Positions 1-64,000 of a stretch of DNA of 64,000 bases are shown here, piece by piece. The notes under the pieces are model-generated. The model made no database searches. It was not told the DNA's origin and saw only the letters and a program-made list of their open reading frames with translations. The stretch's first letter is position 1. Every line of letters starts with the position of its first letter. The position numbers and the translations under genes were made by a program. Source of the stretch: Eggerthella sp. (lineage in GTDB: Bacteria; Actinomycetota; Coriobacteriia; Coriobacteriales; Eggerthellaceae); NCBI GenBank assembly GCA_030540085.1, contig JAUNWY010000001.1:89480-153479 (forward strand), read 5' to 3'.

Positions 1-71
1 TGAACAGCGGACAGGTAACCAGCATCGAAACAAACGCACACCCCACGCCTATTGCCGAAATTGAATGGTAG
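1..71 (+). CDS. 3' end of an upstream gene, probably the ABC ATPase partner of the FtsX permease
   Basis: A frame open from base 3 runs to TAG at 69-71 and ends in the residues PIAEIEW. The window cuts off the rest. Tails ending in a short acidic/aromatic EIEW-like motif are familiar from MacB/LolD-type ATP-binding subunits. The next gene, six bases on, is a large FtsX-type permease, which normally needs such an ATPase. The pairing is inferred from context because no ATPase motif lies inside the window. Confidence 0.45.
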   Translation, partial: NSGQVTSIETNAHPTPIAEIEW

Positions 72-77
72 CCAATC

Positions 78-3000
78 ATGGCACGGGCATTTTCAAAAGA
101 CACCTTCCGCACTATTGCCAACAGCAAGAAGCGCTTTATTTCCATCCTGGTCATTTGCGCATTGGGCGTAACCATGGTGTGCGGCCTGCGCGCATCCTGC
201 GTAGACCTGCGCAATTCCGCCGACACCTTCTTCAATGAGCAAGGCCTCTACGATGTATGCGTACAGTCAACCTTAGGGCTGACCGAAGATGATGTTGCTG
301 CCGTTTCTTCGCTAGAAGGCGTTGCCGCCGCAGAAGGAGCCTGGGAAGAAGAGACCTATACGCCACTTGGCCAAAAACGCGCAAGCGTAGGGGTGAAGGC
401 CCTTTCAAGCGAAGGGTTCAACATGCCCAAGGTTCTTGATGGCACCCTACCCACAAATGAGCATGAAGTTGCTGTAACAGAAAACTACCTAACCGACTCG
501 GGACTTTCGCTCGGCGATACCGTTACGCTTGAAGAAAACGACAACGAGGTGTTCGAGCGAACCCAATACACCATCACCGCTAGCGTGATAGACCCAACCG
601 AGCTCACCAACCCTAACGGATCCATCGCCATACGAGCCAGCGCATCGCCCGACTACTCGTTCTTCGTAACACCCGATGCTGTAACCGCCGATGTGTTCAC
701 TGCCATATACGTGAAAGCCAAGAACAGCACAGGGGCAAAAAGCTTTTCTCCCGAATATTCCTCACTTCTTGACAACCTCACCACCCAGATAGAAGGAATC
801 AAAAAACAGCGCGAAGAGGCGCGGACGGAGCAGATCCGCCAGGATGCGCTCGACGAAATCGCTGAAGCAGAAGCCGAGGTAAACGAAGAGCTTTCCGATG
901 CGCAGCGGAAAATCGACGACGCACAAAGCACGCTTGATTCAGGCAAACGGGAAATTGCCGCGAACAAACGCACTTTGCGCAGCAACGAAAACACCCTAGC
1001 TCAATCGGAAGCCGAGCTTCGACAGCAAGAAAATCAGCTGGCAAACGCCTCAAAGCAGATCGAAGATGGCTATGCCGCAATCTCAAACGCACAAGCCCAG
1101 ATCGACGAAGGCCGAGCCCAAGCAAATGCCGCTTGCGATGATGCGGCGGCGCAAGTTAAAGCCGCTTTGGCCGCTGGCATGATAAGTGAAGAGGAAGCCT
1201 CGGCGCAGCTTGCGGGCATTGAAGCACAGCGCGCTCAAACGCTTGCCCAGCTCGATGCCCAGGAAAAACAGCTTTCCGCGGGCAAACAGGAGCTCGACGC
1301 CCAGGCAGCGCAGGTTTCAGCGGGGATGAAAGCAATCTCGCAGGGCAAGGAACAGCTTTCCGCGGGCAAACAGCAGTTGAAGTCGGGTAAACAACAGCTT
1401 TCTGCCGCCGAGACAGAGCTTGCAGAAGGCCAGGCTGAGCTCGATGAACAGCGCGCACAGTTTGAAAGCAGCAAAGCTGAAGCCCACGCAAAATTCGAAG
1501 ACGCCCGGGCTGAAGTCGACGACATCGAGCAAGGACGTTGGTACGTGCAGACGCGCGAATCGAACGCAGGCTACGCCAGCATTGAATCGGATGCTTCTTC
1601 CATTGAGGCCATCGGATTCGTCTTCCCCGTAGTGTTCATCGTGGTTGCCGTGCTCATTGCACTCACCACCATCACCCGTTTGGTTGAAGAAGAACGCGGG
1701 CTTATCGGCACCTACAAATCGCTGGGGTACCGCAACCGCTCCATCTTGGGCAAATACCTGACGTACGCGCTTTTGGCGTGTCTCCTGGGCAGCGCTGTGG
1801 GCGAATTCTGCGGATTCGTGCTCTTCCCCGCGTTCCTGTTCACCGTGTTCCAGATGATGTATCTTTTGCCCACGTACCTGCTTTCATTCGACACGTTCTA
1901 TGGCGTGGGTAGCATGCTGTTCTTCATTGCGGGAATCGTTGGAGCTGCGGTATTCGCCTGTCGCGCCGAACTTGCGCAGACGCCCGCCACGCTCATGCGT
2001 CCGAAGGCGCCCCGCTCCGGCTCGCGAATCCTCCTTGAGCGAATCCCCTTCGTCTGGAAGCGCTTGGCATTCCTGGATAAGGTAACGGCACGCAACTTGC
2101 TTCGCTACAAGAAGCGCTTCTTCATGACGGTATTCGGAATCATGGGATGCATGGCTTTGCTTATCTGCGGATTTGCCATCAAAGACTCCGTGCATGCCCT
2201 TTCCCCCATGCAGTATGGTGACATTTATCGCTATGACGCCTTGGCAATCACCAGCCCCAACAACTTCAAAGATTGCGAAACGTTGCTTGAGGGAAACGAG
2301 GAAGTTTCCTCTATCCAAGAAGTTGCCGTCGATTCGGTAACCCTCACCTCCAACGGCGACGACGAATCGCTGCAACTGTTCGTGCTTCCCGATGGCGCTG
2401 ATCTTTCTCCCTATGTTTCGCTCAAAAGCGGTGAAGAGGCACTGCCCCTTTCCGACAGCGGCATGATTCTCACGCGAAACGCTGCCGACCTTTTAGGGGT
2501 AGGCGCAAACGACGAAATCACCGTGAAAACCAGCTCACTCGACGAAGCTACCGTGCCCATAACCCACGTTGCAGACAACTACTTGGGCAATGCCGCCTAT
2601 CTTACGCAAAGCGCCTATGAGCAGCTGTTCGACGAAGAGGTTCAGCCCAACGGCTTCTATCTTGCGCTTTCAGGCAACGACACCGAAAAAGAGGCATTCG
2701 CCGACAGCTTGGCTGAACGCAACGAATTCCTTTCCGTTTCCAGCACCCAGCAGATGAACGAGGAATTCTCTAAGTCGTTCGACCTGATCAACACTATTGT
2801 GTACGTTATCGTCTTCTTGGCAGCGGCGTTGGCATTCGTAGTGCTGTTCACGCTTTCCACAACCAACATATCTGAGCGCACGCGCGAATTGGCAACCATC
2901 AAGGTGTTAGGCTTCCGCAAACGCGAAGTTAACCACTATGTGAATAAGGAAACGGTACTGCTAACCGTTATCGGCGTAGTTTTGGGTATCCCCGCAGGAT

Positions 3001-3188
3001 ACGCATTCAGCCACATGCTCACCTATGTGCTGAAAATGCCCTCCATCTACTTCGCGGTAACCATCGATCCGATCAGCTACGCCTACGCATGCGGCCTCAC
3101 GCTGCTGTTCGCCTTCATTGTGGCGCAGCTTTCCAACCGCACCTTGGCCAAGATCAACATGATCGAGGCGCTGAAGAGCATCGAATAG
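78..3188 (+). CDS. ABC transporter permease, FtsX/MacB type with long coiled coil
   Basis: A 1036-residue membrane protein of the large two-FtsX-domain type. One membrane segment lies at about residues 20-38, followed by an extracytoplasmic MacB-like domain to about 240. A very long Ala/Glu/Gln-rich coiled coil follows (about 240-490) with repeated SAGKQ units; the DNA for LSAGKQ is nearly identical at about 1275 and 1362. A first FtsX domain with three or four helices lies at about 515-640, then a second extracytoplasmic region, and a C-terminal FtsX domain at about 900-1036. The family does not pump small solutes. It couples cytoplasmic ATP hydrolysis to extracytoplasmic work such as lipoprotein or peptide release or cell-wall hydrolase control. 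The start lies six bases after the preceding stop, which suggests one operon. The substrate is unknown. Confidence 0.85.
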   Translation: MARAFSKDTFRTIANSKKRFISILVICALGVTMVCGLRASCVDLRNSADTFFNEQGLYDVCVQSTLGLTEDDVAAVSSLEGVAAAEGAWEEETYTPLGQKRASVGVKALSSEGFNMPKVLDGTLPTNEHEVAVTENYLTDSGLSLGDTVTLEENDNEVFERTQYTITASVIDPTELTNPNGSIAIRASASPDYSFFVTPDAVTADVFTAIYVKAKNSTGAKSFSPEYSSLLDNLTTQIEGIKKQREEARTEQIRQDALDEIAEAEAEVNEELSDAQRKIDDAQSTLDSGKREIAANKRTLRSNENTLAQSEAELRQQENQLANASKQIEDGYAAISNAQAQIDEGRAQANAACDDAAAQVKAALAAGMISEEEASAQLAGIEAQRAQTLAQLDAQEKQLSAGKQELDAQAAQVSAGMKAISQGKEQLSAGKQQLKSGKQQLSAAETELAEGQAELDEQRAQFESSKAEAHAKFEDARAEVDDIEQGRWYVQTRESNAGYASIESDASSIEAIGFVFPVVFIVVAVLIALTTITRLVEEERGLIGTYKSLGYRNRSILGKYLTYALLACLLGSAVGEFCGFVLFPAFLFTVFQMMYLLPTYLLSFDTFYGVGSMLFFIAGIVGAAVFACRAELAQTPATLMRPKAPRSGSRILLERIPFVWKRLAFLDKVTARNLLRYKKRFFMTVFGIMGCMALLICGFAIKDSVHALSPMQYGDIYRYDALAITSPNNFKDCETLLEGNEEVSSIQEVAVDSVTLTSNGDDESLQLFVLPDGADLSPYVSLKSGEEALPLSDSGMILTRNAADLLGVGANDEITVKTSSLDEATVPITHVADNYLGNAAYLTQSAYEQLFDEEVQPNGFYLALSGNDTEKEAFADSLAERNEFLSVSSTQQMNEEFSKSFDLINTIVYVIVFLAAALAFVVLFTLSTTNISERTRELATIKVLGFRKREVNHYVNKETVLLTVIGVVLGIPAGYAFSHMLTYVLKMPSIYFAVTIDPISYAYACGLTLLFAFIVAQLSNRTLAKINMIEALKSIE

Positions 3189-3440
3189 ACATCGCATTTG
3201 AGGGATGGCGGCTCTCCTTTTGGCCCATCGGCTCGATTTACGCCAGGGCCTTGATTTCTCGAGAGCGGCAAGGCTGCTTTGCCGAAGCGCCATTGGACAG
3301 GTTTGCATCAAGGGCTTAGCCCCCGAAAACCGTCAAAGTTGCTTTCTTAGGCTGCCCCTGGCCAAGTTTGCGCCAGTTGTTCTCGCAGTTGTGCCGATCG
3401 ATTTCACAGCGCAGATGCCGCATCGAACTTTCCTAAGCGG

Positions 3441-4619
3441 CTATTGGCCCAGTTCGCGCCAGGGCCCTATCCTGTTCGAGCTCTGCTGGTCTTGCTTAGG
3501 CTCTTGAGGCTCCCTGCTCTCGGGCTTGCGACGAGGGTTGAAATGGTGGCTCAGAGCATCGCCCAACAGACGAAGCTTCACAATAGCGTACGCCGTAACC
3601 GCGCAGGCAATAAGGAAGATGGGGATGCGCACCAGATTGTCGGCCCAGGTAATGATTACGCCACAGGCGGCAAGGAGTGCCGTCCAAGCCCACATGATAA
3701 GCACGGTTGCGCGTTGGCTGAATCCTGCACGCATCAGGCGATGGTGAATGTGCCCCTTGTCCGCTTCGTCGATAGGACGATGCTCGCGCTTTCGACGCAC
3801 AATGGCGAAGAACGTATCGAGGATCGGAACACCTGCCGCCAGAATAGGCACCAAGAGCGAAACAAACAAGGCTGAGCGCGCTACAGCAAACAGGGAAATG
3901 ATGCCCAACGCAAAACCAAGAAGCAGTGCGCCTGAATCACCCATAAAGATGGATGCAGGGAAGAAATTGGACTTCAGGAAGCCTGCACACACGCCAACAA
4001 GAATGACACTGAACAGCGCCGCATCGAAGCGTCCGGTAAGCACCGCGAACAGCAAGATGGTTATTGCGGAAATACCCGTAATGCCCGCCGCCAAGCCGTC
4101 AAGGCCGTCAATCAAGTTGATAACGTTGGCAAAAGCCACCAGGTAGAACACCGTTAGAGGGTAGGCAACCCAGCCAAATTCAATGTACCCCTCGCCAAAA
4201 GGATTGTGGATACTGGAAAACAACAGGCCAGAACAGGCAACCACGCAAGCAGCAACTATCTGTCCCAGCATCTTCGCTTTGGGGTTCAGGTCAACCACAT
4301 CATCCACGGCGCCCACGAGAAATATCAAAACCGTGCCCAGCAAAACGCCCCAATAGTTGACCTCGATACCGTTGTAGTCAACGAAAGGATCAATCCATCC
4401 GAAAACATGGACGCCCAGTTCGGCAACGACGAGCGCCGCCAAAATGCCGCCGAAAATAGCCACACCGCCCATACGCGGGATAGGAAGCATGTTTACGCGG
4501 CGAGCACTGGGGTAATCGATGGCATCAAGTTTGATAGCAAGCTTGCGGGCAAGAGGGGTCAAGGCAATGGTAACCACTGCGGCAACGGCAAAGAGAACGC
4601 CGTATTCAAGCCAGTCCAT
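3441..4619 (-). CDS. undecaprenyl-phosphate sugar-1-phosphate transferase (WecA/TagO/MraY-like)
   Basis: A 392-residue polytopic protein of glycosyltransferase family 4. It transfers a sugar-1-phosphate (in relatives GlcNAc-1-P) from a UDP sugar to undecaprenyl phosphate at the cytoplasmic face of the membrane, the first step of wall polymer or surface glycan assembly. Diagnostic motifs are DDVVD (106-110), NLIDGLDGLA (168-177), MGDSG (226-230) and HIHH followed by R (290-294). These are the Mg-binding and WecA-type HxHH motifs, and they favour WecA/TagO over MraY. An AGAGGGGG ribosome site precedes the ATG. It is divergent from a family 2 glycosyltransferase that may act on the same lipid-linked glycan. 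Confidence 0.88.
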   Translation of the reverse strand: MDWLEYGVLFAVAAVVTIALTPLARKLAIKLDAIDYPSARRVNMLPIPRMGGVAIFGGILAALVVAELGVHVFGWIDPFVDYNGIEVNYWGVLLGTVLIFLVGAVDDVVDLNPKAKMLGQIVAACVVACSGLLFSSIHNPFGEGYIEFGWVAYPLTVFYLVAFANVINLIDGLDGLAAGITGISAITILLFAVLTGRFDAALFSVILVGVCAGFLKSNFFPASIFMGDSGALLLGFALGIISLFAVARSALFVSLLVPILAAGVPILDTFFAIVRRKREHRPIDEADKGHIHHRLMRAGFSQRATVLIMWAWTALLAACGVIITWADNLVRIPIFLIACAVTAYAIVKLRLLGDALSHHFNPRRKPESREPQEPKQDQQSSNRIGPWRELGQ

Positions 4620-5062
4620 GCGCCCCCCTCTTTCTCGAACTTATTGGATAGCGCGGCAGAACGCGCTCACGCCAAATGATGATTATATACCGAAGAGACG
4701 CTTCTCCCGACTACAGCTACCTAACGGCATCGCAAGCGCAAAGAGAGGGGAGGCCGTCATCTACGTCGGCGCAGAAAAGCAACCGCCGATTTTATCGGCT
4801 TTTCGCATGGTCTTGACTTGCTCGAGCGCGCGGGCCCTCCGCTTCGGGAATCGCAACCACGAAGCAGCCCACAGACTGCCCCGCGCCCACGCCAAAGAAC
4901 CTTACAATCCCCCTCTGCCAACAGCTTACTTTTGCAGCCTTTGTGGAGAGCAGCCATCAAAACGTGGAAGTACCTTGTACTCCCCGTCGGGCAACACATT
5001 CGGCACTACTGCATTGTGTAGAATGAGCGAGTTGAAACCCGTAGATTCAGGAGAAGGTGTTC
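4620..5062. other. divergent intergenic region between the two glycosyltransferase genes
   Basis: A 443-base region with no supported gene. A small perfect hairpin, GCCGAT-TTT-ATCGGC followed by TTTT, lies at 4786-4804 and looks like a plus-strand terminator or attenuator. A TATAAT-like box is readable on the minus strand at about 4682-4687 and could serve the WecA-like gene. On the plus strand AGGAG at 5049-5053 is the ribosome site of the glycosyltransferase. Confidence 0.4.
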
Positions 5063-6127
5063 GTGTCACACAGTCCCGCGATAAGCGTCATTATTCCTGT
5101 CTACAACGTAGAATCCTGGCTGCGTCGTGCCGTTGGCTCGCTGCAGAATCAAACATGCACCAGCTACGAGATTCTGTTGGTAGACGATGGAAGCACCGAT
5201 GGCAGTGGCGCTCTGTGCGACAAACTTGCCGATGACGATGTGCGTATCCGCGTAATCCACCAGGAAAACCAAGGAGCCGCCGCCGCACGCAACGCCGCTA
5301 TCGAAATTGCTCGTGGCGATTACCTGTACTTCATGGACGGAGACGATTGGTGCGACCGCACCATGTTGAAGGACATGTACCGCGTTGCCTCCGAACACGA
5401 CCTGGACCTTCTTATTACCGGCTTTACCATCGACACATACTATGACGACGAAGGCAAGTACTATCGCGAGCTGCGTAATGCGCCCGATCGCATCTTCAAA
5501 TCGCAAGAAGAATTCCGCGCAAATGCCTGCCAGCTTTTCGACGCTCAGCTTCTGTATGCGCCGTGGAACAAGCTGTATCGTCGCAGCTACATCAAAGAAA
5601 AGGGCATCCGGTTCCCTGGCACGTTTTGGGACGACCTGCCGTTCAACCTCGATGTTATGCGAGACGTTGAACGCGTAGGCTGCATCGACGGTCACTACTA
5701 CCACTTCCTGCGCGCTCGCGCCGAAAGCGAAAACACCAAGTACCGTCCCGACATGTACGACAAACGCGAAGAAGAACATCGCTGGATGAATGAGCTGTAC
5801 GCGTATTGGAACCTGGATTCTCCCGAAATCGAAGAGTTCTTGGCACGCCGCTATGCAGAACGGCTGGTTGGCTGCATCGAAAACGTAACCAACTGCAATT
5901 GCACACTTTCAAAAGAAGAGAAGCGTGCCGCCATTAAGCAGATGATATCTACTCCCCACGCACGCGAAGCACTGAAAAAAGCGCGGCCCCGCACCAAGAT
6001 GATGCACCTGGTGTTGGCACCCTTGCGCATGGGGAACATCACGCTCACCATGACGGAAAGCGAGTTCATAAGCTGGGTACGCCAAAATAGCACCAGCCTT
6101 TTCGCCCGCCTGAAAGCAAATCGCTAA
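5063..6127 (+). CDS. glycosyltransferase family 2
   Basis: A GT-A fold transferase of about 354 residues. The N-terminus reads ISVIIPVYNVESWL, then LLVDDGSTDGS around residue 38, and YFMDGDDWCD around 88-100. DGDD is the metal and nucleotide-sugar binding DxD region. There is no obvious membrane segment, so a soluble cytoplasmic enzyme adding a sugar to a glycan or lipid carrier is likely. A GTG at 5057 is in frame, but AGGAG at 5049-5053 is too close to it and is well placed for the GTG at 5063, so I use 5063. The donor and acceptor cannot be read from sequence. A strong terminator follows at once. Confidence 0.88.
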   Translation: MSHSPAISVIIPVYNVESWLRRAVGSLQNQTCTSYEILLVDDGSTDGSGALCDKLADDDVRIRVIHQENQGAAAARNAAIEIARGDYLYFMDGDDWCDRTMLKDMYRVASEHDLDLLITGFTIDTYYDDEGKYYRELRNAPDRIFKSQEEFRANACQLFDAQLLYAPWNKLYRRSYIKEKGIRFPGTFWDDLPFNLDVMRDVERVGCIDGHYYHFLRARAESENTKYRPDMYDKREEEHRWMNELYAYWNLDSPEIEEFLARRYAERLVGCIENVTNCNCTLSKEEKRAAIKQMISTPHAREALKKARPRTKMMHLVLAPLRMGNITLTMTESEFISWVRQNSTSLFARLKANR

Positions 6128-6130
6128 TCA

Positions 6131-6160
6131 AGAGCTCGCAGATGCGAGCTCTTTCTTTTC
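6131..6160 (+). terminator. rho-independent terminator of the family 2 glycosyltransferase
   Basis: Stem AGAGCTCGC / GCGAGCTCT with a 4-base loop, followed by TTTCTTTTCTT, three bases after the stop codon. Confidence 0.9.
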
Positions 6161-6162
6161 TT

Positions 6163-6250
6163 GCGCCCAAGGGATTACGACAAAAGCGCATCAGCCAAGA
6201 ACGATTCGCGAAGCCTGGAAAACTCACTACAATCAGCTGCTTTTTGTTAG
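6163..6250 (+). pseudogene. decayed copy of the tauE 3' end
   Basis: Plus-strand DNA here translates to LRQKRISQERFAK followed by TTISCFLL. The live TauE protein, on the other strand, ends in LIQKRISQEQFVKF followed by LTVIGCVLLIK. In DNA, about 28 of 33 bases agree across the best block, then the copy is shortened by small deletions and runs into a 46-base arm identical to the sequence just downstream of the live tauE stop. It has no start codon and no upstream part, and it directly follows the glycosyltransferase terminator. It therefore looks like the remnant of a second, tail-to-tail tauE copy. Confidence 0.6.
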
Positions 6251-6477
6251 GTTCGGAATGCGCGCCGCATGGCGGTGTCGGGCTGGGGTCTGGAGCCGCG
6301 AACGCCACTCTGAACGCCATTCCTGTTAGATGCTCAAAGAGCATTGCTTCATTCAATGCTTGAAGCAATGCAGCGCATGAAAAAGGAGGCCCGTAGCCTC
6401 CTTTTGAACAGCGGAATGGGTGGCTTGAGGCGCTCCAGACCCCAGCCCGACACCGCCATGCGGCGCGCATTCCGAAC
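6251..6477. repeat. 46-bp perfect inverted repeat with nested hairpins between convergent genes
   Basis: Arms at 6251-6296 and 6432-6477 are exact reverse complements over 46 bases, beginning GTTCGGAATGCGCGCC. The 135-base spacer holds a perfect 11-bp stem (6341-6351 with 6361-6371) and a bidirectional terminator at 6380-6406. The right arm ends three bases before the tauE stop codon. Confidence 0.9.
6380..6406. terminator. bidirectional terminator ending tauE
   Basis: AAAAGGAGGC, a 5-base loop, then GCCTCCTTTT. It has an A-run on one side and a T-run on the other, and lies between convergent transcription units. Confidence 0.85.
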
Positions 6478-6479
6478 AC

Positions 6480-7193
6480 TTACTTAATTAAAAGCACGCA
6501 GCCAATTACGGTAAGCAGGACGTAGGTGAACTTCACGAACTGCTCTTGGCTGATGCGCTTCTGGATAAGACCGCCCAGCCAGGTGGAAAGAATAAGCAGA
6601 GGGATGCACACTGCCAGCGTAAGCAGGCCGTCGCCACCAAGGGAGCCGCCCTGAATGCCATAAAGGGCATAAGCTCCGTTTAGGAACACCCAGGTCATAG
6701 TGGTGGTTGCTCGAAATGCTTCCTTATCCCGAATCTTCTGCAAGGCGTAAATGGCCAGGAAAGAGCCGCCAGAAACAAACATGCCCTGAATAAGGCCGGC
6801 TATGGCAAGAATGCAGTACAGGAGCCAATCGGGTAAAAGCTTATTTTTCTTGTTGAAGAACAAACCGCGGATAGCAATGACCAAAACCGCAACGCCGTAT
6901 ACCTTGGAAAGGATGCTCAGCGGAGCAATGGTGTTAATCCACGCGCCAATAGCCATGAAAATCGCCATAATCACGCACATCTTCGCCAGTTCTTTCCACA
7001 CCACATGCTTGATGCCCGTGAAGGCGATAAGCACGCTGGCAAGAAATCCAGTGCAGTTCAGCACCACGATGGACTCTTCGTGGCCGATGGTGACCATGCC
7101 CACCGGCATTGCGAAGATATTGCCTGCGAAGCCGGTAATACCGTTAATTAGATAGGCGAAGAAAAACGTGCCCCAAAATAGGTATTTTTCCAT
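6480..7193 (-). CDS. TauE/SafE family sulfite/organic anion permease
   Basis: A 237-residue membrane protein with seven or eight hydrophobic segments and the two half-repeats typical of TauE/SafE carriers. The first motif is NGITGFAGNIFAMPVG near residues 17-32, the second LIQGMFVSGGSFLAIYAL near 138-155. Members export or import sulfite, sulfoacetate, taurine or related anions; the substrate here is not readable. AAAGGGGAAG lies upstream of the ATG. Length is at the short end of the family. It stands alone, convergent to the glycosyltransferase, and a decayed copy of its 3' end lies on the opposite strand at 6163-6250. Confidence 0.88.
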   Translation of the reverse strand: MEKYLFWGTFFFAYLINGITGFAGNIFAMPVGMVTIGHEESIVVLNCTGFLASVLIAFTGIKHVVWKELAKMCVIMAIFMAIGAWINTIAPLSILSKVYGVAVLVIAIRGLFFNKKNKLLPDWLLYCILAIAGLIQGMFVSGGSFLAIYALQKIRDKEAFRATTTMTWVFLNGAYALYGIQGGSLGGDGLLTLAVCIPLLILSTWLGGLIQKRISQEQFVKFTYVLLTVIGCVLLIK

Positions 7194-7779
7194 GAACTTC
7201 CCCTTTAACGCGCCTCCCCCAGGCGCATTCCATCCGTGAATATGGAAGCCACTTTACTCTTGTGGAGTGAATAGTGCAAAACCTATCAGAAAAAGCGCCC
7301 TGTAGGTTTTATTGGCAGTCAAAAGCACTGTCGGTTTCTTCGCCCGATGCGGGTTTCGCTAGGCTTCCCGAACAATGCAGGATCCGTCAGACCCCGCATA
7401 ATGCAGGCCACGCATGGTTTCGCTATCGGCGCAAGGTGCGCCAAGCACCGATCGCACAGGGCTTCACGCCCAATGTAGGTTATACGGGTTTTGCACCCAG
7501 CGCGATGTCGCGTCAACGTCCTCCTCAATATGCAGGCAGCGCAAGTTCCCGTACCCGCCTCGTCGACTGACGGCGCGCACAAGCATGGTGCTTATTTCCG
7601 CCGTTTTCACCGCTTCGTTCGATTACGCTACACTTAAATGGATTTACACGGTGCGCTAAAACCGCCGCGCAAATCCAAAACAATCCGCCTCTTGCGGTTG
7701 TTGCAAGCTGTCAAATAAGCAGACGCATTTGCATAGCCGCAGCAAAGCGCTCGGAACCAAACACGATAAGTAGGCATAT
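7194..7779. other. intergenic region with a degenerate ATGYAGG repeat
   Basis: No supported gene. The heptamer ATGYAGG or a near match recurs at about 7300, 7328, 7347, 7375, 7401, 7473 and 7530, with gaps near 19-28 bases or multiples of these. This suggests an old, decayed tandem repeat of roughly 27 bp. The last 100 bases are A/T-richer and probably hold the murB promoter, which I could not place. Confidence 0.35.
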
Positions 7780-8706
7780 ATGAATATCGAAGAACTCAAT
7801 ACCGCTCTTGCTCAAGTCTTTGCCAGCGACGACCTGCTAAAAAATGAGCCCATGAGCAAACACACCACGTTCCGCTGCGGCGGTCCCGCTCAGTTTTTTG
7901 TGTGGGCAAGCAATGCCGCAGACATCACTGCAGCTATCAACGCCGCCGAAAAGGCAGACGCCCCCTGGTGGATCGTGGGCTGCGGAAGCGATTTGCTTGT
8001 TTCCGATGCAGGCTTGCCTGGCGTGGTTATCGAAATTGGCAAACGTATGGCCCATATTTCCATCGATGGATGCGTTGTTCAGGCGCAAGCGGGAGCCACC
8101 AATGAAGCAGTTGCGCAAGCGGCACTCGAAGCAGGACTTACGGGCTACGAGTTTGCCAGTGGAATCCCAGGTTCTGTTGGTGGAGCAGCAATCATGAACG
8201 CAGGCGCCTACGATGGTGAGTTCAAAGATGTTGCGGTAAGCGTTTCCTGCCTCTTCCCCGACGGCACGGTTCGCGAAATTTCCGCAGAAGAAGCCGATTG
8301 GAGCTACCGACACAGCATGATGAGCGATGAAGGGCTTGTTGTGCTGGGAGCAACCCTTCAGCTTGCAGCGGGAAGCAAGGATGATATTCGCGCCAAGATG
8401 GACGACTTGGCCCAACGCCGCTCTTCCAAGCAGCCTCTTGAAATGGCAAGCGCGGGCAGCACGTTCAAGCGCCCCGAAGGCTATTTTGCGGGCAAGCTCA
8501 TTCAGGACGCAGGCATGCAGGGTCATTCAGTTGGAGATGCCCAGGTTTCCACCAAACATGCCGGCTTCGTGGTAAACATCGGCAACGCAAGCGCAGCCGA
8601 TGTTCTGCAGGTTATCCGCGACGTGCAAACAGCAGTAAAGAGCCAGTTCGGCGTTACGCTTGAAACCGAAGTGCGTATGTGGGGGTTTGACGCCACAAAT
8701 AACTAG
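7780..8706 (+). CDS. murB: UDP-N-acetylenolpyruvoylglucosamine reductase
   Basis: FAD-dependent cytoplasmic enzyme that reduces UDP-GlcNAc-enolpyruvate to UDP-MurNAc with NADPH, the second committed step of peptidoglycan synthesis. At 308 residues it has the shorter type II layout common in Gram-positive bacteria. The FAD domain motif GCGSDLLVSDAG lies at 68-79 and ASGIPGSVGGAAIMNAGAYD at 126-145. Expected active-site residues are present: Arg in SYRHS (about 177), Ser in AGSTFKRPEG (about 227) and Glu in LETEV (about 297). The ribosome site is weak (TAGG). It is monocistronic as far as can be seen. Confidence 0.96.
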   Translation: MNIEELNTALAQVFASDDLLKNEPMSKHTTFRCGGPAQFFVWASNAADITAAINAAEKADAPWWIVGCGSDLLVSDAGLPGVVIEIGKRMAHISIDGCVVQAQAGATNEAVAQAALEAGLTGYEFASGIPGSVGGAAIMNAGAYDGEFKDVAVSVSCLFPDGTVREISAEEADWSYRHSMMSDEGLVVLGATLQLAAGSKDDIRAKMDDLAQRRSSKQPLEMASAGSTFKRPEGYFAGKLIQDAGMQGHSVGDAQVSTKHAGFVVNIGNASAADVLQVIRDVQTAVKSQFGVTLETEVRMWGFDATNN

Positions 8707-8723
8707 TGCAACGTCTTGCCGAT

Positions 8724-8957
8724 TTAATGCGCCTCACGCAGATCGACAGTCATAGCGTAAGCAAGATAAAAGGCAACAGCCGCCACCGCCGCAAAGACCG
8801 CAGCCCAAGCCCAAGCCGCTTCAGCGACGGAAAACGCTACGATGCCAGAGGATAATGCACCCGCAACAAGCGTCATGGCACGAGCGACTTTACGCATGGG
8901 AACATACTTCAGGCCTTTTGCCTGCACCCTGCTTACGTTCTTCGTATTTTTTGCCAT
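8724..8957 (-). CDS. small membrane protein of unknown function, two helices
   Basis: A 77-residue protein that I do not recognise. A basic N-terminus (MAKNTKNVSRVQAKGLKYV) is followed by two hydrophobic segments at about 28-48 and 50-70, then a short tail. The start is supported by GGAGGTG eight bases upstream. It is convergent with murB, with only 17 bases between the stops, and lies downstream of the zinc-ribbon membrane protein on the same strand. The strong ribosome site and clean layout argue for a real gene. Confidence 0.65.
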   Translation of the reverse strand: MAKNTKNVSRVQAKGLKYVPMRKVARAMTLVAGALSSGIVAFSVAEAAWAWAAVFAAVAAVAFYLAYAMTVDLREAH

Positions 8958-8980
8958 AACCGCACCTCCGATGAATTACA

Positions 8981-9026
8981 GAGGGTGCCCCATTCGCTCA
9001 TGAAACGGGGCACCCTCGTTTGTTTT
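8981..9026 (+). terminator. hairpin terminator upstream of the 77-residue gene
   Basis: GAGGGTGCCCC pairs with GGGGCACCCTC across a 14-15 base loop, followed by GTTTGTTTT on the plus strand. It could end read-through from murB. On the minus strand it lies in the leader of the small membrane protein. Confidence 0.6.
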
Positions 9027-9138
9027 CGCATTCATCGTAACTGCGAAGTATTTCCGTTGTGAAACAGGCTTGTTGCCATGTTGGGTCGTTTTTCGAATCG
9101 TCCCCTCGGGAACGAAAGCCGCTCAAGCCGCAAGCATC

Positions 9139-9483
9139 TTACAGATGAGGCTGATCGAAACTCGGCTTCATGCTGCCATCCTCTGGGCGATTGAATAACG
9201 TTTCCTCGCCGCAATCTTTGCATGTGCCCACCAGAACCTTGCGGGGCATGAACGTGAGTACGACGTAAGCGATAGCGAACGCGATAGAGAAATATGGCAT
9301 TACAAATGCGATGCCGATAATGACGATCGCCGTGATTACATGCACATACCATTTGCTGGGAACGCGGCGCTTTTCGGCTGTGTACTCAAAATGGGTGCCG
9401 CCGCAATACGGGCAGATAATCACCGTTTCGTCGTTCTTTCTTTTATTGGGATTGGTTTTCTGGTTCTTTTTCTTGGAGCTCAT
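9139..9483 (-). CDS. small membrane protein with a split zinc ribbon
   Basis: A 114-residue protein of unknown function. A Lys/Asn-rich start is followed by CPYCGG (residues about 24-29), two hydrophobic segments (about 47-78) and CKDCGEE (about 88-94). The two CxxC pairs form a classic zinc-ribbon knuckle pair separated by a membrane hairpin, so both halves should meet on the cytoplasmic side. The start is supported by GGAGGG eight bases upstream. Its nearest same-strand neighbour is the 77-residue membrane protein. No catalytic motif is visible. Confidence 0.65.
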   Translation of the reverse strand: MSSKKKNQKTNPNKRKNDETVIICPYCGGTHFEYTAEKRRVPSKWYVHVITAIVIIGIAFVMPYFSIAFAIAYVVLTFMPRKVLVGTCKDCGEETLFNRPEDGSMKPSFDQPHL

Positions 9484-10091
9484 CCAGCATCCCTCCGTAC
9501 AAATTCACCCAGCATGATTGCCATGCCGAATGCCCTCTCTCTACACGCACGCCATTTCCCCTTTGCTGCTTCGCTCTAAACGCAGAGTGCAGCCTCGCCA
9601 CCAAAGGCAAAGTTCAACGATCCCTCTTCACTTTGCCACGAGCACACACTGCTTCGAATGTATGCTTCGCTTTAAACGCAGGGCAAACCCAAAAGGCGCG
9701 CGTTTTATACGATGTGCATAAGAATACCACCTGTACCACTAGGCATCTGCACGGCATCGCCATCCGTTACCTATCTATATTCGCAAGAAATGAATCCATA
9801 GAAATTGAATGGGATCAGCGAATAGATTCCCAATAGATTGGAGAACTATTCGCCTCTTCCTCGCATCATAGCTACAGGCTATCGATTTCTGTTTGAAAAT
9901 GAATATTACCCATTCGCATCGAACATGTTCGGTTTTTTGCCGAGGGGTAGCATACACAGACGTTTGCACGTCCGTGCAATAGAACTCTACGAATCCAAGG
10001 CGTCATGAGTGGGCCCGAGGGAGGCTCCTTGCAGGGGATACCGTCTTCGTTTCAAACGAGCAGCACGTCCAAAGAATGTAAGGAGAGCGAA
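9484..10091. other. intergenic region upstream of the MFS gene
   Basis: No gene is supported. A 20-base direct repeat (GCTTCGCTYTAAACGCAGRG) lies at about 9568 and 9664. Near the MFS gene an 8-bp inverted repeat, GCGAATAG (9818-9825) and CTATTCGC (9846-9853), brackets A/T-rich DNA and could be a regulator site. AAGGAGAG at about 10080-10087 is the ribosome site of the next gene. Confidence 0.4.
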
Positions 10092-11381
10092 TTGTCTGCA
10101 GCAGCAGAAAAGGTAAAGCACTACGGCTTTGCGCTGGCAACGGTGTACATGTGCTATTTCACCTACGGCATCCAGGCCCTGATCCTGAGCCAGAACAAAG
10201 TTAACTTCTATACCCAATGGGGCATCACCGATCCCACCACAGGTTCCGCCGCGGTTTCGATGGCAATTGCCGCCATGGGATTCGGCAAACTGCTAAGCGT
10301 ATGGATTGGCGGCGAGCTCTCCGACCGCGTCGGACGTAAGAAGTTCGCCGTCGCAGGCGCTGTTGCCTACATCATCTGCTTCACCATGATGCTGCTGGCA
10401 ACCGACGCAACCGCTTGCTACATCGCCGCCTTCTTGTCCGGCGTTGCAACATCTGGCTTCTGGGATGCAGCACTCTATCCCGCCGCACAGGAAGCAGAGC
10501 CGAAATACGCTGCTTCTGGCGTTATCGGCATCAAGGCCGCCGTTTCCGTTATGGGTGTTATCTACCCCATCTTCGTTGCAGCATTCAGCGCACCTCATAT
10601 TTGGCACGTTAACATCTATCTGCCTATCGTGCTTTCCGTTGTATGCCTGATCATGACCATCATCACGCCCTTCCGCTACGACGACGAACGCGCCACCAAA
10701 ACCGATGGCGACAACGGCATGGACGAAGCTCAAGCAGAAATCCAGGCGGCAAAAGACGCCATGCTCAAGAAGCCAGGCATGCTGGTTCAGGTATTTACCC
10801 TGGTCATGGCCTTTATTTGCATGTTTATCATGTACGGCGCGCAGCAGTACACCAAAGCATTCGGCATGGCAAACCTTGGTCTCGACGAAATGGGCGGCGC
10901 AGCTCTTGCCTCCATTTACACCGTGGGCTCCATTACCGCTGTGTTCTTCTGGGCAGTAGTAATGGGCAAGCTTCGCTGGAACCCGCTGAAGGTTCTGCTG
11001 ATCGACTTCGCCTTCTCCGCTTTGGCTCTGGCTTTGGTGCTGGTTGTCCCCAACGTTGCCATCGTATACGTTGCTATCGCATTGCTCGGCTTCTTCGCCG
11101 CTGGCGGCGCTTTGCAGACGGGCCTGGTTGTTCGCCAGAACTACTGCCCCGGCCCCAAGGGTCGCAACACCGGAATGTACATGACCTTCATGGGCGTTGG
11201 CGCAACCTTCTTGCCCTTCATCGTTGGCGCGATGACCACCGCCATGGGAGAAACCGGCGCACTGTACACCATGATGGGTCTGCTGCTTGCGGCGGCTATC
11301 GTTGGCCTGCTGTTCTGCATCTACCTGGCAATTCAGTCGAAGCCCCTGTTCGGCTACGGCATCAACCACAAGATGGATTAG
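10092..11381 (+). CDS. major facilitator superfamily transporter
   Basis: About 429 residues and twelve hydrophobic segments split by a charged central loop (about residues 195-225). The MFS signature GGELSDRVGRKKF lies in the loop between helices 2 and 3 (about residues 75-87), and the C-terminal half has a matching conserved loop. The substrate is not readable. An in-frame ATG at 10005 has no ribosome site. AAGGAG at 10080-10085 is well spaced to TTG at 10092, which gives the natural N-terminus LSAAAEKVKHYGFAL. A strong terminator follows. The convergent neighbour is a Gfo/Idh/MocA oxidoreductase, so a sugar or polyol-type ligand is possible, but this is context only. Confidence 0.85.
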   Translation: MSAAAEKVKHYGFALATVYMCYFTYGIQALILSQNKVNFYTQWGITDPTTGSAAVSMAIAAMGFGKLLSVWIGGELSDRVGRKKFAVAGAVAYIICFTMMLLATDATACYIAAFLSGVATSGFWDAALYPAAQEAEPKYAASGVIGIKAAVSVMGVIYPIFVAAFSAPHIWHVNIYLPIVLSVVCLIMTIITPFRYDDERATKTDGDNGMDEAQAEIQAAKDAMLKKPGMLVQVFTLVMAFICMFIMYGAQQYTKAFGMANLGLDEMGGAALASIYTVGSITAVFFWAVVMGKLRWNPLKVLLIDFAFSALALALVLVVPNVAIVYVAIALLGFFAAGGALQTGLVVRQNYCPGPKGRNTGMYMTFMGVGATFLPFIVGAMTTAMGETGALYTMMGLLLAAAIVGLLFCIYLAIQSKPLFGYGINHKMD

Positions 11382-11412
11382 CGCATAACGCTACAAGTAA
11401 GAACTTGCTCCA

Positions 11413-11446
11413 GGGGCTCGGCACTGTTGCCGAGCCCCTTTCTTTT
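11413..11446 (+). terminator. rho-independent terminator of the MFS gene
   Basis: GGGGCTCGGCA, loop CTGT, TGCCGAGCCCC, then TTTCTTTT. Confidence 0.92.
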
Positions 11447-11519
11447 CGCTTGCCGATTGCTCCAAGTGCAGAGACGCAATCAGAATTCCGGCAGGGCAAC
11501 CAGGCAGCGTCCTTATTCG

Positions 11520-12608
11520 CTACGCTGTTTCGCACGCTTCGCCGCGTTGTTTTGCACGCAGCTCGTGAGCAGCCCAGGTTATGCGAAGGGTGTTCATGGC
11601 GTTGTCGAGCGTGCTTGTGCATTCGGCACCGGGCACACCGCGTAGGACATCGACGATGTCCCGAATCTGGCCATTTCCCGGGTAGCTCTCCACGGGCGGG
11701 CACAGCTCTTCTTGCACCAGCTCCGCTTCCTTGCGAACGCCGCCCATCACACCTTCGTGAGCTATTGCATCGCCATCGGCAAGCACCTCGATGCGAATCG
11801 GCGCAGCGTTGTCGTAGTAAGAGAACTCGACACTTCCCTTGTCCCCATAAATAAGGAATCGGTCGATAGCCTTATACGTGGCATAGCACCAAATCCCCGA
11901 AACCATAACGCGGTTTTCAGTCTCGCCAGAAAGAGTAACCGTGTCTTCACCAGGATAAAAGCCTGTGCAATTGTCTACCTTCAGGTTGAAATCAGTGATG
12001 GTTCCCGCAAGAAACGCAATAAGGTCGAGCATATGTGCATCGCCCTCGAAGAAATGGCTGCCCCCGGAAACCTCAGGGCGAACACGCCAAGGCTTTTCCG
12101 CTTCGGGAAGCATCTCTTCAGCAGTTTGGCGCTGAGTGCGAATAACCTGAACACCGCGAACAGTGCCGATCTTGCCCGCATCAAGCACCTGCTTAAGCTC
12201 GCGGTAACGTGGCATTCCGCGACGATAATGAGCCACAAAGCAACGCTTCCCCGCCCTCTCGAACGCGGCCTTTATCTCTTGCGCCTCGCCCCATGAAAGC
12301 GCAATAGGCTTTTCGAGATAGCAATCCTTGCCCGCCTCGGCAACGGCAATAGCATGCTCTTTGTGGCAGTTTGGCGTTGTGGCAACGTAGACAATGTCGA
12401 TATCGGGACAGTTCAGAAGCTCATTCAGCGAATCAAATGCTCGGCCATGACCGTGGCGCTCACACCAGTCAACCGCTTTCTGCTTCGTCCGATTCCAGAT
12501 ACCGACTAGCTCCGATCCGTCGGCCAAATATAGGCCAGGGCCATTTTTCGTTTCCACAACGTCACCGCAACCGATGACGCCCCATCTAATTACCTCTTTC
12601 TGAGCCAT
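11520..12608 (-). CDS. Gfo/Idh/MocA family oxidoreductase
   Basis: A 362-residue NAD(P)-dependent dehydrogenase of the glucose-fructose oxidoreductase/inositol dehydrogenase family. The Rossmann motif WGVIGCGDVVE is at the N-terminus (about 9-19) and the catalytic-lysine motif EKPIA is near residue 99. The C-terminal half is the alpha/beta substrate domain, with DAHMLDL near 193. These cytoplasmic enzymes oxidise sugars, inositols or sugar acids; the exact substrate cannot be told. AGGGAGG precedes the ATG. It is monocistronic and convergent with the MFS carrier. Confidence 0.87.
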   Translation of the reverse strand: MAQKEVIRWGVIGCGDVVETKNGPGLYLADGSELVGIWNRTKQKAVDWCERHGHGRAFDSLNELLNCPDIDIVYVATTPNCHKEHAIAVAEAGKDCYLEKPIALSWGEAQEIKAAFERAGKRCFVAHYRRGMPRYRELKQVLDAGKIGTVRGVQVIRTQRQTAEEMLPEAEKPWRVRPEVSGGSHFFEGDAHMLDLIAFLAGTITDFNLKVDNCTGFYPGEDTVTLSGETENRVMVSGIWCYATYKAIDRFLIYGDKGSVEFSYYDNAAPIRIEVLADGDAIAHEGVMGGVRKEAELVQEELCPPVESYPGNGQIRDIVDVLRGVPGAECTSTLDNAMNTLRITWAAHELRAKQRGEACETA

Positions 12609-13393
12609 GATGCCTCCCTCTCATGCGCACCTAAAACCCCACATGCGATCAACCCCACAACGTTGGAGCCAACCAAAAAGGGGCGCATTCCGTTACACAA
12701 ACTGTATCATCGTCGCAAGCAAAGCGCGTAGCAAAATGGATGCGAACGGACACGCCGCTTCGCGCTGAACCAGCCCTTCGTAAGATCTGCCCCGCTGCGG
12801 CAACCCTCCCTTTCCGGGATCCGCCCCGCTGCGACGGTCCACCCTTTGCGGGATCCGCCCCCCGCTGCGACGATCCGTCTTTTGCAGGATTTGCCCCGCT
12901 GCAGCGATCCACCTACCGCAAAAACAAAAATCAGAGCGTTTTTGCGGCGCTGCGGAGGTGGCTGAGATACGGCAGGGGGGGGTGACAACATGCAGCGTCA
13001 TAGCGCTATGGGGCACGAGTGCGGCACGGGCGCAGAAAAGCTCGAGAAGCGAAGAAGCGGCAGAGCATGCAGTCTGGACACGAAGCGCGTTCGCTCCGGC
13101 AATTGGTCTAATATCCAATCTATTGCGTTTTCATTCGCGCTATTATCGAAACGAAACGGTTTTGCTTTAGGGCTTAGGATCTTCACCTTTTGGCTTGTTC
13201 GCCTTCGGCGTTACTTGCCACATGATCTGTTCTCTCTTAGCACTACATGAGATACGACTTGTTCGTTTTTGGCTTTATCTACCTTTTGAGGGTGCACGCT
13301 TTGAGGTTATCCGACTTTCGGCTAGACTGCCTTCGGCCTGCCACTCTGTCCCTAACGGCTGAACCGGCAATACGCACATTTCAAGGAGGCACC
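12609..13393. other. intergenic region upstream of the LuxR regulator
   Basis: A 785-base region with no supported gene. It holds the four-unit tandem repeat listed separately (12783-12922), a G-run at 12973-12980, and pyrimidine-rich DNA leading to the regulator. Frames crossing it have no ribosome site and are built from the repeat. Confidence 0.5.
12783..12922. repeat. 34-36 bp tandem repeat, four units
   Basis: Units start at about 12783, 12817, 12851 and 12887. Each holds GGATCCGCCCCGCTGCGRCG or a variant, followed by a pyrimidine-rich half with CTTT. Units differ at several positions, so the repeat is old. Confidence 0.8.
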
Positions 13394-14413
13394 GTGGCCA
13401 ACCCCCAGCCGAACATATGGCACGCCCCCATGCCGCTCATCTGCTCGTCTTTCGAGCCGGGGCACCTCAATAGTGTCATCGATGCCATGCCCGACAGTGA
13501 CTACCGAACCATCGCGTTGGCAGAAGCCGCTTATTTTCGCGGCAACGCCGACGAAGCATGCCGCCTCGCAGAGCCCTTCCTTACCTCAGACATCTTGGCA
13601 TTGCGCGTTTCATCATGTTTCATCTGCGGGTTCGCAAACCTGTCGCTCGACCACGCCCAAGCCGCTCGCGCCTGCCTACTCAACCTGGCGTCATCAGAAG
13701 AGCACCTCAACTATGAATACGGCGACCAAGAACGCGCCGCCTATTTACTGTTCACGGCCTCATCGAGCGTCCTGCTGCACCTGAAGCCGCCCGTAACGGC
13801 AGATGATTTCTACAAAGTTGCGCCTCTGCTACCTGAAGGTCTTCGCCTATTCGCGACCTACGCTATGGCTCATCAGGCCTACCTTGCCGGCGATTACGGC
13901 CGCTGCATAGGAATGGCGGAAAACGCCCTGGGGATGAAGCAAGCGCGCTACCCCGTTTCGGAGATATTCCTTCATCTTGTGGCGGCAATGGGTTGGATGA
14001 ACAAACGGCAACCCGAAAAGGCAGAACACCACTTCATGGAAGCTTGGCACATAGCCCAAGCAGACGATTTGATCGAAGCAATCGGGGAACACCACGGTCT
14101 TCTTCAGGGCTTGCCTGAAGCGTGCCTCAAAAAAAATTACCCGCGCGAATTTGCACGGGTAATCGAAATCACCTACCGCTTCAGTCGCGGATGGCGGCAT
14201 GTCCATAACCCCGCAGCACACAAAACCGTTGCCGACAGCCTTACCACAACGGAATTCGCCATTTCGATGCTGGCATGTCGCGGTTGGTCTAACAGTGAAA
14301 TTGCGGATCATATGGGCATTTCACGCGGTACGGTGAAAAACAGGCTTTCCACAACGTATGCAAAGCTGGGAATAACCAGCCGCGCGGGGCTGAAGGAATT
14401 CATGCTGAAATAG
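13394..14413 (+). CDS. LuxR-family transcriptional regulator
   Basis: About 339 residues. The N-terminal three quarters is helical and TPR-like (alanine-rich helices, no receiver domain seen). The C-terminal 65 residues are a LuxR helix-turn-helix with SNSEIADHMGISRGTVKNRL and SRAGLKEFML. The longer frame opens at an ATG at 13247 without a ribosome site, whereas AAGGAGG at 13383-13389 sits just before GTG at 13394, so I use that start. It probably binds DNA as a dimer under control of an unknown ligand or partner. Its targets may be neighbouring genes such as the LPxTG protein that follows convergently, but no operator was identified. Confidence 0.82.
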   Translation: MANPQPNIWHAPMPLICSSFEPGHLNSVIDAMPDSDYRTIALAEAAYFRGNADEACRLAEPFLTSDILALRVSSCFICGFANLSLDHAQAARACLLNLASSEEHLNYEYGDQERAAYLLFTASSSVLLHLKPPVTADDFYKVAPLLPEGLRLFATYAMAHQAYLAGDYGRCIGMAENALGMKQARYPVSEIFLHLVAAMGWMNKRQPEKAEHHFMEAWHIAQADDLIEAIGEHHGLLQGLPEACLKKNYPREFARVIEITYRFSRGWRHVHNPAAHKTVADSLTTTEFAISMLACRGWSNSEIADHMGISRGTVKNRLSTTYAKLGITSRAGLKEFMLK

Positions 14414-14493
14414 TGTGGCTGGCGCCGCACTGGCACCGGCCACACTGAGTAAATCGTCTAGGCGAAACGCGCGCTTCGCCCAAATCGCAGCTC

Positions 14494-16290
14494 TTATTCT
14501 CGCTTGAGGCGAGCAACGAACCCGACCAGAAGAGCAACCAAGCTCGCGAATGCCGCAGCCACGCCGGCAAAAGCCGTGGCAGCAAACCCTACAAGCGATG
14601 CGTCGCCCGTTGCGGGGAGGTTCTTCTTTGCCTCCGCAGGCTTGACCTTGGAGTCCGTCACGAGCGTTTGCTGCTCGGCCGGTTTCACCTCGGGCTTGGT
14701 CACGGCAGGATTCACCTCGGGCTTGGTCTCCTTGGGAGGCGCGATGACTGTGCGCTTGGCGACTGCTTCGTTGTAGGGGGAGTCGATCGTGGCATCACCC
14801 GTGCCGATGGTTTGACCCGCCTCGTAGATAGTGCCGTCATCGAGCTCTTCCTCGTAGCGATAGTCAATGACCTTGCCGCCTGCGGGCGTCTGGATGATGG
14901 CGCCTTCGATCTCGATGGTGCCGATCGCCTTGCCGTCTGCGCTCATGGCAAGGGCGAAGATTGCCGCCGTGTCTCCCTCGGCCGTGACCGTGCTGCGGAG
15001 AATCGAGATGGTCGCGGGCGTGATGCCCTTGTTGGTCTGGGCGAAGATGCCGAGATTCATGCCTCGGGGCTGAGAGTTAGTTTCGCCATCCTGGCCTGCG
15101 CTGTAGTGGTCGGGGCCGTCGCCACCAGTTTCGACATAGCGGGCTATAGCCTTGACAACGGAGTCGCTAATGTAGATGTGACCACCCGCTTCGTTGGGGT
15201 TGTAGTTTCTGGTGGAGATTGCGGTCGAGAACTGGCCTTCCGCGAACGCGTCCACAGTCGAGCCGTTCTTGATGACGATGTCGTCCTCGTCGGTGAAGAG
15301 GGCGCTGACATCGTCGCGTTCTGCGGCTGCGCGGACCGTCACGGTTGCGCCATCGAGCGTAATGCCCTTGTAGGCATAGACGCCATATCCAACACCACTT
15401 GCGTTAAGCAAGGCGTTCGTGACTGCAAAGCCGCCCTCGGCCTCAACGGCGCTGTCTTCCTCGGAGTTTGCCTTGACCTTGCTGCCGCCCGAAATCTCGA
15501 TGTTGCCGTCGGCGTAAATCGCCACGTCTTCGATAGAGCTTGCCTCTACCTTGCCGCCACCTTTGATGATCAGGTCACTGCCCGCGGCGATGCCGTAACC
15601 TTCGCCTCCTTTAGCGATCACGGTGCCAGAGGAATCGATGGTGGTCTTGCCCTTGGATTGGATGCCTTCGGTACCGCCCGTTGCATTCACGGTGCCCGAG
15701 CCCGTGATAGAGAGATCGCCCTTTGCCTCAATTCCGTCGGAAGCAGTGCTTGTGGTGTTCACAGTGCCCGGACCGGAAATGGAGAGGTCGCCTGAGGATT
15801 TAATTGCATCGGCCTCGGCTGTCACATTGAGCTCATCCGAGCTTTTCGAGCTCTCTATGTTCAACTCTGCTTTCTGGTTAGCACCGTTCTCTGCTTTGAT
15901 GGCAGCTCCGCCGGAATCAGGGTCGGCTTTCACGGTGTTCTTGCCCTCGTAGGCAACATTGAGCTTGCCCGCGGCCTTGATCGCACCGCCGTCATAGCCG
16001 TTGAGCTTCATGTCGTCGGCGCCGTCCCAGTTCCAGGTGCCGGCGGCGTCGCCCGCCGCAGTGCCAGCGTTGTATTGGGTGCCGCCGACGTTGACCCATT
16101 CAGCGGCAATCGCAGCGCTCGGCACCATCAATGACCCCGCGGTGGCCACGGCAGCCACCCCGGCAACGACGCCCCACGTCACCTTGCGCCAACCGCCCTG
16201 CGCGGTTACCACGCCGAAGCGCGGGGACGTCTTTGCGAAGCCGCCTTCGGTGCAACCGTCCGTTCTGCGTATGTTGTGCCTAGCGTTCAT
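14494..16290 (-). CDS. LPxTG cell-wall anchored protein with beta-solenoid-like repeats
   Basis: A 598-residue secreted surface protein. A long basic N-terminus is followed by a signal segment (about residues 33-63, ending SAAIA-AEW). The body (about 100-320) is built of short repeats of the form GDLSISGPGTVN and KTTIDSSGTV, about 25-28 residues each, rich in Gly/Ser/Thr and alternating hydrophobics, as in beta-helix or carbohydrate-binding repeat domains. The C-terminus has a Lys/Pro/Glu linker with repeated KPEVKPA units, the sortase motif LPATG, a hydrophobic segment and KRE. Sortase would attach it to peptidoglycan. Adhesion or glycan binding is inferred. The ribosome site is GAGGGGAG. 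Confidence 0.85.
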   Translation of the reverse strand: MNARHNIRRTDGCTEGGFAKTSPRFGVVTAQGGWRKVTWGVVAGVAAVATAGSLMVPSAAIAAEWVNVGGTQYNAGTAAGDAAGTWNWDGADDMKLNGYDGGAIKAAGKLNVAYEGKNTVKADPDSGGAAIKAENGANQKAELNIESSKSSDELNVTAEADAIKSSGDLSISGPGTVNTTSTASDGIEAKGDLSITGSGTVNATGGTEGIQSKGKTTIDSSGTVIAKGGEGYGIAAGSDLIIKGGGKVEASSIEDVAIYADGNIEISGGSKVKANSEEDSAVEAEGGFAVTNALLNASGVGYGVYAYKGITLDGATVTVRAAAERDDVSALFTDEDDIVIKNGSTVDAFAEGQFSTAISTRNYNPNEAGGHIYISDSVVKAIARYVETGGDGPDHYSAGQDGETNSQPRGMNLGIFAQTNKGITPATISILRSTVTAEGDTAAIFALAMSADGKAIGTIEIEGAIIQTPAGGKVIDYRYEEELDDGTIYEAGQTIGTGDATIDSPYNEAVAKRTVIAPPKETKPEVNPAVTKPEVKPAEQQTLVTDSKVKPAEAKKNLPATGDASLVGFAATAFAGVAAAFASLVALLVGFVARLKRE

Positions 16291-16410
16291 GACCGCTCCC
16301 CTCGTTCATGTGTTCGTCAGATAGAAAAATCGTATCGGGCAAGCACGAGAAGCGGTAGTGCCATACGAACGGGAAAATGGTCAAACGGCAGGCCGGGCGC
16401 CTCACCGCAC

Positions 16411-16449
16411 AAAAAAACGACGCCGCCCCGGGGCAATGGGGCGGCGTCG
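16411..16449 (-). terminator. terminator downstream of the M20 amidohydrolase
   Basis: On the minus strand, CGACGCCGCCCC pairs with GGGGCGGCGTCG across an 8-base loop, then seven T. It lies about 50 bases beyond the amidohydrolase stop. Confidence 0.9.
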
Positions 16450-16501
16450 CAAATCGGTGAAACAAGTGGGCAAGGCAGCAAGGCCGAAAACTGCAGCCCC
16501 T

Positions 16502-17740
16502 CTATTCTTCAGAGAGGAAATCGAAGGCGTACTGCGCCGCGGCAAGCGAGCCACCTACCAGAACGCTTTCGTCGACATTGTAAAAACAACTATGCTGCGG
16601 ATACGTTGCGCCCACTTCCGGGTTATGAGCGCCAATAAACACGAGCACGCCGGGAACCTTTGCCAGATACTCGGTGAAGTCTTCGCCCGAAAGCGTGCCC
16701 TCGTAATGGCAAAGCGCCTCTTCGCCTAGAACCTTCGCGATAGCCTTTTGCGCACGTGCGGCGCAAGCCTCATCGTTCACCAGGCACGAATTGCCGTACG
16801 TCCACTCGAACTTCGCAGTCGCACCGTACGAAAGTGCCACTTCCTCAACCACGTGGGCCATGCGCTCCTTGATGTAATCGCGCACTTCGGGCGTAAACGA
16901 GCGAACCGTGCCCGTTAGGTACGCTGTGCCCGCCATGATGTTTCGCGCAACACCGCCATGGAATTCGCCGATCGTGATAACCGCAGGATCGAACGGGGAA
17001 ACGTCGCGGCTGACGATAACCTGCAGCGCTTCGATAACCGCTGCGCCCACAACAATGGCATCGACGCCCTTGTGGGGCATGGCGCCATGTGCGCTAGCGC
17101 CCGCGACATCAATGCGGAACCAGTCGCAATTAGCCATGCGCGGCCCCGCTTCGGCAGAAATAGTACCCGCTTCCACTTCGCTCCAAATATGGGCAGCGTA
17201 AATGGTATCTACCCCATCGAGCGCACCCTCGGCGATCATCTTGCGCGAACCGACCGATATCTCTTCCGCTGGCTGGAACAGAACACGCACCTCGCCATGC
17301 AGTTGGTCGCGAATGCCCAAAAGCAGATGAACAGCGCCAAGCATCATTGCCATGTGACAGTCGTGGCCGCAGGCATGCATAACCCCTTCGTTCCGCGACG
17401 CGAAGGGGAGCTTGGTCTGCTCCAAAACGGGCAACGCATCCATGTCGGTCCGAAGCGCAATGCGACGGCGCGGCTTGCCCTCTTCGTCATATGCATCGGG
17501 CGCGGTGCCTTTGATGGTGGCAATGAGCCCCGTTCCCCCCGCTCGCACATATTCGACACCAAGCTTATCGAGCTCTTCGGCAATCGTGCGCGAAGTGGAG
17601 ACCTCACGAGCGCTCAATTCGGGATACGCATGGAAGTGGCGCCGCCGCTCGATAACGTAAGGCTCGAGCTCTCGCGCATGGGCTTTCAGCTTCTCGGTTA
17701 CGTTCAACGATACGGTGGCGTTCGGGTTGCTGCAGGTCAT
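16502..17740 (-). CDS. M20 family metallo-amidohydrolase (hippurate/N-acyl amino acid type)
   Basis: A 412-residue zinc peptidase-like enzyme that cleaves an acyl-amide bond, in relatives N-acetyl amino acids, hippurate or N-acyl-diaminopimelate. Motifs: RRHFHAYPELS near residue 34, RTDMDALPV near 97, the metal site MHACGHDCHMAM near 121-132 and LFQPAEE near 155-161. The dimerisation lid domain lies between about 190 and 310. The C-terminal region has the expected metal/substrate His in YPQHSCFYNVDE. There is no signal peptide, so it acts in the cytoplasm. AAAGGCGG precedes the ATG. It is divergent from the rhamnose operon with 279 bases between. Confidence 0.9.
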   Translation of the reverse strand: MTCSNPNATVSLNVTEKLKAHARELEPYVIERRRHFHAYPELSAREVSTSRTIAEELDKLGVEYVRAGGTGLIATIKGTAPDAYDEEGKPRRRIALRTDMDALPVLEQTKLPFASRNEGVMHACGHDCHMAMMLGAVHLLLGIRDQLHGEVRVLFQPAEEISVGSRKMIAEGALDGVDTIYAAHIWSEVEAGTISAEAGPRMANCDWFRIDVAGASAHGAMPHKGVDAIVVGAAVIEALQVIVSRDVSPFDPAVITIGEFHGGVARNIMAGTAYLTGTVRSFTPEVRDYIKERMAHVVEEVALSYGATAKFEWTYGNSCLVNDEACAARAQKAIAKVLGEEALCHYEGTLSGEDFTEYLAKVPGVLVFIGAHNPEVGATYPQHSCFYNVDESVLVGGSLAAAQYAFDFLSEE

Positions 17741-18019
17741 AATGGCCGCCTTTCGATTCTCCCCATCAGACTACCACGACTGGCGCCTACGGCAGCATCG
17801 GAACGGTGTGCGTAACACTCCGCGTAACACGAGCCGGCGCAATTGGCGCCCAGACGAGCGCAGCCAACACCCGCCGGAACGTATGCAGCTTTAGAAAAAA
17901 CGATGAACACAAGCATACTTCTTAATTTTCGTTTACAATTCTGAACGTATTGTCGTTTAGCGGTCGAACTTACCCTATGAACGGGCGTTTACCGCACGGT
18001 CGAAAGGCGCATCATCCCC

Positions 18020-19516
18020 ATGATGAAGCGAACCAAGATCATCTGCACCCTGGGTCCTGCCGTGGACTCCGAGTCAGCATTGAAAAATCTTGTGCTAGCA
18101 GGCATGGACGTTGCCCGCTGCAACTTCTCGCATGGCTCCCATGCCGAGCATAAAGCACGTATGGATCGCCTGAAAAAGGTCCGTCGCGAACTGGACGCAC
18201 CCTGCGCCCTCATGCTCGATACGAAAGGGCCTTCCATCCGCACCGGCAAGCTTGAGGGCAGCGAGTCTGTGCTGCTCCGCGCGGGCGACAACTTCTTCCT
18301 CACCGAAGATGACATTGCCGGCACTTCCCGCCGCGTGCACCAAACATTCAAAGGGCTTTATAAGTATGTTGAGCCTGGCACCATTATCCTTATCGACGAC
18401 GGTTTGATCGAACTCGCCGTCGATCGTGTCCTGGGATCCGACATCCAGTGCACCGTTCAGAACTCCGGCATGCTCGGCGAATGCAAACAGCTGAACCTGC
18501 CTGGCACCAACGTGCCCCTGCCCGTCATGACTGAGCAGGACAAGGAAGACCTCCTGTTCGGCATTCAACAGGGCGTCGATTTCGTAGCAGCATCGTTCGT
18601 AAGCTGCGGTGAAGACGTGCGCGCCATTCGCGCATTCCTCGCCGAGAACGGCGGCGAAAGCATTCGCATCGTGGCAAAAATCGAAAATGCGCACGCAGTA
18701 GACCACATCGAAGAAATCATCGAAGTCTCCGATGCCGTAATGGTGGCCCGCGGCGACTTGGGCGTAGAGGTTCCCTCCAACCAGGTTCCGCACCTTCAAA
18801 AGAAGATCATCAAAGCCTGCAACCGCGCTTACCGTCCAGTTATCACCGCCACGCAGATGCTCGATTCCATGATCCGCAACCCCCGCCCAACGCGCGCAGA
18901 GGTTGCCGACGTGGCAAACGCCATCTATGACGGCACCGATGCCGTTACCCTTTCCGGCGAAACCGCCATCGGCATGTACCCGGTTCCCGCAGTGCAAACC
19001 ATGGCGCGCATTGCCGAGGCAAGCGAATCGCACATCTACGACGAAGGCTCCATCCCTAACCGCAACGCGGAGCAGAAGAGCATTTCCGCTGTTGTGGGCT
19101 TGGCTGCCGTAACCGCCGCAGAAAACGTGGGCGCTTGTTGCATCGTCACCCCTACGATGACCGGCCGCACGGCCCGCATCGTTTCCAATTACCGTCCGAA
19201 GATGCCCATCTATGCGGTAACCACTTCGGAAGAATACCGTCGCTCCTTGCAGCTGAACTGGGGCGTTACGCCGCTTTTGGGCAAAGTCGTTGGCGATGCC
19301 TCGTACGTTCTTGAGCAGGCTCGTAGCGTCGTTGTAAAAAAGAACTTCGTGAACAAGGGCGATATCTGCGTATTCACCTTGGGAGACCGCACCACTTCTC
19401 CCCGCATCGGCCAAACGGGCGACGCTGTAAGCTTCGACCCAACCGCGCCTTCGCCGCGCCCCACCAACGTGATGCAAATCGTGCAAATCGGCGTTGATGC
19501 AGAGGGGGATAACTAA
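18020..19516 (+). CDS. pyk: pyruvate kinase
   Basis: Converts phosphoenolpyruvate and ADP to pyruvate and ATP. At 498 residues it has the usual A/B/C domain length without the extra C-terminal PEP-utiliser domain. Motifs: KIICTLGPAV at the start, LMLDTKGPSIRTG (metal and substrate site), KIENAHAVDHIEEI, MVARGDLGVEV, and TATQMLDSM with RPTRAEVADVANA. Two ATG codons are adjacent (18020 and 18023); the second would give the natural MKRTKI start. Its TAA overlaps the ATG of rhaB in the sequence TAATG, so translation is coupled and it belongs to the rhamnose operon. Confidence 0.95.
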   Translation: MMKRTKIICTLGPAVDSESALKNLVLAGMDVARCNFSHGSHAEHKARMDRLKKVRRELDAPCALMLDTKGPSIRTGKLEGSESVLLRAGDNFFLTEDDIAGTSRRVHQTFKGLYKYVEPGTIILIDDGLIELAVDRVLGSDIQCTVQNSGMLGECKQLNLPGTNVPLPVMTEQDKEDLLFGIQQGVDFVAASFVSCGEDVRAIRAFLAENGGESIRIVAKIENAHAVDHIEEIIEVSDAVMVARGDLGVEVPSNQVPHLQKKIIKACNRAYRPVITATQMLDSMIRNPRPTRAEVADVANAIYDGTDAVTLSGETAIGMYPVPAVQTMARIAEASESHIYDEGSIPNRNAEQKSISAVVGLAAVTAAENVGACCIVTPTMTGRTARIVSNYRPKMPIYAVTTSEEYRRSLQLNWGVTPLLGKVVGDASYVLEQARSVVVKKNFVNKGDICVFTLGDRTTSPRIGQTGDAVSFDPTAPSPRPTNVMQIVQIGVDAEGDN

Positions 19517-21006
19517 TGGAAATCAAAACCAACTGCTATGCCGCCGTCGATATCGGCGCTTCTTCCGGCCGCGTGGTAATCGGCGAGGTCACCCCGCAGG
19601 GCACCATCGAGCTTACCGAGATCCATCGCTTCGACAACATCCAGAAACGCTCCGGCGGTCACGACTGCTGGGACGTGGATATGCTGTTCCGCGAAACCGT
19701 TGCCGGCTTGGCGAAATGCAAAGAAGCAGGCTATGCGCCCAAAACCGTGGGTATCGACACCTGGGCGGTCGACTTCGTGCTGCTCGACGCCGAAGACAAC
19801 ATGCTCGGCGATGCGGTTGCCTACCGCGATGAGCGCACCAGCGGCATGTATGCCGTAGCAGATGCTATCGTTTCGCCCGATGAGGTATATCGCCACACAG
19901 GCATTCAGCGTCAGCCATTCAATACCATCTATCAGCTGCTGGCGCTCCAGCGTGAGCACCCCGAGCAGATCGAAAACGCTGAAACGTTTTTGATGATCCC
20001 CGACTACCTGGCTTTCCTGCTAACCGGCACCAAAGCCAACGAATACACCAACGCTTCCACCACGTGCCTGATGAACGCACGCACCCAGCAGTGGGACGAA
20101 ACCATCTTGGAGGCATTCGGCATTCCGCGCAGCATGTTCTGCGACGTGGTTATGCCCGGTACCGATCTGGGTGCCGTCACCGCCGAAATCGAAGAGAAGA
20201 TCGGCTACCCCACACATATCATCGCGCCCGCTACGCACGATACGGGCAGCGCCTACCTGGCTGTTCCCGCGCGCGATGCCGATGCGGTGTTCCTTTCTTC
20301 GGGCACCTGGAGCCTGCTGGGCGTCGAAAACGAAGGTCCCATCACCTCAGATGCCTCCCGTTTCCAGAATTTCACCAACGAAGGCGGCTTTGAGCTGCGC
20401 TTCCGCTTCCTGAAGAACATCATGGGTCTGTGGATGATCCAGTCTATCCGCCGCGAGCTGAATGGCGTTTCCTATGTAGAGGGCAAAGACACCCACCAGC
20501 AAGCCAATGAAGACGAGCTGCCTCCCTTTACGCACGAGGCGATCGAGTGGGGCTTCCCCGACCTCATTGCCCACGCAAAAGAGGCAGGCGACTTCGAAGC
20601 CCACGTGAACGTGAACGACGACCGCTTCCTGGCACCCGATTCCATGATCGACGAGATTCGCCGCGCCTGCTTCGAAACCGGGCAGGACGTGCCCCAAACC
20701 GTCGGCCAGCTTATGCGCTGCGTATATGTAAGCCTTTCCTCCTGCTATGCGGAATCCATTGCGGAAATGGCATCACTTACCGGACGCACCTACACTTCCA
20801 TCAACATCGTTGGAGGCGGCTGCCAAGACGCATATCTGAACGAACTCACCACGCGCGCGTGCGGCATTCCCGTGTTCGCCGGTCCAGTTGAGGGAACGAG
20901 CTTGGGCAACCTTGCCGTACAGATGATCGCCGACGGCGCATTCCCCGACCTCCAAAGCGTCCGCGATGCTATCGCAACGTCATTCGACGTGAAGCGCTTT
21001 GAATAA
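19516..21006 (+). CDS. rhaB: rhamnulokinase
   Basis: FGGY-family sugar kinase of 496 residues that phosphorylates L-rhamnulose to L-rhamnulose-1-phosphate with ATP. The N-terminal phosphate motif AVDIGASSGRVVIG, the substrate-region GIDTWAVDFVLLD and the ATP-domain motif INIVGGGCQDAYLNEL are visible. GAGGGGG lies just before the ATG, inside the end of pyk. Assignment to RhaB rather than another FGGY kinase rests on the following rhaA, rhaD and rhaM genes as well as on the sequence. Confidence 0.94.
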   Translation: MEIKTNCYAAVDIGASSGRVVIGEVTPQGTIELTEIHRFDNIQKRSGGHDCWDVDMLFRETVAGLAKCKEAGYAPKTVGIDTWAVDFVLLDAEDNMLGDAVAYRDERTSGMYAVADAIVSPDEVYRHTGIQRQPFNTIYQLLALQREHPEQIENAETFLMIPDYLAFLLTGTKANEYTNASTTCLMNARTQQWDETILEAFGIPRSMFCDVVMPGTDLGAVTAEIEEKIGYPTHIIAPATHDTGSAYLAVPARDADAVFLSSGTWSLLGVENEGPITSDASRFQNFTNEGGFELRFRFLKNIMGLWMIQSIRRELNGVSYVEGKDTHQQANEDELPPFTHEAIEWGFPDLIAHAKEAGDFEAHVNVNDDRFLAPDSMIDEIRRACFETGQDVPQTVGQLMRCVYVSLSSCYAESIAEMASLTGRTYTSINIVGGGCQDAYLNELTTRACGIPVFAGPVEGTSLGNLAVQMIADGAFPDLQSVRDAIATSFDVKRFE

Positions 21007-21043
21007 CAGTAACCAACCTTTTAGGTACAGATAAGGAGCATTC

Positions 21044-22306
21044 ATGACCACTATGTACGAATTGGCACGCGAAGCGTACGCCAAGCAGGGCATCGACACC
21101 GAGGCAGTGATCGAGACCCTGGCAAACAAGGCCATCTCCATGCACTGCTGGCAAGGCGACGACGTAGTCGGCTTCGACCAGGGCGACGATAATGCAGCTT
21201 CCGGTGGCATCATGACCACGGGCAACTACCCTGGCCGCGCTGCCACCCCCGAACAGCTCATGGCCGACTTCGAGAAGGCAGCAAGCCTGATCCCCGGCAA
21301 AAAGCGCATCAACCTGCACGCAAGCTATGCTATCTTCACCGAGGAAAACCCCTGGGTTGACCGCGACAAGCTTGAGTACAAGCACTTCGAGCCTTGGGTA
21401 ACCTGGGCAAAGAAGAACGGCTTCGGCATCGACTTCAATCCCACCCTGTTCAGCCACCCGCTGGTAAAGGAAGGCCTTACCGTTTCCAGCCCCGAAAAGG
21501 ACGTGCGTGATTTCTGGATCCGTCACTGCATCGCGTGCCGCCAGATCGCAGAGCGCATCGGCGAGGAAATGGACGATATGGTCCTGAACAACTTCTGGAT
21601 TCCCGACGGCCTGAAGGACTACGCCGCCGACGCTTATGGCCTGCGCGCACGCCTGAAGGATTCCCTCGATGAAATCTATTCCTTCGAAACCCCGCATGTT
21701 ATCGATGCGGTTGAGCAGAAGGTATTCGGCATCGGTGTTGAAGGCTTCACCACTGGCAACCAGGAGTTCTACGTATCCTACGCTGCCAAGAAGGGCGGCA
21801 ACCATGTAGTGCTCATCGATGCGGGTCACTTCAACCCCATGGAAAGCATTTCCGACAAGCTGCCCAGCCTGCTGCAGTTCTTCCCCTACGTGCCGCTGCA
21901 CGTTACCCGCTCCATGCATTGGGACTCCGACCACGTTGTCCTGTTCGAGGATTCCATCAAGGACATCGCTGCTGAGGTTGTTCGCTGCCCCGAGGGTATG
22001 GACAAGGTCCTTATCGGCATGGACTTCTTCGACGCCTCCATCAACCGCATCGGCGCTTGGGCTACCGGCATGCGTGCCATGGAAAAGTGCCTGCTGTTTG
22101 AGCTGCTGCAGCCATGGGATCGCCTGAAGGAGCTGCAGGATACCTACCAGTTCTCCGAGAAGATGATCGTTACCGAGCAGTTCAAGACCATGCCTTGGAC
22201 CGCGGTTTGGGACGAGTACTGCGCACGTCAGGGCGTAGTTGCCGAAGACCAGCTGTGGGACGAGGTTAAGGCTTACGAAGACGAGGTGCTCTCCAAGCGC
22301 CAGTAA
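21044..22306 (+). CDS. rhaA: L-rhamnose isomerase
   Basis: A 420-residue metal-dependent isomerase that converts L-rhamnose to L-rhamnulose. The RhaA hallmark SMHCWQGDDVVGFDQ lies near residue 28 and INLHASYAIF near 87. Metal and substrate residues follow in VLIDAGHFNP and ITRSMHWDSDH-like blocks in the TIM barrel (here HVTRSMHWDSDHVV). AAGGAG lies ten bases before the ATG, and 37 bases separate it from rhaB. Confidence 0.96.
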   Translation: MTTMYELAREAYAKQGIDTEAVIETLANKAISMHCWQGDDVVGFDQGDDNAASGGIMTTGNYPGRAATPEQLMADFEKAASLIPGKKRINLHASYAIFTEENPWVDRDKLEYKHFEPWVTWAKKNGFGIDFNPTLFSHPLVKEGLTVSSPEKDVRDFWIRHCIACRQIAERIGEEMDDMVLNNFWIPDGLKDYAADAYGLRARLKDSLDEIYSFETPHVIDAVEQKVFGIGVEGFTTGNQEFYVSYAAKKGGNHVVLIDAGHFNPMESISDKLPSLLQFFPYVPLHVTRSMHWDSDHVVLFEDSIKDIAAEVVRCPEGMDKVLIGMDFFDASINRIGAWATGMRAMEKCLLFELLQPWDRLKELQDTYQFSEKMIVTEQFKTMPWTAVWDEYCARQGVVAEDQLWDEVKAYEDEVLSKRQ

Positions 22307-22323
22307 GCCCCTGCGCATTTTTC

Positions 22324-22352
22324 AGCGCCCCTCTTCCCGAGGGGCGCTTTCT
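22324..22352 (+). terminator. intercistronic hairpin between rhaA and rhaD
   Basis: AGCGCCCCTC, loop TTCCC, GAGGGGCGCT, then TTCT. The short T-run suggests partial termination or an RNA-processing/stability element inside the operon. Confidence 0.7.
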
Positions 22353-22586
22353 GCGCCCAGAAGTCATGGCCGGGAACACCCGGCGCCGAGGGAGCCATGG
22401 CAGAGGGCGCATCGGGTACCGGAAGGCCCTCGCCGGGGCATCCGGCGCCGAAAAGCTCCATGCCGAAAACATCTGGCGCCGAGTTTCAACTCCGCAAACA
22501 TGCGCCGAATGCGCTTCGAAAAGGCCACTTGCCCGAGCGGCTTTTCCGAAACCGATCATTCGGTACTTCAGAACGAAAGGACAATG
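22353..22586. repeat. degenerate repeat between rhaA and rhaD
   Basis: The 234-base gap holds recurrent CAT(C)CGGCGCCGA and CCATGCCGA blocks (about 22365-22395, 22438-22462 and 22458-22490). They look like a decayed repeat of about 45 bp. There is no gene of its own. Confidence 0.45.
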
Positions 22587-23492
22587 ATGGATATTATCGA
22601 CAGTGCTATGGATACGCTTAAAAGCGGCGTTTCCGCAGCTCGCGGCGCAGTTTCTGGCGTTGCCGTCGAGCAGCTGGCCTTCGTGCGCGGCTTCTGCCGT
22701 CTGTGCGACGACGGTTGGCAGCAGGGCTGGCACGAGCGCAATGGCGGCAACCTTACCTACCGCATGAAGGAAGAGGAAGTAGAGCAGGCTCGCCCCTTCT
22801 TCAACGAAACTCCCGGCGAGTGGGTGAACATGGGTGTACAGGCAGATAGCCTGCGCGGCGCGTTCTTCCTTACCACCGGCTCTGGCCGCTATATGCGCAA
22901 CGTCATGAGCGACCCTTCCCACAACATCGGCATCGTCGAAATCAATGACGCCGGCGATTCCTGGCGCATCGTATGGGGCCTGACCGATGGCGGTAAGCCC
23001 ACTTCCGAGTTCCCCACGCATTTCATGAACCATGCCGTGCGCATGGAGGCAACCAACAACGAATGCCGCGTAATTTACCACGCCCATCCCATCAACGTTA
23101 TTGCCATGACGTTCGTATGCCCGCTTGATGCACGCTACTTCACGCGTGCCCTGTGGAAGGCAATGACTGAATGCATCGTGGTATTTCCCTCTGGCGTTGG
23201 CGTTGTACCCTGGATGGTTCCCGGCGGCGCTGAGATTGCGAAGGCAACCTCCGAGCTTATGAAGAAGTACGAGGCTGCCGTTTGGGCCCAGCACGGCCTG
23301 TTCGTTTCCGGCCCCGACTTCGACACCACCTTCGGTTTGATGCACACCATCGAAAAGGCTGCCGATGTATATCGCCGCGCTCGCCAGATGAATGGTGGCT
23401 CCGACGAATTCCTGAACACCATTTCCGACGAGGGCCTGCGCCAGATCGGCATCGATTTCGGCCTCACCGTCAATGATGAGTTCCTGGACTAA
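22587..23492 (+). CDS. rhaD: rhamnulose-1-phosphate aldolase
   Basis: A class II (zinc) aldolase of about 301 residues that splits L-rhamnulose-1-phosphate into dihydroxyacetone phosphate and L-lactaldehyde. The motif WHERNGGNLTYR lies near residue 40, the zinc-binding pair YHAHP near 153 and a third His in VWAQHGLF near 225. ATG codons occur at 22584 and 22587. AAAGGA at 22576-22581 is better spaced to the second, giving MDIIDSAMD. The frame extends further upstream but without a ribosome site. Confidence 0.95.
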   Translation: MDIIDSAMDTLKSGVSAARGAVSGVAVEQLAFVRGFCRLCDDGWQQGWHERNGGNLTYRMKEEEVEQARPFFNETPGEWVNMGVQADSLRGAFFLTTGSGRYMRNVMSDPSHNIGIVEINDAGDSWRIVWGLTDGGKPTSEFPTHFMNHAVRMEATNNECRVIYHAHPINVIAMTFVCPLDARYFTRALWKAMTECIVVFPSGVGVVPWMVPGGAEIAKATSELMKKYEAAVWAQHGLFVSGPDFDTTFGLMHTIEKAADVYRRARQMNGGSDEFLNTISDEGLRQIGIDFGLTVNDEFLD

Positions 23493-23504
23493 GGCGGCAC
23501 TTCG

Positions 23505-23846
23505 ATGACTATCCGCAAAACTGCCGATGGGCGCACCATCTCAGGCTTCAAGATGAAGCTCTATCCGGGCTTTGCCGAAGAGTACGAGAAGCGTCACAAC
23601 GAATTGTGGCCCGAAATGGCCGACATGCTCCACGAATACGGTGGGCACAACTACTCCATTTTCATCGACGAGGAAACCAACATCCTCTTCGGATATATCG
23701 AGCTTGACGACCCCGAACGCTATGCCGAGTCCGCCAAGACCGATATTTGCAAGAAATGGTGGGATTTCATGGCAAGCGTCATGGAAACGAATGCGGACAA
23801 TTCGCCCGTTTCCGTAGACCTGCCTTGCGCATTCCACCTCGACTAG
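23505..23846 (+). CDS. rhaM: L-rhamnose mutarotase
   Basis: A 113-residue enzyme of the dimeric ferredoxin-like fold that interconverts alpha and beta L-rhamnose, so that the isomerase receives its preferred anomer. The family core KLYPGFAEEYEKRHNELWPEM carries the catalytic His at about residue 32. Downstream are GYIELDD and KWWDFMASVM. It starts 12 bases after rhaD, within the same operon. Confidence 0.94.
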   Translation: MTIRKTADGRTISGFKMKLYPGFAEEYEKRHNELWPEMADMLHEYGGHNYSIFIDEETNILFGYIELDDPERYAESAKTDICKKWWDFMASVMETNADNSPVSVDLPCAFHLD

Positions 23847-23858
23847 AAAGGTAAAGCA

Positions 23859-25226
23859 TTGGCGCTTTCCCAAGAACGCAAGGGAACCATGGCGGTTTCC
23901 CTGACCAACTTCCTTGACTCTGGCTGCATCGTAGCCAGCAGCCTTGCCCTTACTGCTTGGGCCGCTGCATTCAACTTCGGCTCCGCCTGGACCGCAATCC
24001 TGGGCGCTATCGGCGCAAACGCCTTCGGCGCTGCGGTTGGCGCACTGATCGGCGGCTTCCTGACCGACAAGTTCGGCCGTACCACTATTTATAAGTACAA
24101 TCTGCTGGTTTACGCTGCCGGCGTGTTCATCGCCATGGTTGCCGTGAACCTGCCCATGGTCGTAGTAGGCGTTGTGCTCTCTGGCCTTTCCGTAGGCGCT
24201 GGCGTTCCCGCTTCCTGGAGCTATATCTCCGAGACGTCTACCTCCACGAAGCGCGCTTCCAACATCGGCATCAGCCAGTTCGCATGGAGCTGCGGTCCTG
24301 CCATCATCTTCATCCTTTCGCTGGTTATGAGCTTCATCATCCCCGGCTTCGAGTCCGATGGCACCACCCTGCTCCCCGCAGGCACCTATGGCCCGTTTGA
24401 CGGCATGCTGGCAACCCGCCTGCTGTTCCTGGTTCTGTTCATCGTTGCCCTTATCGCTTGGAATCTTCAGCGTCAGCTGCAGGAATCTGCCGACTGGGCT
24501 GAAAAGAACGCTTCTGCCACCGAGAAGCAGTCCTTCGGCAAGATGATGGCAACCGCTCTGAAGAACCCCGTGAACGTGAAGACCATCATCTTCCTGGTTG
24601 CCGTGTACCTGACCTGGAACCTGGCTGCAGGTACCAACGGTCAGTTCATGCCGTATCTCTACGCTGCTGCCGGCAATATCGATGCAACCGGCCAGAGCCT
24701 CCTGGGCGTAGTTCAGTGGGTACTGGTTGCGGTCTGCTCGCTGGCAATCTTCAGCCGCTTCGGCGACGTTATCTCTCACCGCGTACTGTTCGGCGCCTCT
24801 GCGCTGCTGGCGCTGCTGTCCTGGATTGCTATTGCCGTATTCGGCCTTGCCATCCAGAGCGGTGACACCGAATCCATGGGTTGGGTTCTTTGGGTATACG
24901 TAATCCTGTGGGGTATTTCCGCTGGTTTCTCCGCCCAGTGCTTCTACGCTCTGTGGGGCACCGAGCTGTTCCCCACGCAGTACCGCGGCGGCGCACAGGG
25001 CATCATGTTCTTCTTGGTTCGTGGTGCTTTGGGCATTTGGTCGCTCGTAGGCGTTGGCGCCATCATGGGCGACATCTCCACGAATCCTGCCGGCTTCTTC
25101 CCCGCAGCTGTTATCATGTGCGTCGTTCTTCTTATTTCCCTGGTTGTGGGCGTTATCTGGTGCCCCAAGACCCAGGGCAAGACGCTCGACCAGATCACCG
25201 AAGAGCGCTACGGCAAGATCGAGTAG
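23859..25226 (+). CDS. MFS sugar transporter, probably L-rhamnose uptake
   Basis: A 455-residue carrier with about twelve membrane segments. The sugar-porter style motif GGFLTDKFGRTTIYK lies after helix 2 (about residues 66-80), and ELFPTQYRGGAQG in the C-terminal half resembles the PETKG/RG-type loop of sugar porters. The start is TTG at 23859 with AAAGG seven bases before it. It lies 12 bases after rhaM as the last gene of the rhamnose operon, so L-rhamnose import is the natural inference. It is not of the RhaT (DMT) type. Confidence 0.88.
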   Translation: MALSQERKGTMAVSLTNFLDSGCIVASSLALTAWAAAFNFGSAWTAILGAIGANAFGAAVGALIGGFLTDKFGRTTIYKYNLLVYAAGVFIAMVAVNLPMVVVGVVLSGLSVGAGVPASWSYISETSTSTKRASNIGISQFAWSCGPAIIFILSLVMSFIIPGFESDGTTLLPAGTYGPFDGMLATRLLFLVLFIVALIAWNLQRQLQESADWAEKNASATEKQSFGKMMATALKNPVNVKTIIFLVAVYLTWNLAAGTNGQFMPYLYAAAGNIDATGQSLLGVVQWVLVAVCSLAIFSRFGDVISHRVLFGASALLALLSWIAIAVFGLAIQSGDTESMGWVLWVYVILWGISAGFSAQCFYALWGTELFPTQYRGGAQGIMFFLVRGALGIWSLVGVGAIMGDISTNPAGFFPAAVIMCVVLLISLVVGVIWCPKTQGKTLDQITEERYGKIE

Positions 25227-25441
25227 TTCTTCCATGATCGCGCCGGCGGTCTTCCGCTAAACGATCAGGCAGGCGGCCTTCCGCCAAACGATCACGCCGC
25301 CAAAAGGGAGTGGCCCTCGACCGACTTTTCGCCGAGGCGCCTCGAAACTGGTCCCTTGGCCCCTTTCTGCTGACTTCTTGCTGCAATGAGCCGCAAGAAG
25401 TCAGCCTGGCGTCGCCTGACGCCACAAATTGCATAGCATAT

Positions 25442-25469
25442 GAAGAAAGCGCCCTCGGGCGCTTTCTTC
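25442..25469. terminator. bidirectional terminator
   Basis: GAAGAAAGCGCCC, two bases, GGGCGCTTTCTTC: a perfect palindrome with A/T-rich flanks, between convergent units. Confidence 0.85.
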
Positions 25470-25586
25470 ATATCGAGGGAGGCTGACGCAGAGCATGGGC
25501 AGTCTGCATACACATGCCCTCTTCCCGCACGGCACGGGCCCTTATTCTGCCCACTGGAGCGAAGAGGCCCACGCAGCGCCGAGCGC

Positions 25587-25880
25587 TGGCAAGATTCGCG
25601 CACCATGTATGATTCCGGGCCCCTCGACACGAAAACGCCCCGGCAAGATTCGCGCCCTATGCATGATTCCGAGGCCCTCGACGCAAAAATGCCGCCTCCC
25701 TGGCAACGTTCGCGCGCTATGTATCCGAAATCGCCCGATTGCATCCCGAAACAGATACATGGGACGAAGATCTTGCCATCCTCAGCTCGAAAAGAATGCA
25801 TTTCGCGCGAACGTTGCCAGGGAGGCGCCTCTTTTCGCGCAATCGGCGAAAAGAGGATGCATAGCACGCGAATATTGCCA
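25587..25880 (+). repeat. five-core palindromic element, copy A
   Basis: Forward cores TGGCAAGATTCGCGC (or variants) begin at 25587, 25641 and 25701. Reverse cores end at 25778, 25819 and 25880. The canonical 240-bp part is 25641-25880: forward step 60, centre 25701-25778 (78 bp), reverse steps 41 and 61. The core at 25587 is an extra unit 54 bp upstream. A perfect hairpin CCTCTTTTCGC / GCGAAAAGAGG lies between the last two reverse cores. Confidence 0.9.
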
Positions 25881-26101
25881 CATCAGCCAAAACAACCTTA
25901 TGGACACGACGAAGCAATGGGCAGACGTAGCACCAGCCTAAAGGAAGGTCCTGGAGCAACAGCCAAATCGCCCAACACCAAGGCGATACCCACGAGACCA
26001 TCGTTCTTGGCACCCCGAAGCAGCGCTCAAATCAACCTGCCACCAAAACGGTTCCCGCAAGGACGTCGATCCTCGCAACCCGAAACAGAAAACAAGGCGA
26101 C

Positions 26102-27055
26102 TCAGCACCAAGGGTCTCTAGAGAAAAGCTGCTTGCGCAAGCTCATTCGACGCTCATCGATGTCGGCATAGGCGATCCTGATGCGCTTTCCCATAAGGCT
26201 TGCTGCGGAATGAGCAATGGCATCGAACTTGCCGTGGTCGGCGACATGCGCTCGAGTAACAGCGAGGGTCTCAACCCCCGCTGCTTTGAGATTGTTGATG
26301 CGTGACGCGTCCCGCTCTACGGCAAGTTCGTTCACATGGAACTCACGGCTATTGTATTCGATGGCAACGTTCTGTTCGGACCAATATAAATCGCAATGGT
26401 ATTCGCGATATGTGGTTCGCTTGCCATATTTTGCGTGAATGGGCACCTTAGCATTCATCTCCGGCACACCCAGCCCGTAACCACCGTAGCGAGCGGGCAA
26501 GCCCAGCAAGAGCGCCAAACATGTTTCCATCGGCGATGCCGAACCGTCGCGTACATAACGCACGGCTGCTTTTGCTTTCTGAGGAACTTTACCGTGCATT
26601 TTTCCTATGAAGCGATCGATAGCCTCCGTGCTCGAAAGGGGTTGAGCGGGTCGAAATCCAATGGGGCTTGCAGGGTCTATTCGATAAGTTCCGCATAGCT
26701 CAAATCCTAATTTGATTAGGTCAATGATGCTGCACGACCGCGCAAGCTGCACAAAACAGAATTCAGGATTGCTTAAATAAACCCCGCTTTCAAAGGAAAG
26801 GAAGCAAGGTGCCCTATCGGGAAGTTTCCAAATATTGTTGTGAAACTGCTTGGATTGGCTCCTTGTTTTTCCCGATAAGACGACGACCTCCAACGGACGA
26901 GGCAGCGCTGCAAGGGGCGAACTCTCTCCGAACGATTTCGGTAACGCTGGAACATCTTTGGGAGACGGCATAGCCCGCGTAGCCCGAATACCTTCAAAAT
27001 CCTCGAGTGAGCGAAGCAACCTGATTGCACTTGAATGTCCGATGAAAAGCACCAT
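26102..27055 (-). CDS. hypothetical protein with a PD-(D/E)XK/Vsr-like nuclease fold
   Basis: A 317-residue protein that I recognise only by fold. The C-terminal third reads CDLYWSEQNVAIEYNSREFH, then RDASRINNLKAAGV and TLAVTRAHV. The D-x(9-10)-E-Y-N pattern with a following Arg/Asn-rich helix and a late beta strand fits DUF559/Vsr-type endonuclease domains, also seen in AbiEi-like proteins. The N-terminal part (about 1-200) has no clear domain. Base composition is lower in GC than the neighbours, and it sits alone between two repeat elements, which suggests transfer. No ribosome site is visible before the ATG. The function (defence, repair or relic) is not established. Confidence 0.65.
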   Translation of the reverse strand: MVLFIGHSSAIRLLRSLEDFEGIRATRAMPSPKDVPALPKSFGESSPLAALPRPLEVVVLSGKTRSQSKQFHNNIWKLPDRAPCFLSFESGVYLSNPEFCFVQLARSCSIIDLIKLGFELCGTYRIDPASPIGFRPAQPLSSTEAIDRFIGKMHGKVPQKAKAAVRYVRDGSASPMETCLALLLGLPARYGGYGLGVPEMNAKVPIHAKYGKRTTYREYHCDLYWSEQNVAIEYNSREFHVNELAVERDASRINNLKAAGVETLAVTRAHVADHGKFDAIAHSAASLMGKRIRIAYADIDERRMSLRKQLFSRDPWC

Positions 27056-27333
27056 GGGGGAATCTTATCGATCGAACCTTAAATAGATGCGAAAGCAGTC
27101 GCAAAAAGTAATGGAATCGGGGAAACGCCGAGCGCACTCGACGTCAACCTTTAAACCACCCCTGCCCCCTGAACAACGAGAGGCATGACGGTTCGCTTTC
27201 CTATTTACGGCAGCAATTTCAAAGGGGCGGTTTGGATACCCCCCCCCGCAACAACCCGAACTTATAGCGCCGAACAAGCCATCTGGAAAGGAGCTTATCC
27301 AAAGGCGAACCCAACGCCAACCAGCGTTTCGCA

Positions 27334-27675
27334 TGGCACTCGCGTTTCGGCTGGCACTCATGCTTACCCGGTGCGCATGTTCGTCCGGTGCCCACGTTTC
27401 ACCCGTCGCCCATGCGTACCTGGCACCCATACTTAACCGGTACTCCGTTTCGACTGGCACCAATGCCCATCCGGTACCCATGCTTGCCTGGCGTCCTTGG
27501 TTTCACCTGGTGCTCATACCCGCTCGTCGCTCATGCTTGGCCTGATGTCTATGCTCGCCTGGCGCTCATGCTTCGCCCGGTGCCCATGTTTGCCCGGCGC
27601 TCATGTTCGCCTGATGTCCACGTTTCGCCCAACGTTCATGCTCACCTTCGGCTGATGCTCCACCCGATGCTCGGG
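27334..27675 (+). repeat. degenerate 17-18 bp tandem repeat, about 19 units
   Basis: Consensus GGYRCYCATGYTYRCCY. Successive units include GGCACTCATGCTTACCC, GGTGCGCATGTTCGTCC, GGCACCCATACTTAACC, GGTACCCATGCTTGCCT and GGTGCCCATGTTTGCCC. Unit length alternates between 17 and 18, so no frame is kept open by design. Confidence 0.9.
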
Positions 27676-27726
27676 GGAGATCGCAGCGGCACATACCGTG
27701 CACGAACGTTGGAAATAAATCCCCCA

Positions 27727-27966
27727 TGGCAAGAAACGTGCAACATGCATGATTTCGAGACTCCCGACGCGAAATAGAGCCTTTGCTGGCAAGATTCTTG
27801 CTCTATGCATTCCAAATTCCGTGATTGCATCCAGAAACACATACATAGAGCAAGAATCTTGCCATCGTTAAGCCGAAATCCATGCATTTCGAACGAGTTT
27901 TACCAGGGAGGCGGCTATCTGCATGCATTCAGCGAAAAGAGAACGCATACAACGCGATTCTTGCCC
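27727..27966 (+). repeat. five-core palindromic element, copy B
   Basis: Exactly 240 bp. Forward cores begin at 27727 and 27787; reverse cores end at 27864, 27905 and 27966. The 78-bp centre (27787-27864) has perfect 21-bp arms around a 36-base loop, the best-preserved hairpin of the family. Confidence 0.92.
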
Positions 27967-28099
27967 ATTAGAACCCTAAATCAGACGCACTTTTTGTCCT
28001 ACGGCCCCTAAATCAGACGCAATGCTCAGGGAACGGAGGGGGTTCAATGAGCAACGATTAGCACCCAAATAGCACCCACGGAACAAAATGAGCCCACAA

Positions 28100-28135
28100 A
28101 AACAAAAAAACCACCGAGGGAAACCCTCGGTGGTT
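28100..28135 (-). terminator. terminator of tRNA-Arg
   Basis: On the minus strand CCACCGAGGG, TTT, CCCTCGGTGG, then a run of seven T. It starts about 12 bases after the tRNA CCA end. Confidence 0.92.
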
Positions 28136-28146
28136 TACAGTTTCGA

Positions 28147-28223
28147 TGGTGCGCCGTGAGGGATTCGAACCCCCGACGTACTGATTCGTAGTCAGTCCCT
28201 CTATCCAGCTGAGGTAACGGCGC
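28147..28223 (-). tRNA. tRNA-Arg (anticodon ACG)
   Basis: A 77-base cloverleaf with encoded CCA. The acceptor stem pairs GCGCCGT with ACGGCGC. The anticodon stem ACTGA/TCAGT encloses the loop CTACGAA, giving anticodon ACG. The T arm contains GTTCGAATC. ACG is the usual inosine-edited bacterial tRNA-Arg for CGN codons. Its own terminator follows. Confidence 0.96.
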
Positions 28224-29158
28224 GTTTCGCAACGAAAATTAGTATCCTCGTTTGCCCTGTGTTCGTCAACACTTTTCTTTAAATATGAAGGAATTATGGA
28301 CTACAAACCCGTTTCACCTGGTGAATAGCCCTTTTGCCGAAATGGGCTATAACTCTAGCAAGCCAAATATAGTCCCTGCGCACCTTCTGTTGGCAACTCG
28401 CCGGTCCTCCGCGCGCCATCCGCTTGCTTCCCGCGTAACATCCGTCGACCGCTCTGCGTGCCACCATCCATCGGCCCCCTGCACAGCATCCGTCATCGCG
28501 CGGCGCAACATCCGCTGGCACTCTCCACGTCGTCCGCTGCCCCCTCAGGCAACTCGCCGGCCCTCCGCGCGCAATCCGCTTGCTTCCGGCGCAGCATCCG
28601 CCGACGCAAACCGACGCCCTCATCCCCTTGTGCGCACAAGCCGTCGGCATTACGGGCGGCGGTTTGCTGGTGTCGGCGCACCTTACCCCTGCGCAACATC
28701 CGCCGGCTCACCACGGACAATCCGCAGGCACGAGCCGTTCTCCTTGTACCCCCTGCGCACAAGCCGCCAGCGCGAACCAACACCCTAAGCCCCTGCAAAA
28801 ACACGTTCTGTGCAATTGTTAACTGCCCTTTGCAGATAAAACCCGTTTTTTACTTTCTTTTCACCTCTACCGCGCCCCCTGCGCACCGCATTCGCGTAAA
28901 ATCAAGTCTGCTGCGTTTAGGGCGCTCTTGCCTTGCGCTGCCATTTACACATTTAGGAAAGGACATTACTTGAAGGTTCGAAAATCGAAACCTCACAGTA
29001 ATTAGCCTTCGGCCTCTGCATTTCACGCCCGTCATGTAGTGGTCGAGGGACGACTGCGACATGAACGGATTGCGCCTGTCGGTATTGCTGTGCGCTGCGC
29101 AGCTCAACTGCCCGCACAACAACGCTGACACGCGGCGGCAATCCCAAGGGAGAATTGC
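28224..29158. other. long region upstream of the Mg transport operon
   Basis: No supported gene in 935 bases. From 28385 to 28790 it holds GC-rich degenerate repeats, including a 60-base duplication at 28392-28451 and 28549-28608 (starting GGCAACTCGCCGG). The last 300 bases may be a transcribed leader: a stem-loop pairs ATTACT (28965-28970) with AGTAAT (28997-29002) around a second AGGTTCGA/TCGAAACCT stem. AAGGGAG at 29146 is the ribosome site of the next gene. Confidence 0.5.
28392..28608 (+). repeat. 60-bp direct duplication in GC-rich degenerate repeats
   Basis: The two copies start at 28392 and 28549 and share GGCAACTCGCCGG, CCTCCGCGCG, ATCCGCTTGCTTCC and CATCCG with few mismatches. Shorter look-alikes (ACATCCGCYGGC) occur between and after them. 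Confidence 0.8.
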
Positions 29159-30508
29159 ATGCTCTATCTATCTCAAATGCTCGGCGAACCCGTCGTTGAT
29201 GCAAATGGCGAAAAGATCGGTTCCGTATCCGACCTGGCCATCCAAACTGGCGAAGTGTTCCCCCGCATCACCAGCCTGGCATTTCTAGGCCCCGGCAAAA
29301 CGCCTTTTATGATCTCTTGGCGTAAATACGTCGACAGCTTCGACGAAGACGAGGGCATTCGCCTGAAAGTCGACCGCACCGCCATCCGCTTCAGCTACCT
29401 CCAGCCCGCCGAAGTGCTCCTCGCACGCGACCTGCTCGATAGGCAGATCGTAGACACGCAGGGCATGAAGGTCGTGCGCGTAAACGACCTGAAGCTCTCC
29501 GTTTCCGGAACGCAATTGCGCCTTCTTGGTGCAGAAGTGGGCGTTCGCGGCATTCTGCGTGGCTTGGCTCCGTGGGTGGAAAAAGCCGCCTGCGGCATCG
29601 CCAAAACGTTCGGCAAAAGCATCGACGAGCGTATCATTGCATGGAACTACATGGAACTGCTCGACCGCGACCTTTCCAAGGTGCAGCTCTCCGTCAGCCA
29701 CACGCGCCTGGAAGAACTGCACCCTGCCGACGTGGCAGACATCTTGGAGCAACTCGATCCGAAGCAGCGCGCCAATGTGTTTCAGCACTTAGATGACGCG
29801 CAAGCCGGCGACGCCATTTCGGAAATGGAAGACGAATTCCAGGCCGACATCATCGAGGGCCTGGACGAAAAGCGCGCATCCCGCCTGCTGCGCGACATGG
29901 ACCCTGACGACGCCGCCGACATCGTGGGCGACTTGCCCTACGAGAAAGCCGAAACGCTGCTCCGCCTGATGGGCGTCGACAACGCCGCAGAGATCCGCAA
30001 GCTGCTGGGATACAAGGAAGACACCGCTGGCGGCCTGATGACCACACAGTTTGTGGCAATGCACACCTCCGACACCGTGCAGGAAACCACTGAAGTTCTT
30101 CGTGGCTTGGACGAAGACCACCCCACGGTGAACTACGTGTACGTGCTAGATGAATACGATAAGCTTGTGGGCGTGCTTTCGCTCCGCACCTTGGTACTCG
30201 CAAAAGACAATACTCCGCTTTCCGACATCATGTTCGATGAGCTTATCACTTCGCTGCCCGAAGAACCCGAAGATGAAGTTGCAGCCGATATCTCCAAGTA
30301 CGACCTGATGGCCATGCCCGTCGTCGACGAGAACGGACAGATGCTGGGCATCGTCACCGTCGACGACGCAATGGAGGTCATCGAAGACAACGTGGAGGAA
30401 GGCCGCACACGCTGGGCATGGGGGCAGTTCGCCATCACACTTGCTGTGTTTATCGTACTGATGATTCCCTATACCTTCTTTGTCCTCCGCATGTTCGGAC
30501 ACAACTAG
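29159..30508 (+). CDS. MgtE-N/CBS domain protein with N-terminal PRC-like domain, putative Mg sensor
   Basis: A 449-residue protein. The N-terminal 85 residues look like a PRC-barrel domain (MLGEPVVDANGEKIGSVSDL). Residues about 185-290 match the superhelical MgtE N domain (HPADVADILEQLDPKQRANVF, MDPDDAADIVGDLP). Two CBS domains follow (about 295-415). It ends in a single membrane helix (about 424-445) and lacks the five-helix MgtE channel. It therefore looks like the Mg-sensing cytoplasmic part of MgtE without the pore. The transporter gene follows 15 bases later, so it probably gates or reports Mg for that partner. This is inferred from MgtE, where the same domains bind Mg and close the pore. 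Confidence 0.85.
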   Translation: MLYLSQMLGEPVVDANGEKIGSVSDLAIQTGEVFPRITSLAFLGPGKTPFMISWRKYVDSFDEDEGIRLKVDRTAIRFSYLQPAEVLLARDLLDRQIVDTQGMKVVRVNDLKLSVSGTQLRLLGAEVGVRGILRGLAPWVEKAACGIAKTFGKSIDERIIAWNYMELLDRDLSKVQLSVSHTRLEELHPADVADILEQLDPKQRANVFQHLDDAQAGDAISEMEDEFQADIIEGLDEKRASRLLRDMDPDDAADIVGDLPYEKAETLLRLMGVDNAAEIRKLLGYKEDTAGGLMTTQFVAMHTSDTVQETTEVLRGLDEDHPTVNYVYVLDEYDKLVGVLSLRTLVLAKDNTPLSDIMFDELITSLPEEPEDEVAADISKYDLMAMPVVDENGQMLGIVTVDDAMEVIEDNVEEGRTRWAWGQFAITLAVFIVLMIPYTFFVLRMFGHN

Positions 30509-30523
30509 GATCGAGGCTTTTAC

Positions 30524-31846
30524 ATGACACTTAAGGAAAGTACAGCGCAGGACACCGCCCTGGCAGCCAAGGCTTCCCCGCAAGTTCCTGATCAGGGTGG
30601 CGACAACGACGGCAAGAAGCAGCACTCGAAAGCATTCCTGGTGCTTGCCGCTATGGGCCCTGGTATCGTAACCGCCATGGCGGGCAACGACGCCGGCGGC
30701 ATTTCAACCTATTCCACCGTAGGCGCGAAGTTCGGTTACATGACGCTGTGGATCATTCCCGTCATGTGCATTTTGCTTATCGTGGTGCAAACCACGGCAA
30801 CGCGCATGGGCGCTGTTACCGGCAAGGGATTTTCGGCGCTGATCCGTGAAAGCTTCGGCATCCGCCTCACGGCGCTCGCTATGTTGGCGCTGCTCATCGG
30901 CAACGTCGCCACCACCTTTTCAGAATTCGCAGGCGTGGCTTCGGGCATGGAAATGTTCGGTGTGCCGCGCTGGATATCGGTCCCCGTTGCCGCGGCAGCC
31001 GTTTGGGGCCTCATCGTGGGAGGCAGTTACAAACGCGTGCAGAATATCTTCCTGGTGCTTTCGTGCGTATTCGCCACCTACATCGTTGCGGCATTCTTGG
31101 CACAACCTGATTGGAATGAAACCTTCCAGCACACCCTGGTACCAGCGGCAAGTTCGGATTTGAGCTTCCTTTCGCTTACTGTTGCGATGGTCGGCACCAC
31201 CATCGCCCCCTGGATGATGTTCTTCGCCCAGAGCAACGTGGTTGAAAAAGGCGTGCGGGTACGCGATCTTCCCTATCAACGCATCGACGCAATAACCGGC
31301 GCCGTAGTGGGCTGTATAGTGGCGTGGTTCATCATCGTAACCACCGGTACCGTATTGTTCCCCCAGGGCATCGAAGTAGAGAGCGCCGAAGCTGCCGCGG
31401 CGGCACTCGAGCCCTTCGCAGGCCAATACGCTAAAGCACTGTTTGCCATCGGCCTGGTAGCCGCAAGTTTGCTGGCCGCCTGCGTTCTGCCCCTTACCAC
31501 CGCCTTCGTAATCTGCGAGGCATTCGGCTGGGAGGCAGGCGTTTCGTTCACTTGGAAGGAAGCGCCCCTGTTCAAGGGCATCTTCACGTTTGTCATCGTC
31601 GTTTCAGCGGTGGTTATCCTTGTTCCCAACATTGACTTGATGGGAATCATGCTCACCGCACAGTTCGTAAACGGCGTTATTCTGCCTGTACTGTTGGTGT
31701 TCATGGCAATCATCTGCACCGACAAGCACGTTATGGGCAAATACGCAGTGGGCAAATTCACCCGCATAATCCTATGTTTCACCATCGTGGTGGTGGGCAT
31801 TCTTTCCGCCATCTGCTTGGTTATGCAGGTACTGGGAATCGGTTAA
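30524..31846 (+). CDS. NRAMP-related divalent cation transporter, probable Mg2+ carrier (NRMT type)
   Basis: A 440-residue SLC11-fold protein with about eleven helices. The canonical helix 1 metal motif DPGN is replaced by DAGG (NDAGG, residues 55-59). The helix 6 motif MPHN is replaced by APWM (about 228-231), so the sulfur-containing Mn/Fe ligand is missing. This is the pattern of NRAMP-related magnesium transporters described in Clostridium and Eggerthella. Location right after an MgtE-N/CBS sensor supports Mg2+ as substrate. The N-terminal 35 residues are a hydrophilic cytoplasmic tail. Confidence 0.88.
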   Translation: MTLKESTAQDTALAAKASPQVPDQGGDNDGKKQHSKAFLVLAAMGPGIVTAMAGNDAGGISTYSTVGAKFGYMTLWIIPVMCILLIVVQTTATRMGAVTGKGFSALIRESFGIRLTALAMLALLIGNVATTFSEFAGVASGMEMFGVPRWISVPVAAAAVWGLIVGGSYKRVQNIFLVLSCVFATYIVAAFLAQPDWNETFQHTLVPAASSDLSFLSLTVAMVGTTIAPWMMFFAQSNVVEKGVRVRDLPYQRIDAITGAVVGCIVAWFIIVTTGTVLFPQGIEVESAEAAAAALEPFAGQYAKALFAIGLVAASLLAACVLPLTTAFVICEAFGWEAGVSFTWKEAPLFKGIFTFVIVVSAVVILVPNIDLMGIMLTAQFVNGVILPVLLVFMAIICTDKHVMGKYAVGKFTRIILCFTIVVVGILSAICLVMQVLGIG

Positions 31847-31924
31847 TTTGGCGCGAGCGCCATGTCTCGCGAGAAGCCTACGACAGTAGCCTTGGGAGCA
31901 TAAAGCTCCAACACCCTATCCATG

Positions 31925-31965
31925 AAAGCGGCCTCGGAGAAATCTCCCCGAGGCCGCTTTATTGC
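31925..31965 (+). terminator. terminator of the Mg transport operon
   Basis: AAAGCGGCCTCGG pairs with CCGAGGCCGCTTT around a short A/T loop, 79 bases after the stop. The downstream T-run is short. Confidence 0.75.
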
Positions 31966-31976
31966 TGTTCGCCGCC

Positions 31977-32200
31977 ACAAGCAAGCAGGGTATCCGCCTT
32001 AACGGCAAGCATGGTTGCTAAACGTGCGCCAGCACAAGCAAAGAGGGCATCCGTTTTAACGACGAACAGGACCACCGAACTCGCGCCCAAAGCAAGCGAC
32101 AAAGACAGTAGCGACTGTTGGACTCGCGACCAAAGAGGCAAGGGCTGATGCATCCGCTGGGCTCACGGCCGAAGAAGGCAGCAAGAGCAGTAGCGCCCTC
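31977..32200 (+). repeat. degenerate repeat of about 56 bp upstream of the membrane LuxR gene
   Basis: Blocks beginning ACAAGCAAGCAGGGTATCCG (31976) and ACAAGCAAAGAGGGCATCCG (32034) are followed by two more diverged copies with AGCAAGCGAC and GAGGCAAGGGC. The remaining 250 bases to 32446 hold no supported gene. Confidence 0.6.
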
Positions 32201-32446
32201 CAAGCCAGATCTTCGCAACCGGCTCCTGCGCGTACAGACCATAGCGCACGCTCAATACGGGGAGAACCCGCGTGTTAGTTCAGCCCCCTCGCGCACAGCC
32301 CATAGGAGCGGTTTTTGTTTCCATAAGAAGAAACCGAGCTGCAAGCGCGCCTTTGTTGCGCAATAATGAACCAACAGGAAAAACAAAGAGGAGAGCATGC
32401 CGAAGGCGCATGTCAAAGCACGTCTTTTGCCCTTCGGAAGGACGCC

Positions 32447-33934
32447 ATGGAGTCGAAGCCCAAAGCACATCTTTTCGCATTTGCCGCTATGGCATTGTTC
32501 ATTTTCGTGTTCTTGGGCAGCGAATATCACTTTGACATCGCTTATGGCGAACTCGCTGGCCCCGATTCGGTAGTTGGCGCGCAGGCGTCCATCCTCGCCA
32601 CAAGTGCCATAGGGCTTGTGGGCTATTCTCTGGTAAATCGAATGGCAGTCGCAAAGCATCGAAGCATTCTTGCCGGCGTGTTGGGAACCATTTCAGCGCT
32701 ACTCCTTATCGCAACCCAGCTAACCCAAAGTGCCAGCGCCTTGCTATCGCTGGGATGTTTGTTGTTCTTGATCTTGGGTATGCTGGGAAACGCCACCTAT
32801 TTTTCCGTTGCCCAAACCCACTATGCCAGCAGTTATCTTTCCCGCCTGGTGGGCGCCTCGTATGCCGCAGGCTTGTTAGCTCAATTCCTGCTTCATTCTT
32901 TGGCACCAAACAGCATTGTCGAAGCCGCGATTATCGGAGCCTCTATCATCGTGCTTGGCTTCGCACTTGCAGCTCGCCGCAACGTGCTGCAAGTAACCCC
33001 CGCCGAAAGCACCCTCCCCAAAGAAGACCAGCGAACCACCGATGAACGCGACGCCCTTAAGGAAGCAATTCTGCTGCTAGCCTGCGTATCCCTAATTGCC
33101 TGCGTTTTCAGCACGCTCGACAACGTGGTTACCCTGGCAAATGCGCAAGGCACGTTCGACCTTTCAGCCTGGCCCCGCTTGCTTCTTGCCGTCAGCGGCA
33201 TCGCAACTGGCTTCATCTTCGACCTCACTAGGCATCGCTATTCCACGGTCACCATGCTGTGCGTTGCCATGCTTTCCCTGGTTTCCGCCCTTGCCATCCA
33301 GACCGGCTCCGAAGTTCTTCTAGGTTTGATAATTTTTTACCTTTCGTCAGGCTTTTTCGTGGTCTTCTTCACCTCGTCGTTCTTGCGCATCGCCATGCGC
33401 TGCGCCAATCCATCACTTTGGGCAGGCATGGGACGCGCCGCCAACAACGCCTGCGCTGCACTTGTGGCAATACCTTCCATGACATTGATTTCATCGGGCG
33501 ACATCCTGCTTATCTCATCGATAACCATTGCACTAGCCATAGCCACCCTCCTCGTTGCCCACGCACTGGAAAACATGCGTCGCACAGCACGGTATAAGGC
33601 CGAGAACAAAGCCCTGAAACTGGCGGAACTCATTGCCGCACAGGCGCAAACCACCAAGCCCCAAGAAGAGCCGAAAGCCAAAGCTCCCGCCGATAAAGGC
33701 GCTCCCGATGCTCATCTTGCAGCCTTTTCGGAGCGTTACAGCCTTACCCCACGCGAGCGCGACGTTCTTTCCGCAGTATGCTCGAGCGAAGAAACGCTCC
33801 AGTGCATTGCCGACGACATGGGAATATCCCTTCGCGCATTGCAGAAGCATCTGACTTCCATCTACCGCAAGTCAGACACGCAATCACGCGCTGGACTCTG
33901 CTCCGCCGCGCTTACCGAGCGCCTTGAGCACTAG
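32447..33934 (+). CDS. membrane-bound LuxR-family regulator
   Basis: About 495 residues. Roughly twelve hydrophobic segments fill residues 10-400 in an MFS-like arrangement, then a Lys/Ala/Pro linker, then a C-terminal LuxR helix-turn-helix (YSLTPRERDVLSAVC, IADDMGISLRALQKHLTSIYRK). Such multi-helix LuxR proteins are numerous in Eggerthellaceae and are thought to sense a ligand in or across the membrane. A longer frame starts at 32366 without a ribosome site. GGAAGGA at 32436-32442 points to ATG 32447 (MESKPKAHLF). The next gene begins within its last codons in another frame, but that start is not favoured. Confidence 0.83.
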   Translation: MESKPKAHLFAFAAMALFIFVFLGSEYHFDIAYGELAGPDSVVGAQASILATSAIGLVGYSLVNRMAVAKHRSILAGVLGTISALLLIATQLTQSASALLSLGCLLFLILGMLGNATYFSVAQTHYASSYLSRLVGASYAAGLLAQFLLHSLAPNSIVEAAIIGASIIVLGFALAARRNVLQVTPAESTLPKEDQRTTDERDALKEAILLLACVSLIACVFSTLDNVVTLANAQGTFDLSAWPRLLLAVSGIATGFIFDLTRHRYSTVTMLCVAMLSLVSALAIQTGSEVLLGLIIFYLSSGFFVVFFTSSFLRIAMRCANPSLWAGMGRAANNACAALVAIPSMTLISSGDILLISSITIALAIATLLVAHALENMRRTARYKAENKALKLAELIAAQAQTTKPQEEPKAKAPADKGAPDAHLAAFSERYSLTPRERDVLSAVCSSEETLQCIADDMGISLRALQKHLTSIYRKSDTQSRAGLCSAALTERLEH

Positions 33935-34070
33935 CGAACGCAAGCTTCATTCGGGGGGGGCCTCAACCGCCGCCTTTCCTTTGCGGCTTTCGCCAGCACG
34001 CTTCCCCCATCGCACTCACCAGGAGTTCATTCGCCAACACGTTTTCTCTATCGTGTCCACCAGGCGTACA

Positions 34071-34796
34071 ATGCGCGATATGAACACCAACAGCAAACAT
34101 ACTTCCACGCCCAACAGCGAAACCCCCGCGGAAATCCGCAGCCGCCTCAGGGCCCAGGCAAAGAAGGCGCGCTCAGCCCTTGCGCCCGAAGCGCGCGCGA
34201 GCAAGAGCAAACAGATCTGCGCAGAGCTGAGTCGATGCCTTGACGTCCTGATAGCCGAAATGCCCCAAGGAAAACCCGTTGTCGGCGTATACTCCGCATT
34301 CCCATGGGAAGTTGACCTAAGCAGCTTCATCGACCATGCCTACCTGCGAGGCTGCAACGTTGCCTTCCCCTGCATGATGCCCGATGCCCATGGCATTCCC
34401 GATGCCCCTGGACGTGGGATCCGCGAACCAGGGTCGGACCCCAACGCCTTGCATATCACCCAGCAAACCATGGAAATGCGCTCGGTAAGCGCCGAGGCAT
34501 TCCGCAGCAACAGCGTGCCGTTCCTGAACGACCCGCTAAAGGAATACCATCACAGCAGCCCTGAGCTTACCCCCATGCCCTACCTTGCCGCCAACGAGCT
34601 TGCCTTCATCGTGGTTCCCGCTGTAGGGTTCGATGCAAATGGCAACCGCCTAGGATACGGAGCGGGCAACTACGATCGCTACCTTTGCCAACTCACCGAC
34701 GCGTGCCATGTTGTTGGCGTCGCCTTTGCCGAGCAGAAGGTTGCTCCCATCCCCGCAGAAGATCACGACATCCCCCTTCCCTTCGTTTCTGCTTAA
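34071..34796 (+). CDS. 5-formyltetrahydrofolate cyclo-ligase
   Basis: Cytoplasmic enzyme that uses ATP to turn 5-formyl-THF into 5,10-methenyl-THF, returning a storage form to the folate pool. About 241 residues from the ATG at 34071. The N-terminal helix RSRLRAQAKKARSAL carries the substrate-binding Lys/Arg. GVYSAFPWEVDL and the nucleotide/metal motif NRLGYGAGNYDRYL (about residue 190) are diagnostic. The frame can be extended to 33924, but AGGCG lies just before 34071 and family proteins begin near here. A second ATG at 34080 is also possible. It has a longer middle region than the E. coli enzyme. Confidence 0.87.
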   Translation: MRDMNTNSKHTSTPNSETPAEIRSRLRAQAKKARSALAPEARASKSKQICAELSRCLDVLIAEMPQGKPVVGVYSAFPWEVDLSSFIDHAYLRGCNVAFPCMMPDAHGIPDAPGRGIREPGSDPNALHITQQTMEMRSVSAEAFRSNSVPFLNDPLKEYHHSSPELTPMPYLAANELAFIVVPAVGFDANGNRLGYGAGNYDRYLCQLTDACHVVGVAFAEQKVAPIPAEDHDIPLPFVSA

Positions 34797-34977
34797 GGGA
34801 TAGCTTCGCCTCGGAGCGGCTCAGGGCCGGTGGCAAAAAACGGCGGGGGCGCCAGCCAAGAGCAACAGATGCACCAAACCCCACTCATGCTCGTGTTGTT
34901 TCATTTCCCTTACATGCACCCTCACCTGCAGCAAAGCGCATTACAATGAAAACAACGACAACATAGAGGGAGCTATC

Positions 34978-35502
34978 ATGAGCACGAAAACCGAACGGAA
35001 CTGGCAGCTTATTGTTGCCGGCATACTGTTTATCATCTTTGGCTTGGTATGCGCATTCTTCCCAGGTCTCACCCTTGCATCCATCGCCTTTATCGTTGGC
35101 GCCGCCTTTGTGGTTTCTGGCGTAGTCAATATCGCAACGTTCATTCGCGACCACGAGCTTCTGGGCTTTTCTGGGTGGATTCTTGCCTATGGCATCCTTG
35201 ACGTGCTCATTGGCGCCATGTTCGTGATTCACCCCTTCGCCTTTGCGGCAGTCCTGCCTTGGGTTATCGGCGCGTTCGTTCTGATTTTCGGCATATATGA
35301 AGTTGTGACCACCTTCATGGTTAAGCGTGCGGGCCTCCCCCTTTGGGGCTGGATGCTGTTCTCGGGCGTCATTTCTATCGTTATCGGATTCATGTTCTTC
35401 TCTATGCCCGAAATGCTCGCGCTATTCATTGCGCTGTTCGCGCTCCTCCGAGGTGTGGATCTTATTGTTGTGGGAGCAAACGCAGGAAAGTACTTCCAGT
35501 AA
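34978..35502 (+). CDS. HdeD-family membrane protein
   Basis: A 174-residue protein with six hydrophobic segments in two similar halves (GILFIIFGLVCAFFPGLTLA, then GWMLFSGVISIVIGFMFF), the DUF308/HdeD layout. HdeD helps acid resistance in enterobacteria, but in Gram-positive bacteria the role is unknown. GAGGGAG lies eight bases before the ATG. It is a single gene with 204 bases to the next. Confidence 0.82.
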   Translation: MSTKTERNWQLIVAGILFIIFGLVCAFFPGLTLASIAFIVGAAFVVSGVVNIATFIRDHELLGFSGWILAYGILDVLIGAMFVIHPFAFAAVLPWVIGAFVLIFGIYEVVTTFMVKRAGLPLWGWMLFSGVISIVIGFMFFSMPEMLALFIALFALLRGVDLIVVGANAGKYFQ

Positions 35503-35580
35503 CCGCCTGCCTTAACACGCCGCCCACCCGTTACGCCTTCCTTCACTCATAAATGCAACACCGCGGCAACGAAGCTAGCC

Positions 35581-35670
35581 TATAATCGGCACAGTTGAAA
35601 AAGCGCATGCAAGGCTGCGCTGGAAATGCATCATGCGCGACTTCGCTAGCCGCCGCCTTCCCAGCGCAGC
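35581..35670 (+). promoter_or_regulatory. candidate promoter and structured leader of the NhaC-type gene
   Basis: A perfect TATAAT lies at 35581-35586; no good -35 box was found. Two inverted repeats downstream interleave: GCGCATG (35603-35609) with CATGCGC (35632-35638), and GCTGCGCTGG (35614-35623) with CCAGCGCAGC (35661-35670). They can form either alternative hairpins or a pseudoknot, about 35 bases before the start codon. Confidence 0.5.
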
Positions 35671-35706
35671 ATCGCCTGCGCCCTATTTGCAGTAAGGAGA
35701 CTGTAC

Positions 35707-37335
35707 ATGGAAGGCTTTGAGCTTCTTTCCACCGGTGCTTGGTCCATCCTGCCGCCGCTTCTGGCGCTGGGCCTTGCCCTTATTACCAAGGAGGTGTATT
35801 CCTCCCTGCTGGTTGGCGTGTTCTCAGGCCTGATCATTTACGAGTTTTGCCTTGAAGGCGTCGGTTTCGACCAGCTCATCACCGCGTTTACGCTCATCCC
35901 CCAGGTTATGGCGGAGCAAATCTCATCAAACGCGGCGCTTATCTTGTTCTTAGCGTTATTGGGCGCATTAGTCGTCATCATCGCCATTGCTGGCGGTTCA
36001 CGCGCATACGCTGAATGGGCTGCGAAGCACATCAAGAGCGCACGCATGGCAACCGTCATGACGGCCCTTTTGGGCATCGTGGTATTCGTTGACGACTACT
36101 TCAACTGCCTCACCGTTGGCGCCGTCATGCGCCCCGTAACCGACAAGTTCCGCATCAGCCACGAAAAGCTGGCGTGGATCATCGACTCCACCGCAGCACC
36201 GGTATGCATCATTGCCCCTGTTTCCTCGTGGGCGGTTGCCATGGGCGGCTACATGGGCGAAAACGGCTTCAACACGTTCGTTGCTTCCATTCCGTACAAC
36301 CTCTACGCGCTGGTCACCATCGTGTTCGTGTTTGCTATGTGCGGTTTCGGCAAAGACTTCTTTAGCATGGGCAAGGCTCAGCGCGACTGCGACGCTCATA
36401 CCTACAGCCCCATTCCTCCCCATGCCTCCGCTCTGGAAACGGTATCCAAGGCAGGTGTCCCCAACAATCCCGAAGCCGTCGAAACCGTTATCACCGAGCA
36501 GTCCGACTTGGAGGGCGCCACGAAAGCGGTCGAGCAGTTCAAGGGTCTGGACGTTTCCCCAAATGGCAAGGTATTCGACCTGGTTATCCCTATCGTGGTG
36601 CTTATCGTGTTCTCCATCACGGGCATGCTGTATGTTGGCGGCTTCTTTGAGGGCGTAGACTTCGCAACCGCCGTTGGTGAAAATCCCATCGGCGGATTGT
36701 GCATCGGTGCCGCCGTGGCATTGGTGGTTGCTGCATGCATGTTCTTGCCCCGCAAGCTCACCACCCTGGTTGGCTTCACTGAAGGCGCTTCCGAAGGCGT
36801 TCGCTCTATGGTGGGCGCTATCATGATCCTTGTTTTGGCATGGAGCTTGGGCGGCGCATGCCGCTACATGTTGGGTACGGGCGAATTCGTTTCCAACTTC
36901 CTTACCACTATGGGCTTTGAGCTTTCGTTCTTGCCTGCCGTCATCTTCGTGGTTTCCGGCTTCATCGGATTCGCTATGGGCACTTCCTGGGGCACCGCCG
37001 CCTTGATCCTGCCCATCGTTTTGGGCGTGTTCCCCGAAAGCGACCCGCTGTTCCTGGTCACCATCGGCGCAACGCTTGCTGGCGCAGTATATGGCGACCA
37101 CATCTCGCCCATTTCCGACACCACTATCCTTTCTTCTGCTGGTGCGGAATGTAACCACCTGCGCCACGTGGCTACCCAGCTGCCCTACGCTTCTCTGGTT
37201 GCCATCATCTGCTTGTTTGGATATCTGGTTGCCGGCTTCACCGGTTCGCCTTGGCCTTCGCTTATCGGCGGCATCGCTGTTGCCATCATTATCGTTATTG
37301 CGACGCGCGTGTTCGGTAGCAAAGAAGCTGCATAG
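35707..37335 (+). CDS. NhaC-family Na+/H+ antiporter
   Basis: A 542-residue membrane protein with about eleven or twelve helices and a hydrophilic cytoplasmic loop (about 220-285). Family motifs include VFVDDYFNCLTVGAVMRPV (about 118-136) and TSWGTAALILPIVLGV (about 425-440), and ISPISDTTILSSAGAECNH (about 465-483) carries the conserved SDTT. Members exchange Na+ for H+, and some exchange organic acids or amino acids, so the ion is likely and the exact substrate is not certain. AAGGAG lies nine bases before the ATG. Confidence 0.88.
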   Translation: MEGFELLSTGAWSILPPLLALGLALITKEVYSSLLVGVFSGLIIYEFCLEGVGFDQLITAFTLIPQVMAEQISSNAALILFLALLGALVVIIAIAGGSRAYAEWAAKHIKSARMATVMTALLGIVVFVDDYFNCLTVGAVMRPVTDKFRISHEKLAWIIDSTAAPVCIIAPVSSWAVAMGGYMGENGFNTFVASIPYNLYALVTIVFVFAMCGFGKDFFSMGKAQRDCDAHTYSPIPPHASALETVSKAGVPNNPEAVETVITEQSDLEGATKAVEQFKGLDVSPNGKVFDLVIPIVVLIVFSITGMLYVGGFFEGVDFATAVGENPIGGLCIGAAVALVVAACMFLPRKLTTLVGFTEGASEGVRSMVGAIMILVLAWSLGGACRYMLGTGEFVSNFLTTMGFELSFLPAVIFVVSGFIGFAMGTSWGTAALILPIVLGVFPESDPLFLVTIGATLAGAVYGDHISPISDTTILSSAGAECNHLRHVATQLPYASLVAIICLFGYLVAGFTGSPWPSLIGGIAVAIIIVIATRVFGSKEAA

Positions 37336-37464
37336 GCGTATCGCATCTCGGATCTTGGGGCTGAGCAACGGATACTTTGCGCGCCTTCAGCTCTAAGAGC
37401 GATAGGCGGCGCATCGCACCCACGGCGCCAAAAGCGGCCGTGCGCTTCGCATCAAAGCGATCAT

Positions 37465-37494
37465 GAAGGAGTCCTTCGGGGCTCCTTCTTTTTT
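37465..37494 (+). terminator. terminator downstream of the NhaC-type gene
   Basis: GAAGGAG with inner CC/GG pairs, CTCCTTC, then six T. Confidence 0.88.
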
Positions 37495-37682
37495 GCCCAG
37501 GCAATCGCAGGGCTCAAGTATGCGAACCCGCCGTTCGAAACCTCGGATAATGCGCCCAAGCAAAACATGCAGGCACAACGCCTTGCTGTTTCGGGTGAAA
37601 ACCCCGAGCAAAGCACGGCAAGATTCAAACATTTTGCCATTATTGGACGCTCCCGACCGCCATCGAGGAAAAAGCGGCAAAC

Positions 37683-37706
37683 AAAAAGGCCCCGAGGGGC
37701 CTTTTT
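37683..37706. terminator. bidirectional terminator ending citrate synthase
   Basis: AAAAAGGCCCC, GA, GGGGCCTTTTT, 37 bases beyond the citrate synthase stop on the minus strand. Confidence 0.9.
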
Positions 37707-37742
37707 GTTGTTGTGCTTGCAGATACGACCAGCAAGAAACGC

Positions 37743-39080
37743 TTAGCGCTCTTCGATAGGCTTGTATTCGCGAGCCTTCACGCCCGTTTTGTATGCAGGG
37801 CGGATAATGCGCTTGCCGCTTACCAGTTCCTCGAAGCGGTGGGCAGCCCAACCAGCCATGCGAGAGCAGGCAAACAGCGGAGTGATCATGTCCTGGGGAA
37901 TACCCATCATGGAGTACACGAATCCAGAATACATATCAACGTTTGCGCACATATCCTTCTTGGTGCCCTTTTCCTGCAGGATAACTTCAGGGCTCAGGCG
38001 CTCGATAAGCTTGAGCAAATTCAGCTCCGCCTCAAACTCGGTACCCTTGGCAAGCCTTGTTGCAAAATCCTTGCAGATAACTGCGCGCGGGTCGGAAAGC
38101 GTGTATACCGCATGACCCATGCCGTAGATCAAGCCAGTATGATCGTATGCCTGTTTGTTCACGATTTTGGCAATATAAGAAGCTACTTCGTCTTCGTCTT
38201 CCCAATTCTTAACGTTTTCCTTGATTTCCTTCTGCATGGCCAGAACCTTATGGTTTGCACCACCATGCTTGCTGCCCTTCAAAGAACCGATAGCAGCCGC
38301 ATAAGCAGCATACGGATCGGTGTCGGCAGAGGAAAGAACACGACAAGTGAAGGTGGAGTTGTTGCCGCCACCATGCTCAGCGTGCAGAGACATCATGATG
38401 TCGAGCATGCGTGCTTCTTCAGGGGTGAACTCGCGGTTGGGACGCAGCATGGAAAGGATGGTTTCAGAAGTGGACTGCCCCGGAATAAAGCGATGCATGA
38501 TCATCGACTCATTGTAGAACGCAGCACGCTTGGCATAGTGGGCCAGCACCATGATGCGCGGCAAACGAGAGATAAGCGAAATTGCCGTGCTGATCTCGTG
38601 TTCGAAGGAGCGATCTTCCGCCTTTGGATCGTCGGCATACAGCATGAGCACCGAACGCTGCAAGAGATTCATGATATTACGGGAAGGCGTGCTCATGATC
38701 TTCGAAGCGGTGAAGCCATCGGGCAAATTGCGCTGAGCATCAAGCGCTTCAACAAGCACATCGAGCTGGCTTGATGTGGGAAGTTCCCCCATAAGCAGCA
38801 GATACACGATTTCCTCAAAGCCGCGGCGCTTGGTGGCGTCGCCGCCAACAAGATCGTAGATGCTGTAACCACGGAAGGTGAGCTTGCCTTCGTCGGGAAC
38901 CTTATCGCCTTCATTCATCAGATAACCGTGCACGTTAGAAATATTCGTAACGCCCGCGATTACGCCAGAACCATCGCTGTTGCGCAAGCCGCGCTTTACG
39001 GGGTAACGCTCGTACAGTTCCGGATCGACGGCATTGACCTTTGCGATGTTGTCGTACAGGGAAAGCTTATGGTCTTCCAT
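37743..39080 (-). CDS. gltA: citrate synthase
   Basis: Condenses acetyl-CoA and oxaloacetate to citrate in the cytoplasm. About 445 residues. Catalytic motifs are SLHAEHGGGNNSTF (first His), GSLKGSKHGGANH (second His) and the C-terminal region with the Asp in DMYSGFVYSMMGIP. The extended N-terminal lobe (LYDNIAKVN to VTNISNVHG) is typical of the longer bacterial form. A TTG at 39095 is in frame, but GAAAGGA lies between it and ATG 39080, so I use 39080 (MEDHKLSL). It is a single gene. In anaerobes of this type it usually supports glutamate synthesis. Confidence 0.94.
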   Translation of the reverse strand: MEDHKLSLYDNIAKVNAVDPELYERYPVKRGLRNSDGSGVIAGVTNISNVHGYLMNEGDKVPDEGKLTFRGYSIYDLVGGDATKRRGFEEIVYLLLMGELPTSSQLDVLVEALDAQRNLPDGFTASKIMSTPSRNIMNLLQRSVLMLYADDPKAEDRSFEHEISTAISLISRLPRIMVLAHYAKRAAFYNESMIMHRFIPGQSTSETILSMLRPNREFTPEEARMLDIMMSLHAEHGGGNNSTFTCRVLSSADTDPYAAYAAAIGSLKGSKHGGANHKVLAMQKEIKENVKNWEDEDEVASYIAKIVNKQAYDHTGLIYGMGHAVYTLSDPRAVICKDFATRLAKGTEFEAELNLLKLIERLSPEVILQEKGTKKDMCANVDMYSGFVYSMMGIPQDMITPLFACSRMAGWAAHRFEELVSGKRIIRPAYKTGVKAREYKPIEER

Positions 39081-40137
39081 GGATATTCCTTTCAACTACG
39101 AGATTAGATAGTACACCCCGTTTACGCATCAAAATGCGCACTTTGGCGAACGATAACAAACTGGAAACAAACGGATTCTGTTATGCAACAAAAATTCTTT
39201 GTGTGATTAGTTCTAAAACAACGGGAGTCGAAAATCAACAGACACGCCCCTGTGGGCCCACTTCTCCATTTTATTCCAGCAAAGGCACGCTCTGATATTC
39301 AAAGCAGCCACAGATTCGATAGCCGACAGCGCACCGCGTCGAGCATTTGTTGAAACGGGGCGCGGCACGCATTTCGCCTTCTTTCAGGGAAATGCCGAGC
39401 GGCGTGCGCCTTTGCGGCTCCGAGGGGGGGGCAGGCACCCCTGGGCAAGGGCCAAGCCGTTGAAAGGCGATCCCGCGATGCGGTTGCTCGGGCGGGAGCC
39501 CCTGCGCAGGGGCAAGTCCATCAGGGGGTGGCAAGATTCGTGCGCCGTGCATGATTTGGGGGCTTCGGACGGCGAAAGCGCCCCTTGGTGGCAAGATGTT
39601 CGCGCGGTGTATTCCCCAACGGCGCTCTGCGGGTCTTTTCGGATGCATGGCGCGCATATCTTGCCAAAACTAGCTGTATTTGAATACATGCAGGCGATAT
39701 GTTGCCACGAACCGGTGCTTTTCCCGTCCGAGGCCCCTTCGGGAACGCATCAGGGCGATATGTTGCCATGGCCAGGCGCCGGATGATTGCCACCGAAGTT
39801 CATCGACGGCCTATCTCAGACCGCAATGGGGCACCGGGCAGCACACCCCTCTGTGGCTCTGAGTAAGGTCAGGCAGCGTACGCCTTTGCAGTGCCGAAAA
39901 AAATTATCGGAAGCAAAACCTGCACCCCATGCCGTAATCAGGCTATTTGCCGGCAAACCCTTACGACTATAGTTATCCGCAATAGCTTGAATGCATCAAT
40001 ATAGAAGCGCAATGATAGAATCCAAGCAAGGATTGATACGTTTTTTAGCAGAAAAACGAGCCCGGCCATCGGCTCATCTTCGGCAACCCGCCGCAGTGCT
40101 GCCCTGGCGCCCATTATTCGAGGAGAGAGAAGCCACC
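39081..40137. other. divergent region between citrate synthase and the dehydrogenase gene
   Basis: About 1 kb without a supported gene. It holds copy C of the five-core element (39529-39768). The first 220 bases are A/T-richer and probably contain the citrate synthase promoter. AGGAGAGAG at 40120-40128 is the ribosome site of the next gene. Confidence 0.5.
39529..39768 (+). repeat. five-core palindromic element, copy C
   Basis: Exactly 240 bp. Forward cores begin at 39529 and 39589; reverse cores end at 39666, 39707 and 39768. The centre is 39589-39666 (78 bp). The block between the last two reverse cores (CTTTTCCCGTCCGAGGCCCC) is nearly the same as in copy D. Confidence 0.92.
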
Positions 40138-40995
40138 ATGACGCAAGACATCAATGGCGCAACGCGTCTTATTTGCCTGTTCGGCGACCCTGTCGCACAC
40201 AGCAAATCGCCCCACCTTCACAACCGAGCATTCGAACGCGCCGGCCTGAATTACGCTTATATGGCCTTCCGCGTTCCCGGCGAAGATATGAAGCAGGCAA
40301 CCGACGCAATTCGCCTTCTGAATATGCGCGGCTGCAACCTTACCATGCCGAACAAGATTGCGGTTATCCCGTTCCTGGACAAGCTTGATCCTATTGCCGA
40401 GATGGTAGGCGCCGTCAACACCATCGTCAACGAAGACGGCGTTCTCACCGGGTACAGCACCGATGGCTACGGCTTCATGAAGTCATTCGAAGAGCACGGC
40501 GTCGATGCCAAAGGAAAGAAAATGGTCCTGATGGGCATGGGTGGCGCCGGTACCCCCATCGCCGCGCAGGCAGCACTCGACGGCGTAGGCGAAATCGTGG
40601 TATTCAGCCCTAGCACGGGCAAATCATGGGACCGCGTTGCTGAAGAAGTTGCCCTTGTTGCCGAGAAAACCGGCTGCAAAATCAGCCGTCACGATGCAAA
40701 CGATTTGGACGACTTGCGTGCGCAGCTGGCCGACGCCGACCTTCTGGCAAACGCCACCCCCATCGGCATGGGCAAGCTCGAAGGACAGTCTCCCATCCCC
40801 GACGCATCGTTCTTGCACCCAGGCTTGGTAATCCAAGACGCTATTTACCAGCCAGCAGAAACCGCATTGTTGAAAATGGGCAAAGAGGCTGGCTGCACCA
40901 CCATCAACGGCGAAGGAATGCTGTTCTTCCAGGGCGCCCGCGCCTTCGAGATCTGGACGGGCATAGATTTCCCGCTCTCACCAGACGAAATGTAA
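40138..40995 (+). CDS. aroE: shikimate/quinate dehydrogenase (YdiB-like AroE)
   Basis: About 285 residues. NAD(P)-dependent enzyme that reduces 3-dehydroshikimate to shikimate. Motifs: GDPVAHSKSPHLHN at the start, NLTMPNK with the catalytic Lys, GYSTDGYGF, the nucleotide loop MGMGGAGTPIA, and a C-terminal GEGMLFFQGA with FEIWTG. MPNK in place of VPHK and the C-terminal pattern resemble E. coli YdiB more than AroE, so quinate or a related acid may also be used. ATG 40138 is chosen because AGGAGAGAG lies nine bases upstream; the frame extends to 39991 without support. Confidence 0.88.
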   Translation: MTQDINGATRLICLFGDPVAHSKSPHLHNRAFERAGLNYAYMAFRVPGEDMKQATDAIRLLNMRGCNLTMPNKIAVIPFLDKLDPIAEMVGAVNTIVNEDGVLTGYSTDGYGFMKSFEEHGVDAKGKKMVLMGMGGAGTPIAAQAALDGVGEIVVFSPSTGKSWDRVAEEVALVAEKTGCKISRHDANDLDDLRAQLADADLLANATPIGMGKLEGQSPIPDASFLHPGLVIQDAIYQPAETALLKMGKEAGCTTINGEGMLFFQGARAFEIWTGIDFPLSPDEM

Positions 40996-41017
40996 CAGAG
41001 CAAACAGCGCTACAATT

Positions 41018-41060
41018 AAACGGCGGCGTGCAATGGGGATTGCGCGACCGCCGTTTTCTT
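41018..41060 (+). terminator. terminator of the dehydrogenase gene
   Basis: AAACGGCGG with CGTGCAAT pairs to ATTGCGCG and CCGCCGTTT around GGGG, with T-rich DNA following. Confidence 0.88.
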
Positions 41061-41119
41061 ATATTCAGGGGGCTTGGGCTTTTCCGTCCAAGCAAAAAAT
41101 GAAACTACCAGGAGGGACC

Positions 41120-42433
41120 ATGGACTGGCAGGATGAATACGAGCGCAAGAAAATAACCGTAAACCAGGTATTCGAGCAACATCTAACCGGCAACCAGAAA
41201 ATTTACACGGGCGGCCTTCACGTACCCACCACCATCATCAATGCGCTTATCGACAGGGTTGCAAAGGGCGGCCTTACCCGCATTGATCTCTACGGCAACT
41301 GGATGAACGGCAACATCACCTTCGCGGGGCTCGATGTAACCCCCGAACAGTTCCGCTACCACACCTACTTCGCCGGTCCCAACGAACGAACCGGCTTTGC
41401 CAACGGATCAAAGTGCGTTGCGCACATTCCCGTTCATTTCTCGGACACTAATCGCATGCTGGAAGAAGTTGGGCTCGATTACGCCGTAGTCCAAATGACG
41501 CCGCCCGACGCTCAAGGCAATTGCAACATTGGACCCCTGGGATTCGAGCAAGGCGCATTGCGCGGCGCAAAGCACATCATTGCGCAGATCAACCCACGTC
41601 TTCCCCGTGTGTTCGGCGACTCCCACAACTACCACGTAAGCGCCATCGATGCCTTTGTGCTGCAAGAAGAGCTGCTCGAAGATGTCCAGGTGCCCGCGCC
41701 TACGCCTGAAGAAGCAAAGGTTGCTGAGTTCATCGTCGACCGCGTAAACGATGGCGACACCATTCAGCTGGGCATTGGCGGCATCATCAACGCTATCGCC
41801 GCCGGCTTGGAAAGCAAACAGCACCTGGGGTGCTTCACCGAAATGTTCTCGGACGCTTTTGTTGAACTTCAGCAAAAAGGCGTCATCGACAACTCGCGAA
41901 AGAACTTCATGCCGGGCGTTTCAGTTGCAGGGTATTCGACTGGCACACAGCGCCTGTACGATTTCATTCACGAAAACCCCAGCATGTATTACTCCTCCTA
42001 CGAAATGGTTTGCAATCCTGCCTTCATCGCCAAAAACGACAACCTGGTTTCAGTGAACACCGCCGTCAGCATCGACCTTACGGGGCAAGTGTGCGCTGAG
42101 AGCATCGGCGCACGTCAGTACTCTGCAAGCGGTGGGCAGTTCGACTTCGTACGAGGCGTGAAAAACTCAAAGGGCGGTCGTGGCTTTATCGCCGTAACGA
42201 GCGTGGCGCACACTAAGAACGGTCCTGTTTCGAAGATCGTGCCCACCTTGGCGCCAGGCAGCGCCATAACTAGTCTGCGTAACGATATACATTTTATTGC
42301 GACCGAATACGGTGTCGTCGATCTGCGCTGGGCCGACATCCCCACCCGCGCACAGCGCCTTATCAGCATCGCCCATCCCGATTTCCGCGACGAGCTTACT
42401 TACGAAGCAAAGAAGCTCGGCTTCCTGTACTAG
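41120..42433 (+). CDS. acetyl-CoA hydrolase/4-hydroxybutyrate CoA-transferase family protein
   Basis: A family I CoA-transferase of about 437 residues. It moves CoA between acids such as acetate and 4-hydroxybutyrate, butyrate or succinate through a glutamyl-CoA intermediate. Motifs: QLGIGGIINAI (CoA binding) near 213, FTEMFSDAF with the likely catalytic Glu near 235, and SASGGQFDFVRG near 335. AGGAGGG just before the ATG at 41120 fixes the start; the frame opens at 41033. It may feed acyl-CoA fermentation or acetate recycling. The preferred acid is unknown. Confidence 0.88.
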   Translation: MDWQDEYERKKITVNQVFEQHLTGNQKIYTGGLHVPTTIINALIDRVAKGGLTRIDLYGNWMNGNITFAGLDVTPEQFRYHTYFAGPNERTGFANGSKCVAHIPVHFSDTNRMLEEVGLDYAVVQMTPPDAQGNCNIGPLGFEQGALRGAKHIIAQINPRLPRVFGDSHNYHVSAIDAFVLQEELLEDVQVPAPTPEEAKVAEFIVDRVNDGDTIQLGIGGIINAIAAGLESKQHLGCFTEMFSDAFVELQQKGVIDNSRKNFMPGVSVAGYSTGTQRLYDFIHENPSMYYSSYEMVCNPAFIAKNDNLVSVNTAVSIDLTGQVCAESIGARQYSASGGQFDFVRGVKNSKGGRGFIAVTSVAHTKNGPVSKIVPTLAPGSAITSLRNDIHFIATEYGVVDLRWADIPTRAQRLISIAHPDFRDELTYEAKKLGFLY

Positions 42434-42494
42434 CAGCGCCCTCTGAGCGCAATTCGCGAACCGCAGATTCGTCCAACCAATTCGCAAAATAAAA

Positions 42495-42580
42495 AAGGGC
42501 CGCCCCGATGCCAATGGGAACGCCCCTGTTTCCCACTTCGAAGAAACAGGGGCGTTCAATACAGCGTCAGGGTGGCCCTT
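42495..42580. terminator. nested double hairpin between convergent genes
   Basis: The inner perfect stem pairs GAACGCCCCTGTTTC (42518-42532) with GAAACAGGGGCGTTC (42543-42557). An outer stem pairs AAGGGCCGCCC (42495-42505) with GGGTGGCCCTT (42570-42580). A-rich DNA on the left gives a T-run for the minus-strand MFS transcript. Confidence 0.8.
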
Positions 42581-42665
42581 CGCAGTTCACTATTTTTTCA
42601 CGCGGCAGACCTCTTGAATCGGCTGCTGCGTACAGGGTAGCGCTCTTTTCGCGGCACTTTTTCTA

Positions 42666-43862
42666 CTATGCGGTTTCGCGCTTGCGGTTTTCCGGCTGCA
42701 AGATCAGCACAGCGGCAACAACGGAAACAACTGCGAACAGGGCACCCACCGGCCCCGCCCACACAAAGCCAGGGCCCGAAGCCACCACGCCGCCAAGAAA
42801 CGATCCCGTAGCGATTCCCAAGTCGGAAGAAGTGGGCATAACAGCAGACGCAAGGGTAAGCGCCTTCGGATAATCCTTGGCTGAAGTTTGTAACAAGAAC
42901 GTTTGCAGCGGAGCATTCATGTGGTAGATAAACACACCCGTAAGAACCACGTTAATCACGGCAAGTGCGGTATTACCCGAAGCAAGGCTGGGGCCAAGCA
43001 GCAGAAGCACGAGTGCCTGCAAAGCGAACATGAGGGGCATTTTCGCCAAGCCGTAATGCTGAGCAATGGAGCCGCTGCCCAGATTGGAAACGATGGTTGC
43101 GGCTCCATAGAAGAACAGCACGATACTTACCATCCACACCGAAAGACCCACGCCGTCTTCCAGAATCGGCGTTACGTACACGTAGAACACGTACGTTGCC
43201 GCCATTCCGAATCCCTTCATGATGAGCACCAATATGATGCGGCGATCCTTCAAAATCACCAGCTGATCACGCACGCGAGAAGAAACGTCGGTGGAACCGG
43301 AGCGCGGCACAGAAATCAACAACAGCACAGTAACAATAAGCGCCACGGCTTCTACCGCCATAAACGCCGACTTAATGCCAAACGCATCGGCAAGCAGCGT
43401 GCCGACAGGCGTACCCAAAACACTGGCAACCGAAAAACCCGCGTAAACAAACGAGATAATGCGTGCCGACTGCTCGCGAGAAACGATGTCGTTAATGAAT
43501 GTCATCACCGTGGACAGCAGCACACCTGAAACCACCGCAGTTAGCACACGGGCCACCAACAGCGTTTCATACGTAGGAGCCGCAATGGCCAGGAGGTTGC
43601 CTGCATTGAACACCGCAAGGAACGTCACGAACAGGGGAAACCTGCGAAAACGCCCAGTAGAAAGCACGATGATCGGCGTTGACACCGCATAGGAAATAGC
43701 AAAGAAGCCCACCAAATTACCAGCAGAAGCAAGAGAGATGCCATATTCTTCGGCAATATCGGGCGTGATACCGATAACGATGAACTCTGCAAAACCCAAG
43801 GCAAAACCCACGATAACCAATGCAACCGTTGCAAGTTTTGTGCGCACTGAACCCTCTGCCAC
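42666..43862 (-). CDS. MFS transporter, DHA1-like
   Basis: About 398 residues and twelve helices. Typical of the AraJ/drug:H+ antiporter-1 group, with LGFAEFIVIGITPDIAEEY in helix 1, motif A replaced by STGRFRRFP, and the motif C-like AGFSVASVLGTPVGTLLAD in helix 5. Efflux of a sugar, nucleoside or drug is possible; the substrate is unknown. An ATG at 43871 has GAAGAAGG directly against it, whereas GTG at 43862 has the same site nine bases upstream, so I use 43862. The two differ by three residues. Confidence 0.85.
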   Translation of the reverse strand: MAEGSVRTKLATVALVIVGFALGFAEFIVIGITPDIAEEYGISLASAGNLVGFFAISYAVSTPIIVLSTGRFRRFPLFVTFLAVFNAGNLLAIAAPTYETLLVARVLTAVVSGVLLSTVMTFINDIVSREQSARIISFVYAGFSVASVLGTPVGTLLADAFGIKSAFMAVEAVALIVTVLLLISVPRSGSTDVSSRVRDQLVILKDRRIILVLIMKGFGMAATYVFYVYVTPILEDGVGLSVWMVSIVLFFYGAATIVSNLGSGSIAQHYGLAKMPLMFALQALVLLLLGPSLASGNTALAVINVVLTGVFIYHMNAPLQTFLLQTSAKDYPKALTLASAVMPTSSDLGIATGSFLGGVVASGPGFVWAGPVGALFAVVSVVAAVLILQPENRKRETA

Positions 43863-44226
43863 GAAAGCCATCCTTCTTCACGAGCGGCCGCACAAGCGCA
43901 GCCGCTACCGTTACTTAAATAATGCTAAACCAAGCATGATTAATTTGATTCTTCCCAACAGTATCAAAATCTAGCAAAGGGAGCAGCAAGAAACGCAAGC
44001 CTTCAAAAGCACTGCCGCGAAGAAGGTAGTGCAGGACAGGTGCCGTTTTCTCATTTAGCCATAGGACGCGGCCTAGCTTGCGAATTTCAACACAAGCTAG
44101 GCCCTGTTTGTTGAGCGGGAAAACGGCACCTGCCCCTCCCGCCTATATTTCCACTTTTCCGAGCTGGTCATTTGGATCGAGAAAAGAAAAAGGCCAGCCG
44201 CATAAGCGACTGACCTGCAAATTCGA
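43863..44226. other. intergenic region between the MFS gene and tRNA-Thr
   Basis: No gene. It contains the nested inverted repeat at 44037-44132. Nothing else was recognised. Confidence 0.5.
44037..44132. repeat. nested inverted repeat
   Basis: Outer arms CAGGTGCCGTTTTC (44037-44050) and GAAAACGGCACCTG (44119-44132) are perfect. Inner arms GGCCTAGCTTG (44070-44080) and CAAGCTAGGCC (44093-44103) are perfect and are followed by CTGTTTGTT, so the inner part could act as a terminator. Confidence 0.85.
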
Positions 44227-44302
<76 letters not shown>

Positions 44303-44582
44303 ACTCCCGACGCTAAAAACAAGCGCCATAGAAGTATACGCAACGATCATTTTTTCCGCAAGAGCCAAAATGCCCACTCCCGCAGATTAGCCACCCGCTT
44401 ACGCTCTTACCGCGGTTTTTGCAACAACGTTGCTCCCGTTTGTGCCTTATTTCTGGTTAGATAGACTAAGCGAAACAAGACCTCGATATTTGGCGCATAC
44501 TGTCTCGCACCGAACAGAACAAGAGCGCATACCCCTTTCGGGTTTGCCGCAGAGCGCAAAATCACAGCTGAAAGGAGGCGCG

Positions 44583-45830
44583 ATGATCACCGCCACATGC
44601 GACGAAACGTCGAATCGTCCCTTGGTCATCATCACGTACGCCTCTGTTGGCTCGGGTCATCGCAGCGCTGCGCAGGCAACTGCCCAGGCTCTTGAAGATC
44701 TTTGCGGCAAGCACCCCGCCCTGCCGAAAAACACCGAAATCGCTGTGTTGGACATCCTTGACTACGGCTACATAAAATTCGATGGCGACAAAACCGCCAA
44801 TGTCACCGTTTCTTTCAACTGGCTCTACGACATCACCTGGCATCGCACCTTTACGGGGCGCCTGCTGTGGGGCGGCGGTTCGGCGTGGTCGCCATTCATG
44901 TTCGCGCCCTTCACCAAAATAGTCCGAAAGCGCAAGCCCATCGCCATCCTGGCAACACATATCGTTGCTGCCAACGCATCGGTTGCCGCAAAAATGGTTA
45001 CCGGGCAAACCTTCCCCGTAACCTGCATCCCTACCGACTACGGCGCGGAAGGCCTATGGCCGCACCTTGACTGCGACCTGTTCTGCGCCGCCGATGAAAC
45101 CATGGTGAAGGAACTCGCGCCGCGCAAGGTGCCCGAAAGCCATATCAAGGTCACGGGCATTCCGGTGCGAAAGGGCTTCACCGACCCCATCGATCGAGCC
45201 GAAGTGCTGAAGCAGTTCGGCCTTCCGCAAGACAAAATGATCGTCATGGTAATGGCAGGTGCTCGTCACTCGCAGCCTTATATCCCATTTCGCGAAATCG
45301 TGAACAAGGTTGTTCCGCTTCTTTCCGAATTCCCCAACATGCACTTCGCTTTCCTGGCTGGCGCCGACGAAGAGTACGCCAATGGGCTGAAAGGGTTTTT
45401 CGATGAACGGAACATCGCAAATGTTTCCGTCTACAACTACATCGAGCGCATTCCGCAGCTGATGGAAGCGAGCGACATGATCGTGGCAAAATCGGGCGGT
45501 TTGGCAACTACCGAGTGCCTGTGCGCACGCTTGCCCTTGGTTTTGGTGGGCAAGTCGTACGGCCAGGAGCGCGCCAACACCTATACGGTCACTAAAGCTG
45601 GCGCTGCCGTTACCGCCGAAACCGCAGAAGAGCTGGTTGAGCGCCTGCAGCAGATCCATGAAAACCCCGCCCAGCTTCAAACCATGCTCAGCGGAGGCGA
45701 ATCGCTGCGCCGCCCGAACGCCGCGCACGATGCCGCCGTGGCTACGCTCGATTTGGTGGGAACGCTCGGCACGCCCAAGAAGCACCTGCTGAAATTCTAT
45801 TGGGGCAACAAGCCCTATCGCGTGCGATAG
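44583..45830 (+). CDS. GT28/MGDG synthase-like glycosyltransferase
   Basis: A GT-B fold transferase of about 415 residues related to monogalactosyldiacylglycerol synthase, UgtP and MurG. The N-terminal YASVGSGHRSAAQATAQAL is the lipid-acceptor domain signature, and CIPTDYGAEGLWPH follows. The C-terminal nucleotide-sugar domain has MVMAGARHSQPY and VAKSGGLATTECLCARLPLVLVG. It likely glycosylates diacylglycerol at the inner membrane face to make glycolipid or a lipoteichoic acid anchor. AAAGGAGG four bases before ATG 44583 sets the start. Confidence 0.85.
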   Translation: MITATCDETSNRPLVIITYASVGSGHRSAAQATAQALEDLCGKHPALPKNTEIAVLDILDYGYIKFDGDKTANVTVSFNWLYDITWHRTFTGRLLWGGGSAWSPFMFAPFTKIVRKRKPIAILATHIVAANASVAAKMVTGQTFPVTCIPTDYGAEGLWPHLDCDLFCAADETMVKELAPRKVPESHIKVTGIPVRKGFTDPIDRAEVLKQFGLPQDKMIVMVMAGARHSQPYIPFREIVNKVVPLLSEFPNMHFAFLAGADEEYANGLKGFFDERNIANVSVYNYIERIPQLMEASDMIVAKSGGLATTECLCARLPLVLVGKSYGQERANTYTVTKAGAAVTAETAEELVERLQQIHENPAQLQTMLSGGESLRRPNAAHDAAVATLDLVGTLGTPKKHLLKFYWGNKPYRVR

Positions 45831-45952
45831 GATTATTCCGAAGGCTGCGCAGCGGGAATGCTTTTGCGAACCTTGCCGCATTCGCTAGGGCAGCTTCGCC
45901 ATCAAAACGCTGCCACCTCAGCAACAACAATGGCTCACCATGCTTGTTCGAA

Positions 45953-46213
45953 CTATTTCCCAAACAATCCGCCGAACAAGCCCTTCTTCTGAACTTCTTC
46001 GGAAGTTATTTGCTGCACCTCGTAGCCAGTCGCGTCGATCACGCGACGGAGCTCGCCTTCGTCAAGAGGAGCCTCCGATTCGATTACGGTGCGTCCCTTA
46101 CCATGCGAGGAGGACACCTTCTTAACTTTGAAGTTGTTACGCACGGCATCGTTGACGTGCGATTCGCACATGCCGCACATCATGCCATCGATATCAACCA
46201 CAGTTCTGATCAT
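45953..46213 (-). CDS. heavy-metal-associated (HMA) domain protein
   Basis: An 86-residue protein with a single ferredoxin-like HMA domain. The metal loop GMMCGMCESHV gives the CxxC site near residues 13-16, and the C-terminal tail GLFGGLFGK is glycine-rich. Such small proteins carry Cu+ or Zn2+ to P-type ATPases. It stands alone here, convergent with the glycosyltransferase. The heavy-metal ATPase 10 kb away lacks its own HMA domain, so a partnership is possible. AGGGAAAGG precedes the ATG. Confidence 0.85.
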   Translation of the reverse strand: MIRTVVDIDGMMCGMCESHVNDAVRNNFKVKKVSSSHGKGRTVIESEAPLDEGELRRVIDATGYEVQQITSEEVQKKGLFGGLFGK

Positions 46214-46383
46214 CCTGGGCCTTTCCCTGAAAGTTTGCCTTATCTAACAAGCACAGGGTACACCCGGATTGCCCTGCCACGTCAACAATTGCCGCAAACA
46301 ATCACAGGGCATGTTTCAACCCGCCCGGCAAACGTGCAGTCCCATTTCAGCGCAGGTGTTGAGGTGGATTCACAGCCTCACAG

Positions 46384-46411
46384 TTGGGCGGTCCGACCGA
46401 ACGCCGCCCAA
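46384..46411 (-). terminator. hairpin downstream of the ABC exporter
   Basis: TTGGGCGG and CCGCCCAA pair around a 12-base loop, 14 bases past the exporter stop. There is no T-run, so it is a weak or factor-dependent terminator at best. A similar hairpin lies upstream of the gene at about 48315-48341. Confidence 0.5.
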
Positions 46412-46424
46412 CCGAAGCAAAAAG

Positions 46425-48218
46425 CTACTCGGCTTCGCGCTTGCCTGCGAATTGCATACGGTAATAGCGATCGTAGATGCCGCCTTGAGCCCGCAGCTCT
46501 TCATGCGAGCCCACTTCGACCACGCGCCCCTCGTCTACCACAGCGATGAAATCGGCGTTGCGAATGGTGGAAAGGCGATGCGCAATTACCAAGGTGGTGC
46601 GGTTTTCGCTCAACCGCTCGAGCGATGCTTGAACGCGCTCTTCGCTTTCGTTGTCCAGAGCGCTAGTTGCTTCGTCCAACACCAAGATATGAGGATCGCG
46701 CAGGAACACACGCGCAATGGCGATGCGTTGCTTCTGACCACCCGAAAGGCGGGTGCCGCGCTCGCCCACAAGCGTGTCGTAGCCATCTTCCAAGCCAGCA
46801 ATAAACTCGTGGATATTTGCCTGACGCGCGGCCCATTCAACCCGCTCCTGGGAAGCGGACGGATCGCCATACAGAATATTCTCGCGAATGGTGCCCTCGA
46901 ACAGATACACGTCCTGCTGCACGATGCCCACCTGCGCACGAAGCGACTCCAACGTGGCATCGCGCACATCAACACCGTCGATTTTCACGGAACCAGACGA
47001 CACATCATAAAAGCGCGGCAGCAACGAGCACGTGGTTGTCTTTCCGCCGCCCGAAGGACCGACCAACGCCACCGTGGACCCCGCAGGCACCTCAAGGTCC
47101 AAGCCACGCAACACTTCCTTGCCGTCAACATACGAGAAATGAACGTCCGAATAGCTGATGCTCGGAGCGCCCCCTTCGCCAACCACGGCACCAAGATCAA
47201 TGGCATTCGATCTGCTTTCCACCCCTGGACGTTCGGCAAGCGTTTCGACGAAACGGCGAAAGCCCGCATATCCCTTCTGGAACGTTTCGGTGAAGTTGAT
47301 AAGCAGCTCCACGGGAGCAATAAAGATGCCAATGTACAGCGCGTACATAACCATATCGGCAGGATCGAGGATGCCCTGCGCAACGAACAGGCCGCCGCCC
47401 ACAATAGTCGCCGTGTACAACGCGCCCGTGAAGAAGCTCGATGCCATTTGGAATTGGCCCATGAAGCGATACGAAAGCTCCTTCGTTTCAATGAACTCCT
47501 CATTGGCGTGGCCGAACTTGTCGATCTCGATATGCTCGTTGCCAAAACCCTTCACCACGCGAATGCCACCCAGCGAATCCTGCAAACGCGCGTTCAAACC
47601 CGCCATGCGCACGCGATTCTGACGGAAGATTATGCGCTTGCGGTAATTCTGAACAAACGCGTACGTGGCCATGATTGCCGTTACTGCCAGCATCACCAGC
47701 GTAAGCGGGACATTGATGAACATCAGCAGCGTGAATGAGCCAACGATTTTCAAGGTTGCGATAAAGAGGTTCTCGGGACCATGGTGGGCCACTTCCGAAA
47801 TATCGAACAGGTCGGTAACCAGCTTCGACATCATTTCGCCGGTGTTGTTGCGGTCGTAGTACGAAAAGCTCAAACGCTGATACTGCTGGAACAAATCCAT
47901 GCGCATCCGCGCCTCCATGCGTGCGCCCATAATGTGGCCCCAGCAAGAGATGAAGTACTGGCACAAGCTGCGCACCACATACATTGCCACCAGCCCAGCA
48001 GCCACCCACGGCAATACACCCATAATGGCATCGCGAGCATTGACGAAGAAATCGCGCACGAAGAAGTTGAGGATCTGAGGGAATGCCAAGTCAATAGCAG
48101 CAAGCAGCGTTGCACATACCAAGTCGGCAACGAACAAAAACGTGAATGGTTTGTAGTAGCTGACGAATTTTCGCGCCACTTCCTTAAAGGGAACCTCCCG
48201 CTTTTCTGGCTCGCTCAA
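46425..48218 (-). CDS. ABC exporter, fused membrane and ATP-binding domains
   Basis: About 597 residues: six helices (about residues 20-310) followed by an ABC ATPase domain. Walker A GPSGGGKTTT, Q-loop GIVQQDVYLF, signature [14 protein letters not shown], Walker B ILVLDEATSALD and H-loop IAHRLST are all intact. It works as a homodimer, or as a heterodimer with an unlinked partner, exporting lipids, peptides or drugs. The frame is open to 48380. ATG at 48236 has a poor ribosome site, while GGAAAGGAAG directs to TTG at 48218, so I use that; the ATG remains possible. Confidence 0.88.
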   Translation of the reverse strand: MSEPEKREVPFKEVARKFVSYYKPFTFLFVADLVCATLLAAIDLAFPQILNFFVRDFFVNARDAIMGVLPWVAAGLVAMYVVRSLCQYFISCWGHIMGARMEARMRMDLFQQYQRLSFSYYDRNNTGEMMSKLVTDLFDISEVAHHGPENLFIATLKIVGSFTLLMFINVPLTLVMLAVTAIMATYAFVQNYRKRIIFRQNRVRMAGLNARLQDSLGGIRVVKGFGNEHIEIDKFGHANEEFIETKELSYRFMGQFQMASSFFTGALYTATIVGGGLFVAQGILDPADMVMYALYIGIFIAPVELLINFTETFQKGYAGFRRFVETLAERPGVESRSNAIDLGAVVGEGGAPSISYSDVHFSYVDGKEVLRGLDLEVPAGSTVALVGPSGGGKTTTCSLLPRFYDVSSGSVKIDGVDVRDATLESLRAQVGIVQQDVYLFEGTIRENILYGDPSASQERVEWAARQANIHEFIAGLEDGYDTLVGERGTRLSGGQKQRIAIARVFLRDPHILVLDEATSALDNESEERVQASLERLSENRTTLVIAHRLSTIRNADFIAVVDEGRVVEVGSHEELRAQGGIYDRYYRMQFAGKREAE

Positions 48219-48758
48219 AACATGCTTCCTTTCCATTCCCGGCGATAGGCTCAAAATCGCAACAGCCTTACGCCCTGCCCCAGTGCAGGCACCAAGGCGG
48301 ATCCACGACACCACTCGGGCGAACGGACCGAATGCCGCCCGACCGCTACGCCGAAAGAGGAGCCTTGGCACAAGAAGCAAACCAAGCCATGACCAAGTTC
48401 ATGGCTCCAACAGGGGCCCAAGCTAAAGGGCAAAACTCCATAAACGGCACAGCGCCAATTCCCCGACAGGTCTCGCATCGAATAGCGAATTGGGCAAATC
48501 GCGATTCCTTGCTGCACTTTTATCACCGAAGTCTAGCACCCCACCAAAGCGCAAACCGCCGCCACTTCGCCGAATACGAGATTCGAGCACGCTTAGTGCC
48601 ACAATAGATGCTTAAACCAGTAATATGTAAAGCTGTTGGCTTTTTGCCAAGGCATGCTGTCTTGCCCCCGAAAACGCTTGACTTGCATTGCCATCGTTCT
48701 ACAATCCCCCTTAATCCTATCAAACTGATAGGTTTTGCAATGTAGAAAGGACCCCGCG
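48219..48758. other. divergent region between the ABC exporter and the amino acid uptake operon
   Basis: No gene is supported. A hairpin TCGGGCG/CGCCCGA lies at about 48315-48341, resembling the one after the exporter. A good promoter for the uptake operon lies at 48678-48705. Confidence 0.5.
48678..48705 (+). promoter_or_regulatory. promoter of the amino acid ABC operon
   Basis: TTGACT (48678-48683), 16-base spacer, TACAAT (48700-48705). The start codon lies 54 bases beyond. Confidence 0.75.
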
Positions 48759-49418
48759 TTGAACTTCGACGCCATGGCGCAATACCTTCCTCTGTACGAG
48801 GATGCGGCGTGGCTGACGCTGAGCATTGGATGGATCGGCATCGCCGGATCCGTCATCATCGGCCTCATTGTGGCCATGATCGTGCACTTCCGCATCCCTG
48901 TGCTTCGCCAGCTTTGTCGCGTATACATCGAGCTGTTCCGCAACACGCCATTGCTTATTCAGCTGTTCTTCTTCTATTTCGGTCTGCCTCGTATGGGCTT
49001 TTCCATCACCCCAGAAGTGTGCGGCATGGTTGGCCTCGCATTGCACGGTGGCGCCTATATGGCAGAATCGTTCCGTGCTGGCCTGGAAAACGTGGAGCCC
49101 ATCCAGCGCGAAAGCGCTATCAGCTTGGGCCTTTCGAAACTGCAGTCCATGCGCTACGTAGTGCTTCCGCAGGCAGTTTCGCTGAGCTTCCCTTCGTTTG
49201 TGGCCAACGTGATCTTCCTGCTGAAGGAAACCAGCGTGTTTTCCGCAATCAGCCTGATGGACCTCATGTTCGTCACGAAAGACCTGATGGGCCTTTACTA
49301 CAAAACCACCGAATGCCTGGTAATGCTCGTAGCGTTCTACCTCATTATTCTGGTGCCGGTTTCCGTTGCTGGTACGTACATTGAAAGGAGGTTGCGTCAT
49401 GGAAGCTTTGGGGCTTGA
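48759..49418 (+). CDS. polar amino acid ABC transporter permease (first)
   Basis: About 219 residues with five helices, of the HisM/GlnP family. The EAA loop that docks on the ATPase reads GLENVEPIQRESAISLGLSK, followed by LPQAV. RNTPLLIQLFFFYFGLP is the family's helix 2-3 motif. AAAGGA at 48746-48751 is seven bases before TTG at 48759, giving MNFDAMAQYL. It is the first gene of the operon and overlaps the next by 20 bases. Confidence 0.9.
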   Translation: MNFDAMAQYLPLYEDAAWLTLSIGWIGIAGSVIIGLIVAMIVHFRIPVLRQLCRVYIELFRNTPLLIQLFFFYFGLPRMGFSITPEVCGMVGLALHGGAYMAESFRAGLENVEPIQRESAISLGLSKLQSMRYVVLPQAVSLSFPSFVANVIFLLKETSVFSAISLMDLMFVTKDLMGLYYKTTECLVMLVAFYLIILVPVSVAGTYIERRLRHGSFGA

Positions 49419-50073
49419 TGTACTGTTCATGGGCTCAAACGCCGCCCGCCTTCTGCAAGGCCTTTGGGTTGCGGTGCAGATCAGCGCAATCTCTGTCGTG
49501 CTCAGCATCATTCTAGGCATGCTGTTCGGCATCTTCATGACGTGGAAGAACCCCGTTGCCAAGGTTATTTCCCGTTTGTACCTCGAAATCGTGCGCATTA
49601 TGCCGCAGCTGGTGCTGCTCTACATCGTGTTCTTCGGCGCCACGCGCGTTATGGGCTTGAATATTTCGGCGGAGCTTTCCTCCATCATCGTATTCGTGTT
49701 CTGGGGCACCGGCGAAATGGGCGACCTGGTTCGTGGCGCCCTTACCAGCATCCCGAAGCAGCAATACGAAAGCGCCGCAGCGCTGGGCCTGAACAAAGCG
49801 CAGATTTACCGTCAGGTTATTATCCCGCAGGCCATCCGCCGCCTTATCCCTTCCTCCATCAACCTCATTACCCGCATGATCAAAACCACCAGCTTGCTGC
49901 TGATGATCGGCGTTATCGAGATGATGAAGGTTGGCCAACAGATCATCGAGGCAAACCGCATGACCTCCCCCAACGCCGTATTCGGCATTTACGGCACCAT
50001 CATGTTGCTGTACTTCGTAATTTGCTGGCCCATCAGCATGCTGGCAAACCACCTCGAGAAGAAATGGAACTAA
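49399..50073 (+). CDS. polar amino acid ABC transporter permease (second)
   Basis: About 224 residues, HisM/GlnP family, pairing with the preceding permease to form the membrane channel. The EAA loop is GALTSIPKQQYESAAALGLNK followed by IIPQAIRR. RIMPQLVLLYIVFFG replaces the usual RNTPLLVQ motif. AAAGGAGG at 49384-49391 sets ATG 49399 as the start, inside the end of the first permease gene. Confidence 0.9.
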   Translation: MEALGLDVLFMGSNAARLLQGLWVAVQISAISVVLSIILGMLFGIFMTWKNPVAKVISRLYLEIVRIMPQLVLLYIVFFGATRVMGLNISAELSSIIVFVFWGTGEMGDLVRGALTSIPKQQYESAAALGLNKAQIYRQVIIPQAIRRLIPSSINLITRMIKTTSLLLMIGVIEMMKVGQQIIEANRMTSPNAVFGIYGTIMLLYFVICWPISMLANHLEKKWN

Positions 50074-50076
50074 GCA

Positions 50077-50841
50077 ATGAGCGATACCGCCCTGCTCTCC
50101 ATTGAGCATCTTAAGAAAGCCTACGGCGACAACGTGGTGCTTGAAGATATCAGCCTTTCCGTTAAGCGCGGCGAGGTAATTGTGGTTATCGGCCCCTCGG
50201 GATGCGGCAAGTCTACCTTCCTGCGCTGCATCAATGCTCTTGAGCCCATTCAAGGCGGCACCATCAAGGTTGACGGCAAGGAAGTAACCAGCTCCGAGAA
50301 GGACCTCACCGAACTTCGCCAGAAAGTTGGCATGGTGTTCCAGAGCTACGATCTGTTCCCCCATATGACAGTGCTCGACAACATTACGTTGGCGCCCACC
50401 AAGGTGAAGAAGATCCCTAAGGCGCAGGCTGAAGAAGCAGCGCGCGCCCTCCTGAAGCGCGTTGGCCTTACCGACAAGGAAAAGAGCTATCCGCGCGAGC
50501 TTTCTGGCGGTCAGAAGCAGCGCGTTGCCATTGCCCGCGCGTTGGCAATGGAGCCCGAAGTGCTGCTGCTCGACGAAGTTACCGCCGCCCTCGACCCCGA
50601 AATGGTACGCGAGGTACTGGACGTTATCTTGGGCTTGGCGCAGGAGGGTAAAACGATGCTTATCGTTACCCACGAAATGCAGTTCGCCCGTGCCGTTGCC
50701 GACCGGGTTCTGTTCTTCGACGGAGGCGAAATCGTGGAGCAAGATATCCCCGAGCGCTTCTTCGAGCATCCTAAAACCGAACGCGCACAGAAGTTCCTGC
50801 ATACTTTCGAGTTCGACGCCGTCCGTCAGCACGAGGCCTAA
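50077..50841 (+). CDS. polar amino acid ABC transporter ATP-binding protein
   Basis: 254 residues, GlnQ/HisP type, powering amino acid import. Walker [10 protein letters not shown] (about 37-45), Q-loop [15 protein letters not shown], signature [15 protein letters not shown], Walker [15 protein letters not shown] and the H-loop THEMQFA are intact. The GlnQ family Walker B usually reads DEPTSALDPE; the change to [10 protein letters not shown] is conservative. It starts three bases after the second permease. Confidence 0.93.
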
Positions 50842-51075
50842 CAGGGAACTTCGGCCAGAAGGCTTATACGGCTAGCGCGGCTGGGAATCCGGTGCGGTCG
50901 GGAATCTAGCGCAGCCTTGGTGAAGCCCGTCACAGAGGGGGGGGCAGCGGAGCCGGTTGAGCCGAAGCCGCCGCGGTCGCCGGGTGAGTCCCGTCACAGG
51001 GGGAGGCCAGCGAGGTCGCGTGAAGCCGGCCGCACGACCAGAACGAAGCCCCTTTCAAATTCCATCGCACCTTCA

Positions 51076-51106
51076 GGGCCCCAGCAATGGAGCCCTTTTC
51101 GTTTTC
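51076..51106 (+). terminator. terminator of the permease/ATPase operon
   Basis: GGGCCCC and GGAGCCC pair around AGCAAT, then TTTTCGTTTT. Confidence 0.7.
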
Positions 51107-51231
51107 GCAATACGGCTTTCTCAACGAATTGCAACAAATCGCAACGCCCGCAATACAGCCATACCCCTCCCCCCAGCTCCGCAATAACCAGCCATTCACA
51201 AAAGCAAAATGACTAATTCCCCCAATCCTTA

Positions 51232-51260
51232 TTGACTTTGTAGGATTTAAGCGGTTTACT
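51232..51260 (+). promoter_or_regulatory. candidate promoter of the binding-protein gene
   Basis: TTGACT (51232-51237), 17-base spacer, TTTACT (51255-51260), 56 bases before the ATG. The -10 box matches four of six consensus bases. Confidence 0.55.
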
Positions 51261-51316
51261 TCCATCAATCAAAGAAACCCTCGCACGCCAAAGAGGGCAG
51301 AAGTAAGGAGAAAGAC

Positions 51317-52177
51317 ATGACCCAGACGAAACGCACCTGGAAACTTGTTGCTGTGCTTGTTGCAGCCTTGGCTCTTGCGGGAGCCTTGCTCACGGGCTGC
51401 TCCGGCAACAACAATTCCTCGAGCGCAAACTACCGCACTCTTGACCAGATCAAAGACAGCGGCAAGATCACCATCGGCGTATTCAGCGACAAGAGCCCCT
51501 TCGGCTATGTCGATGAAAACGGCACCTACCAGGGCTACGACATCGAGCTGGCAAACCGTCTTGGCCAGGACCTCGGCGTAGACGTTGAGCTGGTATCCAC
51601 CGAGGCAGCCAACCGCGTTGAGTATCTGCAGACCGGCAAGGTCGACGTTATCCTGGCAAACTTCACCGTCACCCCCGAGCGCGCTGAAGCAGTCGACTTC
51701 GCCGAACCTTACATGAATGTTGCTCTGGGCGTTGTTTCCCACAAGGACAAGGTTGTTACCGACCTTGACCAGATTGGTGACCGCACGGTCATCGTAATCT
51801 CTGGCACCACCGCCGAGACTTACCTCACCGAGCACAACAAGGACCTCAAGCTCGAGAAGTACGACACCTACGCTGCGGCTAAGACCGCATTCGAGAACAA
51901 CCCCGATGCTGTTTGGGCAAACGACAACACCGAGGTTATCGCCTTCGCCAACCAGGCTGGCCCCGAATATGTTGTCGGCATTGAGCAGCTGGGCGACACC
52001 GACACCATCGCTCCTGCTGTTTCCAAGGGCAACGAGAGCCTGCTGAACTGGATCAACGAGGATCTGAAGAGCCTCGGCGCTGAAAACTTCTTCCACGCAG
52101 ACTACGAGAAGACCCTGCTTGACACCTACGGTGCAGCATACGAAGACACCCTGGTCGTTGAGCCTGGCCAGAACTAG
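51317..52177 (+). CDS. amino acid ABC transporter substrate-binding lipoprotein
   Basis: 286 residues. A lipoprotein signal peptide with lipobox LLTGC places the mature N-terminal Cys at about residue 28. The mature part is an SBP family 3 protein: KITIGVFSDKSPFGYVDENG, YDIELANRL, NFTVTPERAEAVDFAEPY and later NDNTEVIAFA. The Arg in TPERAE and Asp in the YDIEL region are the usual ligands for the amino acid alpha groups. It captures a polar amino acid outside the membrane for the permease pair upstream. AAGGAG precedes the ATG. Confidence 0.93.
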   Translation: MTQTKRTWKLVAVLVAALALAGALLTGCSGNNNSSSANYRTLDQIKDSGKITIGVFSDKSPFGYVDENGTYQGYDIELANRLGQDLGVDVELVSTEAANRVEYLQTGKVDVILANFTVTPERAEAVDFAEPYMNVALGVVSHKDKVVTDLDQIGDRTVIVISGTTAETYLTEHNKDLKLEKYDTYAAAKTAFENNPDAVWANDNTEVIAFANQAGPEYVVGIEQLGDTDTIAPAVSKGNESLLNWINEDLKSLGAENFFHADYEKTLLDTYGAAYEDTLVVEPGQN

Positions 52178-52205
52178 TCAGCTCATAGCCAACCAGCAGG
52201 TCGGC

Positions 52206-52357
52206 CGTGCCGCTAGAGCTAGCCTGCTCGCACCGTCAGAGTCAATCGGCCTGCACCGTTAAAGCTGATTGGCTCGTGTCGCTAGAGCTGACTGACTCGC
52301 ACCGTTAAAGCTGATTGGCTCGTGCCGCTAGAGCTAGCTGGCTCGCACCTAACCAGC
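52206..52357 (+). repeat. 23-bp tandem repeat (46-bp higher-order unit) in the 3' UTR of the binding protein gene
   Basis: Units begin exactly at 52206, 52229, 52252, 52275, 52298, 52321 and 52344 (partial). Two types occur: CGTGCCGCTAGAGCTAGCTG and CGCACCGTTAAAGCTGATTG, each ending in GCT or ACT. The repeat lies between the stop codon and the terminator, so it is transcribed with the mRNA. Confidence 0.93.
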
Positions 52358-52358
52358 T

Positions 52359-52390
52359 AAAGGGGGATCCATACGGGTCCCCTTTTTCTT
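52359..52390 (+). terminator. terminator of the binding-protein gene
   Basis: AAAGGGGGATCC, ATAC, GGGTCCCCTTTTT. Confidence 0.9.
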
Positions 52391-52675
52391 ATGCCCTGTC
52401 TCAAGCCGCCGAAGCGGGGGAGGCGGATGCGCGCCACCCAGCAGAAAAGGCGGCTGCTGGGTAACCCGCACTGGACAGGGACGGCACAGGCGACTTCCCC
52501 GCTAGACAAGGATGCCGCAGACCAAGAAGTTCGAGGATTCCGTATCCCAAACGGCACGGGGGGATTGTTCGCCGGGCAAGGACGCTCGACCTCGCGCCAC
52601 CAAAGCAGAGGAAACGGAATTCCCATCCTTCAGGGGAGGGCACCTCGCCACCGAAAGGCAAAGATCGCCAGAGGA

Positions 52676-53171
52676 TGGCAAGATCTGCGTACGATGCATG
52701 ATTTGAGGAGTCTGTGCAGTGGGGACTCCCTGGCAAGATTCGGGGGCCCGTGCAGTGGGGGCCCTGGCAAGATTCGCGCGCCGTGCGTGATTCGAGGGGT
52801 CAGTGCAGCGAAAAGGGGCCCTCCCTGGCAAGATCTTCGCGCTATGCATTCCCGAAAGGCGATTTGCGGCGCTTTTCGGATACATGGCGCGCATATCTTG
52901 CCAAAGCCAGCTCATTTTGGATGCATAGCGGCGATATGTTGCCAGGGAGGGGCGCTTTTCCCGTCCGGGGCCCCTTCGGGGATGCATGAAGCGAGAAAAT
53001 TGCCACGAATGGCCACCCGGGAACGCACCACGGCGAAAACTTGCCACAGCCAGGCGCCTGGGAACGCATTTCGCGAGCATCCCGCCGTCGCCGAACTGCC
53101 GAGAGCGCATCGCGGGCGTACGTTGCCATGGCGCCGGCCTCCGTGGAGCGCACCACGGCGAAATCTTGCCG
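52676..53171 (+). repeat. five-core palindromic element, copy D, expanded
   Basis: The canonical 241-bp part is 52765-53005: forward cores at 52765 and 52826, centre 52826-52903 (78 bp), and reverse cores ending at 52903, 52944 and 53005. Extra forward cores begin at 52676 and 52731. Extra reverse cores end at 53046 (step 41), about 53087 (degenerate), 53128 (82 from 53046) and about 53171 (step 43). Confidence 0.9.
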
Positions 53172-53194
53172 CCGTCGAACGTTGGGGGGGGCAG

Positions 53195-53540
53195 CTCGCA
53201 AGGCGGCTTCGCGAAGCGGCTCGACGCGCAAGGCGGGTTCGCTCGCCGGGATCCGCAAGAGCGGCTCGCAAGGCACGGCCGCTCACCGGGATTCGCGAGG
53301 CAGCTCGACGCGCACAACGGATTCGCGGGGCTAGCTCGCAAGGCGGCTCGACGCGCAAGGCGAATTCGCAAGGCGGCTCGACGCGCAAGGCACGGCTGCA
53401 CGCCATGTTTGCGAGGCGGCTCGACGCGCACGGCAAGTTCGATCGCTGGGATTCGCCTGGCAGCTCACGAGGCTCGACCGCACGCCGGCTTCGCACGGCC
53501 GCACGCCGGGCTCGAAGGGCGGCTCGACGAGCAAAGCCAA
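53195..53540 (+). repeat. GC-rich degenerate repeat
   Basis: The block AAGGCGGCTCGACGCGCAAG or near copies recurs about every 30 bases, best preserved at about 53340 and 53371, with variants such as GAGGCAGCTCGACGCGCA around 53298 and GAGGCGGCTCGACGCGCA around 53413. Confidence 0.8.
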
Positions 53541-53548
53541 CAGGGCAC

Positions 53549-53578
53549 AAAAAAAGCGCCGCTCCGAAGAACGGCGCC
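53549..53578 (-). terminator. terminator of the SDR gene
   Basis: On the minus strand GGCGCCG, a short loop, CGGCGC, then seven T, just beyond the SDR stop codon. Confidence 0.88.
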
Positions 53579-53590
53579 TTCCCCGCAAAA

Positions 53591-54352
53591 CTACGGGCGC
53601 AAACCAGATCCGCCCTGAATCGTAATGGTCTCACCAGAAACGTAGGATGCCATGTCGCTCGCCAGGAACACAGCAACGGGGGCGATGTCGGTCTTAGGAT
53701 CACCGAAACGGCCCAGCGGGATGCCCTTGATGGTTGCAGCAAAGGTGTCGGGGTACTCTTTCTTCCAAGCCGCCAACTGCTCGGTCATAGCAAGCGGGCA
53801 AATAACGTTCGCGCGTACGCCGTCGGGGCCCCATTCGGTAGCCGCAACGCGTGTCATGCCGCGAATGCCCTCCTTTGCAGCAGCGTAGCTGGACTGGCCG
53901 GGCTTGCCGAACAGACCGGCGCCGGAGGAAAGGTTAACAACAGAACCCTTGGTCTTCTTAAGCTCGGGGAAAGCATGCTTCATGTAGAAGAACGCAGCAT
54001 ACAGACCAGAGTTGATTGCCAGGTCGAAATCTTCCTTGCTATGGTCGACCAGCATAACGCCCGACTTAGATGCCTGAGCATTGTTTACCACGGTGTCAAG
54101 CTTGCCGAAATGGGCGATGGTTTGAGCGATAACACTCTTTACCGCTTCTTCGTCGGAGCCTTCAGCGGCAACATGCATAACGTCTGCACCGTACTGCTCC
54201 TTGAGCTTTGCCTCGGCGTCGATCAGGCGCTGCTCATTGCGGCCCGTGATGCACAGATTCGCGCCTTCTTCAGCAAAAGCGCTGGCAATGCCAAAGCCAA
54301 TACCCTTGCCGCCGCCAGTGATGATAGCCACTTTTCCATCGAGAAGTCCCAT
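53591..54352 (-). CDS. short-chain dehydrogenase/reductase
   Basis: A cytoplasmic NAD(P)-dependent oxidoreductase of about 253 residues, FabG-like. The cofactor motif is TGGGKGIGFGIA near residue 12. NNAQ replaces the usual NNAG near residue 90. The catalytic Ser is in NLSSGAG and the YxxxK in SSYAAAKEG (about 150-160). The C-terminus YVSGETITIQGG is typical. AAAGGGG sits five bases before ATG 54352 (MGLLDGKVA); upstream ATGs are not supported. The substrate could be an alcohol, steroid or acyl group. Confidence 0.88.
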   Translation of the reverse strand: MGLLDGKVAIITGGGKGIGFGIASAFAEEGANLCITGRNEQRLIDAEAKLKEQYGADVMHVAAEGSDEEAVKSVIAQTIAHFGKLDTVVNNAQASKSGVMLVDHSKEDFDLAINSGLYAAFFYMKHAFPELKKTKGSVVNLSSGAGLFGKPGQSSYAAAKEGIRGMTRVAATEWGPDGVRANVICPLAMTEQLAAWKKEYPDTFAATIKGIPLGRFGDPKTDIAPVAVFLASDMASYVSGETITIQGGSGLRP

Positions 54353-54483
54353 TCGAGCCCCTTTCGCTTGCGCTTCATTTGATGACAACGATGCTGATGA
54401 GGATCGCGTGTGAACGGTCGATTAGCGGAAGCAGTCGGATTGAGTCTCTCGGTAAACGGCAAATCTCTCAATTTCGAGAACCG

Positions 54484-56094
54484 TTAACGGCAAAATTTGG
54501 CACAAGAGGGACAGGCCGCCATTCCGCCCAATGCAGTTTCGCGCAGCTCGTAAGGAAGGCTTCGACCCACCTTCAACATGGCGTCTACCACCTCATCGAA
54601 CGGAATAAGGCCCTCGATACCCGCAAGAGCCATCTGAGCAGCGGAAAGCGCATTCACCGCAGCGCTGGCATTGCGCTTTTGGCAGGGAGCTTCCACCAAT
54701 CCGCCGATGGGATCGCACACCAGGCCCAGCATGTTGGCAAGCGCATAGCCGGCAGCAGTGAGGCACATGCGCGGCGTGCCGCCCAAAAGCTCAACGGCAG
54801 CGCTGGCAGCCATGGCTGCCGCAGACCCGATTTCTGCCTGGCAGCCCCCTTCGGCACCTGCCACCGTAGCGTTGCGCGCGATGATCGAGCCAACAACAGC
54901 CGCGTTCTTCAGCGCGTCCATCAGCTGCGTATCGCTAAAGCCATGCACCTCCTGCAGGGAAAGCAGCACGGCAGGGATCACGCCCGCCGAACCAGCGGTC
55001 GGCGCTGCAACGATAACGCCCATGGTGGCATTCGTCTCCAAAACGGCAACGGCATTGCGCGTCGCCAAGGCAAGAAGCGACCCGTTGACGCCTGCACCCA
55101 GATCCTCCAACTCGCGAAGCTTGGCGGCTTCCCCACCAATCAGCCCACCCATAGAAGAGCGCGGGGCTTCCACGGGGGCCGTCGCCGAAGCGCGCATCAC
55201 ATCCAGCGCGCGCTGAAGATACGAGGTGATGGCGGACCCTGCTACCCCTCGGCTCGCCAACAGCGCACGTTCACGCGCTTCGGCGGCATAGCTCAAGGAA
55301 ACGCCGTTTTCTTCGCAGAAGGCAAGGAGCTGAGCTGCCGTGGCAAAATCGAGTTTCTGGAATTCCTGCAAAGCGAGTTCCGGGTCGATATCAGACGACA
55401 CCTCGCCAGGGTTGCGATGCAGGCCATCGGCAGGAATAAAGCGAACCGAGCGAATGGCGGGGAACTCCAGAATGCGGTCAATCACTTCTTCGGGGACAGG
55501 ATCGTCCACGTCCATAACGGTAAACGCTTCCCCACCCTGACGCGTACGATGAAGCTGCGAAGTGCCGATGTTGATGCCCGCATCACCCAGGGTGCTGGCT
55601 ATATGAGCCAACGTTCCCGGCAGGTCCTGCTGACGAACGATCATGCTGTTGAATTCGCCCGTGATATGCACGTCGATGCCGTCGATGCGCGTAAGCTCCG
55701 CTGCACCGCCGCCAATGGATACGCCACGCGCCACCACTTCGTTGCCGTAGCAGTCGATCACATGGGCCTCGACGGTATTGGGGTGCGCGGTTTTGGTGAC
55801 GGTATCGGGCTCGAATGAAAACTCCAGCCCCTGTTCCTTCGCCAAATCGAAAGAGTTACGTACACGCAGATCGTCGGTGTGCAGCCCCAGCATGCCCGCA
55901 ACCAACGCGCGGTCAGTGCCGTGCCCGTGATAAGTGTGGGCAAACGAGCCAAAGAGGGTAAACGTCACTTCCTCAGGCTCGCCGTCGAGCAGGTTGCGCA
56001 CCATGCTGGCAATACGCAACGCGCCCGCCGTGTGCGAAGAGGAAGGCCCCACCATAATGGGTCCCACAATATCCCTGATGCTCATCGGCTTCAT
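54484..56094 (-). CDS. sdaA: L-serine dehydratase, single-chain iron-sulfur type
   Basis: Deaminates L-serine to pyruvate and ammonia using a [4Fe-4S] cluster. At about 536 residues the beta part (about 1-220, including an ACT-like region near 150-220) is fused to the alpha part (about 240-536), unlike the split SdaAA/SdaAB enzymes. PIMVGPSSSHTAGA lies near residue 10. Cluster Cys candidates are in GGCQAEIG, LVCDPIGGLVEAPCQKRN and the tail CPSCAKFC. AAGGAG seven bases before ATG 56094 sets the start. Confidence 0.93.
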   Translation of the reverse strand: MKPMSIRDIVGPIMVGPSSSHTAGALRIASMVRNLLDGEPEEVTFTLFGSFAHTYHGHGTDRALVAGMLGLHTDDLRVRNSFDLAKEQGLEFSFEPDTVTKTAHPNTVEAHVIDCYGNEVVARGVSIGGGAAELTRIDGIDVHITGEFNSMIVRQQDLPGTLAHIASTLGDAGINIGTSQLHRTRQGGEAFTVMDVDDPVPEEVIDRILEFPAIRSVRFIPADGLHRNPGEVSSDIDPELALQEFQKLDFATAAQLLAFCEENGVSLSYAAEARERALLASRGVAGSAITSYLQRALDVMRASATAPVEAPRSSMGGLIGGEAAKLRELEDLGAGVNGSLLALATRNAVAVLETNATMGVIVAAPTAGSAGVIPAVLLSLQEVHGFSDTQLMDALKNAAVVGSIIARNATVAGAEGGCQAEIGSAAAMAASAAVELLGGTPRMCLTAAGYALANMLGLVCDPIGGLVEAPCQKRNASAAVNALSAAQMALAGIEGLIPFDEVVDAMLKVGRSLPYELRETALGGMAACPSCAKFCR

Positions 56095-56247
56095 GTGCGC
56101 ACTCCTTGCCTGATCGGGCGGGTGCGCATGCGCGCCCCGCATCCATCCTCAACGAATCAGGATAACGGCAGCGCCTGCCCGCCGCGGCGCAAAACGCACT
56201 TTTTAGCGCAATCGTGACACTACGAACTAGAAGCAGCGCCTCCTTGC

Positions 56248-58167
56248 CTAACCCTTCATCTTCCAATTTAGCAGCAATGCCGAGTTGGCAATTACCAGCA
56301 CCGAGCCACAGTTGTGTACCAGCGCGCCCACTACCGGGCCCATGATGCCCGTGATAGCCAAGATGATGGCAACGAAATTGAGCGTAAGGGAAAATGTGAG
56401 GTTCAACTTAATGGTGGTCATCATGCGCTTCGAGAGGGCCATAGCGTGCGGCAACGATTCCACTTCATCGCTCACCAGCACAATGTCGGCAGCGTCCACG
56501 GCAATGTCGCTGCCCACGCCGCCCATGGCAACGCCCACGTAGGCGCGTTTCAGTGAAGGAGCATCGTTCACCCCGTCACCCACCATGCATACGTTTTCAC
56601 CGCGCTTTTCCATTTCCACGATGGCGGAAAGCTTATCTTCCGGCGTGCATTCGGCGCGCACCTCGTCCACGCCCGTGATGCGCGCAATAGCGGAAGCGGC
56701 ACGCGCGTCGTCGCCCGTTTCCATGATGGTGCTCACATCCTGCTTGCGCAGCGCTTCCACCGTTTGTGCGGCCGTTTCACGCACCGTATCGGCCAGCGCC
56801 GCAATGCCGCGATACACGCCGTCTACCGCAATGAACGAAACGGTGCACCCCTTATCGGAATAGGACCGTGCAGCATCTTCATCGAATTCCAACACGCCCA
56901 GGCTGCGCATCATGCGCGCATTGCCTACCGCGATGTGAGCACCCTGTACATCGCCCTCTACGCCTAACCCTGGCTGCATCTTGAAGTTCTCCGCTTCAGC
57001 GGGCAACGTGTCAAACCGTTTCGCATATCCCGCAGCCACCGCTTGGCCCAAAGGATGCTCGCTTTTCGCCTCGATGGCGGCTATCTGGGCAAACAGCACA
57101 TGCGCTTCGTTTTCCGCGCAGAGCGCGGCCGTTCCCCCATCGCCTTCGCCCCGTACCGCTTTTCCGGTGCGCGCATCTTCAACGGCGACTACGCGCAAAA
57201 CGCCTTCGGTAAGCGTGCCCGTTTTGTCGAGCATGACGCAATGGACTTTCGCCAAACGTTCCAGCGCATCGCCCTCACGCACCAAGATGCCACGCTTGGT
57301 CACATTGCCGATAGCCGCCATGATGGCTGTGGGCGTTGCCAGCACCAGCGCACAGGGGCAGAACACCACCAAAATGGTAACGGCACGGATGATTTCGCCG
57401 GTAACAGCCCAGGTTATGATTGCCGAGGTTAGCGCGATAACCACAATCCAGGTTGCCCACCTATCGGCCAAACGCACGATTTTCGCTTTACCCGCATCGG
57501 CAGATTCCACCAGGCGCACCATGCGGGAAATGGAGCTATCTTCGCCTACCTTGGTGGCACGCATCTCGAAGGCACCGAATTGGTTCACCGTGCCCGACTG
57601 CGCCTCATCGCCCGGCTGCTTATCTACTGGAAGCGATTCACCCGTCATAACCGATTGATCGATGGAGGTGCTGCCTGAAACGATAACGCCGTCCACTGGC
57701 ACCGTTTCGCCCGGAAGCACACGTACCACGTCATTTACCTGCACCCTTTCCGCGGGCAGAACCTCTTCGCTGCCGCCGCGCACCACGCGTGCCGTACGCG
57801 GCGTGATGGAAACCAGCCGCTCGATGCCGCTGCGCGCCTTTGCCACGGTAAGGTCTTCCAGCAGGGCGCCCAGCTGCATGATTACCGCAACTTCACCTGC
57901 AGCGAAGTATTCGCCTATGGCAACCGAGGCAATTAGCGCCAGCGAAACCAGAACGTCGGCTTTGATATCGAATTCCGTGATGAGCCCAATTGCCGCCTCG
58001 CACAGAATGGGCACGCCGCACAGCACAATAGCTATCCACGCCGAATCGAACGGCAAGGGGTTGAATCCCAGCAAGCTGGCAATAACCGCCAACACACCGA
58101 TGATCAGCAGAACAATTTCCTTGGTGGTGCCGCCCCATTCCAGAGCCGCCTCAAGCTTTTCTATCAT
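56248..58167 (-). CDS. heavy-metal translocating P1B-type ATPase
   Basis: 639 residues. Motifs in order: TGES (about 175-178, actuator), the transmembrane metal site FCPCAL (about 269-274), phosphorylation DKTGT (about 314-318), SEHPLG (HP locus) and GDGVNDAPSL. The last helix has HNCGSVLVIANS. There is no N-terminal HMA domain; the protein starts with the membrane part. CPC fits Zn/Cd/Co or Cu groups, and without firm TM7/TM8 signatures I leave the metal open. It is divergent from a TetR regulator, with a palindromic operator candidate in between. Confidence 0.92.
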   Translation of the reverse strand: MIEKLEAALEWGGTTKEIVLLIIGVLAVIASLLGFNPLPFDSAWIAIVLCGVPILCEAAIGLITEFDIKADVLVSLALIASVAIGEYFAAGEVAVIMQLGALLEDLTVAKARSGIERLVSITPRTARVVRGGSEEVLPAERVQVNDVVRVLPGETVPVDGVIVSGSTSIDQSVMTGESLPVDKQPGDEAQSGTVNQFGAFEMRATKVGEDSSISRMVRLVESADAGKAKIVRLADRWATWIVVIALTSAIITWAVTGEIIRAVTILVVFCPCALVLATPTAIMAAIGNVTKRGILVREGDALERLAKVHCVMLDKTGTLTEGVLRVVAVEDARTGKAVRGEGDGGTAALCAENEAHVLFAQIAAIEAKSEHPLGQAVAAGYAKRFDTLPAEAENFKMQPGLGVEGDVQGAHIAVGNARMMRSLGVLEFDEDAARSYSDKGCTVSFIAVDGVYRGIAALADTVRETAAQTVEALRKQDVSTIMETGDDARAASAIARITGVDEVRAECTPEDKLSAIVEMEKRGENVCMVGDGVNDAPSLKRAYVGVAMGGVGSDIAVDAADIVLVSDEVESLPHAMALSKRMMTTIKLNLTFSLTLNFVAIILAITGIMGPVVGALVHNCGSVLVIANSALLLNWKMKG

Positions 58168-58196
58168 GCCTCGCCTTCCACGAACATAAAGTACAT

Positions 58197-58221
58197 TACC
58201 AAACTACTAGTTCGGTATAAT
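58197..58221. promoter_or_regulatory. palindromic operator overlapping a promoter between the ATPase and the tetR gene
   Basis: TACC at 58197-58200 and GGTA at 58214-58217 bound a 21-bp near-perfect palindrome, TACCrAACTAsTAGTTyGGTA. A TATAAT box at 58216-58221 overlaps its right end. A TetR dimer bound here would block the promoter and probably act on both divergent genes. Confidence 0.65.
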
Positions 58222-58313
58222 TCACCGTGTTCAGGAAAGACAGACACAAAACCGCGCCGCTGCACGTTATCGAACATTTCCCGAAAAGTGTGCGGCGGTT
58301 AACTTGTTGGAGA

Positions 58314-58343
58314 TGGCTCAGGGCTCAGGGCTCAGGGCTCAGG
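58314..58343 (+). repeat. heptanucleotide repeat GGGCTCA, four copies
   Basis: A period of exactly 7 bases from 58314 to 58343. The last copy runs straight into the AGGAAGG ribosome site of the tetR gene. Confidence 0.9.
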
Positions 58344-58353
58344 AAGGCATACC

Positions 58354-58890
58354 ATGGATCGCAGACAGCGAAAAACCCGTCAGGCAATTTACACCGCTTT
58401 CGAAGAACTAATGGCCGAGCAGCACTACAGCGAGGTTACCGTGGCGCAGGTCATCAAGCGCGCCGACATCGGCCGCAGCACCTTCTATGCCCACTTCGAA
58501 ACCAAAGACGAGCTGTTGAACCAGATGTGCGTGGAAATGTTCACGCACATCTTCGAGGGAGTAGACGAGCACTGCATAACGCACGCCACCCTGGAAACGA
58601 AGGACCTTGCCGGCATGCTGGCGCATTTGCTGTACCATTTGCGCGACACGCACCACGGCATTTGCGGAAAGTTGTTGGGCGAAGGCGAACCGCACTTCAC
58701 CGCCTACTTCAAACAGCGCCTGGCCGAGCTGTTCACCCGCGAAATGCCCAAGCAGCCCAACATCCCCGCCGAATTGGCAACCGAGCTTCTGGTTGCCGCA
58801 TTCTGCCAAGAAATAGCCTGGTGGGTGAAGGGCGGCTATGAGCATAGCCCCGAACAGATAGCCCAATGGTTCCGCAACTTTATGGGATAA
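58354..58890 (+). CDS. TetR-family transcriptional regulator
   Basis: 178 residues. The N-terminal helix-turn-helix (about 8-52) includes VTVAQVIKRADIGRSTFYAHFETKDELL, the TetR signature. The C-terminal ligand domain has a His/Cys-rich stretch (DEHCITHATLE, HLRDTHHGICG) that could bind metal. AGGAAGG lies eight bases before the ATG. It is divergent from the P-type ATPase, so it likely represses it and itself through the palindrome at 58197-58217. The ligand is inferred to be a metal, not shown. Confidence 0.9.
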   Translation: MDRRQRKTRQAIYTAFEELMAEQHYSEVTVAQVIKRADIGRSTFYAHFETKDELLNQMCVEMFTHIFEGVDEHCITHATLETKDLAGMLAHLLYHLRDTHHGICGKLLGEGEPHFTAYFKQRLAELFTREMPKQPNIPAELATELLVAAFCQEIAWWVKGGYEHSPEQIAQWFRNFMG

Positions 58891-58972
58891 CGGCGTGAGG
58901 TCAAAAGCAACCCTGTCTCAGACACGCCGATATTCCTTTTGTGACTTTGACGCAAACATCTTTGTTTCACGC

Positions 58973-59007
58973 AAAAAAAGGCTCGGAGATCCCGAGCCCT
59001 TTTTTGT
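58973..59007. terminator. bidirectional terminator between tetR and the symporter
   Basis: AAAAAAAGGCTCGG, AGAT, CCGAGCC, TTTTTT, between convergent genes. Confidence 0.92.
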
Positions 59008-59026
59008 TAAGCCAACTACCCAGCAC

Positions 59027-60568
59027 CTACGAACGGGCAGCGGCCGCCTCTTCGCGCAACTCGCGCTCGATTTCGCGGTCGATAGCGCCTTCGCCAGTCG
59101 GCATTTTCACCTGGAACGGGACCGAAGGCGTAACCAAGCTCACCAGCGGAACAACTACCAACGAAAGGATCATGGCCAACGCGCCGCAGTTAATGGGCGA
59201 GGCAATGAATCCGATGAACATGTTGGACACGGTAAGGCCCACGCCCACAAAGAAGCTTGCCCATACCGCGCCTTTCGAGATGTGCGAGCTGTACAAACCC
59301 CAGATCAGCGGACCAAGGAACGCACCAGCGAGGGCACCCCAAGAAATACTCATCAGCTGGGCAATAAACGTAATGGTGGAGGTGTACTGCACCAGCGCAA
59401 TAGCCGCCGAAATAACCACGAACACCACGATAAGACCGCGCATCCATGTAATCTGGCTCTTCTCGGGCATGTCCTTGATGACGTTGCGCTTAAGAAGGTC
59501 GAGGGTCAACGTGGAGGAAGAGGTGAGCACCAACGAAGAAAGCGTAGACATGGAAGCCGACAAAACAAGCACTACCACGATGCCAAGCAGAATATCGGGC
59601 AGCCCGGAGAGCATGGTGGGAATAATGGAGTCGTAAATGGGCGTACCGTTGGGGGCGAAGGCGATCTGGTCGCCGAATAGACGACCGAATCCGCCCAGGA
59701 AGTAACTGCCGCCTGCAACCACAAAGGCGAATACGGTAGAGATGATGGCGCCCTGCTTGATAGCGGGACCGGTTTTGATGGCATAGAACTTCGAAACCAT
59801 TTGAGGCAAGCCCCAGGTACCCAGCGAGGTAAGGACGATAACGCCAATAAGGTTAAACAGGTCGGGGCCGAACATCGAAACAAATGCGCCCTGCATATCG
59901 GTGCCCTCGGCAGGGATCTGCGAAAGAGAAATGATAGCTTCGGAAAAACCACCCTGGCCCGCAAGCACCACCGCAATTACCGCAACGATGCCCACCAGCA
60001 TCACGATGCCCTGGATAAAGTCGTTCAATACCGTGGCCATGTAACCGCCAAGCACTACATAAATGCAGGTAACAACTGCCATACCTACTACGCACCATTC
60101 GTAGGGCAAGCCAAACGCCATACCAAACAAACGGGAAAGGCCGTTGTAGACACTGGCGGTATAGGGAATCAGGAACACGAAAATGATGGCCGCCGAAGCG
60201 ATGCGCAGCCCCTTCGACTGGTAACGCTTGCCGAAAAACTCGGGCATAGTGGTGGCCTTCAGGCGCTGCGTGATCTCGCGTGTACGCGGACCGAGCACCC
60301 ACCACGCCAACAGCGAGCCAAGAAGGGCATTGCCGATACCAATCCAAAACGCCGCCAAGCCGTACTTCCAGCCGAACTGACCTGCGTAGCCAACGAAGAT
60401 TACCGCCGAAAAGTAGCTGGTGCCGAAAGCGAACGCCGAAAGCCAGGGGCCTACGTTGCGGCCACCTAGAACAAAACCGTCAACGTTCTTGGTGTGCTGG
60501 CGCGCGTAAATGCCAACACCAACCACAACACCCACGAAAATCAAAATGATGCATATCTTTGCAACCAC
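59027..60568 (-). CDS. sodium:solute symporter (SSS family)
   Basis: 513 residues, about thirteen helices, LeuT-like fold. An early helix carries AFGTSYFSAVIFVGYAG (about 47-63), with FFGKRYQSKGLRIASA further on, and the Na2-site region is in SASMSTLSSLVLTSSS (about 340-355). Members import proline, pantothenate, sugars or other solutes with Na+. The substrate is not determined. The C-terminal tail is highly charged (REIERELREEAAAARS). The start is GTG at 60568, supported by AAGGAG seven bases upstream. Confidence 0.9.
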   Translation of the reverse strand: MVAKICIILIFVGVVVGVGIYARQHTKNVDGFVLGGRNVGPWLSAFAFGTSYFSAVIFVGYAGQFGWKYGLAAFWIGIGNALLGSLLAWWVLGPRTREITQRLKATTMPEFFGKRYQSKGLRIASAAIIFVFLIPYTASVYNGLSRLFGMAFGLPYEWCVVGMAVVTCIYVVLGGYMATVLNDFIQGIVMLVGIVAVIAVVLAGQGGFSEAIISLSQIPAEGTDMQGAFVSMFGPDLFNLIGVIVLTSLGTWGLPQMVSKFYAIKTGPAIKQGAIISTVFAFVVAGGSYFLGGFGRLFGDQIAFAPNGTPIYDSIIPTMLSGLPDILLGIVVVLVLSASMSTLSSLVLTSSSTLTLDLLKRNVIKDMPEKSQITWMRGLIVVFVVISAAIALVQYTSTITFIAQLMSISWGALAGAFLGPLIWGLYSSHISKGAVWASFFVGVGLTVSNMFIGFIASPINCGALAMILSLVVVPLVSLVTPSVPFQVKMPTGEGAIDREIERELREEAAAARS

Positions 60569-60867
60569 GAAAGAACTCCTTTATCTTCAGCAAACATGTT
60601 GGTCAGCCGATGCAGCAGCGAGCACAAATCGGCACGAATCGGACTGGCAAATTGCAAAGCCCCATGATCGAAGCCCACACAAAGGCGATGCAAACACGCC
60701 TCCCGACCGATCGGCAGGCTGCAGGATCCAGCAATCGAAAACCCGCACGAGGGCAAAACAGACACGTCTCCCGACCGATCGGCAAATGGGCGCCACCTTC
60801 AGCGCGCCAACGCCAAACTAGAACAACTGACCAGGGAAAATGAGAACGCACACGACCTTTTCGGGTA

Positions 60868-60900
60868 TAAAAAAAGCACCCAGGAAAAACCCGTGTGCTA
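60868..60900 (-). terminator. minus-strand terminator with no assigned gene
   Basis: On the minus strand AGCAC, with inner C/G pairs around TTTTT, pairs with GTGCT, then seven T. The nearest upstream minus-strand frame is the small repeat frame at 60901-61197. Confidence 0.65.
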
Positions 60901-61197
60901 TCAATATCGATACGTTATAGGGACAAACACAGCTACGCAATGCGAGCCCTGAGCCCAATGCTGGGAAGCAACAGCCGCCAAGCCGAAACAGCCCTGAGCC
61001 AGGCGCTCGGACATGACAGCGCAAGCAGACATACACTTCTGGGCAAGATGCTGAGACATAACGGCGCACGAATCCAAAAGCACAGCGATGCCAGCATTGG
61101 CCTTCGCCAACTCGGTTGCGCTGCTGCGTGCGATATGTCCCTCTGAAAAAATCATGGTAGCCACTTTATCACAATAAAGAGCATTGGAAAGACCCAT
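60901..61197 (-). CDS. possible small protein with a 15-residue repeat
   Basis: A 98-residue frame, not recognised. The second half is three in-phase 15-residue units: AVMSQHLAQKCMSAC, AVMSERLAQGCFGLA and AVASQHWAQGSHCVA. It stops directly before a T-rich terminator. No convincing ribosome site precedes any ATG (61197 or 61154), so it could equally be a 45-bp DNA repeat or a small RNA that happens to stay open. Low confidence as a gene. Confidence 0.25.
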   Translation of the reverse strand: MGLSNALYCDKVATMIFSEGHIARSSATELAKANAGIAVLLDSCAVMSQHLAQKCMSACAVMSERLAQGCFGLAAVASQHWAQGSHCVAVFVPITYRY

Positions 61198-61253
61198 TAT
61201 CCTGTCTCGCTCCGTTTTGCGGCGAACGGTTCCGCTTCCGTGCGATCAGTACT

Positions 61254-61346
61254 GCCGCCGCCAACGCCCGCAACGCGGGGGGCGCCGGGGGAGCGGCAAC
61301 GCCGCCGCCAAAGCCCGCAACGGGGGGCGCCGGGGGAGCGGCAACG
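61254..61346. repeat. 47-bp GC-rich tandem duplication
   Basis: Copies at about 61254-61300 and 61301-61346 share GCCGCCGCCAA, GCCCGCAACG and GGCGCCGGGGGAGCGGCAAC with only two or three differences. Confidence 0.9.
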
Positions 61347-61468
61347 CACACCAAAGCCCTGCAGCGCCGAGACGAAGCGTTTTCGTGACTCATTTCGGAC
61401 AGACGAAGGCGCGCCCTCTGAATGAAACACCCTCGAAGCGCATTTCGGGCAGACGAAGGGCCGCATTC

Positions 61469-61709
61469 TGGCAGAATATCGCCCTGATGTATTCCCAAAG
61501 GAGCCTCGGACGGTAAAACCGCCCCTCCCTGGCAAGATATCGCCGCCGTGCATCCAAAATGAGCTGATTTTGGCAAGATATGCTCTCCGTGTATTCAAAA
61601 TGCCCTGCAAATCGCTGTCGGGGAATACACCAGGCGAACATCTTGCCAGGGAGGGGCCCTTTTCGCTGCACAGACCCCTCAAATCATGCATAGCGCGCAG
61701 ATCTTGCCA
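61469..61709 (-). repeat. five-core palindromic element, copy E, inverted orientation
   Basis: Read on the minus strand it has the family layout: cores from 61709 and 61648 (step 61), a 78-bp centre 61571-61648, then steps 41 (to 61530) and 61 (to 61469). Reverse-complemented, its centre aligns with copies C and D, and the block GGGGTCTGTGCAGCGAAAAG nearly matches copy D. Confidence 0.92.
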
Positions 61710-61974
61710 TGCCCGACAGCTCCCGTTGGGCCAACCTCGCCGTGCTCGACGGCTGCTGTCGCGTGAATCTCGCTGCCCCCCCTGGCGACTTCCGCTGGAC
61801 AAATCTCGACATACTCAGCGGTTTTCGCTGGACGAATCCTGCCGTGCTGATCAGCCTCCACTAGTCAAATGCTGCCATCCCCCCGGCGGCTTCCGCTGGG
61901 CAAATCTTGTCGCGCGATAACTCCTGTCGGAAGAATTCCGCCACGTTTTGCGACGAACGGCTCGATAGTCATTC

Positions 61975-63531
61975 TCAGCAGCCTCCATGTGGGGCGGGAT
62001 GCAATTCCTTGTGCGCAAAGGCGTAGTAGTAGAAGCCCAAGAAAAAGGCGGCGAACAACCATGTCAGCGGATAAATGGCAGCAATTCCCACCAGACCAAG
62101 CCTACAATGCTGAACGAGGAGCAGAAGCATCAGACGCATCGCAACAAAGCAGAACAGCGTTATCAGGGTTGCCTCTTTCGCTTTGCCGATACCGCGGCAA
62201 ACACCCGCATACACCTCGATAAATGTATAGATCCAGTAGAACGGGAACGAGACCAACACGACCAATCCACCAGCGGCGACTACCTCAGCATTCTGGTCGA
62301 AGAGCGCCACAACTGAAAACCGGAAAGCAAGAAGTGCTACAGCCGCTACAACCGCAAAAGCCACGCCAAGCGCAATGCAACAGCGGACCCCGCGATGAAC
62401 CCGCCAATGATATTTGGCCCCTACGTTTTGCGCTGCCAACACCGTTGTCGTCTGGCCCAAGGCCACCAAAGGCGCATAGATGAGCGTTTCAATTTTGAAG
62501 TACGCCGTGAAGGCAGCAACATTCGTCTCCCCTGTGGCATTGATGGCCACTTGAATCAACATATTGGAAAGGGTGACGCACAAGGCCTGAATCGCGACGG
62601 GGAAACCAACAGTAAAGATTTCTTTGGCAATTGCGAAATCCATGCAGATAAGCGCTTTGCCCAAACGGGCTGCGGGCTGGGCTGCGGGTTTCGCCGCAGA
62701 CTGGGTCACGGGCCTCGTCGTGAGCTGGTTCGCGGGCCCCGTCTCGGGCTGGGCTGCAACACCCGTCGCTGACCGCGACGCAAGCCGCGACTCAGACTCC
62801 TGCGCCGGCCGCATCGCAAGATCCGCCGCAAGCCCTGTCGTCGGCCGAATCGCAGAACGACCCTTCAGCATCGACTTAGCGCGCAGAAACGCGAACAGAA
62901 ACGCAACGCCCTGAGAAAAGAACGTCGCCCACGCCACGCCATCGATGCCAAGCCCCAGGACCAGAAGTGCCACCGCATCGAGGGTAACGTTGACGATTCC
63001 ACCAACGATCTGGGCATATAAAGGCGTTCGCGAATCACCTATTCCCCGCAAGCAGGAAGCAACATTGTCGTAAAGAGCAATAAAAGGAAGCGCCAGAAAA
63101 TAGATGCGCAGGTAGGAAAGAGCACGATCATGCACAGATTCAGGAACAGCCATGAGCCCCACCAGCGCATCCGAGCAGACAATCCCCACAACACAAAACA
63201 GAGCGCCCATAAGCAACGCAAGAAAAACCGAGGTGCCAAAAACCCGGCGAAGCCCCTCTTCGTCTTTTGCGCCGTGTTTCGACGCAACAAGGACATTGGA
63301 GCCAACCGAAAAGCCGGAAAGGAAGCTCACCACGCACGTTACCGCAAGGGACGATGCTCCAATGGCAGCAATTCCCGCCGTGCCTTCAACGTTTCCGGCA
63401 AAGAGCGCATCGGTGGCAGAATACAAAAGCTGCACCAAGTTGGCACACAACAAGGGGAGGGCGAAGCAGGCAACGTTTTTCGCCATGTTTCCCCTGGTGA
63501 AGTCTACTGTTTTCACCACTCCGCCCTTCAT
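61975..63531 (-). CDS. MATE family efflux transporter with an in-frame repeat insertion
   Basis: About 518 residues, twelve helices, DinF/NorM-like, exporting drugs or metabolites by Na+ or H+ antiport. N-terminal MAKNVACFALPLLCANLVQLLYSATDALFAG and LRGIGDSRTPL are typical, and VCRGIGKAKEATL repeats the motif in the second half. Between helices 6 and 7 the cytoplasmic loop carries a 64-residue low-complexity stretch made of eight 8-residue units (for example NQLTTRPV, TQSAAKPA, AQPAARLG) that the family normally lacks. An ATG at 63531 with weak upstream AAAGAAA is used; a TTG one codon upstream is also possible. Confidence 0.87.
   Translation of the reverse strand: MKGGVVKTVDFTRGNMAKNVACFALPLLCANLVQLLYSATDALFAGNVEGTAGIAAIGASSLAVTCVVSFLSGFSVGSNVLVASKHGAKDEEGLRRVFGTSVFLALLMGALFCVVGIVCSDALVGLMAVPESVHDRALSYLRIYFLALPFIALYDNVASCLRGIGDSRTPLYAQIVGGIVNVTLDAVALLVLGLGIDGVAWATFFSQGVAFLFAFLRAKSMLKGRSAIRPTTGLAADLAMRPAQESESRLASRSATGVAAQPETGPANQLTTRPVTQSAAKPAAQPAARLGKALICMDFAIAKEIFTVGFPVAIQALCVTLSNMLIQVAINATGETNVAAFTAYFKIETLIYAPLVALGQTTTVLAAQNVGAKYHWRVHRGVRCCIALGVAFAVVAAVALLAFRFSVVALFDQNAEVVAAGGLVVLVSFPFYWIYTFIEVYAGVCRGIGKAKEATLITLFCFVAMRLMLLLLVQHCRLGLVGIAAIYPLTWLFAAFFLGFYYYAFAHKELHPAPHGGC
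62659..62850 (-). repeat. 24-bp in-frame tandem repeat, eight units, inside the MATE gene
   Basis: Exactly 192 bp. The minus-strand translation divides into IRPTTGLA, ADLAMRPA, QESESRLA, SRSATGVA, AQPETGPA, NQLTTRPV, TQSAAKPA and AQPAARLG. The units are diverged but the length is kept at 24. Confidence 0.85.
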
Positions 63532-63838
63532 CAACTATTTCTTTGCCGTCGGTGCGCTTGGCGAAGCCGACGGCTTTCACCGCCGCGTCCGTCATTGTCA
63601 TTTCCGCGAATGCCCTCTGGGAAAAGCACCTGAACAACTGCGACGCTTCGGCTTCGTGGGGCGCAATACGCTGCGAAGTCCCGATCCCAAATCGCCCGGG
63701 CCATTTCGGCACTAGGGCCAAAGCTCGCAATACGCTGCGGAGCCCAGCCTCGAAACGCCAAGGTCTCCTCAGCGCCAAAAGTCAAAGCGCCCAGTCCGTT
63801 TCAGCCCCTCGACCCCAAAACGCCCAAGCTCAAACCCC
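63532..63838. repeat. intergenic region with a 64-bp spaced degenerate repeat
   Basis: CGCAATACGCTGCG lies at 63662-63675 and 63726-63739 with similar following AG-CC-rich DNA. Weaker copies with CAAARCGCCCA continue to about 63825. No gene was seen. Confidence 0.5.
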
Positions 63839-64000
63839 TCAATCCAAACCACTGAGGGAAAACACGGAACTCATCAGCTTTTTCGCACAGGCGCTTTGAG
63901 GGTTGGCAACCACATTTTCAGTGGGGCCGCATTCAACAACTCCCCCTTCATCAAGCACCAGGAGCCTATCGGCAAGCTCCGACACAAGCGCCAAATCGTG
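63839..64000 (-). CDS. C-terminal part of a peptide/nickel-type ABC transporter ATPase
   Basis: The minus strand from the window edge reads HDLALVSELADRLLVLDEG, then VVECGPTENVVANPQS and AKKLMSSV, to a TGA at 63839-63841. The H-loop His of an ABC ATPase followed by xDRLLVLxxGxxVExG and the xxNPQxxxxKKLM tail fits the Opp/Dpp/Nik ATPase family. It is cut by the window end, so the main motifs are not visible. It is the last gene before the MATE transporter on the same strand. Confidence 0.8.
   Translation of the reverse strand, partial: HDLALVSELADRLLVLDEGGVVECGPTENVVANPQSACAKKLMSSVFSLSGLD

Follow-up and report, generated by a model that had tools for sequence, protein, structure and literature searches.

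What could the Mg2+-sensing part of a channel do in a protein that has lost the channel and is encoded directly before a Mg2+ transporter of another fold? Such a gene pair lies in the window, the whole stretch of 64,000 nucleotides of Eggerthella sp. DNA that was analysed (Table 1). The product of the second gene, ORF2, matches the Nramp profile PF01566 with 276.2 bits and near-complete profile coverage, and its best PDB match is EleNRMT of Eggerthella lenta (7qia; 654.7 bits over residues 30–439), the next PDB match scoring 90.6 bits. The paper on EleNRMT gives DxxG-TxxA/T, without the NRAMP Met motif, as the ion-site signature of NRAMP-related Mg2+ transporters (NRMTs; PMC8806188), and this signature is found in ORF2 as D56-AG-G59 and T225-TI-A228, bearing out the preliminary description of the locus, which had named replacements of the Mg-transporting type. 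Judged by its sequence, ORF2 is a full-length NRMT close to EleNRMT, and Mg2+ transport without proton coupling is predicted for the window protein.

Table 1. Features of the sensor–NRMT locus (positions in the window).
Feature	Position	Strand	Remark
Sensor gene (ORF1)	29159..30508	+	449 aa; tandem PRC, MgtE_N, CBS pair, one C-terminal helix; without MgtE pore
PRC1, about residues 1–75	29159..29383	+	PF05239 best stretch 2–59; predicted structure
PRC2 and helices after it, about residues 76–165	29384..29653	+	proposed docking module
QIVDTQGMKVVRVND, residues 96–110, with the Q96/D99/R107 triad inside	29444..29488	+	tracks NRMT partnership
MgtE_N, residues 187–288	29717..30022	+	equivalents of TtMgtE E59, D91, D95: D, D, D
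CBS1, about residues 290–348	30026..30202	+	profile match and predicted structure
CBS2, about residues 353–409	30215..30385	+	equivalents of TtMgtE D226, D247, D250: D, D, E
Single C-terminal hydrophobic helix, residues 419–447	30413..30499	+	predicted structure; 14/14 family f1 relatives
Intergenic gap, 15 bp, two-gene operon layout	30509..30523	+	between sensor gene and NRMT
NRMT (ORF2), 440 aa	30524..31846	+	Nramp profile and 7qia match
DAGG (D56..G59), helix 1 ion-site motif, NRMT type	30689..30700	+	
TTIAPWMM (T225..A228), helix 6 ion-site motif, NRMT type, NRAMP Met to Ala	31196..31219	+	
Inverted repeat, 12 bp perfect, 10-base loop, then TATT; terminator-like	31926..31959	+	by eye and pattern; absent from terminator-scan output

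The product of the first gene, here called the sensor, matches the Pfam families PRC (PF05239; 45.0 bits, two stretches), MgtE_N (106.6 bits) and CBS (56.3 bits, two stretches), while the domain profile search yielded no match of this product to the MgtE pore domain PF01769; the domain matches of both ORFs are far beyond chance. Against the mgtE profile TIGR00400, with a cut-off of 232.75, the sensor scores no more than 191.5 bits and matches only profile positions 15–258 of 450. A five-helix pore with the published MgtE motifs PX6GN and P(D/A)X4PX6D, taken as criterion for a channel, is missing from the sensor, which has one helix only. The predicted structure (pLDDT 88.8) consists of two PRC-like beta units, the MgtE_N superhelix, the CBS pair and one C-terminal helix, and superimposes on the cytosolic domain of Mg2+-bound MgtE (2yvy) with a TM score of 0.84 by target. 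The domains named earlier, MgtE_N, two CBS domains and a single C-terminal helix without a pore, are thus confirmed, except that the N-terminus holds a tandem of PRC domains (about residues 1–165) and not a single one. PRC2 and MgtE_N are the most conserved regions of the sensor. RimM contains a PRC domain, and PRC1 matches RimM-family profiles weakly (E 8e-4 to 5e-3), which could hint that the sensor uses its PRC part in the manner of RimM and acts on expression or the ribosome and not on the transporter; since Actinomycetota forms carry membrane parts of five helices or one and the sensor is also found fused to a membrane ATPase, we consider such a role very improbable.

How did the sensor come to be without a channel? 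Other sensors of the class Coriobacteriia retain the five-helix MgtE pore domain with the selectivity residues gone; the pore residue Asp432 is present in none of 44 such pore-dead sensors as compared to 9/9 canonical MgtEs, and according to the tree the channel-less form arose from the pore-dead one. Read from these sequences and their tree, the window sensor descends from an MgtE with a dead pore. The acids of the Mg2+ sites Mg4–Mg7, as assigned in PMC5882242, are by contrast kept at the MgtE N/CBS interface while the pore was lost (D, D, D, E, D and D for TtMgtE D91, D247, D226, D250, D95 and E59), and binding of Mg2+ there is predicted; the sensing acids of Mg4 and Mg6 are retained almost perfectly. 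The plug-site acids that couple sensor and pore (TtMgtE E258 and D259) have for the most part disappeared from all but the pore-dead forms, and coupling of the sensor must therefore differ from that in MgtE. As a side observation, the pore-dead sensor L220 scores 269.3 bits against TIGR00400 with its pore motifs gone, so that at least one pore-dead sensor passes the cut-off as 'magnesium transporter', a hazard for annotation.

The phylogenetic co-occurrence of the two genes, suggested in the preliminary description as a check, was run and speaks against independence. The sensor is present in 90 of the 91 NRMT genomes of the class Coriobacteriia, with all 90 pairs adjacent on the same strand and the sensor upstream in 89, and in 41/41 NRMT genomes of the Acidobacteriota, including nine in which the genes are unlinked, so that the association persists without linkage; the p values for co-occurrence were computed without phylogeny correction. 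Moreover, the sensor accompanies NRMT in 58/61 cases of an Actinomycetota draw and was found elsewhere for 9/9 non-syntenic named NRMT loci. Canonical MgtE is rarer where NRMT is present, both in the class Coriobacteriia (3/91 genomes versus 12/28 without NRMT) and in the Acidobacteriota (3/41 versus 81/108). A regulator–transporter pair is thereby strongly supported. The locus had been read as a split pair; the pairing holds, even for unlinked genes, but 'split' is not quite apt, as the ancestor of the sensor is an MgtE with a dead pore. None of 237 loci contains an ORF in which sensor and NRMT are fused.

A shorter relative of the sensor is also found beside NRMT. In a profile search of 35 Actinomycetota NRMT loci, 33 had some partner: 18 a full sensor, 13 without an adjacent full sensor a PRC-only gene, L102 a sensor part at a contig edge and L109 PRC with part of MgtE_N; neither a full sensor nor a PRC-only gene was detected at L110 and L112. 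A single-sequence search had left 13 Actinomycetota NRMT loci apparently without partner, and the profile search found a PRC-only neighbour in each. That PRC-only genes are split-off halves of the sensor was dropped, as L085, L096 and L098 each hold a PRC-only gene in addition to a full sensor.

The 13 PRC-only genes suggest that the PRC part can work alone, and it could be imagined that the sensor serves the assembly, localisation or turnover of NRMT, keeping it at a site in the membrane or handing it to a protease at high Mg2+, without direct gating. Co-occurrence and the triad data described below fit this equally well, and the rhomboid protease YqgP is reported to cleave MgtE at toxic metal levels (PMC10710835). 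The almost complete conservation of the acids at Mg4 and Mg6, however, favours a graded Mg2+ signal, and fusion to MgtA resembles allostery more than trafficking; we regard such a role as unlikely, if not negligibly so.

By which surface would the sensor recognize its partner? The triad Q96/D99/R107 of PRC2 is found in 140/140 NRMT-associated modules as compared to 2/17 others, and in two of the sensors from the five f6 genomes that have a sensor but no NRMT. Independent comparisons of partner change with triad change number only three (sign test p 0.25). The PRC2 patch probably docks the transporter, as the distribution of these residues suggests. In addition, members of the same sensor subfamily occur as fusions with an MgtA-type Mg2+ ATPase at two loci (L218, L219) and directly beside one at two more (L118, L119). 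The presence of MgtA in the f6 genomes was set aside as weak evidence of a partner swap, MgtA being present also in 25/91 NRMT genomes. Tentatively, a history can be drawn that we find possible rather than probable, in which a dead channel was turned into a Mg2+ governor that can be carried from one transporter to another. A PRC-tagged, pore-dead MgtE would have become a regulatory subunit of NRMT docking by the PRC2 face (Q96/D99/R107); the useless pore would then have been lost several times, giving way to nothing, a tail anchor or an ATPase; and MgtA-type Mg2+ ATPases would have taken the place of NRMT as partner, as neighbouring genes in one lineage and by fusion in another, so that one sensor may serve three unrelated transporter folds.

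For the window itself we lean, with modest confidence, towards a dedicated cytosolic Mg2+ sensor subunit of the adjoining NRMT, tail-anchored and restraining NRMT at high cytosolic Mg2+. Because EleNRMT is not proton-coupled, NRMT would need an external brake, since the membrane potential would otherwise keep driving Mg2+ in, as through a sensor-less MgtE or CorA. At high cytosolic Mg2+ the N/CBS sites would fill and the sensor would compact as in MgtE; docked on NRMT via PRC2, and in the family of the window sensor anchored to the membrane through its tail helix, the compacted sensor would restrain NRMT. Upon a drop in Mg2+ the sensor would loosen and NRMT import Mg2+. Published data weigh against such a brake: co-expression of both genes of Acidobacterium capsulatum gave no better Mg rescue, the transporter behaving as a Mn transporter, and the NrmTs of C. 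acetobutylicum rescued growth without sensor (Shin et al., 2014; PMC4072509). EleNRMT transports Mg2+ in proteoliposomes without partner (PMC8806188). The A. capsulatum co-expression and the partner-free transport by EleNRMT are also consistent with an inhibitory sensor and are not a demonstration of one.

The Mn phenotype could also mean that the transporter is not mainly for Mg2+ in every lineage and that the sensor responds to a different ligand, be it ATP/AMP, Mn2+ or Co2+. CBS pairs bind nucleotides, and Y170 and R187 of the ATP site are kept in the window sensor, but the equivalents of D188, N203 and F227 are altered, partner swaps go to MgtA-type Mg2+ ATPases, and Mg2+ is what EleNRMT transports, making another ligand improbable. 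A metal chaperone or buffer, an alternative named by Shin et al. (PMC4072509), is hardly to be expected, since Mg2+ is millimolar, so that a stoichiometric buffer has small effect, and since the sites conserved here have an allosteric function in MgtE. If an inhibitory sensor subunit is correct, an uncoupled NRAMP uniporter would be made safe by a sensor borrowed from a channel, and regulation could pass from one transporter fold to another.

How does the locus compare with known systems? Most NrmT neighbourhoods were described to contain a gene homologous to the N-terminal cytoplasmic domain of MgtE, for which cytoplasmic feedback was speculated (Shin et al., 2014; PMC4072509); neither the gene pairing nor the idea of a feedback regulator is new. 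The window holds the identical two genes in the same order, the fragment gene immediately upstream with a 15-bp gap. An M-box lies upstream of only some published members; upstream of the window pair no Rfam match to an M-box riboswitch was obtained at the gathering cut-off or E<=1, the sole Rfam match at E<=1, to a microRNA family (21.4 bits, cut-off 90), was rejected as noise and not taken for another riboswitch, and promoter and terminator scans gave counts no different from shuffles. Relative to the available text of that account, the PRC domains, the pore-dead pore domain, tail anchoring and the change of partner to MgtA are added here. The role of the MgtE-like gene, left open in 2014, can now be recast as residue-level tests, of the Q96/D99/R107 patch and of sensor versus pore sites, for which a transporter structure already exists. 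The EleNRMT paper (PMC8806188), by contrast, studied the transporter alone, and a term search of its main text gave no 'operon', 'CBS' or 'PRC'; EleNRMT shares its ion-site signature with the window NRMT. Searches that covered few subscription papers found no literature linking PRC-barrels with MgtE or NRAMP, or MgtE with a pseudochannel, and on fusions of MgtE sensor and MgtA P-type ATPase a review without mention of NRMT. With the MgtE channel (TtMgtE; 2yvx/2zy9) the window sensor has in common the MgtE_N and CBS sensor with conserved Mg2+ sites, whereas it lacks the pore, has an extra PRC tandem and, should it act, would do so in trans. Long CorA homologues whose N-terminus resembles MgtE, as described for Dechloromonas aromatica and Magnetospirillum (PMC9276622), likewise place an MgtE sensor on an unrelated Mg2+ transporter, albeit by covalent fusion and, compared by description, not as the separate genes of the window. 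To these systems our sequence comparisons add the route of pore loss, a probable docking patch and the joining of the sensor to a third kind of Mg2+ transporter.

The sensor encoded by ORF1 and the NRAMP-related Mg2+ transporter (NRMT) encoded by ORF2 agree in anatomy with the preliminary description, which had claimed a first protein with one C-terminal helix and no MgtE pore and a second one related to Mg-transporting NRAMPs. The AlphaFold model of ORF1 (57 sequences; pLDDT 88.8, pTM 0.58) runs from PRC1 through PRC2 with its helices, a link of low confidence near residues 171-178, the MgtE_N superhelix and the CBS pair to a single C-terminal helix (419-447, pLDDT in the 60s), and its N/CBS part resembles MgtE cytosolic domains, including the Mg2+-bound 2yvy (TM 0.84 by target). 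The best solved-structure match of ORF2 is EleNRMT of Eggerthella lenta (7qia, 654.7 bits; the next one 90.6). NRMT is the sole NRAMP of the window's genome (1.56 Mb, 16 contigs, 80.15% complete); CorA, canonical MgtE and MgtA over the cut-off were not found there, an absence that is no proof in a genome about 80% complete, and CorA is present in the sister genome G058.

Features of the gene pair, its surroundings and the f7 locus L118
Feature	Coordinates	Strand	Length	Remarks
ORF1, sensor gene	29159-30508		449 aa	PRC, MgtE_N, two CBS domains; MgtE pore absent
Tail helix of the sensor	30413-30499			
ORF2, NRMT gene	30524-31846		440 aa	Full-length Nramp; start 15 bp past ORF1
tRNA gene	28150-28223	-		
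tRNA gene	44230-44302	-		
L118, CNNM/CorB-looking gene	322-1875	-		Flanks ATPase-sensor pair (by eye)
L118, another PRC-like gene	4199-4981	+		Flanks ATPase-sensor pair (by eye)

Do the two genes belong together? Co-occurrence had been proposed as a check, and the genes do travel together, in counts that all ignore shared descent. Among 119 Coriobacteriia genomes, with NRMT defined as a match of at least 244 bits and 20 weaker matches (84.5-175.2 bits) excluded as other NRAMPs, 90 of the 91 NRMT genomes hold a PRC-bearing sensor, the exception (G101) having a partial match; seven genomes have a sensor without NRMT and 21 neither. The two genes share a strand in all 90 pairs, less than 1.2 kb separates their matches, and the sensor is upstream in 89. 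The 41 genomes with NRMT (E<=1e-60) among 149 from Acidobacteriota are exactly the 41 that hold a full PRC sensor (profile start 1-4); the two genes lie within 800 bp in 25 of them, within 10 kb in a further seven, and are unlinked in nine. In 296 Actinomycetota genomes (NRMT cut 224.5 bits; 24 of the class NRMT genomes included), 58 of 61 NRMT genomes carry a full PRC sensor, the exceptions being G154 (partial, locus L109), G173 and G230. PRC sensors without NRMT over the cut occur in 26 of the 296: one is the MgtA fusion of G338 and 25 are distant sensors (<=173.2 bits), of which eight lie next to an NRAMP relative scoring about 197-222 bits, and Streptomyces-sized genomes account for several of the rest. 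Of the best 80 of 590 candidate loci from other phyla (Nitrospirota, Desulfobacterota, Myxococcota, Acidobacteriota, Omnitrophota and others), 66 have a sensor within 5 kb; the nine lacking one despite an open upstream flank all carry it elsewhere in the genome, as do two of the five cut-off loci, plus one fragment. Canonical MgtE, called from matches whose query start lies at about 148 or beyond in the class and at about 151 or beyond in Acidobacteriota, is found in 3/91 NRMT genomes versus 12/28 others in the class and in 3/41 versus 81/108 in Acidobacteriota, kinship ignored. A functional partnership of some kind between sensor and NRMT is very probable.

Two loci are irregular. L159, labelled a Bifidobacterium breve MAG, holds NRMT and a soluble sensor of Acidobacteria/Nitrospirota-like kind and is probably a mislabelled or contaminated bin. 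In L135 (G049:C30) the sensor frame is broken in two near residue 261, either by sequencing error or as a split gene, the latter as reported for C. acetobutylicum.

How was the MgtE pore lost? All 14 sensors of the window's family f1 finish in one hydrophobic helix; the sensor ORF of almost every other class member continues for about 200 residues with 4-6 predicted helices. The Pfam pore domain PF01769 (cut-off 27.6 bits) is clear in L078 (61.6) and L086 (37.8), marginally below cut-off in L046 (27.1), L085 (26.3) and L098 (26.2), weak in L047 (19.8) and not found at E<=0.1 in L106, L121 and L132. Profile-profile comparison matched 43 sensor C-terminal domains to canonical MgtE pores (98.8% probability, E 7e-17). 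The selectivity residues are gone from these pore-dead sensors: of the TtMgtE residues, D432 is found in 9/9 canonical MgtEs and 0/44 pore-dead sensors, which mostly have M there and otherwise G, S, A or V; G328 in 9/9 and 0/44, with E, Q, H, D or R in its place; and N329 in 8/9 and 1/44. As the substitutions are conserved within groups, the domain has not simply decayed. In a quick tree built without bootstrap from 99 sensor and MgtE sequences and rooted on canonical MgtE, pore-dead forms stand at the base in two Actinomycetota lineages, and channel-less forms appear at four places, namely f1 (100), f7 (100), the MgtA fusions (100) and a large soluble clade (99), with a minimum of four state changes; support is weak (77) at the fork that sets the order of the basal lineages. 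Read plainly, the descent runs from MgtE through a pore-dead MgtE to a channel-less sensor. In the f1 tail helix a mid-helix Tyr followed by Thr/Ser is conserved in 14/14 sensors, as if for a specific contact.

The Mg2+ sites of TtMgtE comprise D91 and D247 (Mg4), D95 (Mg6), D226 and D250 (Mg5) and E59 (Mg7) (PMC5882242). The window equivalents of D91, D247, D95, D226, D250 and E59 are D, D, D, D, E and D. Among 60 full sensors from other phyla, D95 is D in all, D91 and D247 are each kept in 50, and D226 is N in 35 and D in seven. Three groups of pore-dead sensors retain both plug-site acids, E258 and D259, in every member (18/18, 8/8, 13/13), as do 4/5 of the f6 group; soluble sensors mostly have K, R or gaps there, and the window has E and G. 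Since sensing acids are kept and plug acids mostly lost in soluble forms, the sensing interface has survived beyond the pore and the sites coupling sensor to pore have not.

PRC2 residues D94, Q96, D99, R107, D110 and R134 are among the most invariant of the sensor. The triad Q96, D99 and R107 is complete in all 140 PRC modules of NRMT-holding genomes (33 from the class, 35 from further Actinomycetota, 59 from other phyla and 13 unlinked f31-group sensors), position 94 being D or N within the triad-keeping set, and in 2/17 other modules (f6 2/5, f7 0/2, MgtA fusions 0/2, Streptomyces-like 0/5, beside distant NRAMPs 0/3). Independent tree comparisons of triad against partner number only three (four without support filter) and are nearly all concordant (p 0.25). 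A PRC-only protein (ORF of about 190-300 aa) adjoins NRMT in 13 loci without adjacent full sensor (L080, L081, L084, L087, L088, L091-L095, L097, L101, L103), and full sensor and PRC-only paralogue occur together in three f37-group loci (L085, L096, L098). PRC2 is inferred to bind NRMT.

Other sensors accompany MgtA-type ATPases. In two genomes (L218, G338:C8; L219, G300:C77) a 1318-aa ORF joins a PRC-MgtE_N-CBS sensor, 53-54% identical to the window's, to a following Mg2+ P-type ATPase (1099.3 and 1077.4 bits against TIGR01524, whose cut-off is 610.75). In family f7 (L118, L119), which lacks NRMT, the soluble sensor lies directly 3' of an MgtA-type ATPase gene (1151.3 bits in L118, partial in L119); for the PRC-like gene flanking the L118 pair no NCBIfam match at E<=1e-5 was found. 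An ATPase over cut-off is present in all seven class genomes with sensor and without NRMT but also in 25/91 NRMT genomes, and for that reason is weak partner evidence in the five f6 genomes, where inspection of four loci showed no Mg transporter gene beside the sensor. Distant PRC-MgtE_N-CBS proteins occur without NRMT in L233-L237, mostly Streptomyces-sized genomes, near genes resembling DUF1003 and Mrp, and also CorA in L233.

The sequence comparison establishes the pairing of the genes, their anatomy, their co-occurrence and the conservation of the sensor. Taken as a mechanism, the sensor would bind Mg2+, dock on NRMT via PRC2 and, once docked, inhibit transport. Such Mg2+-dependent restraint of NRMT seems to us somewhat better than an even bet. 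Shin et al. (2014; PMC4072509) found that most NrmT neighbourhoods contain a gene for a homologue of the cytoplasmic N-terminal domain of MgtE, and speculated on a cytoplasmic feedback or chaperone role for it; with the Acidobacterium capsulatum genes, Mg rescue was no better when the partner was co-expressed, and the transporter rescued a Mn defect. The EleNRMT paper (PMC8806188), whose main text lacks the words 'operon', 'CBS' and 'PRC', sets out the ion-site signature of NRMTs and reports Mg2+ transport without proton coupling. Unimproved growth at low Mg2+ and an EleNRMT active alone are consistent with an inhibitory sensor and equally with one that has no effect on transport. CorA homologues with an MgtE-like N-terminus are mentioned in a review (PMC9276622). 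From this literature, the gene pair and its simplest reading are already known.
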